From positions 1-33,770 of IMG/VR virus record IMGVR_UViG_3300036817_000055: a stretch of 33,770 nt of DNA; one strand, given 5' to 3'. A model generated the notes under the pieces. It did not search any database and was not told the DNA's origin. It saw only the letters and a program-made list of their open reading frames with translations. Source of the stretch: a virus. Below are positions 1 through 33,770 of the stretch, piece after piece (position 1 is the first letter of the stretch; every line of letters begins with the position of its first letter). A program made the position numbers and the translations under genes.

Positions 1-14
1 GGAGTGTTGGACGG

Positions 15-35
15 TGTAAAGTCTACCACTTGACA
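15..35. promoter_or_regulatory. 21-bp palindromic operator, left-end copy
   Basis: The halves are TGTAAAGT and ACTTGACA, separated by 5 bases (CTACC). They are complementary in reverse with one mismatch. The right half contains the TTGACA of the promoter at 30-58, so a protein bound here would block RNA polymerase. The same 16 half-site bases occur on the minus strand at 29727-29747. Related copies lie at 17436-17456 and 33697-33717. The binding protein is unknown; the HTH protein at 2300-2662 is a candidate. Confidence 0.7.
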
Positions 36-58
36 ACGTGACAGTAGTGTGATACGAT
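30..58 (+). promoter_or_regulatory. Sigma70-type promoter for the left operon
   Basis: A consensus -35 box TTGACA (30-35) is followed by a 17-base spacer and a -10-like box TACGAT (53-58, 4 of 6 consensus bases). The first gene starts 25 bases further on, behind the ribosome binding site GTGGAG. The -35 box is part of the palindrome at 15-35, which suggests repression by occlusion. Confidence 0.7.
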
Positions 59-82
59 GCTGCATTCAAGTGGAGAAAGCAA

Positions 83-580
83 ATGGCATACAAGTGGACG
101 CCGTTATGGGAGACGACGGTTGACCCGTCGAATTACCTGACGCCGAAATATCTGGTGTTCGCCGAGGCGGGGGCGAGGGACTGGGGCTGTACCGTCGAGG
201 AGGCGGCGGGCCGGCTTGCGGAGTATGACGCGTTGTGCCGGTACTGGCGCAATGATCTCTATCAGGTGCAGGAGCGGCGGTTCTTCAACGAGCACTGGAA
301 CGTTGACATGGTGCATCTCAACATCCGGCGGATCGATGGCTCGGCGGTCTTCGACTGGCGCCACCGCCAATTGATCAAGAACCAGTTGGTCGGGCCGGAG
401 TGCGAAGGCTTTGAGCTATACCCGGCCGAGAGCCGGCTGACCGACGAAGCCAACAAGTACCACGTCTGGGTGCTGGCCGATCCGTCGATCCGCATTCCGG
501 TCGAGGCCGGCAAGGGCCAGCGGACGGTGCAGGAGCAAGAGGTCAAGTCGCCGGCCGGGATGCGGCAGAGGGGGTACTGA
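83..580 (+). CDS. Conserved phage protein of unknown function
   Basis: A 165-residue protein starting at ATG 83 behind AAGTGGAGAAAGCAA. The central part (about 75-130) has the pattern MVHLNIRRIDG...FDWRH..LIKNQLVGPE...ELYPAESRL...NKYHVWVLA. I recognise this from many phage genomes as a small conserved family without an assigned activity. There is no signal peptide or membrane segment. It is first in a three-gene coupled operon: its stop codon shares a base with the next start (TGATG). The promoter and operator lie directly upstream. Early expression is an inference. Confidence 0.85.
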   Translation: MAYKWTPLWETTVDPSNYLTPKYLVFAEAGARDWGCTVEEAAGRLAEYDALCRYWRNDLYQVQERRFFNEHWNVDMVHLNIRRIDGSAVFDWRHRQLIKNQLVGPECEGFELYPAESRLTDEANKYHVWVLADPSIRIPVEAGKGQRTVQEQEVKSPAGMRQRGY

Positions 581-957
581 TGCGCGCCAAGGTATCCGAG
601 AAACTGGAGAACGGCCGGATGCGAGACGGCGAGTACGCCAGCGAGCCGGGCAAACTTTACGGCATGTTCAAGCTGCGGGGACCGACCCGCGATCTGCTCC
701 TGATCATGTCGTCAGGCTCCGACGCAGATAGCAGCGGCTGGGAGCATGTGTCGGTGTCGCTCAAGCACCGCACCCCGACGTGGGAGGAAATGTGCTTCGT
801 CAAAGACCTGTTCTGGGACGACGAGGAGATGGTGCTCCAAATCCACCCGGCGAAATCGAAGTACGTCAACTTCCATCCGTACTGCCTTCACCTGTGGCGT
901 TCGCTCGCCTTCGACATGCCGACGCCCGACCCGCTCATGGTAGGACCGAAGACATGA
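580..957 (+). CDS. Conserved phage protein of unknown function (WEHVSVS...CLHLW family)
   Basis: A 125-residue protein. The diagnostic stretch runs from about residue 56 to 110: WEHVSVSL, PTWEEMCFVKDLFW, a Q/H-P-x-K-S-x-Y-V-N segment, and HPYCLHLWRS. This pattern recurs in phage accessory and early regions, usually beside the preceding gene's family. No catalytic motif can be seen. The start overlaps the previous stop by one base and the end overlaps the next start by four (ATGA), so all three genes of this operon are translationally coupled. Confidence 0.85.
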   Translation: MRAKVSEKLENGRMRDGEYASEPGKLYGMFKLRGPTRDLLLIMSSGSDADSSGWEHVSVSLKHRTPTWEEMCFVKDLFWDDEEMVLQIHPAKSKYVNFHPYCLHLWRSLAFDMPTPDPLMVGPKT

Positions 958-1172
958 AGCTGCATCCGTTCAACGACGTGGCGATCCATGCCGCCGCGAC
1001 GATGGCGAAGGGCGCCACCATCTTTCAGCAGTTCAACTGCGCGCACTGCGGCATCAAGCAAACCATGGACACGCCGAACAAGTTCTTCGAGAAAGGCACT
1101 TGCGAGGAGTGCGGCAAGATCACGGATATCAAACGTGACGGCTGCAACTTCATGGCCCGTTTCGATGTCTAA
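954..1172 (+). CDS. Small zinc-ribbon protein
   Basis: 72 residues, starting at the ATG inside the ATGA overlap with the upstream gene. A longer upstream reading in this frame runs antiparallel to nothing recognisable and has no better start. Two CxxC pairs (C29/C32 and C50/C53) form a likely zinc ribbon, with hydrophobic and basic residues between them. A nucleic-acid or protein-binding role is possible but not shown. Its stop codon overlaps the convergent amidase stop by four bases (1169-1172), and no terminator lies between the two. Confidence 0.75.
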   Translation: MKLHPFNDVAIHAAATMAKGATIFQQFNCAHCGIKQTMDTPNKFFEKGTCEECGKITDIKRDGCNFMARFDV

Positions 1173-2290
1173 ACCTCTCCCGGCTGTCCGGAGAACGCCC
1201 AGTCAACCTGCCCCATGCCGAGCAGCCCGATCGCCTTGGCGGCGGCCGGGGACAGGTCGATCCCGGCACCGTTCGGGATCATGCCCTTGTTGGGTCCACG
1301 CGGCAGCGGCGTCCTGTCGATGAAGCAGGTCTCCGCCAACGGACGCCGGCCGTTGTTCCAGTAGTCGTCGTCGGTCAGCCATGGCCCGATATCGCGAACG
1401 TCGCACACCACGTCGAGCCCGGTCTCGATGTTGTGCACGAGCACATAGGGCGTCGGCTCCGGGAAGCGGTACGGCAGCGCGCAGGAGATTTCCTTATCGG
1501 TGATCGGGTCGTAGGGCCGATAGGCGCTGTTGTTCGGATCGGCGCTGCCGCCGAACACGCTGCATTTGATGTTCGACTGGTTGGCCGGGAAGATCGGGAC
1601 CGCCTCCTCCTCCGGGCCGGGCTCGTGAACCATGAAGTCCTCACCGTTGATGGTGACGACGGCGTTGCCCGTGACCTTGATCTGAATGTCCACCTGCGCC
1701 GCAACGTCGTCGGGCGGCGGCTCGATCGGCTCCGGATCGGGCGGGTGTGGCGCACCGATCGTGACGTTGCCGATCACTTCAGCGATGCGTGTGCAGATCG
1801 CGTCGAAGTTCTGGCGGTACAGATTGCCGTCGGCGTCGCTGTCAACGAAGCAAACCTCCAGCAGGATCGCCGGCTTGCTGGTGTTGTTCAGGAAGTACAG
1901 ATCGGTGCGCTTCTTCGGTCCCCGATTGATGAAGCTGCCTGCGCCGGCCATTGCGGCAGCGACGTTGCTCGCGAGCGTCTGCTGGGTCACGTACAGGCAC
2001 TCGGTGCCCATCGGCTTGGTGGTCTTCTGGTAGGCGTTGAAGTGGACCGAAACGTCGAAGTCGCGGGCCTGTGCGTTGTGCCAGTTGACGATGGTCGAGA
2101 GGTTCTGGTTTTGCGTTGTCGAAGTGTCATCATGGAACGCCCCCGCGCCGACGCCGGCTGCGGCCCACAACTCGGCGACCCGGTTGACAACGCGACGGGC
2201 TTCGTCAACTTCGTCGAGGCAAGGCGGTCGCGGCGTCGCCGAGGCGCCTCGGATGTACTTGCCGTGTCCGCTGCTGATAGCGATCTGCAT
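1169..2290 (-). CDS. Endolysin: N-acetylmuramoyl-L-alanine amidase fused to an RlpA-like double-psi beta-barrel
   Basis: 373 residues behind a strong ribosome binding site (AGGAGG). Residues 1-175 are an Amidase_3 zinc amidase: metal ligands H9 (SSGHG), a Glu in DEVDE (27 or 30) and H83 (VSVHFNA), with catalytic-type E145 (ILLEVCFVD). A Pro/Glu-rich linker follows (about 180-197). Residues about 242-366 match an RlpA-like barrel: CSVFGGSADP, ALPYRF, CDVRDIGPW with D300, and GIDLSPAAAKAIG...GQVDW. Amidases strip stem peptides from peptidoglycan. Characterised RlpA enzymes cut stripped glycan, so the two parts may work in sequence. The usual RlpA His before LP is replaced (Ser at the aligned site), so activity of the second domain is uncertain. 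There is no signal peptide, so export would depend on a holin. Confidence 0.9.
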   Translation of the reverse strand: MQIAISSGHGKYIRGASATPRPPCLDEVDEARRVVNRVAELWAAAGVGAGAFHDDTSTTQNQNLSTIVNWHNAQARDFDVSVHFNAYQKTTKPMGTECLYVTQQTLASNVAAAMAGAGSFINRGPKKRTDLYFLNNTSKPAILLEVCFVDSDADGNLYRQNFDAICTRIAEVIGNVTIGAPHPPDPEPIEPPPDDVAAQVDIQIKVTGNAVVTINGEDFMVHEPGPEEEAVPIFPANQSNIKCSVFGGSADPNNSAYRPYDPITDKEISCALPYRFPEPTPYVLVHNIETGLDVVCDVRDIGPWLTDDDYWNNGRRPLAETCFIDRTPLPRGPNKGMIPNGAGIDLSPAAAKAIGLLGMGQVDWAFSGQPGEV

Positions 2291-2299
2291 GGAAGCCTC

Positions 2300-2662
2300 C
2301 TACGTGGCGGTTTCGGCGCCGGCCGTGTCGGCCCTGCGCCGCTTCTTCGGTACTTCCCCCTTGCCCCTGATCAACTCGGCCGGGACGCCGGTCAACCGCG
2401 CGAGCCGCTTGGACTGCGCGCCGGTCGGACGATAGGCGCCCTTCAGCCAATCGTAGAACGCTTGACGCGACACGCCGATCCGCTTGCACTTGGCGGAGAT
2501 GGTATCGCCCGGCACCTTTTTGAGGATGTCAATCATTGGCCTTTGCAGCCGGGCGCGGACCTCGTTCATGATTTCGATCAAGCCGGCATCCTCGCCAGCT
2601 TTGGCCGCCTTCATCAGTTCGCTGGCCAGCTTCATGCTGGCCGCGCGTTCAGTTTTTGCCAT
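2300..2662 (-). CDS. Helix-turn-helix DNA-binding protein, possible phage regulator
   Basis: 120 residues, starting at ATG behind GAGGTTTATCCAC. A Cro/CI-like helix-turn-helix lies around residues 53-86 (TISAKCKRIGVSRQAFYDWL then a helix ending LARLTGVP). Lys/Arg-rich residues frame both ends. It is divergent from the ERF gene, and an 8-bp-arm inverted repeat lies between their starts. It sits 9 bases upstream of the endolysin start in a two-gene leftward operon. This position suits a repressor or lysis-timing regulator, and it is the best candidate here for binding the TGTMAAGT palindromes; both are inference. Confidence 0.8.
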   Translation of the reverse strand: MAKTERAASMKLASELMKAAKAGEDAGLIEIMNEVRARLQRPMIDILKKVPGDTISAKCKRIGVSRQAFYDWLKGAYRPTGAQSKRLARLTGVPAELIRGKGEVPKKRRRADTAGAETAT

Positions 2663-2693
2663 GTGGATAAACCTCGTTGCGTATAGATATCAT

Positions 2694-2717
2694 CTTGACA
2701 CATAACAGAGTGTCAAG
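2694..2717. promoter_or_regulatory. Inverted repeat with divergent -35 boxes
   Basis: CTTGACAC and GTGTCAAG are perfect 8-bp arms separated by 8 bases. Each arm carries TTGACA reading outward across the other: rightward toward the ERF gene and leftward toward the HTH gene. The half-sites match those of the 21-bp operator but in the opposite order. The -10 boxes are weak by eye (TGATAT-like leftward, nothing clear rightward). It is likely the shared control site of the two divergent operons. Confidence 0.6.
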
Positions 2718-2747
2718 CAACATACCTTCATCGAGGAGAGTAGCACC

Positions 2748-3494
2748 ATGAACGATCTTGTAGCGCAGCGTGCGCCCGCAATGGCTTTGGGCGAGACATT
2801 GCTCGCAATGCTCGCCGATCCGAAGATCACCGCAGACAAGATGCAAATCCTTCTCCAGATGCAGAAGGATATCATGGCCGAAAGCCGGCGCGAGCAATTC
2901 CAAACTGCATTCGCCGCCATGTCGGCCGAGATGCCGCAGGTGGACAAGCGCGGCATCGTGGAGCTTGTCAAGGACGGCAAGCCGCTCGGCCGATACAATT
3001 TCGCGAAGTGGGAGGACATGGACACGGTGATACGACCGATCATGCATCGGCACGGCTTCGCGCTGTCGTTCCCGCAGCGGATCGAGAACGGCAGGCAGGT
3101 TGTCGTCGGCAAGCTGCTGCACAGCGCGGGACATTTTGAAATCTCCGAACGAGTGGTGACGGCCGACCCCGGGCCGGGGCGCAACAATGCGCAGGCCGAA
3201 GGGTCCGGGCTGTCCTACGCCAAGCGGTATGTCGCCGAAGGGTTGCTCAACATCGTGCGCAGGGGTCAGGATGACGACGGCATTGCCAGCGGGCTGAAGC
3301 CGCTCGATGCGGCGCAGGTCAAGCAACTTGAAGGGCTGCTCGGCGAGACCGGGACCAAGACGGAAACCTTCCTGCGGATGTTCGTGACCGGCTGCGAAAC
3401 GGTGGAGGCGATCCCGGCGCGGGAGTTCCCCCGCCTCGTGAACGCGCTGGAGGAGAAGAAGCGCAGTCTCGTCGAGAAGGGGCGGAAGCGCTGA
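2748..3494 (+). CDS. erf: ERF-family single-strand DNA annealing protein
   Basis: 248 residues, behind GAGGAGAGTAGCACC. The ERF core spans about residues 45-180: EQFQTAFAAMSAEMP, RYNFAKWEDMDTVIRPIMHRHGFALSF, and the family hallmark GLSYAKRYVAEGLLNI (154-169) followed by a D-rich turn. ERF proteins anneal complementary single strands in recombination-dependent phage replication, repair or circularisation. The partner nuclease is probably the YqaJ-like protein at 4740-5435 in the same operon. The C-terminal 60 residues (LKPLDAAQVKQLEGLL onward) form a helical Lys-rich tail, perhaps for partner binding. Confidence 0.9.
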   Translation: MNDLVAQRAPAMALGETLLAMLADPKITADKMQILLQMQKDIMAESRREQFQTAFAAMSAEMPQVDKRGIVELVKDGKPLGRYNFAKWEDMDTVIRPIMHRHGFALSFPQRIENGRQVVVGKLLHSAGHFEISERVVTADPGPGRNNAQAEGSGLSYAKRYVAEGLLNIVRRGQDDDGIASGLKPLDAAQVKQLEGLLGETGTKTETFLRMFVTGCETVEAIPAREFPRLVNALEEKKRSLVEKGRKR

Positions 3495-3537
3495 CGGTAA
3501 AACTTCCCAAAAAATAAAAAAAGAACAAACAGAGAAT

Positions 3538-3553
3538 TTAACCAATTGGTTAA
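3538..3553. repeat. Perfect 16-bp palindrome
   Basis: TTAACC followed by AATT and GGTTAA reads the same on both strands. It lies in an A-rich gap between the ERF gene and the next small gene, about 12 bases before that start. It does not resemble the 21-bp operator. It may be a binding site for another dimeric regulator. Confidence 0.5.
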
Positions 3554-3565
3554 TACGGAGCGCTG

Positions 3566-3760
3566 ATGCATACGTGGCTGCGGATCACCGAGACCGAATA
3601 CTCGATTGGCCAATGGCTGATCAACCGGGACGGCTATCATCAGTTCAACCGGATGCTCTCGGTGCCGAAGCTGCAACAGGCGATGGCGCTCGTGAATATG
3701 CTGAACGGTGGCACCCGGCTGGCGGCCGACGCGCTGCACATTTTCAACGAAGCGGAGTGA
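3566..3760 (+). CDS. Small protein of unknown function
   Basis: 64 residues, ATG start with GGAGCGCTG upstream. It looks soluble and helical (KLQQAMALVNMLNGGTRLAADALHIF). I recognise no family. It is the first of six short genes between ERF and the YqaJ-like nuclease, and its stop is followed after two bases by the next start. The position suggests an early accessory protein. Confidence 0.6.
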   Translation: MHTWLRITETEYSIGQWLINRDGYHQFNRMLSVPKLQQAMALVNMLNGGTRLAADALHIFNEAE

Positions 3761-3762
3761 CG

Positions 3763-3987
3763 ATGACGACAATGACACGGGACGAACATTTGGAACACTG
3801 CAAGAGGCGTGCGCTCGAATATCTCGACGCGGGCGAAGTGCAGAACGCGATCTGCTCGATGATGAGCGATATGCGTCAGCACGAGGAAACCAAGAGCATG
3901 AACCAAGCCATCTTGGCGCTGGGGCTGCTGATCGCGACCAACGAAGACCCGATCGAGGCGCGGCGCTGGATCGTGGGGTTCCGATGA
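3763..3987 (+). CDS. Conserved small phage protein (DEHLEHCKRRALEYLDAG family)
   Basis: 74 residues. The start is the ATG behind GCGGAGTGACG; longer readings in this frame run through the previous gene and are unlikely. The sequence HLEHCKRRALEYLDAGEVQNAICSM...HEET...ARRWIVGF belongs to a family common in phage early regions. It is predicted all-helical, with no known activity. Its stop overlaps the next start as ATGA. Confidence 0.8.
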   Translation: MTTMTRDEHLEHCKRRALEYLDAGEVQNAICSMMSDMRQHEETKSMNQAILALGLLIATNEDPIEARRWIVGFR

Positions 3988-4187
3988 CCCAGAAGCACAT
4001 GGGGCCGCGCACCCACCACTTTGAGGTCGGACGCTGCGACGATCCGCGCTGCGGCGCGCACATTCTTGCATTCGATAGTACGGGTGAGTGCATCTCCGAA
4101 ACCATCGTGGCGCCGCGCGACATTCCCGCCCTGTGCGACTACCTGCACAAGCTGGCTTACGAAAAGGCTGTCGAGAACGATGATTGA
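3984..4187 (+). CDS. Small conserved phage protein of unknown function
   Basis: 67 residues starting in the ATGA overlap. It has a short CDDPRCGAHILAFD segment, with two Cys five residues apart. The C-terminus, PALCDYLHKLAYEKAVEND, is helical. Similar short proteins occur beside DEHLEHCK-type genes in phages. No function can be assigned. Confidence 0.7.
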   Translation: MTQKHMGPRTHHFEVGRCDDPRCGAHILAFDSTGECISETIVAPRDIPALCDYLHKLAYEKAVENDD

Positions 4188-4371
4188 CATGGGCGAGGGA
4201 CACGTCGAGCAGCATTACATCGGCGATGGTGTCTATGTAGATTTCGACGGCTGGTATGTGTGGCTGTACACTGAGCGCGATGGCGTGACGCACCGGATCG
4301 CGCTGGAGCCGGCGTCGGCGAAGGAACTGTCCCGGTACTTCTCGCAGGTTTGGAGGAAGGCAGATCCATGA
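4180..4371 (+). CDS. Small conserved phage protein (EQHYIGDGVYVDFDGW family)
   Basis: 63 residues from ATG 4180, which overlaps the upstream gene by eight bases; an internal ATG at 4189 is an alternative start. The core is EQHYIGDGVYVDFDGWYVWLYTERDG followed by IALEP and a C-terminal helix. It is a beta-rich small protein family frequent in phage early regions, with unknown role. Confidence 0.75.
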   Translation: MIDMGEGHVEQHYIGDGVYVDFDGWYVWLYTERDGVTHRIALEPASAKELSRYFSQVWRKADP

Positions 4372-4547
4372 CCGACTTTTCCGACGCCGACAAACTGAAA
4401 AGCCTGAAGCGCGAATTGGCGCTCCGGGAGCGTGTCTATCCGAAGCGGGTCGCCGACGGGAAGATGACGCACCAACAGGCCCAGCATGAACTGGAAATCA
4501 TGCGCGTGATCGTCGCGGATTACGAGGAAAGGATGATGAAGGGATGA
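4368..4547 (+). CDS. Small helical phage protein (RELALRERVYPKRV family)
   Basis: 59 residues. The start at ATG 4368 was chosen because of TTTGGAGGAAGGCAGATCC upstream and the ATGA overlap. The sequence LKSLKRELALRERVYPKRVADGKM..QQAQHELEIMRVIVADYEE is a well-represented phage family. It is almost entirely amphipathic helix and highly charged. Function is unknown. Confidence 0.8.
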   Translation: MTDFSDADKLKSLKRELALRERVYPKRVADGKMTHQQAQHELEIMRVIVADYEERMMKG

Positions 4548-4747
4548 AGTGCCCCCGCAAAAGAACCGACATGACGCCGTGCGTCGTCGAGGATGGACCG
4601 GACGCCTACGGTTTCAACAGCGCGACCGATAGGAAGCCGCGCTGCGTCGGTTGCGGCTGGGGACCGAAATCCACCAGCATCGCCCGACCGATCAACTGGG
4701 ATCAGATCGTTGCCGACTATCTGAGAAAAGAGGGTGTCAATGGTTAA
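4544..4747 (+). CDS. Small cysteine-rich zinc-binding-like protein
   Basis: 67 residues starting in an ATGA overlap. Cysteines at positions 3, 13, 34 and 37 (KCPRKR, PCVVED, RCVGCGWGP) suggest a single zinc site. The C-terminus overlaps the YqaJ-like gene start by eight bases. Possible nucleic-acid binding is inference. Confidence 0.7.
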   Translation: MKCPRKRTDMTPCVVEDGPDAYGFNSATDRKPRCVGCGWGPKSTSIARPINWDQIVADYLRKEGVNG

Positions 4748-5435
4748 GGTTTACAGAGACGTTGAGCAGGGCTCGGGCGACTGGTATCGCCTGCGCATGG
4801 GCATTCCGACCGCGTCGATGTTCCACAAGATCGTCACGCCGGGCGGGAAGATCAGCGAGCAGCGGCACGCCTATCGGTATCGGCTGATCGCCGAACGGCT
4901 GCTGCAAGAGAGCATGGATCAGCCGATCGACGTGGAGTGGGTTCAGCACGGCAAGGAAATGGAGCCGGCCGCGATCTCGAATTTCCAGTTCCAGTACGAT
5001 CTTGAGTTGGACCGGGTCGGGTTCATCACGAACGATGCCGGGCTGGTCGGCTGCTCGCCGGACGCGCTGATCAAAGGCCGGAATGAGGCGATCGAAATCA
5101 AATGCCCGGCGCCGTGGACGCAGATCGGCCGGCTGCTCGACGGGCTCGGCAACGACTACCGGCCGCAGGTGCAGGGCCAGCTTCTCGTCGGCCAGTTCGA
5201 TCGCTGTCACTTCTACAGTTTTTCGGACCGGATGCCGCCGCTGCTGCTGACGACCTTGCCCGACATGGCCTATCAGAAGATCATGCACCGGCTGATCCTC
5301 CAGTTCTTGGAGGAACTGGAGGCGGGCACAGCCCGCGCTCGCAGCCTCGGCGCCTATGTCGTCCATCCGGGCTACACGACGCCGCACGAGGAGGCCGCGC
5401 CGGGTGCGGAGCCGCTGACGATCATCGTCCCTTGA
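4740..5435 (+). CDS. YqaJ-like (lambda-exonuclease-type) recombination nuclease
   Basis: 231 residues. ATG 4740 was chosen because GAGGG lies five bases upstream; a GTG at 4734 is possible. Nuclease motifs run in order: GDWYRLRMGIPTAS near the N-terminus, E73/E75 (GKEMEP), D108 (GCSPDAL), E119-x-K121 (IEIKCP) and Q147 (QVQGQLLV). These are the PD-(D/E)XK residues of the YqaJ family, which resect double-stranded ends 5' to 3'. With the ERF annealase upstream, it makes a complete two-component recombinase. No dedicated single-strand-binding protein is visible. Confidence 0.9.
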   Translation: MVKVYRDVEQGSGDWYRLRMGIPTASMFHKIVTPGGKISEQRHAYRYRLIAERLLQESMDQPIDVEWVQHGKEMEPAAISNFQFQYDLELDRVGFITNDAGLVGCSPDALIKGRNEAIEIKCPAPWTQIGRLLDGLGNDYRPQVQGQLLVGQFDRCHFYSFSDRMPPLLLTTLPDMAYQKIMHRLILQFLEELEAGTARARSLGAYVVHPGYTTPHEEAAPGAEPLTIIVP

Positions 5436-5445
5436 GGAGGGCCAA

Positions 5446-5865
5446 ATGCGCAACAAGCCGATCCTGTGCGTCGATTTTGACGGCGTGATCCATAGCTACA
5501 CGAGCGGGTGGAAGGGCGCCGACGTGATCCCCGATCCGCCGGTCCCCGGCGCCCTGCGCTGGCTCTGGAAGGCCACCGAGTGGTTTGAGGTTCAAATCTA
5601 CTCCACGCGCTCCAGCGATCCGGCGGGGGTGCGGGCGATGCGGTCGTGGATGCTGGGCCGCTGCCGGGACGAGTTCGGGCTGGAGCACCCCATGTCGATC
5701 TTCGATCGCGAGCGTTCCCCCGGGAACGAATACCCGATCGGCTTCCCGACCGACAAACCGCCAGCCTTCCTGACCATTGACGATCGGGCGATCCAGTTCG
5801 ACGGCGACTGGTCGGAATTGGACCCGGCCGACCTGCTCAACTTCAAGCCATGGAACAAGAGGTAG
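5446..5865 (+). CDS. HAD-like phosphatase
   Basis: 139 residues behind GAGGAGGGCCAA. The N-terminus ILCVDFDGVIHSY carries the HAD nucleophile/acid pair D10 and D12. WFEVQIYSTRSSDP is motif II-like and FLTIDDRAIQFDGDW is motif III/IV-like with acidic residues. The length suits a capless HAD domain like the phosphatase half of polynucleotide kinases. The substrate is unknown. Its place after the exonuclease hints at DNA-end or nucleotide cleaning. Confidence 0.8.
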   Translation: MRNKPILCVDFDGVIHSYTSGWKGADVIPDPPVPGALRWLWKATEWFEVQIYSTRSSDPAGVRAMRSWMLGRCRDEFGLEHPMSIFDRERSPGNEYPIGFPTDKPPAFLTIDDRAIQFDGDWSELDPADLLNFKPWNKR

Positions 5866-5869
5866 AGCC

Positions 5870-6046
5870 ATGGTCGAGGTTCGTTTCGCCATCCACCCGG
5901 CGCTGCTTGCCGCCTTGGAGGGACTGGCCAATCACAAGCACTGCACCCTCGACGAGTTGCTGGTCAGGTTGATCGACGAGGGGCTGACGGTCGAACTCAA
6001 GATCGCCGATCTGAAGGTGCTGGATCAGACGCGAAAGAACACTTAG
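5870..6046 (+). CDS. Ribbon-helix-helix-like small protein
   Basis: 58 residues. ATG 5870 was chosen because AAGAGGTAGAGCC precedes it; the longer frame overlaps the HAD gene in an unnatural composition. A beta-strand VEVRFAIHP is followed by helices ALLAALEGLANHK and TLDELLVRLIDEGL, which is the CopG/Arc layout. It could be a DNA-binding dimer that autoregulates this operon. The fold call is by pattern only. Confidence 0.6.
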   Translation: MVEVRFAIHPALLAALEGLANHKHCTLDELLVRLIDEGLTVELKIADLKVLDQTRKNT

Positions 6047-6271
6047 GCCCAAAATTGGGTTCTGGGGAGGTTCGAAAAAAAACATCAATGATTTCAATGG
6101 GTTGATAAGGTTCATCCAATACATTAAGAAATACCTCTAACCCACTGTTTCTGTTGGTGTAATGCCATCTACCGCAGTGCACCATCTTTGAGCGCGGCCC
6201 CAGAGAGCCGTAGAGCTATGGGGCCTGATCGACGCCAGAGCCCGTTTGCAGAAAAAAGGTGAGTGAAAACA
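6047..6271 (+). promoter_or_regulatory. Intergenic region with weak promoter and inverted repeat
   Basis: No gene is seen here. A possible promoter is TTGATA (6102-6107), 17 bases, then TAAGAA (6125-6130), reading toward the gene at 6272. GGCCCCA (6196-6202) and TGGGGCC (6219-6225) form an inverted repeat with a 16-base loop. This could be a transcript leader structure. There is no T-tract after it, so it is not a typical terminator. Confidence 0.35.
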
Positions 6272-6613
6272 ATGACCGATCCCAAACGCTTCACCACGGG
6301 CCGCTGGAGGGCTCTGGCGTGGTTCGACGATGTCGAGCGGGACCGGAACCTCGTGATGGGTCGGCGGACGCCGAGCCGGTGGATGGTCACGAAGATGATC
6401 GGGGCTGGCCAGTTGATGCGGGTCGAGACGAACCTCCGGACGGTGACCAAGCTGATCCTGACCGAGAAGGGCCGGGCCGATCTGGAGAGCAAGTGGACCC
6501 GGCGCGCTAACGGGTTCCAGCGAGCCAAACGGTCGGTAGAACGACGACGGCGCAATAAACTGCAAGCGTGGCAAGCCGGTACGGGTCAGGGTTCTGGAGC
6601 GCCAGCCAAGTAA
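6272..6613 (+). CDS. Winged-helix-like basic protein
   Basis: 113 residues from ATG 6272 (AAGGTGAG upstream; a GTG at 6263 would add three residues). The stretch TPSRWMVTKMIGAGQLMRVETNLRTVTKLILTEKGRADL resembles the recognition helix and wing of a winged-helix domain. The C-terminus is very basic (KRSVERRRRNK). The last 107 bases overlap the convergent holin-like gene on the other strand, so both 3' ends are constrained. It is perhaps a regulator; the call is tentative. Confidence 0.6.
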   Translation: MTDPKRFTTGRWRALAWFDDVERDRNLVMGRRTPSRWMVTKMIGAGQLMRVETNLRTVTKLILTEKGRADLESKWTRRANGFQRAKRSVERRRRNKLQAWQAGTGQGSGAPAK

Positions 6614-6908
6614 GGCCGATCCCGCCGCCGACCGACACGAGCAGGATCAGGCGGATGGCGAGCACCACGGCGAGCACGTTGACCGCGCCCATGACACCCG
6701 CCTTCCAAGCCGCCCGGTGCTGAAACTCCTGCTGGAAACTAGCCGTCGTCGTCGGCGTCGTCGGCGTCGTCTGCGAAAGGATCGCGTCCAAAGTTAGCTG
6801 TGGCGGTTGCGGCTCGTTTACCAGTCGCTCGCCGACCACCTGCATTCGCTTTGGCGAACGCGGTTGAGTATTTGCGGACTGCGGACCCTGATCCTCTTGT
6901 TGCGCCAT
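6507..6908 (-). CDS. Membrane protein, holin candidate
   Basis: 133 residues, behind AGGAAGGAAAACTTCA. The first 65 residues are hydrophilic and Gln/Pro/Thr-rich. Then come hydrophobic segments at about 72-98 (VMGAVNVLAVVLAIRLILLVSVGGGIGLTW, probably one long or two short passes) and 108-128 (LATLAVYCAVVVLPTVWLAG). A short C-terminal tail follows. It is the last gene of the long leftward block, a common place for a holin. The endolysin lies elsewhere (1169-2290). It overlaps the upstream gene by 170 bases in another frame and the winged-helix gene by 107 bases on the opposite strand. Confidence 0.7.
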   Translation of the reverse strand: MAQQEDQGPQSANTQPRSPKRMQVVGERLVNEPQPPQLTLDAILSQTTPTTPTTTASFQQEFQHRAAWKAGVMGAVNVLAVVLAIRLILLVSVGGGIGLTWLALQNPDPYRLATLAVYCAVVVLPTVWLAGTR

Positions 6909-7125
6909 TGAAGTTTTCCTTCCTCAGGCCGACGAAGATCGTTTGCAGCCGGCCAACGGCGATCAGGACGGAGACCCGCTCCTTGATGCCGATCGGGTTC
7001 TTAACATCTTCCGCCTCAAGATCGTCGAGTAATTTGCCGACCTGCGCGTACAGCCGCGCATTCAGGTTCAGCGGATCGGCGGCGGCGAGTGGGTTAACGG
7101 TTGCTGTCGCTGGCGCTTTCGCCAT
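6739..7125 (-). CDS. Unknown protein with acidic Asp-repeat tail
   Basis: 128 residues, behind GGGAGAACACCA. The first 75 residues look folded and helical (ARLYAQVGKLLDDLEAEDVKNPIGIKERVSVLIAVGRLQTIFVGLRKE). The rest is low-complexity Ala/Gly/Lys and ends in Asp repeats (DDADDADDDG), encoded by a 9-base repeat that reads as Thr-Thr-Pro in the overlapping holin-like gene. The start overlaps the preceding gene by 32 bases. The helical domain resembles small terminase-like or regulatory helices, but I cannot assign it. Confidence 0.65.
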   Translation of the reverse strand: MAKAPATATVNPLAAADPLNLNARLYAQVGKLLDDLEAEDVKNPIGIKERVSVLIAVGRLQTIFVGLRKENFNGATRGSGSAVRKYSTAFAKANAGGRRATGKRAATATANFGRDPFADDADDADDDG

Positions 7126-8326
7126 TGGTGTTCTCCCGGTTGGGTGAGACGTAGAGCCGGGGCTGTGGCTCGCCCTTCAGCATCGCACCGGCCCCGGCCC
7201 CTGCTGCGCGCTGCACGGCCGGCGAGGCAACGCCACCACGCGCTGCGGCCGACCCTCCCATGTGACCGGCGCTGCGGGCAAGGTAGTGCAGCGGCCAGTG
7301 CAGGCCCCACGCGTGCGGTGCAACGAGTGCACCGCCCCCGTGGATGGCCCCATGGGTGGCTAACATGGTTGCGGCCCGGCGGGCCGTGGGACTGGCCGCC
7401 AGCGATCCGGCGGCGGCGCCACCAATCGCTTGCGCTTCCTTCTGGCTCCAGTAGTCGGCGTCGCTCTGAGCGCCCTCAACGGGCTGCGCAGCCGCTCCAG
7501 CGGCCCCACGGGCGGCCCCGGCGATTACAGGGTGCCGACCGGCCGCCGCGCCCACGCGCTTGCCAGCGGCGCCTGTGACCCTTCCAGCCGTCGCAGCGGC
7601 GTCGCTGACGGCCAGCCGTGCCCGCTGAGCGGCTGTAGGGGGTCCGATGGCAGGAGAGGGCGGGTTTGGGGTTTCAAACGCTGGGCGGGCTTGGGAGGGC
7701 CGTACAGGCCCCCTCCCCGGCCCCGGGAAATAGTCGCGCGGGTGGGTCCATGGTGCCTTGCCGGCACCTGGGCCAGTGGTCGCTTCCTTGACCGCCCGGC
7801 GCCCGATCTCGCCCGGGCTCTCCAGCGCACGGCGCACGGCGGCAAAGCCGATGGGACCGGCCTGCGTCGCCGATCGCACCCCTTGGAGCCCGGCCCGGCC
7901 GGCTTCGGCAGCCCGGCTGACCCGCCCGGCGAGGCCGGCCGCCCGGGCCAGTCCACCTAGTGGGATGAACATCGAGCCGATCTCGCCGCCGAGTTCCGCC
8001 GCCCGGCCGGTGGCGGTCGAGCGTCCGTAGTCGCGGAACGATCGCAGCTTGTCACGGATGAACTGCGGTCCCAGCCGCCTGCCGGTCAGATGCTCGACTA
8101 GCTGGCCGATGCCCTCGATGGGATCAAGCACACCGCCCTGTGTCAGCCCGGCGAGCCCGGTGCCGATGGTCGATGGCTCGGCCGGCTTGGTGGGCTCGGC
8201 CGGCTTGGCCGGCTGCTTGCTGTGTTCGCGCTGCACCCGCGCGATCACGTCCGCCTGCGACGCACCCTCCGGCGCGGTGACGCGGTACTTCGTGCCGTCC
8301 GGTGACGTGATGATCCACTGTGTCAT
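7094..8326 (-). CDS. Probable internal virion / DNA-ejection protein (Ala/Gly-rich)
   Basis: 410 residues. ATG 8326 was chosen for its ATGA overlap with the preceding gene; upstream extension is low-complexity. The N-terminus TQWIITSPDGTKYRVTAPEGASQADVIARVQ is a small beta-alpha domain seen at the start of many podovirus internal virion proteins. The remainder is rich in Ala, Gly and Pro with amphipathic or weakly hydrophobic segments (GGEIGSMFIPLGGLARAAGLAG, QAIGGAAAGSLAAS). Such proteins leave the capsid with the DNA and may enter membranes; that role here is inferred from context. Confidence 0.65.
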   Translation of the reverse strand: MTQWIITSPDGTKYRVTAPEGASQADVIARVQREHSKQPAKPAEPTKPAEPSTIGTGLAGLTQGGVLDPIEGIGQLVEHLTGRRLGPQFIRDKLRSFRDYGRSTATGRAAELGGEIGSMFIPLGGLARAAGLAGRVSRAAEAGRAGLQGVRSATQAGPIGFAAVRRALESPGEIGRRAVKEATTGPGAGKAPWTHPRDYFPGPGRGPVRPSQARPAFETPNPPSPAIGPPTAAQRARLAVSDAAATAGRVTGAAGKRVGAAAGRHPVIAGAARGAAGAAAQPVEGAQSDADYWSQKEAQAIGGAAAGSLAASPTARRAATMLATHGAIHGGGALVAPHAWGLHWPLHYLARSAGHMGGSAAARGGVASPAVQRAAGAGAGAMLKGEPQPRLYVSPNRENTNGESASDSNR

Positions 8327-10587
8327 TGCATCCTCTCGATGCTCCACCCGCCATTGCCGGCGGGTGCGGCGGGTGCGGCGGGTGCAGGCGTCTTGAGCCC
8401 TTGGATCAACCGCCACGCCGCACTGTTGCTGTCGCGGGTGGGCAGCGAACTATCACCGAGTTCGTCGGGCGCGTTCTTCTCGGCGTCGCCGCGAATATAG
8501 CCCTCGTACAGTTTACTGAGGCTGTCCACGTTGCGTCCGACGACGGCGTGGTAGCGCTCATAGAGCCGCTTCATGCGCTCGTGCGCGAGCAGTTGCTTTT
8601 CCTTCACGTTCGCCATCACCGCATCCACGTCGGTAGACCGCCAGTTCATCGTCGCTTCCTGCTGATTGCGGCCAGAGACCGTGGGTTTGCCGCCGGTCAC
8701 CGCGCGCTCGTACTCATTGGCGACGGTATGCGCGTCTTCGTCAAGCTGGCCGAATAGTTGCCGCTCCTGTGGCGAGGCGTGCGCGAGCCATTGCGGGGTA
8801 AACCGGCTGGTGCCGAAATACATCTTCAGCAGCGAAGGGTCCATTCTCTTGAGCGTGTCTAGGTTCTTGAGATAGCGCGTCGCATGGAAGTCAAGTGTGG
8901 CAACTGACGTGATGTTGCGGGCGTCCTGACCGTAAGCGAAGCTGCGCTTGGTGGCAGCGCGCACCGGGAAGGTCGCCGAGTTGAAAGTCTCATCGACCTT
9001 GGTCCCGAGACCCAGCGTGCGGTTCAGGTACGACGGGTTGCGCCATGCCGATGCGGGCACTGGCGCATCGCCCTGCACGTAGCTCTTGAGCACCGCGCTG
9101 AACTCCGGGTTGACCTTGTCAAGCGCCGTGTAGACATCACCCCGCTTAAGGTCGGACTTTTGGATGCTGTCCATATCGTTTTCGATCTCGGCGCGTCGCG
9201 CTTCGGCGAGCGCGCGGATCGGCTTCGGGATCGCGCTCAAGTCTTGGATTTTGATCGACCCATTCGCCATCCGCATCGCCAATTGGTTGACGATGTCTGG
9301 ATCAAACCCGGCCCTCTCGGCGACCTGTCGAGCGCGGCTCGGCGTCGGCGTCCAAGCCGGTGCTTGCGCCGGCTTGGCTGCGGCTGGCTGGGCTTGCCGC
9401 GTTGGCGCAGCCGGCGCAGGTTCTGACGGCGAGGGCGCAGCAGCTTGCGCGGCCTGTGCCGGCGCACCGAGGGGAAGCCTGTCAGCCTTCCCGGTGTCTT
9501 GCGTTTGGTTCGGCGGCCCGGCGTCATCCTGCGCCATGACCCTCGGCTGGCCGGCGGGCGCCGCCTGCGCCTGCGCATCAGGCGCGGCCGGCTCATCGCC
9601 AGCGGCCGACGCGTCCGTATCGGGGGTCTCGGCGTCACTGCGCGCCCCGGCGTCCGCTGTCGCGGGCGTCCCGGCCGGCGCCCATTCAAGACCCGGGTCG
9701 CCGGGCGTCTCTGGCGGCGGTGGCGGCAGGTCGGCCGGCTTGGTCGGGGATGGTGCCGCCGCACCCGGCGCGTTGTGCAGCCGGTACGGCTCCAGCGCAT
9801 CCCTCTCGGTCTGAATAGCCGCCTTGCCCTTATCGACCTTCTGCTGCGCCAACTGGATATCGAGCAGCGCCTTCGTTTTCTTCAGGTCTTGGCCTTGACC
9901 GTCGAGATGCTTCAACAGCTTGTCAACGGCAGCCATGTCGCCGCGATCGAGCATGTGGAGCATGTTGGTATCGTTGTTCTCGATCGCGATCTCGCGAAGT
10001 CGGTTGGCGAGTTCTTCGGGCTCGCCACCCTTGCCGTCCTTGTCCGGCGCATACTCGGCGTAGGCGTTGCCGTACTGCCGGAGCATGTTGCCAAGCCGGT
10101 AGTTCGCCAACTCCATGCCCTGAAGCATCTGCTGCCGGTTGATCTGGGCCTGCTGGGTGTAACCTTTCATGTACGCCGCATTGGCGGCGTTGAAATTCTT
10201 GCCGGCTTGGATCATCGGCATCGCAACGCCGGGCGCGGCGTACTGCCCCAAGCCCCTCGTGACGCTGTTCATGATGCCGGGGATGTCCCGTTCGGTCGGC
10301 ACATGCATCCCTTCAGGCACGCCACCCCGATAGCTGTTCATACCTTCCAGCACCCAGTCGTCGGAGCCCCAGTCGCCGTGATCCCGGTCGCGCAGCGCCG
10401 GGTTCTGCCATGTCGGGATGTATCGATTGAACGGCGGCACGTCGCCGATCGGACCCAGCCGGCGAAAGCCGTAGGGCGGAGCGGCAGGATCGGCATCCGA
10501 CGCCGCCGGCTGTTGCGGTTGTGGCGTCTCGCCGCCGCCGACCTGACCCGATGTTGGCGGCAGTGCCCATGCGAAGGTGTCAGACAT
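8323..10587 (-). CDS. Large internal virion protein
   Basis: 754 residues, behind AGGAGTAGGCC. The N-terminal 45 residues are Pro/Gln-rich. A helical, Gln/Asn-rich middle follows (about 115-270: NFNAANAAYMKGYTQQAQ, then heptad-like stretches to about 260). A 140-residue disordered Pro/Ala linker (about 275-415) comes next, then a folded C-terminal half with Trp/Tyr-rich motifs (RFTPQWLAHASPQERQLFGQLDEDAHTVANEYERAV). It is next to the tail-lysozyme gene and the smaller ejection-like protein. The size and position fit the large internal core proteins of short-tailed phages. There is no enzymatic motif. Confidence 0.65.
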   Translation of the reverse strand: MSDTFAWALPPTSGQVGGGETPQPQQPAASDADPAAPPYGFRRLGPIGDVPPFNRYIPTWQNPALRDRDHGDWGSDDWVLEGMNSYRGGVPEGMHVPTERDIPGIMNSVTRGLGQYAAPGVAMPMIQAGKNFNAANAAYMKGYTQQAQINRQQMLQGMELANYRLGNMLRQYGNAYAEYAPDKDGKGGEPEELANRLREIAIENNDTNMLHMLDRGDMAAVDKLLKHLDGQGQDLKKTKALLDIQLAQQKVDKGKAAIQTERDALEPYRLHNAPGAAAPSPTKPADLPPPPPETPGDPGLEWAPAGTPATADAGARSDAETPDTDASAAGDEPAAPDAQAQAAPAGQPRVMAQDDAGPPNQTQDTGKADRLPLGAPAQAAQAAAPSPSEPAPAAPTRQAQPAAAKPAQAPAWTPTPSRARQVAERAGFDPDIVNQLAMRMANGSIKIQDLSAIPKPIRALAEARRAEIENDMDSIQKSDLKRGDVYTALDKVNPEFSAVLKSYVQGDAPVPASAWRNPSYLNRTLGLGTKVDETFNSATFPVRAATKRSFAYGQDARNITSVATLDFHATRYLKNLDTLKRMDPSLLKMYFGTSRFTPQWLAHASPQERQLFGQLDEDAHTVANEYERAVTGGKPTVSGRNQQEATMNWRSTDVDAVMANVKEKQLLAHERMKRLYERYHAVVGRNVDSLSKLYEGYIRGDAEKNAPDELGDSSLPTRDSNSAAWRLIQGLKTPAPAAPAAPAGNGGWSIERMQ

Positions 10588-10596
10588 GGCCTACTC

Positions 10597-12573
10597 CTAC
10601 TGGTCGCTGGGCATCATGCCGGCATAGCTCTCGCCTCCGAAGGTCGAAGGGTCGCCCCGTTGTGTAAAGGGCTGTCCTTGACTGGGTTGCATCCACGCAT
10701 CGGCCGGCGGCACGTCGGGTGGAGGCTCGGGCGGCACGGGGCGCGGGGGCTGCTCTGGCATGGTGAAGCGTCGGACGCCGCCCCTGTTGATCCTGTTGTA
10801 ACGCGCCAACAGATTTTGCGACGACGGTCGCAGGTAGTCCTTAGCGAACAGCTTTGCCGCATCCTCGGGTGTTCGGGCAGTGTTCATGGACTGCCAGAGC
10901 GTCGGATAGTTCTGCTTCAGGTTGGCGACAAGGAACTGGGTTTGTAGTTTCGGATCGCGCCAGTCGCGGCCCTTCAGCCAGCGGGTGTAATTATTCCACT
11001 CGTCTCCGCCTTCCTGATAGAGCCCGTGAGCATTCATAGCCTCCGTTCCCCGGAAGCGAGGATTGGTCTGATCAGGCTCGCGGCTGGTCGGGTTGAAGTT
11101 GCTCTCGGCGTCAACATTGAACAGGATACCCCGAACGGCATTTTCGCTGGCGCCACCAGCCCGCAGCGCGTTGCTGACGATCGGCGTCACGGCGGCCTTG
11201 CCGGTCGGCATGTTCCCATCCGGCTTCAGGCTCGGGGCGGCTGCCGACCCGCGCTGGAACCCCGCCTGCCGCTGACCGCTGATGCCTTGGCCGGCCTGTG
11301 GGGCGGGGAGACGTGCCGTTGGCTGCCCGCCCGGCCCGACACGTTGGGTAGGAACGGCTGTAGGAGGGGTCCCGGCGGCGCGGCGGGCGGCGCTGGGCGC
11401 GTTTTGGCCGCCGCCCGGTGTAGGAGGAAGGGGGGTACCCGGCGGCGCGCTGTACCGCCCCGTAGACGGCCCGTAGCCCGGTGCCCATGGCACTTGGTTG
11501 ACCGGCCGGCCAGCGTAGGGGCCTTGGGTGGCCACTCCGCCGCCCTGCTGGCCGCCACTGCCCGGCTGGCCACCGCCCGCCAATTGTTGCAGTGCGGCCG
11601 GCATTCCACCCGGGCCGCCCGCCATCCGCGCCACGTCCTGCACGAGGCGCATGAGGGACTGCGGGTTGCCGGACATGACCCCTTGGAGGTCACGCACGAT
11701 GTTGCCGATCCCCCCAGCGCCGGGGAAGCCACCTTGACCGGCTGCGCCAGTCTGCTGCTGTGTGCTTGGGGGCGGGGTCGTGGCCGCTGCCCCTTGCGCC
11801 GGAGGGCTCGTCTGCGCAGGCGTCGTGGGAGTGTCCTGCGAAGTCGCATCGGGTGTCGCAGACGCGTCCTGCGAAGTCGCGTCGGAGGCCGGAAGCGAGC
11901 CAGCCGTCCCGGGGATATCGGTCCCGGCAGTCTGGGAGAACGGAACGGCCGGCTGGTTCAACTGCGCGAAATCCTGCGCGACGAAATTCGGCTGCGCACC
12001 GATAGCGGCGGCGCCGGGCGACATTTCCGGAACGGTTGACGAGCCTGACGAGCCGGGGCCGGTTGGCGGATACATCTGCCCGGCCATCATCTTCTGTATA
12101 GTATCGGCATTGACAGGCATCCCGCCGGAAGCGGGCACCTGCTGCGCGGTCCACCCGGCCGGGCCGGCGACGGTTGGCTGCTGAGCCGGCGAGAACGGCC
12201 CGGTACCGACCTCGGTGTACTGCGCGGCGTCGCTTTGCGGCGTGGAAGGCTGCTGCGGTGGCGGCTGCGGCGCTTGCGGTGCCGCCGCGCCATCCGCCCC
12301 CGTTGTACCGCTCTGCTGGCCGCCGCCGGGATCAGGAGCGCCGCCCGGACCGATGCCGGCCGGATTGCCGGTGACCGCGTCCATGGCGCCCATCGATCCG
12401 GTCGGATCGCTGCCCACCGCGCTGAGTGGATCGCTGCTGCCGCCGGTAGATAACCCGCTTGTATCAGAGCCGGGCAGCGTACCCAGCCCGCCCAACGCGC
12501 CAAGCCCGGCCGATAGACCGCTCAAGTCTATGCCACCAGTGCCGCCCTTTGAACCGCTGCCTCCGGAACCCAT
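10597..12573 (-). CDS. Virion-associated tail lysozyme with long disordered N-terminus
   Basis: 658 residues. Residues 1-450 are low-complexity Gly/Ser/Pro/Gln with a short internal repeat (DATSQD twice, about 231-247). Residues about 463-595 match the phage tail lysozyme domain: IVSNALRAGGASENAVRGILFNVDAESNFNP with likely catalytic E490, then AHGLYQEGGDEWNNY and the helical QFLVANLKQNYPTLW. The C-terminus is Pro-rich. It would cut peptidoglycan locally during DNA entry, separately from the endolysin. The start context GGAACGTAGCCATGGG almost duplicates that of the next gene upstream, suggesting tandem duplication of gene fronts. Confidence 0.8.
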   Translation of the reverse strand: MGSGGSGSKGGTGGIDLSGLSAGLGALGGLGTLPGSDTSGLSTGGSSDPLSAVGSDPTGSMGAMDAVTGNPAGIGPGGAPDPGGGQQSGTTGADGAAAPQAPQPPPQQPSTPQSDAAQYTEVGTGPFSPAQQPTVAGPAGWTAQQVPASGGMPVNADTIQKMMAGQMYPPTGPGSSGSSTVPEMSPGAAAIGAQPNFVAQDFAQLNQPAVPFSQTAGTDIPGTAGSLPASDATSQDASATPDATSQDTPTTPAQTSPPAQGAAATTPPPSTQQQTGAAGQGGFPGAGGIGNIVRDLQGVMSGNPQSLMRLVQDVARMAGGPGGMPAALQQLAGGGQPGSGGQQGGGVATQGPYAGRPVNQVPWAPGYGPSTGRYSAPPGTPLPPTPGGGQNAPSAARRAAGTPPTAVPTQRVGPGGQPTARLPAPQAGQGISGQRQAGFQRGSAAAPSLKPDGNMPTGKAAVTPIVSNALRAGGASENAVRGILFNVDAESNFNPTSREPDQTNPRFRGTEAMNAHGLYQEGGDEWNNYTRWLKGRDWRDPKLQTQFLVANLKQNYPTLWQSMNTARTPEDAAKLFAKDYLRPSSQNLLARYNRINRGGVRRFTMPEQPPRPVPPEPPPDVPPADAWMQPSQGQPFTQRGDPSTFGGESYAGMMPSDQ

Positions 12574-12575
12574 GG

Positions 12576-13019
12576 CTACGTTCCTATTGCTCCGACGGAT
12601 GATCCTGCGCCCGCCGCCGCTTGTCCGGCAAGCTGGCTTAGCTGCCCGGCCTGCTGAGCCGATTGCTGATTTTGCTGGATGACGTTCGCGGCGCTGCCGG
12701 GTATTCCCGGGTTCTGCTGGTTCGTGGTTGACAGTTGCCCGAGAGCCGCCTGCGCGATATCTCCCAAGCCAGCAACGTCCGACTGCTGGGCTGTTCCGGG
12801 GCTGCCGAACTGTAGGCTGCCGCCGGCTGCCGCTGCCGTTGCCGGATCACCGCCGAACACGTTGGGGTCGGGGTTGCCGAGGCCAAGCTGCTGATAGCGG
12901 TTAGACATGGTTTCAGTTCCCATGCCCAACGCCTGCTGGATCGCATTGATGTCGAAGCCCGACAACGCATCGCCGAGAACTCCGCCGCCTTTGCTGCTGC
13001 CGCTGCCCAGATTGCCCAT
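12576..13019 (-). CDS. Gly/Gln-rich virion protein (paralogous N-terminus)
   Basis: 147 residues with an MGNLGSGSSKGGG start like its two neighbours. The middle (DINAIQQALGMGTETMSNRYQQLGLGNPDP) is helical. The rest is Ala/Gln-rich helix with heptad-like spacing (IQQNQQSAQQAGQLSQLAGQAA). The ribosome binding region is GGAACCTAGCC. It probably belongs to the internal or tail-tip protein set made from this operon. No known domain is recognised. Confidence 0.7.
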   Translation of the reverse strand: MGNLGSGSSKGGGVLGDALSGFDINAIQQALGMGTETMSNRYQQLGLGNPDPNVFGGDPATAAAAGGSLQFGSPGTAQQSDVAGLGDIAQAALGQLSTTNQQNPGIPGSAANVIQQNQQSAQQAGQLSQLAGQAAAGAGSSVGAIGT

Positions 13020-13021
13020 GG

Positions 13022-13420
13022 CTAGGTTCCGGTGCTGGTGTTGACGCCGCTGTTGTCGAAGCTGCCGCCGGTACTCCCGAAATTGCCGCCCGTTGAACCG
13101 AAGCCGGCGCTCGACGCCAGACTTTGCAGGCTTGAATTGGCGGCGGTGGCTTCGGCTGCATTCTGATCCGCGAGACCGGCCGCCTGCTGGGCGCCGCCGA
13201 ACTGCGCGCCGGCATCCGCGTAGCTTTTCATCGTGGACATACCCGTGCCGGAATTCGCGAACGTCGAGTTGTTTTTCAGCATGTTCTGGCCCATCGTGAA
13301 CTCGGCCAGAGAGGCTTGCTGTGGGCTGAGCGTGCTCGGGCTGCCGGCGCTTCCACCCTTGCCTCCGAGGACACTGCTGGCAGCTTTGCTGCCCAAACCG
13401 CCGCTGATCACGTTACCCAT
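13022..13420 (-). CDS. Gly/Ser-rich virion protein (paralogous N-terminus)
   Basis: 132 residues, MGNVISGGLGSKAASSVLGGKGG start. A helical segment, STLSPQQASLAEFTMGQNMLKNNSTF, is followed by ADAGAQFGGAQQAAGLADQNAAEATAANSSLQSLA and a tandem FGSTGGNFGSTGGSF repeat near the C-terminus. It resembles small helical virion proteins of podophages located next to a GNAT-like protein. The stop and next start are two bases apart. Confidence 0.7.
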   Translation of the reverse strand: MGNVISGGLGSKAASSVLGGKGGSAGSPSTLSPQQASLAEFTMGQNMLKNNSTFANSGTGMSTMKSYADAGAQFGGAQQAAGLADQNAAEATAANSSLQSLASSAGFGSTGGNFGSTGGSFDNSGVNTSTGT

Positions 13421-13421
13421 G

Positions 13422-13817
13422 TTACAGTCTCATCTGGAAACGTGGTGAAGTCTCCGTTGCTCCGATACGGCGCGCGAGCGCGGTGAGGTCGTCGTTCTCG
13501 GATGTCAAGCGCCACGATGAACACTTGCGCCGCTTCGCCCATTCGACGGAGACGCGCAACAGCCGCATTGCCTCCCACATGCCGCCGTCGTCCGCGCACA
13601 CTGCGACGACATTGGCTTCAAACTCGGCCGGGAGCCACGGCACGCAACACAGCATCGCGATCAGAAAGGCGTTGTCGGTGCGGAGCGGGCAGAACAGCAG
13701 CGGCTGTTTCAAGACGATGTTGACGAACCAGCCTTCCATGCCCTCGGGATCGAATTTGTCGCGCGGGTATCGCTTTGCGGTAACCATCCGAAGCCAAGGC
13801 AAGTCTGCCTCGGACAT
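13422..13817 (-). CDS. GNAT-like acetyltransferase-fold protein
   Basis: 131 residues. ATG 13817 was chosen because AAGGCTC precedes it and it lies just after the previous stop; the longer frame reads through that gene. The sequence MSEADLPWLRMVTAKRYP, a central hydrophobic strand pair (NAFLIAMLCCVPWLPAEFEANVVAVCAD) and EAMRLLRVSVEWAKRRKC fit the degenerate GNAT proteins found in podovirus tail operons. The acetyl-CoA loop (Q/RxxGxG/A) is not visible, so it may be structural rather than catalytic. Confidence 0.7.
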   Translation of the reverse strand: MSEADLPWLRMVTAKRYPRDKFDPEGMEGWFVNIVLKQPLLFCPLRTDNAFLIAMLCCVPWLPAEFEANVVAVCADDGGMWEAMRLLRVSVEWAKRRKCSSWRLTSENDDLTALARRIGATETSPRFQMRL

Positions 13818-13828
13818 GAGCCTTACAG

Positions 13829-14233
13829 TTACCAGAACGGATACACCCACTGCGGAGCCGGCGGCGGAAACTGCACATTCGGTGTTATCGTGTTGCCACC
13901 GACGTAGTGTTCCATGTGGTTCTGAAATGTCCACCATAGGCGTTGCCTCGGGTCGTCGAGGTCAGTATCCCGCAGATTTTGTCCGATGAACAGTCCCACT
14001 GTTGAGGCGCCGAACTCCGTCGGCAGATTGGCCAAGGCATCATTGTGTGCACTTTGGTGGTCGAGATGCCACATGGACCCGGGCGTCGCGATGTCCTGCA
14101 TCGGGTCGATAAAATACGGGATCGATGAAAAGCGGTCCAACGGGCTCATGACGCCGAGGGCGTTGCGATGGGCGAAGGCATGGTCCCACGGAAACCATGG
14201 ATCGTCGGAGTTCAGCATGACAACGCGTGACAT
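13829..14233 (-). CDS. Conserved phage structural-operon protein of unknown function
   Basis: 134 residues. Notable segments are HLDHQSAHNDALANLP and DPRQRLWWTFQNHMEHYV, a pattern I have seen in small proteins between tail genes and internal virion proteins of podophages. The C-terminus is aromatic (PQWVYPFW). It has no membrane segment. Its start lies three bases after the preceding stop. Confidence 0.7.
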   Translation of the reverse strand: MSRVVMLNSDDPWFPWDHAFAHRNALGVMSPLDRFSSIPYFIDPMQDIATPGSMWHLDHQSAHNDALANLPTEFGASTVGLFIGQNLRDTDLDDPRQRLWWTFQNHMEHYVGGNTITPNVQFPPPAPQWVYPFW

Positions 14234-14236
14234 GTG

Positions 14237-14539
14237 TCAATCGCCCGGCTTGTCGCGGCCCCGGACCTGACGCGAAAGCAGGTTGCTGCTTTCCTGCGGC
14301 GGAGCGCGCGTGTTGTGCGAACCGATCGGGTCGAAGCCCTTCGGGCTGATCCTGTCCATGCCCATGTCGCTGCCCGGGCCGTCCGTCAACAGGCCGCCCG
14401 GACCAACGCGCGGTTCGGTCCCGAGGCGCAGCGGGCCGGCGACGGAGCGATCCGATCGCCGGAAGCCGTCGGGGGTGAGGAAGTCAGCGACCGGCTGCCG
14501 CTTCACTGAAGGAAATTCACCCTGCTTGCGTTCTGCCAT
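14237..14539 (-). CDS. Unknown hydrophilic protein
   Basis: 100 residues starting at the ATG of a TGATG overlap with the Arg-rich peptide gene upstream; GGAGGAAG precedes it. It is rich in Gly, Pro, Arg and Asp and probably disordered (SVKRQPVADFLTPDGFRRSDRSVAGPLRLG). I recognise no domain. Confidence 0.6.
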   Translation of the reverse strand: MAERKQGEFPSVKRQPVADFLTPDGFRRSDRSVAGPLRLGTEPRVGPGGLLTDGPGSDMGMDRISPKGFDPIGSHNTRAPPQESSNLLSRQVRGRDKPGD

Positions 14540-14780
14540 CACTTCCTCCGTCTGCGATGCCGGCGGGCCTTGCGAAGATTGCGCCGCGCGGCGTGTTTCT
14601 GCTTTCGTGTGGCCATGCGTGCCTCCCATAGGGCTGCATCTCGCTGCGGTAGCAGCGATGGTCATCCCGCCGGTAGAAGCCATGCGGGCACTTATGCGGC
14701 GTCCCCGGGCCGAACGGATGCGCCTGCACGATCGGCAGGCTTACCACCATTAGCGCGACGGCGAGGAGAAGCAGCTTCAT
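14517..14780 (-). CDS. Possible secreted small protein with signal peptide
   Basis: 87 residues behind GGAGCCGGAA. The N-terminus MKLLLLAVALMVVSLPIVQA is a textbook signal peptide with an Ala-x-type cleavage site. It is followed by HPFGPGTPHKCPHGFYRRDDHRCYR with two Cys that could pair. The last third overlaps the Arg-rich peptide gene in another frame and loses compositional coherence, so the functional part may be residues 1-50. The front overlaps the nuclease gene by 89 bases. Spanin or periplasmic roles are possible. Confidence 0.5.
   Translation of the reverse strand: MKLLLLAVALMVVSLPIVQAHPFGPGTPHKCPHGFYRRDDHRCYRSEMQPYGRHAWPHESRNTPRGAIFARPAGIADGGSDGRTQAG
14539..14616 (-). CDS. Arg/Lys-rich micropeptide (25 residues)
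   Basis: The reading frame starts at ATG 14616 with GGGAGGCACGC upstream and ends in TGATG with the next gene. It has 10 Arg, 4 Lys and 2 His in 25 residues, beginning MATRKQKHAARR. It is too short for standard gene finders. It is related in character to the peptides at 15102-15742, on the other side of the nuclease gene. DNA condensation or a packaging-related role is inference. Confidence 0.6.
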   Translation of the reverse strand: MATRKQKHAARRNLRKARRHRRRRK

Positions 14781-15105
14781 TTCCGGCTCCGATCAGGCGA
14801 ACCCACACCCGCCACGGGATGACGACAAGCGGTTCTTGGCGATCACGCTTCAGGAACAGCGCGTCATAGTCGCCAAGCCACCGCTCCAGCAACGTGAAGC
14901 CGCCGCCATCCTTGCGGCTTTTGACTTCGGCAACGGCCGGCGCTTCCTCGCGGCCGAACGCATAAATATCAATATCATGCGCCTGACCTCGAAAATGAGA
15001 AGCGCCGCTGAGAGGATACCTCTCGGCATGGACGCCGATGATTTTGTGTGCATTGACGATCTCACACTCGACGCGGTTACCCTTCCGCCGTTGACTTGCA
15101 CTCAT
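14692..15105 (-). CDS. Holliday-junction-resolvase-like PD-(D/E)XK nuclease
   Basis: 137 residues starting in an ATGA overlap. The archaeal-resolvase-like order is visible: N-terminal RRKGNRVECEIVNAH (E13), RYPLSGASHFRGQAHDIDIYAFG (D44, D46), AEVKSRKDGGGF (E60, K62), then LLERWLGDYDALFL and PLVVIPWRVW. This fits a junction or branched-DNA resolving enzyme, which phages use to clear replication intermediates before packaging. The place between tail and virion genes implies late expression. Residues after about 108 are low-complexity and overlap the signal-peptide gene. Confidence 0.8.
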   Translation of the reverse strand: MSASQRRKGNRVECEIVNAHKIIGVHAERYPLSGASHFRGQAHDIDIYAFGREEAPAVAEVKSRKDGGGFTLLERWLGDYDALFLKRDRQEPLVVIPWRVWVRLIGAGNEAASPRRRANGGKPADRAGASVRPGDAA

Positions 15106-15278
15106 CTCCGTTTCGCCCTCATTGGGCCGGTGCGTCCGCCCGGGCGCGGAGTGCGTCCGTTGCGTTCTCGGCCTCGCCCCCTTTTACCGCGCGACCAATC
15201 GCTTGGCCACGCATCGTCGGTCCACGGCATCCGGCATACCGGGCCGCGACCGCCCGGATGATGTTTGCGCCGGGCCAT
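15102..15278 (-). CDS. Arg-rich small protein (58 residues)
   Basis: ATG 15278 follows AGAGGCCGTGAG and the stop overlaps the nuclease start as ATGA. It contains 15 Arg and 3 Lys; the second half is a Gly-Arg tract (RGKRGRGRERNGRTPRPGGR). The middle WTDDAWPSDW is acidic and aromatic. It is coupled to four other basic microgenes upstream. It resembles protamine-like or RGG-type nucleic-acid binders; function is unknown. Confidence 0.65.
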   Translation of the reverse strand: MARRKHHPGGRGPVCRMPWTDDAWPSDWSRGKRGRGRERNGRTPRPGGRTGPMRAKRR

Positions 15279-15279
15279 C

Positions 15280-15423
15280 TCACGGCCTCTTGACGCGTCG
15301 GCCACGCCCTACGCCCTGCCGGTGTCCACGGGCGCGCTTGACACGACTTGTCGGGCGAAGCGTGCCAAAGCGACCGGCGGGATCGACGCGGGAGCGCGGC
15401 CCAAGGTTGATACCTCTAGCCAT
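15280..15423 (-). CDS. Arg-rich small protein (47 residues)
   Basis: ATG 15423 sits five bases after a perfect AGGAGG, and its first base is shared with the previous stop (TGATG). It has 13 Arg and 2 Lys (MARGINLGPRSR start, ending RGRRVKRP), with no acidic residue except one Asp. The strong ribosome binding site is the best evidence that this reading frame is translated. Confidence 0.65.
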   Translation of the reverse strand: MARGINLGPRSRVDPAGRFGTLRPTSRVKRARGHRQGVGRGRRVKRP

Positions 15424-15599
15424 CAAAGCCTCCTCATGGGTCTCATTGTTCGTTTGGAATTCAGGTGCGGCCCTTTGCGATACGAGTTAGGCCGGGGGGC
15501 AAAGCGGGGCAGCCGCCAGTCCCCCGGCTTGACCGGGTTTGCGGCCCTCATAAGATTTCGCGCATTGTTGTGGGCTGATCCAACGCGCGGGGCGGGCAT
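15423..15599 (-). CDS. Basic small protein (58 residues)
   Basis: The start at 15599 shares a base with the upstream stop (TAATG), with GGAGGCGGT in front. It has 11 Arg and 3 Lys in 58 residues, plus a Pro-rich middle (KPGDWRLPRFAPRPNSYRKG). The end contains the AGGAGG of the next gene. It is part of a five-gene basic peptide chain. No homologous family is recognised. Confidence 0.6.
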   Translation of the reverse strand: MPAPRVGSAHNNARNLMRAANPVKPGDWRLPRFAPRPNSYRKGPHLNSKRTMRPMRRL

Positions 15600-15673
15600 T
15601 ACCGCCTCCGCGACTTGCGTGCCCTGATGCGCCGGGCTCGGCGGGTCATTTTCAGGCGGCGCTTACGTGCCAT
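15599..15673 (-). CDS. Arg-rich micropeptide (24 residues)
   Basis: It starts at ATG 15673 behind GGGAGGCGCAC. It has 12 Arg and 3 Lys in 24 residues (MARKRRLKMTRRARRIRARK...). It ends in a TAATG overlap with the next gene. It is too short for normal ORF cut-offs, but the initiation signals are good and its composition matches its neighbours. Confidence 0.6.
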   Translation of the reverse strand: MARKRRLKMTRRARRIRARKSRRR

Positions 15674-15688
15674 GTGCGCCTCCCGGTT

Positions 15689-15742
15689 CTAACGCCGACG
15701 CCGTGAACGGCGAACGCGGCGACCTTTGCGTCTGCGTGCCAT
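15689..15742 (-). CDS. Arg-rich micropeptide (17 residues)
   Basis: The frame is MARRRKGRRVRRSRRRR, 11 Arg and 1 Lys of 17, starting at ATG 15742 behind GGGAGAAGAAGCAG. It is the first of the basic peptide chain, 35 bases after the stop of the nozzle-like tail gene. It is comparable in composition to protamines. It could bind DNA or a negatively charged virion surface. Confidence 0.55.
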   Translation of the reverse strand: MARRRKGRRVRRSRRRR

Positions 15743-15777
15743 CTGCTTCTTCTCCCATTGCTGGTGTGAATGTGGCC

Positions 15778-17403
15778 TTAAGCGCCAAACAAAGTACGCT
15801 GCTCCCCGGCAACGTGCAAGCGCTCGATCGTGAAGTCTGGGGACAGGCTCATCAGGTCGATCTCTGCTGCGATGCCACCGCCCTCAATCGGCTGCGGCAG
15901 GATGTCATGGATTTTGCCGTCGGTGAGGTCGAACGCAACGTCCTGTATGCCGTTCGGCACGCCGCCGCCGCTCGTCTTCACGGTGCCGGTGAAACTGACG
16001 CCGCGCCGGAAGTTGTCTTGCAATTCCATGTACAGGCGTTTGAAATTCTTGATGGTCAGCATCGCGATCCCATTGCCGCGCAGCGCCTTGGTTGACAGTC
16101 GCTTCGGCAGTTGGTTGTCCGGCTGCGCGAACAACTGATAGAGCGACGTGCCGTCGGTGCCGTATGGCGTGATGACGCTGTCCTGCTCGTAGTGGCCGAT
16201 ATGCGTCAATTCCAAATTCTGGCTCGCGACCGACCAGAACTGCCGCCCCTGCGTCGGGTGCCACATCAGCAGCAGGCTTCGCGTCACGCCCCACGGATCG
16301 GTGAAGCGTCCATTGCAGAGCAGAACCCGGAAGCCGAACATGGTCGCCGAGCACATCGTCGGCAGGTAGAGCGAGGTGTCAAGTGTGTTGTAGACGTTCG
16401 TGACCTTGCCGCCGATCTCCTGCGCGTCGCCACCCTGCATCAGGAAGATGCCGGCGCCGTTGTACATGATCATGTAGCGCCCAATGCGGCCGACCGTGCG
16501 CGGGAAGCGGTGCCCCGCCATCGGATCGATGTTCGCATAGTTGAAGTTGGTGACGTATGGCGAGCCGGTGGCGCCTGTGCCGGACAATTGGATGTTGCTG
16601 ATCAGGTCGGTCGAACTGTCGCCGAACACGAACAGGTAGCCGGCACTCGCGGCCATATCCATAAAGCTATAGATCAGCTTGTCGCCGAAGTAGCCGAACG
16701 ATCCGCCGCCGTTGGCGGTCGAGAAGTCCGCGCCGTTCGACGGCGCGGAGAAGCTGACCACGTCCTTGCCGGCGACGAACAGCCGCTCCTGATAAACCTC
16801 CATGCAGTAGATGCCGGGTAAACCAGTTGGCATGACAGTCGCCGGCGGCGGCGAACCGCTCTCGGCTTGGTCGGTCAGCCAGTCCGGCGCGTTGTCGCCG
16901 GGCGAGTACAGGGTGTGGTTATCCCACGCGTATAGCCCCTTGGGCGAACCGATCAGCACACCGCCTTGCTGGCCTGTGGTGCTGCCGAAGAAGCGCGGGC
17001 GCCACACCTTGGCGCAGCCCCAGTATTGCGGCGCGACCGGCTCCCAAATCACTCCGATCCGCGTGACCGTCTTGAGGTCGAGGTCCACCTGATCGACGTT
17101 TCCGTCGGACAGAAACATCCAGCCAAAACGCCCGCCAGCAGGGGGGCCGGGTGCGGCAAACTGTGGAGTGGGATCGCCGATGAACCCGAAGAAGATACGT
17201 AGGATCGTAACGCCCGCTGGAGCGGTGTAGATCGCCGGTCCATGACCCCAGCAAGAGCGGAGGTTTCCGGGTCCGATCGCGAATAGGTTCTCATTCCAGA
17301 ACTCCTCTTGATCGTCGATGGTGCCGCGCGTGCTCTGCTGGTTCAGTCCTCTCCACTGCTCCAGCGTGTCTACCTCGGGAGGGTTGGCGCTCTGCGTTGG
17401 CAT
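15778..17403 (-). CDS. Tail nozzle / DNA-stabilisation-like structural protein
   Basis: 541 residues, behind GGGAAGAGA. The sequence is beta-rich with repeated blade-like units ending in aromatic strands (GIYCMEVYQERLFVAG, LIYSFMDMAASAGYLFVFGDSSTDLI, GRIGRYMIMYNGAGIFLM, RVLLCNGRF, RSLLLMWHPTQGRQFWSV). Beta-propeller tail proteins of short-tailed phages, such as the P22 gp10 class, have this look, so I propose a nozzle or hub. The assignment rests on pattern and on its place after the adaptor-like gene. A 21-bp operator copy lies upstream, inside the end of the preceding gene. Confidence 0.65.
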   Translation of the reverse strand: MPTQSANPPEVDTLEQWRGLNQQSTRGTIDDQEEFWNENLFAIGPGNLRSCWGHGPAIYTAPAGVTILRIFFGFIGDPTPQFAAPGPPAGGRFGWMFLSDGNVDQVDLDLKTVTRIGVIWEPVAPQYWGCAKVWRPRFFGSTTGQQGGVLIGSPKGLYAWDNHTLYSPGDNAPDWLTDQAESGSPPPATVMPTGLPGIYCMEVYQERLFVAGKDVVSFSAPSNGADFSTANGGGSFGYFGDKLIYSFMDMAASAGYLFVFGDSSTDLISNIQLSGTGATGSPYVTNFNYANIDPMAGHRFPRTVGRIGRYMIMYNGAGIFLMQGGDAQEIGGKVTNVYNTLDTSLYLPTMCSATMFGFRVLLCNGRFTDPWGVTRSLLLMWHPTQGRQFWSVASQNLELTHIGHYEQDSVITPYGTDGTSLYQLFAQPDNQLPKRLSTKALRGNGIAMLTIKNFKRLYMELQDNFRRGVSFTGTVKTSGGGVPNGIQDVAFDLTDGKIHDILPQPIEGGGIAAEIDLMSLSPDFTIERLHVAGEQRTLFGA

Positions 17404-17406
17404 CTG

Positions 17407-17928
17407 TCATTCTCTTCCCAAAGAAAATTCCGGAATGTCAAGTAAAATGCTTGACAGTAACAGGTCCAACGCGGCACGCACGTCCTGCGGCGATACCCCC
17501 TGATCCTCCAGATTGGCGACCTCGATCAGCAGCAGGTCGTACATGTCTTCGTCTGACAGCGAGATGACCTCCCCCTTGCGACGATCGGTGACCTGATACG
17601 GAGGTCCGCGTCTCACGGCATCCACGAACGCAGGTGGCCGATCGCAGGAGCAGAAGATGTACGCCAGCCGTTCGGCCGGCTCGCCGATCAGGATTTTCAC
17701 AAGCCCGCGTCCCTTGATCGGCACGGTGGCGTGGCGGAAGGCGTTGGTCCCGTAGATCGAATGAAACAGCCCGGCTAAACAAACGTACTCGGGCGCGCGT
17801 TGCTTTTCGAGCAGAGCATGAGTGCCCACAAGATGATCGAACAGCGTTCGACCGGAATGCTTTACACCACCAGCCACGGCGCGCAGGAATGTCTCGGTCA
17901 GCTTATCGATCATTGGCGTGCCCGTCAT
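17407..17928 (-). CDS. DUF6817-like (degenerate HD-type) protein
   Basis: 173 residues starting in an ATGA overlap. The core HSGRTLFDHLVGTHALLEKQRAPEYVCLAGLFHSIYGTNAFRH followed by GEPAERLAYIFC is typical of a family that I recall as DUF6817. It is helical and HD-domain-like, but the HD pair appears as HS, so metal phosphohydrolase activity is doubtful. The C-terminal part is helical and acidic. It is the third gene in a cassette with the oxygenase and a zinc ribbon. Its distal end contains a copy of the palindromic operator. Confidence 0.65.
   Translation of the reverse strand: MTGTPMIDKLTETFLRAVAGGVKHSGRTLFDHLVGTHALLEKQRAPEYVCLAGLFHSIYGTNAFRHATVPIKGRGLVKILIGEPAERLAYIFCSCDRPPAFVDAVRRGPPYQVTDRRKGEVISLSDEDMYDLLLIEVANLEDQGVSPQDVRAALDLLLSSILLDIPEFSLGRE
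17436..17456. promoter_or_regulatory. 21-bp palindromic operator upstream of the nozzle-like gene
   Basis: TGTCAAGT, aaaat and GCTTGACA match the operator consensus at 15 of 16 half-site positions. The arms pair perfectly over 7 bp. It lies in the last codons of the DUF6817-like gene, 33 bases before the start of the tail gene. A leftward TTGACA is present but I see no good -10 at 16-18 bases. Confidence 0.55.
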
Positions 17929-18131
17929 TGTGGATTGAACCGCGCGGCGAACTGCCGCTTGGCCTCCGCCTCATCCAACATCATACAATCGAAGCAGACA
18001 TTCTTGCCGCCGGGGCCATAGGGCCGCAGTTCCTCGGTCTTGCCGCATATCTCGCATTTGCCGTCGTAGTCGTGCGGGTCACGGCGATCCATGATCGTGA
18101 CGTTGCCCTTGCGTTCAAATAGTTTCGCCAT
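17925..18131 (-). CDS. Small zinc-ribbon protein
   Basis: 68 residues. Two CxxC knuckles (KCEICGK and VCFDC) flank an LRPYGPGGK segment, giving a treble-clef or ribbon type zinc site. The C-terminal helix is EAEAKRQFAARF. A start at an internal MDRRDPHD is also possible. It overlaps the oxygenase end by 17 bases and the next gene by four. Similar ribbons in phages have no assigned role. Confidence 0.75.
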   Translation of the reverse strand: MAKLFERKGNVTIMDRRDPHDYDGKCEICGKTEELRPYGPGGKNVCFDCMMLDEAEAKRQFAARFNPQ

Positions 18132-18714
18132 GGTTGGTGTCCGTCTTGAACATCAGCGTGACGCGCAGCACCGGGCAGGTCCGCGAGACCCCGCGCGCCA
18201 CATGCGGGATCGTGCCATCGAACACCAGCATCCGGTTCGGGCGCGGGTAGACGCTGGCGATGATATCGGTTTTGTCTTCGTTGAAGAAGACGGTTTCGCC
18301 GCCCCAGTCAGGATGCCAGCGTTGGTGCGGGTAGTACACGCAGGTGAAGGTGCCCGGTACGGTGCTGTCGGTGTGCAGCGTGCCGTCGCTGCCATAGGTG
18401 TGGCCGTTGGCGTAGCAACGGATCAATCGATGTCCAAGCAACGGCCCGTTTGCCAATGACAGCCACAAGCCATGGATCAGGGGGAACGCACGCAATCCCG
18501 GCTCGCAGTCGTAGACCTCTCCGTCAGCGGGGCGGTGCCCGCCAAAATGCCGATGCCAGAACGCGAACGTGTCAATCTTCTCGCTTGACTTCCATCCAAA
18601 CTTCCACGCGGCCTCGCCGCCGGCATGGTGCAGGTAATTGTTGACATCTCGCCGCCGCTCGTCCGGCAGTACGTCGTCGTGGATGCGATAATCAGCCGTC
18701 GCCACCGTCGCCAC
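18115..18714 (-). CDS. 2-oxoglutarate/Fe(II)-dependent oxygenase (prolyl-4-hydroxylase-like)
   Basis: About 199 residues if started at GTG 18714; GTG 18705 is an alternative, and no ATG is available near the fold start. The iron triad is H114-x-D116 (LHTDST) and H171 (GTIPHVAR). The likely 2-oxoglutarate Arg is R184 (VLRVTLMFK). The double-stranded beta-helix core reads TFTCVYYPHQRWHPDWGGETVFF and RPNRMLVFDGTIPH. The N-terminal 24 bases overlap the Gly-rich gene. Family members hydroxylate Pro, Lys, Asn or nucleobases; the substrate is unknown. Neighbouring Gly/Pro-rich virion proteins are possible targets, which is inference. Confidence 0.85.
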   Translation of the reverse strand: MATVATADYRIHDDVLPDERRRDVNNYLHHAGGEAAWKFGWKSSEKIDTFAFWHRHFGGHRPADGEVYDCEPGLRAFPLIHGLWLSLANGPLLGHRLIRCYANGHTYGSDGTLHTDSTVPGTFTCVYYPHQRWHPDWGGETVFFNEDKTDIIASVYPRPNRMLVFDGTIPHVARGVSRTCPVLRVTLMFKTDTNHGETI

Positions 18715-19741
18715 CACCACCACCACCGTCGCCTCCGCCGCCTCCGCCGCCGTCGCCGCCACCACCACCATCGCCAGCGCCAGCGCCGCCACCGTCAGCG
18801 CCGCCACCGTCAGCGCCGCCACCGTCAGCGCCACCACCGTCAGCGCCGTCGGCGCCATCCGTGCCGTCATCGCCGGTAGTGCCGTCAACACCGGCATCAA
18901 CGCCAGTATCAGCGCTCACACCATCCATGCCCGGGCCGAAGCCGCTCGGGCCGAAGCCGCCGAAGCCCTCGCCCATGCCGAAACCCTCACCGAGGCCAGT
19001 GCCAACGCCCGGTCCCACGGCGGCGCCGATGCCTGCATCCTCGGCGCCATAGCCCATGCCCGGGCCGAAGCCGGCCGGGCCGAAGCCGCCATAGCCCTGA
19101 CCCATGCCGCCCGGGCCGAAGCCGCCCAAGCCGACGCCCATGCCGACGCCTTCAGCGCCGGTAATGCCTGCGGCTGGACCGAAGCCATCGACGCCCGGTC
19201 CGCTGACGCCCGGAGCCCCGACGCCATCGACGCCCGGAGCACCGGCACCCGGAGCACCGGCACCCGGTCCGCCGACACCAGCACCGCCCGGTCCGCCGAC
19301 ACCACCGCCCGGTCCGCCGACACCAGCACCATCGACACCACCGCCGACGCCGGCACCACCACCACCGACACCACCACCACCGACGCCAGCGCCATCGCCG
19401 CCACCGCCACCGCCGAAGCCGCCGAAGCCACCGCCGCCGCCGAAGCCATCGCCTCCGAAGCCACCGCCGCCGTAGCCACCGCCCTTACTGCTGTTTGGAT
19501 ACGCGCCGCCGTAGCTGCCGGCTGGAGCCAGTCCGCCACCGGGAGCCATGCCGTCGCCGCCGGCTGGAGCCAGTCCGCCACCGCCCATACCTCCGGCGCT
19601 CATCAGGGTGTTCATCATCGAGTGCAGCGCACCGATTGCCTGTGGGCTCCAGCCGGCGGTGGTGTTGGGGTTTGCATTCGCCAGTTGGCGGAGTGACGGT
19701 GAGAGGGTGCCTATTTGACCCCGGACGTTTGGGTTTGGCAT
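18692..19741 (-). CDS. Extremely Gly-rich structural protein
   Basis: 349 residues, starting in a TGATG overlap. Residues 1-50 are ordinary (MPNPNVRGQIGTLSPSLRQLANANPNTTAG, then a short helix). After that the protein is mostly Gly with Ala, Val, Pro and Asp: a GGFGGDGFGG part, a GPG/GAPG part (about 155-185, short collagen-like triplets but not a regular Gly-X-Y array), two copies of GGFGP[AS]GFGPGM, and an Asp-Gly tail (ADGGG four times, then GGGDGG). It has no fold I can name. It lies between an adaptor-like gene and the oxygenase. Repeat length probably varies by slippage. Confidence 0.7.
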   Translation of the reverse strand: MPNPNVRGQIGTLSPSLRQLANANPNTTAGWSPQAIGALHSMMNTLMSAGGMGGGGLAPAGGDGMAPGGGLAPAGSYGGAYPNSSKGGGYGGGGFGGDGFGGGGGFGGFGGGGGGDGAGVGGGGVGGGGAGVGGGVDGAGVGGPGGGVGGPGGAGVGGPGAGAPGAGAPGVDGVGAPGVSGPGVDGFGPAAGITGAEGVGMGVGLGGFGPGGMGQGYGGFGPAGFGPGMGYGAEDAGIGAAVGPGVGTGLGEGFGMGEGFGGFGPSGFGPGMDGVSADTGVDAGVDGTTGDDGTDGADGADGGGADGGGADGGGADGGGAGAGDGGGGGDGGGGGGGDGGGGGGDGGDG

Positions 19742-20433
19742 CACGCGCTCCTGAGAGTTGCGCCGTAGGCGTTGGCGATGAACTGCGGGCAGACGACTGC
19801 GGCGCACATCGGCAACTCGGTGTTGAACAACTGCGCCATCGCTTGCGCGTCCTCGCGCCGCTGCTGCTGCATCAGGGCCAGCACGGCCGCCCAGTACGGC
19901 ACCGCGTCGGTCCACGGGTAGGGGATCGGGTCGGGATCGTCGTCCGTCAGCAGCGGGAGCGGGACACAGGTGAGGTCCACGTCCATCGGCATTTCCATCG
20001 ACGGGATCGGCGCGAGGTAAAGCTTGCCAATGGGACCGTCGTTGAATTGCGCGTACCAGCCCGGCTCGCTGATCGCGCCGTAGAACGTGCCGTTGTAGAT
20101 GCGGAAGCGCGCCTGAAAGTCGGTCCAGACGACGCGGCGCCACATTGGCTTCCAGCCACCCTTACCGATCGCGACCGCGAGCGATCGGCAGCCGAGGATC
20201 GATTGCACGCCGGTCATTTCCTTTTGGACGAGCGCATTCCAGTCGGAGAACGGATAGATTTCTTGACCGGGCTTAGTCACCGTCCCGGGTGGGACGACGC
20301 GAAGGCACCCGCTTGAAGCGGCTACCCTTCGGCGGGCTCGGTTGATGTAGTTCGTCAGCGTCGGGAGAGGAAAAAACTGCCCCTGCGCGTCGTTGAGGAA
20401 AAGCTGCGTCTCCGTGATGTAGCGATCCAACAT
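19741..20433 (-). CDS. Head-tail adaptor-like protein
   Basis: 230 residues, behind GGGAGTTTCGGCC. The N-terminal helix pattern ITETQLFLNDAQGQFFPLPTLTNYINRARRRVAASSGCLR is typical of small adaptor proteins that bind beneath the portal in short-tailed phages. A beta-rich middle (FRIYNGTFYGAISEPGWYAQF, GKLYLAPIPS, VDLTCVPLPL) and a C-terminal helix (YWAAVLALMQQQRREDAQAMAQLF) follow. The position is downstream of the capsid. The assignment is by pattern, not by a unique motif. Confidence 0.65.
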   Translation of the reverse strand: MLDRYITETQLFLNDAQGQFFPLPTLTNYINRARRRVAASSGCLRVVPPGTVTKPGQEIYPFSDWNALVQKEMTGVQSILGCRSLAVAIGKGGWKPMWRRVVWTDFQARFRIYNGTFYGAISEPGWYAQFNDGPIGKLYLAPIPSMEMPMDVDLTCVPLPLLTDDDPDPIPYPWTDAVPYWAAVLALMQQQRREDAQAMAQLFNTELPMCAAVVCPQFIANAYGATLRSA

Positions 20434-21037
20434 GGCCGAAACTCCCAGAACTCGGGACAGGCGGCGTCGTCGTGATCATATTCGGAGGCGGCGGCGTTGT
20501 CTGCACACTCACGGGTGGGTTGGGGAACGTGGTCGTAAAGTCCGGGAACATGCTCGCGGGAACGGTTATGCTACCGCTCCCGAACTGCGGCTGCGCAATG
20601 CCGGCCAAGGACGGCGGGACCGGCGCCGATGCGACGGCGGGACCGACCAGAGGGCCGACCGGCACCGGCACGGGTGTCGTGCCAGTTGTCGGGGGAAATT
20701 CCGGCGGCGGCGGCAGTCCGAACGTCGGTGGCGGCACGATCGGCGTGAAGGCGGGGAAGAACGCTTCGCTCGACGACGGCTCGAATGTGAACCCGTTGAA
20801 CATCGTGTCGTCACCACCCGGCGTGACGACGGTCACGTCCACCACGGACGACTTCGCGACCAGCGGCGTGTCGCAGGTGATCTCGGTGTCGCTGACTTCA
20901 ACGAAGCTGGTCGCGTCGATGCCGCCAAACGTGACGGCGGTCGCGCCGGTAAAGCCGTTGCCCGTCAGGGTGACGGCGGTCGCGGTGTTCAGCAAGCCGA
21001 CGTTCGGTGTGATGCCATTGATGTTCGGCGCTGCCAT
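20273..21037 (-). CDS. IPT/TIG-domain protein with disordered tail
   Basis: 254 residues, ATG 21037 in a TGATG overlap with GGAGGCGC in front. Residues 2-85 form one Ig-like IPT/TIG domain: PNINGITPNVGLLNTATAVTLTGNGF, TAVTFGGIDAT, EITCDTP and VDVTVVTPGG. The next 110 residues are Pro/Thr-rich. The last 53 residues overlap the adaptor-like gene by 161 bases in another frame and look like a read-through tail (RRAGAVF..RFKRVPSRRPTRDGD). It could be a capsid decoration or tail-surface protein binding sugars; that is inference. Confidence 0.7.
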   Translation of the reverse strand: MAAPNINGITPNVGLLNTATAVTLTGNGFTGATAVTFGGIDATSFVEVSDTEITCDTPLVAKSSVVDVTVVTPGGDDTMFNGFTFEPSSSEAFFPAFTPIVPPPTFGLPPPPEFPPTTGTTPVPVPVGPLVGPAVASAPVPPSLAGIAQPQFGSGSITVPASMFPDFTTTFPNPPVSVQTTPPPPNMITTTPPVPSSGSFGHVGSLHHGDAAFPQRRAGAVFSSPDADELHQPSPPKGSRFKRVPSRRPTRDGD

Positions 21038-21306
21038 CAGCGCCTCCAGATCGGCTGCACGGTCGGCGGTGGCGGGCATGGCAGCGGTTGGGCGCACGGG
21101 TTTGCGATCAAGCCGGTGCCCGGCGCGCGGGTCTCGCTCTCGAAACGCCACGGCAAGCGAGGGATCGGGAATTGCCCCTGCCACCATGGCGGGTAGCAAC
21201 TGCGTTGCCACGAATAGGGCGGGTCAAGGTTCTGCGAGCACGGAATGACATAGTGCGGCCACTGTGGCGGACAGGCGATAGGTCTGGCGAAGGGTGGTCC
21301 CCACAT
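21037..21306 (-). CDS. Small Pro/Trp/Cys-rich protein
   Basis: 89 residues between the capsid and the IPT protein. It has about 17 Pro, 7 Trp and 4 Cys (CPPQWPHYVIPC, PPYSWQRSCYPPWWQG, PWRFESE). No family is recognised. The start is ATG 21306 behind TAGGTGACGC, only 7 bases after the capsid stop. It may be a small virion component. Confidence 0.6.
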   Translation of the reverse strand: MWGPPFARPIACPPQWPHYVIPCSQNLDPPYSWQRSCYPPWWQGQFPIPRLPWRFESETRAPGTGLIANPCAQPLPCPPPPTVQPIWRR

Positions 21307-21313
21307 GCGTCAC

Positions 21314-22354
21314 CTACGCTGCTAGGAGCCCAGCCGGTCCGGGCGGGAAGCCGGCCTGACCACCCGTGATGCCGTTGAGGATGATGCCGGTTGACGGTTT
21401 CGAGCAGACGAGGTTCAGCGCGGTGAGCGTCAGGCCGACGCTGGCGATCTGACCCTGCGGAATGGTCGAGTACCAGCCGGTCCATGCGAAGTTGGCGTCT
21501 TCGTGGATGACGAGCGTGATGTACTTGCTGTTAAAACCGAAAGCAGTGCCAACGGGGCAGTTGAGGTCGAAGAAGATCGGAGTATCGCCGAGAAGAAGCC
21601 CTCTGAAACCACTGTTAACGGGATCGTCTTTGCCCCATCGCGATGACGGATCATTGTTGTACCGCTCCACTGCCATGAAATCGGTGAGCAGCGTGGTCCA
21701 GTCCTCGACGCTCGTCACCACGAAGTCGAGTGCTTCACCGCCCGAGTTCTTGACCGCCTTGAGCAGCGCCGGGATGAACGTGGCGCGGGTGAGGATGGGG
21801 CCAGCAGCGGCCACTTCAAATCCCGCCCACGCCGGATAGGTGGCGCGATCGAGGCCGCCATAGACGCCGGCCGAGCCATAGGCGTCGTTCAGCGAGAACA
21901 TCTGCAAGACGTTGGTGGTGGCCGGGCCGAACAGCGCATCGGCCAACGATGCCAACGCCGAGTTCTTCATGTCGTTCAGCTTGAGCATCAGTCGGGACGC
22001 CACTGCGATCGCGTCCTGCGTCACCAATTGCTCAAGGCCAAGCGAAGTCACTGGGGTCGCCAGCGCGCACATGTTGAACTCGGCGTTGACGGTCGCTGCG
22101 ACATCCGCCGGAAGGTTGAATTGGCCGGCCGGGCCAATCCATGAACTCTGCACATACTGCCCGGTCTGTACCGGCTGGGTGTAGGGCGATACGCCGCCCG
22201 AGGCGCGGATGGCATTCCGGAGGAGGAGCGCCAGCAGGGGGTTCTGCCGATAGAGCAGAACAACCACCATCTGAGAGAAAACTCTGCGGACGGTTGCTTC
22301 CAATTCGAGACCGATAGGACCGCTTGGAATTATGCCAGCGCCGAGGATAGGCAT
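21314..22354 (-). CDS. Major capsid protein
   Basis: 346 residues, behind GGGAG. The length, position after portal and scaffold, and the sequence fit an HK97-fold capsid of podovirus type. Features are an N-terminal arm with RVFSQMVVVLLYRQNPLLALLLRNAIRA, a long axis helix VTSLGLEQLVTQDAIAVASRLMLKLNDMKNSALASLADALF, PAWAGFEV, then a P-domain-like HEDANFAWTGWYSTIPQG. There is no protease or delta domain in the gene. A degenerate operator copy overlaps its ribosome binding site (22356-22376). Confidence 0.75.
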   Translation of the reverse strand: MPILGAGIIPSGPIGLELEATVRRVFSQMVVVLLYRQNPLLALLLRNAIRASGGVSPYTQPVQTGQYVQSSWIGPAGQFNLPADVAATVNAEFNMCALATPVTSLGLEQLVTQDAIAVASRLMLKLNDMKNSALASLADALFGPATTNVLQMFSLNDAYGSAGVYGGLDRATYPAWAGFEVAAAGPILTRATFIPALLKAVKNSGGEALDFVVTSVEDWTTLLTDFMAVERYNNDPSSRWGKDDPVNSGFRGLLLGDTPIFFDLNCPVGTAFGFNSKYITLVIHEDANFAWTGWYSTIPQGQIASVGLTLTALNLVCSKPSTGIILNGITGGQAGFPPGPAGLLAA

Positions 22355-22371
22355 GTGTCAACTCCCGTGCT

Positions 22372-22911
22372 TTACTGGTTTCTTGCACGATCCTGATCGG
22401 TGCGGATCGCCTTCATGATTTCGTTCCGCCCCCATGCCTCCGGGTCTTTGGCGATCTCTTTGAAGCCATCCTGCTTCTCATGGTGCCAGAACCCGCTGTC
22501 GTAGGTCGCGTCGCTGGGTTTCGGTTCCTTGCTCGCCATCAGCATCGCGCCGGCCTCGTAGTCGCCGATGTTGCGATCAACCATCAGTTTCTCAAGCCGC
22601 TCCATCGCGTCGTCGGTGAAGCCGTGCTTGGTCTGCGTGTCCTTGCGCATCTTCTTGAAGCGCGCGTCCTCGTCCGCACGCCGCTTGCGTTCTTCGGCCG
22701 CCTCGCGTTCCTGCTTTTCCTTGTTGAGCCGGCTCTCGACGCGGTTCTCAATGTCGTAGTCGGGGATTTGCAGGTTGGGGTACTTTTTCTTGATCAGCGA
22801 TTTGGCTTCGCGGTTCAAGGTCGGATCGTTGTAGATACTCTCGACGAAGTCGGCGACCTGTCGCCTTGCCTGCAAAAAATTGAATTCTTCATCGCTGAGT
22901 TGGCGAGGCAT
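22372..22911 (-). CDS. Probable scaffolding protein
   Basis: 179 residues, behind AAGGACGACCGCG. It is strongly charged and almost all helical, with a coiled-coil stretch (about 50-95: IENRVESRLNKEKQEREAAEERKRRADEDARFKKMRKD). The C-terminus is basic (EIMKAIRTDQDRARNQ), as in scaffolds that bind the capsid. It sits directly upstream of the capsid gene, the usual scaffold position. No catalytic residues are evident. Confidence 0.7.
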   Translation of the reverse strand: MPRQLSDEEFNFLQARRQVADFVESIYNDPTLNREAKSLIKKKYPNLQIPDYDIENRVESRLNKEKQEREAAEERKRRADEDARFKKMRKDTQTKHGFTDDAMERLEKLMVDRNIGDYEAGAMLMASKEPKPSDATYDSGFWHHEKQDGFKEIAKDPEAWGRNEIMKAIRTDQDRARNQ

Positions 22912-22923
22912 CGCGGTCGTCCT

Positions 22924-23109
22924 TTAGCTGTTGTTGGTCTTGCCGCCGATCGAGCCTTGCAGCGGGACGCCGCCTTCAGGTTTCGGAACCACCTTGGGGA
23001 TCGCGCCCCACTCCGACACTTCGGACTGGGTATCGACCTGCAAGATGGTGCGGGGTGGCGTCTCGGGCGGGGAAGTGATCGGCGGGTCGTAGCTGCGATT
23101 TTGTGCCAT
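22924..23109 (-). CDS. Small hydrophilic protein
   Basis: 61 residues, behind CGGAGCATAGCCC. It is Pro/Thr-rich (PPITSPPETPPRTILQV) and probably disordered. It is three bases after the preceding stop, in the head operon between the portal and scaffold genes. No family is recognised. Confidence 0.55.
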   Translation of the reverse strand: MAQNRSYDPPITSPPETPPRTILQVDTQSEVSEWGAIPKVVPKPEGGVPLQGSIGGKTNNS

Positions 23110-23112
23110 GGG

Positions 23113-23628
23113 CTATGCTCCGGGGAGTGGCGTGCTAGGCGGGGGCGATTGGTCGCCCGGCGGCTGCGTGCCGCCACCATCATCTGGCGTGCCCGGCGGC
23201 CCGCCTTTTCCGCCGCGCTGCGACATGATTTTTTGCATCAGCGCATTGCGCATTGTCGAGCGCAGCAAATCCATCAGTTGTGTTTGCTGCGTGCCGGCTG
23301 TCGGTGCGCCTTGCGGAAGATGCTTCGACAAACGGCTGACTGCCTGTAGCGCGTCGCGATGTTGCTGGCTGCCGGATGCAAGGTTGGGAAGCGCGGCTTG
23401 GATCAAGTCCACGGCGCTTTTCAACTGCATCAAGCCCTGCGCCATGTTGCCGGGGCCGGGTGCCGATACCGGCGGCGTCGTGCGATTGCGCATGAGGCCG
23501 GCGAGAACCGGACCGCCACCGGGCGGGGGTCCACCACCGCCACCGCCTGCGCCGGGAGAGCCACCGCCGCCACCACCGCCATCATCGGGCGGGGGTGATG
23601 TTTGAGGATCGGTGTCCGTCATGGACAT
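23113..23628 (-). CDS. Gly/Pro-rich head-operon protein with helical core
   Basis: 171 residues, behind AGAGGGAACGCGCT. Both ends are disordered (poly-Gly with Pro near 18-40; Pro/Gly at 140-171). The core about 60-135 is helical: MAQGLMQLKSAVDLIQAALPNLASGSQQHRDALQAVSRLSKHLPQ, then LMDLLRSTMRNALMQKIMSQ. This core recurs in podophages between portal and capsid genes. It may be an assembly chaperone or a second scaffold component. Confidence 0.65.
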   Translation of the reverse strand: MSMTDTDPQTSPPPDDGGGGGGGSPGAGGGGGGPPPGGGPVLAGLMRNRTTPPVSAPGPGNMAQGLMQLKSAVDLIQAALPNLASGSQQHRDALQAVSRLSKHLPQGAPTAGTQQTQLMDLLRSTMRNALMQKIMSQRGGKGGPPGTPDDGGGTQPPGDQSPPPSTPLPGA

Positions 23629-23733
23629 AGCGCGTTCCCTCTTAGGCCACCCCGTCGGGCGTAGGGCTGGGGGCGATAAGGCCCGCCGGGGCGGCGCCTC
23701 CGTTTCGAGGAGAGGCCGGGGGAACCTACACCC

Positions 23734-25452
23734 TCATCCGCGCTTCCGTCCAGCCTTCCCGCCAGACTGTTTGTGCTGGCCAATGCCGATGACATCGCGG
23801 ATCAAGTCCTCCTGCTTCTGTTCCTTCGCCTGCTTGGCCTGCTCTTTCTGGCGCTGGCGCAAGCGGGCGAGCAGCAATTCGGCGCCCGGCGGATGCAGCA
23901 TGTGGATCAAATCCTCGGCGTCGATCGCGCCGGCACGCGCGAGCGCGATAGCGACTTGCCGGTTGTCCTCCGCGAAGGCCGGCGAGGCCGAATGGCTATC
24001 GACCTGCACTTGGAACCCTTCCGGAAGGTCTTCCAGCGTGAACTCGGTACCCGTGTCAGTCGCGTAGATTGACGCGTCCTGCGCCTGCATCAGGCGGAGC
24101 CCGAGATAGCCGCTTGTCGCAAGCTGGCGTTCGATCCGCGCGGCTTGGTCGATCAGGTGCGGGCTCGACGTTCGGACTAAGGTCTGCGCATGAACGCCAG
24201 CTCGTACTCCGGGTTCTCCCTGACCACCCATGATCGGAGAAAACCCGGAGGCTTCGTCGAACAGCTTGAACAGAAACTCAAGTTCCTCAAGATAATTTTC
24301 CGGCGGAGGTTCGACCAGCTTCGACGCCTTGGCGTTCGGGTTGGGGTCGTTGAGGAAGCCGCCCTCGTTGATGATCTTGAAATACTGCTCCTCGGTGACG
24401 GACGTAAAGCCCGAGAACACCTGCGGCGCGTTGACGTTGCGATCCCACATGACCTTGATATCGCGCAGCCGCTTGTTGAGCACGTCCTGCAACATCTGCA
24501 CGTCGGCAACCATGGAGCGCCCCCAGAAGTAGCCCGGGGTTGCCTGCGCCTGCACCTTGACGAACGGGTGGCTGCCGGGAATGCGCGAGATGTTGCGCCG
24601 CTGATCCTCGCCCTCGATGATGATCATCTCGGGGCCGTAAACCGCTTGGATTGTCGTGTAGTCGCCTTCGCGCTTGCTGTCCTTGATCCATAGCTCGCAG
24701 AATTTCACGGTCGGCTGCAACTGCCGCTGTGGCTTCCACGGGGTCGGCACCGGAAACACGTTGACGATGCCGGCCGCCGACGGCTGATCGCCCACGTCGC
24801 CAAGCGGCTGAAGGCCGCCGACCACCATCTGGTGGAAGTAGGTCGCTTCCTGCTCCTCGCGCTTGGTTGGCGAGGCGTCGAGGATGCGCTCGAAAATTTC
24901 CTTCTTCTTCTTGTGATCGATCTCCTCCAGCATCGAACGAAGTCGCGACACCGTCGGATAGCTGACGTGACAGAACGCCTCCTGCTCATCGAGGTCGAGC
25001 GTTGTCTCGCTGATCACGCCGAAATTCTGCGGATGCACCGGAGCGAGCTTGAAGCCTCGATCGCGCGGCATGTGCTTCAGCAGATAGCTGCCGTTGACCA
25101 GTGACCACACGGTCGCCTCGGCGAAGGTGATATCGCTGTCGGTCTGGCGATAGTCGGCTGTAAGCTTTTCACTTGTCACCTGCGCGCGTTCAAGCACGTC
25201 CTCCGGCTCGGTGCTGTCGAAGATGATGTTGAAGCGCACGTCGGTCGGCTGCATCAGGAAGCCGGCGAGGCGATCAACGAACGGCTTGATCTTGTTGTAG
25301 ATCGCGGCGTTGGTGCCGAATGTCCCCATGTAGTAATACTGATTGGCGCGGGCGTAGATCAGCCCGCGCTCCTCGCTTGAGGCCATGCATTCGTCGGTGA
25401 CCTCTTTGACCCACCCTTCAAGCTCTTGCTTGTCCTCTGGGATACGCAACAT
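23734..25452 (-). CDS. Portal protein (head-to-tail connector)
   Basis: 572 residues. ATG 25452 was chosen because the upstream extension reads through the previous gene out of composition. The N-terminus QELEGWVKEVTDECMASSEERGLIYARANQYYYMGTFG...IYNKIKPFVDRLAGFLMQP is typical of podophage portals. So are the SDITFAEATVWSLVNGSYLLK and GRSMVADVQMLQDVLNKRLRDI segments, the latter near the crown and wing helices. The Lys/Gln-rich C-terminus (RQRQKEQAKQAKEQKQED) is a helical barrel or tail. The start has a weak ribosome site and overlaps the upstream gene by 35 bases, so coupling is likely. Confidence 0.85.
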   Translation of the reverse strand: MLRIPEDKQELEGWVKEVTDECMASSEERGLIYARANQYYYMGTFGTNAAIYNKIKPFVDRLAGFLMQPTDVRFNIIFDSTEPEDVLERAQVTSEKLTADYRQTDSDITFAEATVWSLVNGSYLLKHMPRDRGFKLAPVHPQNFGVISETTLDLDEQEAFCHVSYPTVSRLRSMLEEIDHKKKKEIFERILDASPTKREEQEATYFHQMVVGGLQPLGDVGDQPSAAGIVNVFPVPTPWKPQRQLQPTVKFCELWIKDSKREGDYTTIQAVYGPEMIIIEGEDQRRNISRIPGSHPFVKVQAQATPGYFWGRSMVADVQMLQDVLNKRLRDIKVMWDRNVNAPQVFSGFTSVTEEQYFKIINEGGFLNDPNPNAKASKLVEPPPENYLEELEFLFKLFDEASGFSPIMGGQGEPGVRAGVHAQTLVRTSSPHLIDQAARIERQLATSGYLGLRLMQAQDASIYATDTGTEFTLEDLPEGFQVQVDSHSASPAFAEDNRQVAIALARAGAIDAEDLIHMLHPPGAELLLARLRQRQKEQAKQAKEQKQEDLIRDVIGIGQHKQSGGKAGRKRG

Positions 25453-25648
25453 CGCTTTGCCAAATCCAATGGCCGAGGTTGAAGTTGTAGCAACTATAGC
25501 CGATCTGCGGCAGGCCGGCGTCGTTGTCGGCGTAGCTCTCCAGCGGAGGGTTTGCCGCGATTGCGACGACGTAGCGCTTGCGCGGCCACGCAAGGAATTG
25601 TCCGTCGTAGGGGCCGCCTGTGCAGTGTCCTTCGTACTGTTCTTCCAT
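25418..25648 (-). CDS. Small conserved phage protein (CTGGPYDGQ family)
   Basis: 76 residues, behind GTGGAGAGAGC. The motif HCTGGPYDGQFLAWPRKRYVVA is common to small phage proteins near head genes. The middle SCYNFNLGHWIWQ is aromatic. It has no known activity. Its stop lies inside the portal gene. Confidence 0.75.
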   Translation of the reverse strand: MEEQYEGHCTGGPYDGQFLAWPRKRYVVAIAANPPLESYADNDAGLPQIGYSCYNFNLGHWIWQSDVAYPRGQARA

Positions 25649-25660
25649 GCTCTCTCTCCA

Positions 25661-26119
25661 CTACCAAAGTTTGATCATTCGTCGTTTGCTTGCTTCGATC
25701 AGGTCGGGTTGCTCCCCGCTCTTTAGCGTTGCTTGCAGCACGTCCAAGCCGCTGCCGTGTTTCAGGCGGCTCTGCCGGCCGGCCGCGATGGCAACTTCCA
25801 GCGTTTCCTTCGCGGCGTTCCACGTCGAGGGTTTGATGTTCGCCGTCGTATCCTTGTAGCGCACCTTGGTGCGGTCGCCTTCCTTGCGGCCCACGTTCAT
25901 GTCGCTGACATGGTAGTCGTTCGACGCCACGTCCTCGGCGATCGCGTGCGCCCGGGCCGACACCCCGCCGCCGAGTGCGACGGGCTTGAACTCCTGTCGC
26001 ATCGGTCGCGCCGCGCACGCCGGACACGGCGGAGGCGGATCGTCAACCTGATCCATTGACAGCACAACGTCCATCATGTGCATACAGTCTTCACAGGCGT
26101 AGGTCCGGACGATCGGCAT
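25661..26119 (-). CDS. Zinc-ribbon head-operon protein
   Basis: 152 residues. ATG 26119 was chosen because it shares a base with the preceding stop (TGATG). An N-terminal zinc ribbon, CEDCMHMMDVVLSMDQVDDPPPPCPAC, is FmdB-like. It is followed by an extended region (HAIAEDVASNDYHVSDMNVGRK) and a helical C-terminus. Proteins of this build occur between terminase and portal in podophages, role unknown. Confidence 0.75.
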   Translation of the reverse strand: MPIVRTYACEDCMHMMDVVLSMDQVDDPPPPCPACAARPMRQEFKPVALGGGVSARAHAIAEDVASNDYHVSDMNVGRKEGDRTKVRYKDTTANIKPSTWNAAKETLEVAIAAGRQSRLKHGSGLDVLQATLKSGEQPDLIEASKRRMIKLW

Positions 26120-26496
26120 CAGCTTGTCAGTTCCTTGACGATCCACATAACGCTTTCCTCCAGCGAGGTCAGCGCGAGCGAGTGGTAGCGGCCCGGCTTC
26201 ACTTTGTCGAACAGCGCTTCCAACTCCTCGGCCTTGGCCTTGAGGGCGTCATGCAGCGCCTTCTCGGGTTCGGTCAGCGCGCGATAGCGCGGGCGGAAGC
26301 GTGAAGTTTCCATCTTGACATCATCGCTCTGCCGTTCGTCGGGTTTGCCTTCGTAGACGTTGGCCATGCGGCGGACCTCCAAAATGTCTTCTGCGATCTT
26401 ACGATACCGATCTCCAAGGTCACTAAGATCGTCACGCAGTGACCAGAACGTGCCTAAATCAGGATGCCAGAACACGCGCCGCTTAGAATTTCTCAT
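26119..26496 (-). CDS. Acb2/Tad1-like anti-CBASS (cyclic-nucleotide sponge) candidate
   Basis: 125 residues from ATG 26496, overlapping the terminase end by 14 bases. Residues about 67-125 match the Acb2/Tad1 helical-hairpin family: RFRPRYRALTEPEKALHDALKAKAEELEALFDKV, then SLALTSLEESVMWIVKELTS. Known Acb2 proteins form hexamers that bind cyclic di- and trinucleotides, and Tad1 binds Thoeris signals. Both shut down signalling-based host defence. The first 60 residues (VFWHPDLGTFWSLRDDLSDLGDRY) are an extra domain I do not know. The location between terminase and portal is unusual for an early counter-defence protein. Confidence 0.7.
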   Translation of the reverse strand: MRNSKRRVFWHPDLGTFWSLRDDLSDLGDRYRKIAEDILEVRRMANVYEGKPDERQSDDVKMETSRFRPRYRALTEPEKALHDALKAKAEELEALFDKVKPGRYHSLALTSLEESVMWIVKELTS

Positions 26497-28276
26497 ATCG
26501 CTTTCGCGCCTTGATGTTGATCTCCGCCATCTTCTGGCTGAACGCAAACGACAACAGCGTGCCGGGGTCTTGCGGCGGACGGTCGCCCTTCACGCTGTCC
26601 CATGTCAGGTTGCGGGCGATCAGGCCCGGCCGCCGCCATTCCACCCACGCATGATGCGCCAAGACGAGCGCGCTGACCAGATCATCATTGACCCCGGTAT
26701 CGGGGCCGGCGCCAAGCCACCCGCCATCCTCGACGATCGCCTGCAACTGCTGAACCAGCCGGGGCGACCGGATTTCGAGGCGCCGCAGCATCAGGCTGTC
26801 GCGCAGTTCGGAAAACACCTGATGCTTGTTGTCCTGATTGGCCTTCCACGCGATGACGTTGCCGGCGCCGCCCAGCGTGTCGGGCCGCTTGTACAGGAAC
26901 CAGCGCACCGCGCCGATCATGTCAAGTATTCCGCTTGTCCCGGGTGCGCCTTGCAGGATGCCGCGTTCGGCTAGCTGCCGGAGATTTCTGACTTCAGGGA
27001 TGACCGCCGCACCGACGCCCGTAACCTCCAGATTAGCCAAGTGATCCCGATAAGCGCCTGCCATATGAGCCAAGACCCAAGCAAGTTGGTATGTGAGAGG
27101 CTTGTTCGTCCGGAACTCAGCGACTTGAACGACGCGATCCGCATAGTTGCGGAGCACTTCGATTGCGTGATCATTGGCATCGCCTCCCCCGCCGCCGGAC
27201 GGATCGACGCCGATGGTGTAGACACCGTCGGGCTCGGGCGGCTCATAGACCCGGAGCATGGCTTCGTCGCGATCGTCCGTCTGCTCGATATGAGAGCCGA
27301 GAAAGGTTTCCTCGAAAACGTACTTGTAGCCCTTGTAGAGCGCGCCCTGCGCCAGTTGGTCGGCGATCTCCAGCGTGCGCTGCGCGGGGAAGAAGCCCGA
27401 TCCCGAGGCGATGAAGCATTCGCGCTCATGCCACGGATAGTGCCGCAGCATGTACTCCTCGGCGCGAAACTCGCTCTCGCGCCGCCACCACGCGATCTGC
27501 TCCGGCTTGACGATGACGTTGTACTGTTGCTTGACGTAGAGCGCTCGCTCAATCTCGTCCTCGGTCAGGTGACCGTCCCAGTAGATTTTGTAGTCGGGAT
27601 CGCTCCTCGGGATCGAATAGGTCGGGTTCGCCCAGAACCCGATGAAGATAAACCGCATGTGACGGTCGCGCTTGGCCTGCTGGCAATGATTGTAAAACCA
27701 GTTGAAGCCGTTCGCGATGCTCTCCCAGATGTACAGCCGATGCGGGTTCTGCCGCGCCAGCGAAGCCTTGAGGCTCTCGACGCCGGCCAGCGATTTCCAC
27801 TGCGCGCACTCGGTCGCGTGCATCATGTTCAGCGCCCGCGACGCTCCAAGGTCCGGATTGGACGCCGCAGCCATAAGATCGATAACAGAGCGGTTCGCAA
27901 AAGCCATGCCAGAGCGATTGTTCTGTACGAGTTTGTGCTCCGGCCCGCGCCATTCATCAGGTAGAGTTTCCAGAAGGCTCGCGAATATGCGTCTAAGGCG
28001 CTCAAGATTATCCGTTCGATCAGCGATAATCGCACCTTGCACGCCCTCGTTCGCGAGCGCCCAAAACAGTTCGATGATCGAGCAGCAGGTGGTAATCGCC
28101 ACCTGCCGGCATTTGAGGATGACGAACTCGTGGACGCCCTCCTGAAGTCCACGAGCCACGGCGTCGATCACGATTTTCTGCGAAGGCCAAGGGTCGATAT
28201 GGCATCGGCCTTCTTCCTTCGTGTCGATTTCTACGCTTGACAGAAGGTCATAGAGACCTTGGCGGATTGTCGTCAT
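26483..28276 (-). CDS. terL: Terminase large subunit
   Basis: 597 residues from ATG 28276; GTG/ATG alternatives lie up to 69 bases upstream. The ATPase part has FVILKCRQVAITT (55-63) at the Walker A place, with Ala where most phage TerLs have Gly, then LNMMHATECAQW with Walker B Glu E156. The nuclease part has VDPSGGGGGDANDH (D358), LEVTGVG (E417) and GVNDDLVSALVLA (D531/D532), the RNase H-like metal site. It cuts and pumps DNA into procapsids through the portal encoded downstream. No neighbouring gene is an obvious small subunit. Confidence 0.9.
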   Translation of the reverse strand: MTTIRQGLYDLLSSVEIDTKEEGRCHIDPWPSQKIVIDAVARGLQEGVHEFVILKCRQVAITTCCSIIELFWALANEGVQGAIIADRTDNLERLRRIFASLLETLPDEWRGPEHKLVQNNRSGMAFANRSVIDLMAAASNPDLGASRALNMMHATECAQWKSLAGVESLKASLARQNPHRLYIWESIANGFNWFYNHCQQAKRDRHMRFIFIGFWANPTYSIPRSDPDYKIYWDGHLTEDEIERALYVKQQYNVIVKPEQIAWWRRESEFRAEEYMLRHYPWHERECFIASGSGFFPAQRTLEIADQLAQGALYKGYKYVFEETFLGSHIEQTDDRDEAMLRVYEPPEPDGVYTIGVDPSGGGGGDANDHAIEVLRNYADRVVQVAEFRTNKPLTYQLAWVLAHMAGAYRDHLANLEVTGVGAAVIPEVRNLRQLAERGILQGAPGTSGILDMIGAVRWFLYKRPDTLGGAGNVIAWKANQDNKHQVFSELRDSLMLRRLEIRSPRLVQQLQAIVEDGGWLGAGPDTGVNDDLVSALVLAHHAWVEWRRPGLIARNLTWDSVKGDRPPQDPGTLLSFAFSQKMAEINIKARKRYEKF

Positions 28277-28580
28277 GCGCCGTACCGAATGTCTCGGCAT
28301 CCCCCGCGTTCGGGCTGCCCGGTTCGGCCACCCTAGCGTAAACATCCCCGGCGCGTCTACGCCATTGCCCGTCGATGAAGTCCAGCCCGGCCGGACCCGG
28401 CATGACCGGCGGCTTGAATTCCTGCATGAGTTTGGCGACCTTCTCCAGCGCGTCCGCGATCCGGCTGAGTTTGTCGAGATAGCCTTGCGCGACCCAATCC
28501 GGCACCGCGCGCTGCGTCGGTTCCGACGTGTCGGCCGATAACGGGCGCTTTGCTTCCACTTTCCGTTTCCTCGTTGCCAT
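28248..28580 (-). CDS. Unknown protein upstream of the terminase
   Basis: 110 residues from ATG 28580 behind GAGGAGAAGCAA. The N-terminus is Lys/Arg-rich. A helix WVAQGYLDKLSRIADALEKVAKLMQEF is followed by a PGPAGLDFIDGQWRRR segment and a disordered acidic tail that overlaps the terminase gene by 29 bases. The position suits a small terminase subunit, but the sequence lacks a recognisable HTH. Assignment is left open. Confidence 0.65.
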   Translation of the reverse strand: MATRKRKVEAKRPLSADTSEPTQRAVPDWVAQGYLDKLSRIADALEKVAKLMQEFKPPVMPGPAGLDFIDGQWRRRAGDVYARVAEPGSPNAGDAETFGTAHDDNPPRSL

Positions 28581-28654
28581 TTGCTTCTCCTCTGGCGGTT
28601 GCCTATATTGCACTCAAGCTGGCCGTCCGGTCAGCTTCTCCACTATCAGACTTC

Positions 28655-28697
28655 GCCGCCGGCTGCTCACGCGTAGCCGGCGGCATTTTTATTTTTT
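28655..28697 (+). terminator. Plus-strand intrinsic terminator-like hairpin
   Basis: GCCGCCGGCT and AGCCGGCGGC form a 10-bp stem with a 10-base loop, followed on the plus strand by ATTTTTATTTTTT. All genes here are on the minus strand, for which the hairpin has an A-rich front and no U-tract behind. It may stop antisense transcription, or act as a processing or stability structure at the 3' end of the gene at 28701-28919. Confidence 0.65.
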
Positions 28698-28700
28698 ACG

Positions 28701-28919
28701 TCAGTCCTCCTTTTCGATTTCAGCAGCCTCGATCAGGTCGGCGCGAGCCCGATCGATGATATGCTCGCAGTCGAGCATCGCCAGCAGCCGCGCCGCTGCT
28801 AGTTCGGCCTTGTCGGCGCGCTGGTGTGCCTTGGCGTTGCACACGGTCCGGAGATGCCCCAGCACGTTCATCGTCCACTCGATTTCGTCGTATTTATTTT
28901 TTGCCGTTATAGTCGTCAT
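28701..28919 (-). CDS. Small helical protein of unknown function
   Basis: 72 residues behind GAGGAGAAAGAACG. It is entirely helical: TMNVLGHLRTVCNAKAHQRADKAELAAARLLAMLDCEHII and an acidic end. No family is recognised. It sits in the small-gene block upstream of packaging genes. Confidence 0.6.
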   Translation of the reverse strand: MTTITAKNKYDEIEWTMNVLGHLRTVCNAKAHQRADKAELAAARLLAMLDCEHIIDRARADLIEAAEIEKED

Positions 28920-28931
28920 CGTTCTTTCTCC

Positions 28932-29216
28932 TCAACAGTCATTGACGCGCAACCACGTCCTCTCGACCACCGCCGCGAAGTCCGGGTCGTGCCGTTCGGA
29001 GAACGGCTTCATTCCGACGCCCGAGATCAGCAGGTGACCGCAGCCCTTGCACTCCCAGAGGTCGCCTTGCCAAACCTTGTAGTCCTGCCACTCGGCATCG
29101 TGCTCGATCCCGGGCGGGGCGCCGTCGTGCGCCGGCATCCCCTCCACAAAATCGAAACCGTTTTTTTTGCAGCGATAGAAACGGTGGCACTTGACGCATA
29201 TCGGCTTGAGCGACAT
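28932..29216 (-). CDS. Small zinc-ribbon phage protein
   Basis: 94 residues. ATG 29216 was chosen for GAGGGAGAGTAGCC upstream. It has knuckles CVKC (with H/C following) and CKGC. The motif KNGFDFVEGMPAHDG...YKVWQGDLWECKGCGHLLISGVG is a common small phage family. It probably binds one zinc ion. Its function is unknown. Confidence 0.8.
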   Translation of the reverse strand: MSLKPICVKCHRFYRCKKNGFDFVEGMPAHDGAPPGIEHDAEWQDYKVWQGDLWECKGCGHLLISGVGMKPFSERHDPDFAAVVERTWLRVNDC

Positions 29217-29218
29217 GG

Positions 29219-29458
29219 CTACTCTCCCTCGCCGATACAGCGCAGTTCCTCGGCAACAACCACCTTCAACATTTCTTTCGTGATTAGCTCCAGCCATGCC
29301 CTCAACAGTAGATGCCGCCGCTCCAGCGCGAGGGTCTCAAACCTCGGGCTGTACATGATCACGGCAGAGGGTCGGCCCTTGTGGTAGCCAAGCATCGCCC
29401 ATTCGCCGGTTGCAAAAATTTCTTCGCCATAGCCGTCATCGTCATCGTCGATGTTCAT
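29219..29458 (-). CDS. Small acidic protein
   Basis: 79 residues, behind GGAGGCGGTCG. It begins MNIDDDDDGYGEE, then has a mixed alpha/beta region (GYHKGRPSAVIMYSPRFETLALERRHLLLRAWLELI). It overlaps the upstream gene by 17 bases. No family is recognised. Confidence 0.65.
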   Translation of the reverse strand: MNIDDDDDGYGEEIFATGEWAMLGYHKGRPSAVIMYSPRFETLALERRHLLLRAWLELITKEMLKVVVAEELRCIGEGE

Positions 29459-29675
29459 CGACCGCCTCCAGTTTCAGGAACGTGATGTCATACGGTCCCT
29501 TGCAGCCGAGGCCCGGCCGGCCGTAGACGGCCTTGCCGGTCGTCAGTGCGTGGAAGCTGGCGACCATCACCCGCTCGTAGATTTCCTGTTGCTTGGCTTC
29601 CAGCGAGCCGCTGTGTTGCCACGACACGCCGTCGCCCGTCGTGCCTTTGACTTCGTAAGTCCACCATCTGAGCAT
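29442..29675 (-). CDS. Small protein behind an operator-controlled promoter
   Basis: 77 residues, RBS AGTGGAGACG. The sequence MLRWWTYEVKGTTGDGVSWQHSGSLEAKQQEIYERVMVASFHALTTGKAVYG is alpha/beta. It is first in a small operon preceded by a strong copy of the 21-bp operator at 29727-29747. Function is unknown. Confidence 0.7.
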   Translation of the reverse strand: MLRWWTYEVKGTTGDGVSWQHSGSLEAKQQEIYERVMVASFHALTTGKAVYGRPGLGCKGPYDITFLKLEAVDEHRR

Positions 29676-29726
29676 GATACGTCTCCACTATTGACCTAAT
29701 TGAAATTTTTTCTTTTTTATTTTTTT

Positions 29727-29747
29727 TGTCAAGTATTCTACTTTACA
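29727..29747 (-). promoter_or_regulatory. 21-bp operator overlapping a leftward -35 box
   Basis: Read on the minus strand: TGTAAAGT, 5 bases, ACTTGACA, which are the same half-sites as at 15-35. The TTGACA is followed by A-rich DNA. No clear -10 stands out, though AAAATT/AAATTT lies at 17-18 bases. The gene at 29442-29675 starts about 50 bases downstream, as in the left-end operon. Confidence 0.65.
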
Positions 29748-29777
29748 TTTTTTTTGGCTTAAAATCCCGGGGCGGAT

Positions 29778-29829
29778 GCCAGCGGATGCAGTCTGACCGC
29801 TTGCGCGGCGAGGAGGGGCATCCGCTGGC
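29778..29829. repeat. Long inverted repeat with nested hairpin
   Basis: GCCAGCGGATGC (29778-29789) pairs with GCATCCGCTGGC (29818-29829), 12 perfect pairs. Inside, CCGC and GCGG form a small stem; on the minus strand its loop is GCAA, a GNRA tetraloop. It lies between the stop of one gene and the operator of the next. TTTT follows on the plus strand only. It may be a terminator, a processing signal or a small structured RNA. Confidence 0.55.
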
Positions 29830-29844
29830 TTTTCGGCAGTCCGT

Positions 29845-30033
29845 CTACCGCCCCTCGTGGCCCTCCTCTTTTCGGTGTGGCTCGATGCGCCGTTGCCAGC
29901 ACAGCCGCCGGACTGCGTGTATTGCGTCAAACTTGTTTTTGCAGGTCTCGACGACCGTGCCGTCTCGCAGCGCGACCAGCCAACGGCCGCGCTGCGAGTA
30001 GACGAGGTACGGACCTATGGTCCGTTCCGTCAT
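29845..30033 (-). CDS. Small basic protein of unknown function
   Basis: 62 residues starting in an ATGA overlap (ATG 30033). GPYLVYSQRGRWLVALRDGTVVETCKNKFDAIHAVRRL looks like a short beta-hairpin plus helix. It has a basic C-terminus (RRIEPHRKEEGHEGR). No family is recognised. It is last of a coupled five-gene run from 31028. Confidence 0.65.
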   Translation of the reverse strand: MTERTIGPYLVYSQRGRWLVALRDGTVVETCKNKFDAIHAVRRLCWQRRIEPHRKEEGHEGR

Positions 30034-30287
30034 GGCGGGCCGGCCAGCGTGTCGGGTCCGCCCTCCAGTTCCTCGGCAACGCTGTATTCCTCGCCGCCGG
30101 GATTTTCGCCGTAGCTGGGGGAGATGTTGACATGCGGCCATCTGCCGTCATGGCTGAAAACGAGCAGGACAACGTCTCCCAGATTTATCCGGCTCCACTT
30201 GATGATGTCGCCGTCGTTGCCGTCGGCGGAATGACTACTGATCTCGATTTCCTCAGTGTAAATACCGCTGATTGTCGTGATTGGCAT
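30030..30287 (-). CDS. Small acidic beta-rich protein
   Basis: 85 residues. ATG 30287 was chosen because of GGAGAGGTCTG and the TGATG overlap. It contains ISGIYTEEIEISSHSADGNDGDIIKW, LGDVVLLVFSH and an acidic tail. No family is recognised. Confidence 0.6.
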   Translation of the reverse strand: MPITTISGIYTEEIEISSHSADGNDGDIIKWSRINLGDVVLLVFSHDGRWPHVNISPSYGENPGGEEYSVAEELEGGPDTLAGPP

Positions 30288-30469
30288 CAGACCTCTCCAG
30301 TCTTGTGCGATACGGCTTCGCCGTCTTTCTTGACGATCAGAACGAACACCATGTGCCGTTTTGATTTCGGCGGCTTGAAGTGAGTGACCGCCATGGCTTG
30401 CGCCTCGAAGCTGGTATCCGCCACGCACGACCAGCGACGGCCGGCGTAGAAACATTCATACTCGTTCAT
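30287..30469 (-). CDS. Small protein, possible surface-strand fold
   Basis: 60 residues from ATG 30469 (TGATG overlap). YECFYAGRRWSCVADTSFEAQAMAVTHFKPPKSKRHMVFVLIVKKDG has the strand-helix-strand look of small phage proteins of this kind. The role is unknown. Confidence 0.7.
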   Translation of the reverse strand: MNEYECFYAGRRWSCVADTSFEAQAMAVTHFKPPKSKRHMVFVLIVKKDGEAVSHKTGEV

Positions 30470-30840
30470 CAGTCGATCCCCCATGGTGCGGCGTCATAAC
30501 GCGCGCCGCTTTCCTCACCGCCGGCACAGATGGCGAGCGCGCGGACGCTATCGACCAACTGCGCGGCCTTCGTGCGGCTATAGTTGTCAGTCTCGCAAGC
30601 CTGATAGTCGAAGCAATCGCATTGCTTGACAATCGTTGTTGCGTCCGGCATCGCCTCGGGCGCTTGGAAGCGATATTGCTTCGCTTCTTTTTTCCAGTCC
30701 TCCAGAAAGTCGCGGCCGGGATAGCGCGCGGACAGGCTTCGCATATTTTCGCGGACCAGTGTCTTGAACGCGGCCGGCGGATCGGTCGTCATACTGGCGA
30801 TGATGGCGATATGGGTTTCAGAGCAGAGCCATGCACTCAT
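30469..30840 (-). CDS. Conserved phage protein (MSAW..S..HI / CFDYQACE family)
   Basis: 123 residues starting in an ATGA overlap. Diagnostic segments are MSAWLCSETHIAIIA, LVRENMRSLSARYPGRD, and VKQCDCFDYQACETDNYSRTKAAQLVDSVRALA ending YDAAPWGID. This family is widespread in proteobacterial phages, with no known activity. The conserved Cys/Tyr cluster could be a small binding site. Confidence 0.85.
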   Translation of the reverse strand: MSAWLCSETHIAIIASMTTDPPAAFKTLVRENMRSLSARYPGRDFLEDWKKEAKQYRFQAPEAMPDATTIVKQCDCFDYQACETDNYSRTKAAQLVDSVRALAICAGGEESGARYDAAPWGID

Positions 30841-31028
30841 GACTGGCCTCCCGTCACGCCGGGATAATTTGCGACCAGCGAGCGCAATTCGTCATCGGTC
30901 TTGCCGGCGAGGATTGCGTCATTCAGAACGCTGTAAAGCTTCACGATTGACATGAGCGGTATTCCGTATCCGGACACTGCACGCTGTATCCGTGCCGTGG
31001 CCATCTTCCTTGATCTACTGGTAGACAT
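30837..31028 (-). CDS. Small basic helical protein
   Basis: 63 residues. ATG 31028 was chosen because CTGATAGTGGAGAAAAA precedes it; the longer frame runs through A/T-rich regulatory DNA. The N-terminus is Ser/Arg/Lys-rich, then PLMSIVKLYSVLNDAILAGKTDDELRSLVANY is helical. The first 30 residues could bind nucleic acid. No family is recognised. Confidence 0.6.
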   Translation of the reverse strand: MSTSRSRKMATARIQRAVSGYGIPLMSIVKLYSVLNDAILAGKTDDELRSLVANYPGVTGGQS

Positions 31029-31049
31029 TTTTTTCTCCACTATCAGGGT

Positions 31050-31107
31050 TGTAAAGACGACTAGCTTACATTGCAAATCGCCAAAAGAAATATTTTTTTT
31101 GTCAAGT
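31050..31107 (-). promoter_or_regulatory. Control region with degenerate operator and half-site
   Basis: A degenerate 21-bp palindrome lies at 31050-31070 (plus strand TGTAAAGA, 5 bases, AGCTTACA; 13 of 16 consensus positions). A perfect half-site TGTCAAGT lies at 31100-31107, giving a leftward TTGACA. The DNA between is A/T-rich. It precedes the gene starting at 31028. No convincing -10 is seen. Confidence 0.45.
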
Positions 31108-31132
31108 GCTGAATTAATTTTTTTGATCGTCA

Positions 31133-31171
31133 CCCGCCCGGGCGCCTAGTGTCCGGGCACGCCCGGGCGGG
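31133..31171. repeat. GC-rich hairpin, 12-bp stem
   Basis: CCCGCCCGGGCG (31133-31144) and CGCCCGGGCGGG (31160-31171) pair perfectly around a 15-base loop. It is one of two adjacent GC hairpins after the stop of the leftward gene 31213-31437. No U-tract follows on the minus strand. Confidence 0.6.
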
Positions 31172-31178
31172 CCGCTCT

Positions 31179-31204
31179 CCCGGCCGCGCGGCGGCGCGGC
31201 CGGG
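31179..31204. repeat. GC-rich hairpin, 11-bp stem
   Basis: CCCGGCCGCGC (31179-31189) and GCGCGGCCGGG (31194-31204) form an all-GC stem with a 4-base loop. It lies 8 bases after the gene ending at 31213. With the neighbouring hairpin it would make a very stable 3' structure in leftward transcripts, perhaps a U-less terminator or RNA-decay block. Confidence 0.6.
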
Positions 31205-31212
31205 GAACCGTG

Positions 31213-31437
31213 TCAAGAGTGGGTATAGCCGTCGCGTTCGATGCCGAGCCACATGCCCCAGCGTGGCACCATGATGCATTCACCGCCAAAGTACGGCCGG
31301 ACCGTGCGAAGAAATGCGCGGTAGTCATCGGTCGCGCATTTCCCGTATTCGTCGCGTCCCGGACTAATCCGGGACGCGTTGTCGCGCTGGAACACTCGAA
31401 ACAGCGCGACCCGTTGCGCTCGTGTTGTCCGGATCAT
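31213..31437 (-). CDS. Small protein of unknown function
   Basis: 74 residues. ATG 31437 was chosen for its ATGA overlap; longer frames run through two other genes. IRTTRAQRVALFRVFQRDNASRISPGRDEYGKCATDDYRAFLRTVRPYFGGECIMVPRWGMWLGIERDG resembles short host-phage proteins but no named family. A strong 11-bp hairpin (31353-31378) lies within the coding region. Confidence 0.65.
   Translation of the reverse strand: MIRTTRAQRVALFRVFQRDNASRISPGRDEYGKCATDDYRAFLRTVRPYFGGECIMVPRWGMWLGIERDGYTHS
31353..31378. repeat. Hairpin inside a coding region
   Basis: CGCGTCCCGGA (31353-31363) and TCCGGGACGCG (31368-31378) form an 11-bp perfect stem with loop CTAA, inside the gene 31213-31437. This is stronger than expected by chance in a coding sequence and could slow ribosomes or affect mRNA stability. 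Confidence 0.5.
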
Positions 31438-31574
31438 GCGAGCCACCCGATGACGAACGCTAGGACCGTTGCGCCTAGAACGTCTTGCCATGGCACGCGC
31501 AACCGAATGGCAATCGACATCACCATGAACCCGATGAACAGCAGGCCGAATTTGACTTCGTTCATTGAAGTCAT
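31434..31574 (-). CDS. Small two-segment membrane protein
   Basis: 46 residues, from ATG 31574 in an ATGA overlap (an internal Met at residue 4 is an alternative). Hydrophobic segments about 9-24 (FGLLFIGFMVMSIAIRL) and 31-45 (DVLGATVLAFVIGWL) suggest two passes or one hairpin. It may be a small holin-like or membrane-exclusion protein. It is distinct in place from the holin candidate at 6507-6908. Confidence 0.65.
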   Translation of the reverse strand: MTSMNEVKFGLLFIGFMVMSIAIRLRVPWQDVLGATVLAFVIGWLA

Positions 31575-31957
31575 TGCACTGTTCGCCCGCGCGCGGCATT
31601 GGCCCATGTGTACAACTCGCGCACCATGGCGTTGAACTCGCCCGCATTGATCTCGCCAGCGTCCAACATTTCGCCAAGCCATACCGAAACGAGGAACACT
31701 GTCCCGTCGATCGCAGCATCCGGATTGTCCGGCGCCATTTCAACCGCGACCGGCCGGCCGCCCACGTTCACGCGCACGGCATGGGTTAACTCCGCTTCGC
31801 GTTCGCGAAGCTTGCGCTCCGGCCCTGCCGCGCAATGCTTCAAGCCGCTTGACCGAAAGCATGGCCAGCACGCCACAAGCCCGTCATCCTTTTTGCCGTT
31901 GCACAACGGGCAAAGGTGGTGCGCTCGCACCTTCGGAAAGTCGCTCACATTTGTCAT
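31571..31957 (-). CDS. Zinc-finger-like protein with helical C-terminus
   Basis: 128 residues. ATG 31957 was chosen because the in-frame ATG upstream lies inside the RBS-like TAATGGAGC. CPLCNGKKDDGLVACWPCF (near 14-32) gives CxxC...CxxC zinc knuckles. The remainder, about 45-128, is mixed with an acidic helical end (GTVFLVSVWLGEMLDAGEINAGEFNAMVRELYTWAN). Probable nucleic-acid or protein binding. It follows a terminator, so it starts a new operon. Confidence 0.7.
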   Translation of the reverse strand: MTNVSDFPKVRAHHLCPLCNGKKDDGLVACWPCFRSSGLKHCAAGPERKLREREAELTHAVRVNVGGRPVAVEMAPDNPDAAIDGTVFLVSVWLGEMLDAGEINAGEFNAMVRELYTWANAARGRTVQ

Positions 31958-31997
31958 TGTCGTTTGCTCCATTATCAGACTGCCTAAATTGGCTAAT

Positions 31998-32031
31998 GAA
32001 AAAAGCCGCGCGGCATTTGCGCCGCGCGGCT
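31998..32031 (-). terminator. Intrinsic terminator after the DUF932 gene
   Basis: On the minus strand an 11-bp stem AGCCGCGCGGC / GCCGCGCGGCT with a six-base loop is followed by TTTTTT. It lies 18 bases after the DUF932 stop. It is a canonical rho-independent terminator and separates that gene from the operon beginning at 31957. Confidence 0.85.
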
Positions 32032-32048
32032 AAGTTAACTCGATTACT

Positions 32049-33149
32049 TTACGCGTCCGCTAACGCGGACCATTCATTCCGGTTCAACTCGACAACCTTG
32101 CCACCTAGATATTCCAACTCGGTGGCGCGGTCATAGTCCGCCGCGTCCTGTGCAGCGCGCGTTATGGCGCTGTGCAGTCCGTACTGTGAAAGTTGTCCGC
32201 CTTCGATCAGATGTTTAAAGACGGAACCGCGTTCATCAGCGTTCAGATTGAAACGCTCTTGAACAACATCCATGACTTTTTCGATCTTATCGCCCGGCAG
32301 TTTCGCCCCGGCCGCGACTGCGAGTTGTTCCACTCGCTTGTCAATGATGGCCGGATTGAAAGCCGACGCGATAACGTCACGGGCTTGCAACCATACCGCC
32401 TCTAGCGTCTTGCGCTTGGCCGCGCTCGAAAGCACGCTATCCAAGTCCTGCACGTCCATGTTGTCCGTTAGGGCGTGCCGCGCCCCGACATGGGTCCGCT
32501 TCATTCCGCCTTTGGCAAATAGCGCCATGTTCGTACACGCCTTGGTATAGACGCCGGTCTCGATAACGAGGCGACCATAACCAACCTCGCTGTTGCTCAA
32601 GATGATAGCCGGCGCACAGGTGTCAAAAATCGTATGCGTTCCGTCTCCCATTTTGTGACCGATTGGAACGTCGCGAAACAGCGCCACGTCAACCGCCTTG
32701 ATGTACAGACGCTTATCAGTGATCTCGCAAGACATGACTTCCAATTTACGCGTTTGCAAAATCGGCAATGCCGCTTCAGCAAAATCGTAATTGTCGAACG
32801 GCTGGAATTTGTCCGAGAGGAACGCGCGGCATCCGCCGTCCAACATGCGCGTCATGCGAACGGCCGGGTTACGCGCAAACCACGTATTGACGTTGTTCGC
32901 GTATAGCTCGGGAGCCTCTTGCAACATGCGCGCGGCATACTTGGATGGAATGCCAGTGTGCTCTGCGATTTGCTCTTGCGCGATCTTGCCCAACGCAAAC
33001 GCGCCCTTGTCTTTGACGTGAATAACGGCCTTGCCTTCCTCTGTACCTTCCACTGCGAGCGCGGCCGTCGGAGCAACAAAGTCGCGCTTGGACTGCGCTT
33101 GCCGTTCGATTTCGGCCGCGAGGTCGCCTAAGCTTTTGCCTGTTTTCAT
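32049..33149 (-). CDS. DUF932 family phage/plasmid protein
   Basis: 366 residues, behind GTGGAGAATTGAA. DUF932 hallmarks are visible: GIPSKYAARMLQEAPELYANNVNTWFA, RTRML-like VRMTRMLDGGCRAFLSDKFQPFDNYDFAEAALPIL, a central strand block (ALFRDVPIGHKMGDGTHTIFDTCAPAIILSNSEVGYGRLVIETGVYTKACTNMALF) and a helical C-terminal third. These proteins occur in plasmids and phages near the replication or early region, with unproven roles. Expression is bounded by a terminator. Confidence 0.85.
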   Translation of the reverse strand: MKTGKSLGDLAAEIERQAQSKRDFVAPTAALAVEGTEEGKAVIHVKDKGAFALGKIAQEQIAEHTGIPSKYAARMLQEAPELYANNVNTWFARNPAVRMTRMLDGGCRAFLSDKFQPFDNYDFAEAALPILQTRKLEVMSCEITDKRLYIKAVDVALFRDVPIGHKMGDGTHTIFDTCAPAIILSNSEVGYGRLVIETGVYTKACTNMALFAKGGMKRTHVGARHALTDNMDVQDLDSVLSSAAKRKTLEAVWLQARDVIASAFNPAIIDKRVEQLAVAAGAKLPGDKIEKVMDVVQERFNLNADERGSVFKHLIEGGQLSQYGLHSAITRAAQDAADYDRATELEYLGGKVVELNRNEWSALADA

Positions 33150-33190
33150 TTCAATTCTCCACTTTGATTTGGAACGCCCGGGATTAGGTG

Positions 33191-33228
33191 TTCCCTGCTA
33201 GGCCGGGCAAGCCGGCCTAGTGTGGGAA
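33191..33228. repeat. Hairpin with 9-bp GC stem and outer 5-bp stem
   Basis: CTAGGCCGG (33198-33206) and CCGGCCTAG (33212-33220) pair around GCAAG, with TTCCC/GGGAA further out. It lies right after the stop of the gene 33231-33428 and before DUF932. No U-tract follows on the minus strand. It may be a weak terminator or attenuator between the two genes. Confidence 0.5.
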
Positions 33229-33230
33229 CA

Positions 33231-33428
33231 TCAGTTGACGCTGACCGTAGCTCGGTTTGGTTCGTTCACCGCGTCTTCGCTCTCGACAACGCGCCAGTCA
33301 CGGACTGCCGTCCACCTGTATGACAGGTCTCTGGCGTATTGCTCCGCCTCTAGCTTTGTCGAAAAACGCAACGCGTTGCTACACCAATTGCCGGAACCGT
33401 CGGCGATAACTTCAGCTTTCCAAGACAT
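33231..33428 (-). CDS. Small protein of unknown function
   Basis: 65 residues, RBS AAGTGGAGAAATGAACT. WKAEVIADGSGNWCSNALRFSTKLEAEQYARDLSYRWTAVRDWRVVES is a strand-helix-strand arrangement frequent in small phage proteins. It is possibly a first or second gene of the leftward block, from the promoter near 33710. Confidence 0.75.
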   Translation of the reverse strand: MSWKAEVIADGSGNWCSNALRFSTKLEAEQYARDLSYRWTAVRDWRVVESEDAVNEPNRATVSVN

Positions 33429-33446
33429 AGTTCATTTCTCCACTTG

Positions 33447-33656
33447 TTAAGGGTTTAGGTTTCGTCCCGGGCATTGCAGACGCGCGCGTTTCTTCCGTCG
33501 CACCGCTTTGCCGGGATTAACGGTCCAGAGGCTTACTCGGTTTTCACCGGCTAAAGCTTGGCGGATACTAGGCGCCCTACGCGAGTATGCGGGTTCCGTT
33601 CTCAATGGTTGCCTTGCCAAGGCAGGTGCGGCGCGATCGATCTCCACAAGGCACAC
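33447..33656 (-). CDS. Possible small basic protein (uncertain start)
   Basis: Up to 69 residues if started at GTG 33656; TTG starts further in are possible. The C-terminal half VSLWTVNPGKAVRRKKRARLQCPGRNLNP is basic and coherent. There is no strong ribosome binding site for the GTG. It would be the first gene of the leftward block. I cannot exclude a leader without coding function. Confidence 0.35.
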   Translation of the reverse strand: MCLVEIDRAAPALARQPLRTEPAYSRRAPSIRQALAGENRVSLWTVNPGKAVRRKKRARLQCPGRNLNP

Positions 33657-33696
33657 TTCGTGCCCAATGGCGAGATTACCCTTTCGCGTCGGAAAG

Positions 33697-33717
33697 TGTC
33701 AAGTGAATTACTTGACA
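33697..33717. promoter_or_regulatory. 21-bp palindromic operator, right-end copy
   Basis: TGTCAAGT, GAATT and ACTTGACA have perfect 8-bp arms, the best copy in the window. On the minus strand the TTGACA is followed at 18 bases by TAATCT, a modest -10, pointing into the long leftward block. It is oriented opposite to the left-end operator, so joined ends would give a divergent control region. Confidence 0.7.
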
Positions 33718-33750
33718 ATATCGGGATTGACAATCGATCGCGGATATGTC

Positions 33751-33770
33751 TGTCAAGCCGCTCTCTTTAA
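33751..33770. promoter_or_regulatory. Possible truncated operator at the window edge
   Basis: TGTCAAGC, 5 bases, then TCTTTAA at the last base. The left half matches the operator closely and the right half weakly. It is cut by the window end. With 33697-33717 it could form a two-site operator. Confidence 0.35.

Follow-up and report, generated by a model that had tools for sequence, protein, structure and literature searches.

The late operon of the virus analysed here contains an array of short arginine-rich ORFs which, judged by their conservation in related sequences, are real coding sequences under purifying selection within a structural operon. The window, that is the whole stretch of DNA that was analysed (33,770 nucleotides, virus record IMGVR_UViG_3300036817_000055), carries six of these ORFs. 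We propose that such late Arg-rich micropeptides bind the phage DNA and partly neutralise it at about the time of packaging, and that they probably end up in the head, a reading to which we give an even chance.

Short basic ORFs in the late operon

The late genes of this 33.8-kb record are located on the minus strand, in the order terminase, SU10-like portal, capsid (family phrog_9953), TIG-domain protein, 541-aa tail-type protein, array, nuclease and phage-lysozyme internal protein. The array is placed between the tail gene and the internal-virion genes and flanks the resolvase-type nuclease gene (Table 1). A preliminary description of this DNA had reported a chain of protamine-like peptides in a tail operon; the run of virion genes agrees with this location, the Arg-rich composition was correctly described, and the lengths and arginine counts of all six ORFs were exact. 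The peptides are, however, not a homogeneous protamine set. The K+R content is 56-71% in A, B and F and 24-32% in C, D and E, and the latter three have conserved non-basic cores (WRLPKWRPRL-SYRKG in window peptide C, MPWSDDAWPSDW and SPRPGGRTGPVR in peptide E). All six are small and Arg/Lys-rich, and one copy of each gives a net charge of +82.

Every peptide had been assigned a ribosome site: GGAG to AGGAGG sites are present for A, B, C, D and F, but E has GAGG only. Most of the genes are indeed linked by overlaps; A and B are separated by 15 nt and D and E by 1 nt. None of the ORFs had been considered long enough for standard annotation, which applies to the ORFs of 17-25 aa, the only ones excluded by the usual gene-caller cut-off of 90 nt, but not to those of 47-58 aa, which ordinary gene callers can call.

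Table 1. Array genes and their neighbours in the window.
Feature	Position	Strand	Sequence features	Ribosome site and linkage
541-aa tail-type protein	15778..17403	-	directly upstream of array; query for gathering relatives	
Peptide A, 17 aa, 11 R	15689..15742	-	MARRRKGRRVRRSRRRR, poly-Arg	GGAG site 9 nt upstream
Peptide B, 24 aa, 12 R	15599..15673	-	motif TRRARRIRAR	GGAGG site
Peptide C, 58 aa, 11 R	15423..15599	-	core WRLP+[FW]xPRxxSYRKG	GGAGG site; TAATG overlap with B
Peptide D, 47 aa, 13 R	15280..15423	-	LGPRSRVDPAG core, Arg-rich tail	AGGAGG site; TGATG overlap with C
Peptide E, 58 aa, 15 R	15102..15278	-	MPWTDDAWPSDW core, PRPGGRTGP near C-terminus	GAGG site; ATGA overlap with nuclease gene
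RusA-like / PDDEXK nuclease	14692..15105	-	phrog_244 RusA-like Holliday junction resolvase, 1.9e-9	
Peptide F, 25 aa, 10 R	14539..14616	-	motif ARRNLRKAR	GGAGG site; TGATG overlap with next gene
100-aa gene	14237..14539	-	AGPLRLGT motif	GGAGG site; coupled to peptide F

Four ORFs of the array interval passed a strict test that required 10-70 aa, a K+R content of 25% or more and a ribosome site of GGAG or better. The 500 dinucleotide shuffles averaged 0.15 such ORFs and never exceeded 2, and outside the interval the two strands of the window together yielded a single weak 16-aa match. RNA structure was rejected as the conserved element of the window array (z -0.03), and a scan of the window with Rfam gave zero matches.

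Conservation in relatives and in a second clade

A search with the tail-type protein returned twelve relatives with 53-88% identity, and an alignment search with this protein gave 80 loci, which overlap with the set of twelve. A close relative of the window was not found in the named-phage collection, nor was a relative of the tail gene found in the collection of genome contigs. Across about 80 related contigs, the corresponding slot contains 3-9 Arg-rich sense-strand ORFs per locus (median 6) when weaker ribosome sites and family members are counted in; a strict count for the 62 loci with full downstream sequence gives 2-7 peptides. In these 62 loci, 250 of the 270 sense matches are located 0-2 kb after the tail gene, compared to one antisense match there, and a 1-nt overlap is the commonest arrangement of adjacent array ORFs. 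The slot is occupied in all relatives with sufficient sequence, and in many of them a homologue of the 100-aa gene with the AGPLRLGT motif follows just 3' of the array.

In most relatives the array starts with an Arg-rich ORF of 13-26 aa, the counterpart of peptide A. The motif families B, C, D, E, F and G (MVLVPASR) occur in 57, 34, 60, 60, 29 and 14 of 68 loci, respectively; a separate scan with peptide D gave 68 loci. All six motifs are absent from three divergent loci, whose slots still contain Arg-rich ORFs. Values of dN/dS, which are descriptive since the sequence pairs are non-independent, are 0.07-0.22 for the array families, and 0.07-0.24 once the codons of the defining motif and the final four codons are excluded; the adjacent tail gene has a comparable value (0.19). 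By family they amount to about 0.11 (B), 0.13-0.14 (C), 0.12-0.13 (D), 0.22-0.24 (E) and 0.12-0.14 (F), and purifying selection persists outside the defining motifs. Loss of the frames in related phages, broken starts or a dN/dS near 1 had been named as findings that would speak against the peptides; the relatives retain the frames, most starts and ribosome sites are preserved, and the dN/dS values are well under 1. The array peptides are thus conserved at the protein level in the virion gene region.

The summed net charge per locus has a mean of +72 in the relatives. The idea that each phage keeps to a constant total charge was tested and found no support; the charge is not buffered against the number of peptides. 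In some loci (L007, L008, L013, L022, L045 and L079) the first peptide has a non-basic N-terminus (LDFTE, LTHN, LQAN) followed by a poly-Arg tail, and these N-termini might be a cleavage or docking segment. Searching the phage collection with B, D and F by tblastn gave zero matches, for which low-complexity filtering is possibly responsible. A scan with the B alignment gave 127 pattern matches, of which 0 were confirmed, and a general DNA pattern scan for Arg/Lys runs returned mostly noise.

The capsid and tail proteins of MW202753 and MW202825 (Manatee Spring) are homologous to those of the window; the 541-aa tail-type protein, whose AlphaFold model is poor (pLDDT 45.9), corresponds to a 662-aa tail-region protein of MW202753 (hhalign 98%). 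In this second clade the capsid protein is 38% identical and the GC content is 40-51%. One or usually two Lys/Arg peptides of 12-14 aa with AGGA to AGGAGG sites (for example MYKKMKRGRKTRR and MARKARKGRKARK) are encoded between the portal and capsid genes in 39 of 40 loci, so that the operon position of the peptides differs between the two clades. Besides these tiny peptides, almost nothing passes the filter in the 40 loci. A direct scan for the second peptide gave at least 120 matches, and clade capsid, portal or terminase genes were present in 76 of the 77 loci checked among the matches listed. The Arg and Lys codons of the peptides turn over synonymously, and CGT/CGC account for 96% of the Arg codons, a bias like that of highly expressed genes; the capsid gene has 78%. 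In the GenBank entries MW202753 and MW202825, hypothetical ORFs that overlap the peptides on the opposite strand are annotated in their place.

A conserved element of about 55 nt is located between the two tiny peptides (L162:2545-2622, same interval in L163 and L170-L249). No match to it was found in Rfam; two hairpins are predicted, the second with the loop TRTGGCTG, and compensatory changes occur at 4 of 10 pairs.

No comparable cassette was found in isolates with more distantly related capsid proteins (Bradyrhizobium ppBjS10J-1, Stenotrophomonas BUCT555, Myxococcus Mx8 and Mx9), and its function is therefore not general.

Proposed function and known basic viral proteins

The composition of the peptides suggests DNA binding, their operon position suggests late expression, and analogy suggests that they are present in the virion. 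The array would be a modular, late-expressed cassette of mostly disordered Arg-rich micropeptides with the phage's own DNA as target. Produced together with tail and internal-virion proteins, the peptides would coat and partly neutralise debranched DNA around packaging and would probably enter the head with it, doing a job like that of phiX174 J, adenovirus mu and baculovirus P6.9. A, B, F and G may act mainly via their charge; C, D and E, with basic tails and a short conserved core, may dock on a capsid, portal or internal protein, and because these cores are conserved and non-basic the three peptides probably also touch a protein partner. With about 400 copies of each window peptide, a number assumed from the typical capsid-protein number of a T=7 head, a 42-kb genome would have roughly 40% of its phosphates neutralised. 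Non-specific DNA binding is known for synthetic basic peptides derived from P64 of an ascovirus (PMC6163548). What counts against a DNA-neutralising function is that motor-packaging phages have been described as a group of their own: their capsid proteins are not charged in this way, and Mg2+ and polyamines are proposed as counter-ions (PMC7096446).

More tentatively, some motor-packaging tailed phages may possess a phage 'chromatin', in which a modular, exchangeable set of protamine-like micropeptides, each 12-75 residues long, neutralises some of the charge of the genome inside the capsid. On ejection these peptides may accompany the DNA and protect it at entry. We regard such a 'chromatin' as possible rather than probable; if it exists, genes of this class would be widespread among uncultivated phages and for the most part unannotated. 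Tailed phages are usually pictured as packing DNA by a motor and small counter-ions, and a conserved peptide set would change that for abundant uncultivated phages. Such a set would also reveal genes of a size (12-25 aa) that gene callers miss and would supply natural DNA-condensing peptides.

The J protein of phiX174 has a basic part for DNA and a short aromatic part for the capsid. Like the array peptides, this Microviridae protein is tiny, very basic and made with the virion genes. J itself is found in mature virions (PMC7096446). However, J is the one such peptide of an ssDNA icosahedral phage without a motor, whereas an array holds 3-9 peptides and the window phage has terminase, portal and tailed-phage capsid genes. 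In addition, the array peptides have no Pfam match up to E 10 except an irrelevant one (short queries limit the sensitivity). Small Arg-rich proteins of the baculovirus P6.9 and adenovirus mu class condense the genome of dsDNA viruses (PMC6163548, PMC12159748). The array peptides are also small, Arg-rich and encoded by a dsDNA virus, but P6.9 and mu belong to eukaryotic viruses, P6.9 is regulated by phosphorylation and no sequence match to the array was found. The internal head proteins of T4 are larger than the array peptides. IPI-IPIII are small proteins packed with tailed-phage DNA in hundreds of copies (PMC9958956), but they are not micropeptides. The open-access literature, which was covered in part, contained no description of such a peptide set for tailed phages. 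Small basic viral core proteins are a kind already known, of which the array would be a modular set in tailed dsDNA phages.

The nuclease slot and alternative explanations

The window nuclease has a Pfam match to PDDEXK_15 below the cut-off. In relatives its slot is taken by a VRR-NUC (PF08774; phrog_5702) or a RuvC-type enzyme (phrog_1770), and the closest PDB structure to the latter is the plant chloroplast MOC1 (6kvn, E 2.7e-11). Three unrelated resolvase-type families interchange in one slot (L044:6296-6823, L026:6399-6875, L021:6258-6659). At L014:6305-6871, peptide E and the resolvase gene are separated by an inserted HNH_3 endonuclease gene, which is probably a homing element. In T4, Holliday junction resolvases remove branches that stall packaging, and the resolvase gp49 is a portal-binding protein that rescues packaging once it has stalled (PMC9958956). 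The interchangeable nucleases beside the array point to a role in late DNA processing and packaging, and non-homologous nuclease exchange next to a persistent array suggests one functional neighbourhood preparing DNA for packaging.

The strongest rival explanation is that the peptides bind nucleic acids inside the infected cell without taking part in packaging, by compacting or shielding replicated phage DNA, assisting the resolvase at branched DNA or compacting the host nucleoid. The array stays around a resolvase-type gene while the nuclease type swaps, as would be expected in this case, and the composition fits any nucleic acid; we nevertheless consider this explanation unlikely, as the genes are located in the virion-structure operon of both clades and the second-clade pair lies between portal and capsid genes.

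Alternatively, the peptides might act as an assembly glue, binding acidic surfaces of capsid, portal or internal proteins and not DNA. The aromatic/proline cores conserved in C, D and E and the structural location are consistent with this, and in T4 small internal proteins are packaged in hundreds of copies although assembly does not require them (PMC9958956). A, B, F, G and the 13-aa second-clade peptides are, however, mostly Arg/Lys, and charge is kept through synonymous codon turnover, which makes this function improbable.

We consider it slightly more doubtful still that the peptides are cationic lysis or antibacterial peptides like the disruptins, targeting the envelope or ribosomes. Disruptins, which act on the outer membrane, are likewise small cationic phage peptides, and a simple scan of the window, which is incomplete, for hydropathy and lipoboxes recognised no spanin. 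Yet the array is Arg-rich and not amphipathic, and hydrophobic residues are scarce in A, B and F. Moreover, it does not adjoin lysis genes: the amidase gene, at 1169-2290, and the holin candidate, at 6507-6908, are both distant. A phage can have up to nine distinct peptides, and adjacency to tail and resolvase genes is conserved. A toxin-like role, raised in the preliminary description, found no support in this analysis.

Arginine-rich RNA-binding motifs have a similar length and Arg content, but regulation of antitermination or translation by the peptides is very improbable given the late operon, the several different peptides, and the interval and window without special RNA structure or Rfam match. 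Although random frames are Arg-richer at high GC, an artefact of GC-rich noise, or of short ORFs merely coupling nuclease translation, can be dismissed on account of the shuffles, the sense-strand positional enrichment, dN/dS and the second clade, whose GC content of 40-51% excludes GC bias.

Two further ORFs of the window are worth mentioning. Overlapping peptide F in another frame, the ORF at 14517-14780 (-) has an N-terminal signal-like hydrophobic segment and HKCPHGFYRRDDHRCYR; a similar secreted-type ORF is present in locus L012. The protein encoded at 18115-18900 (-) carries the PHROG label DNA endonuclease V and a 2OG-Fe(II) oxygenase domain in Pfam (PF13640, 7.1e-10), and the PHROG name looks wrong for it.
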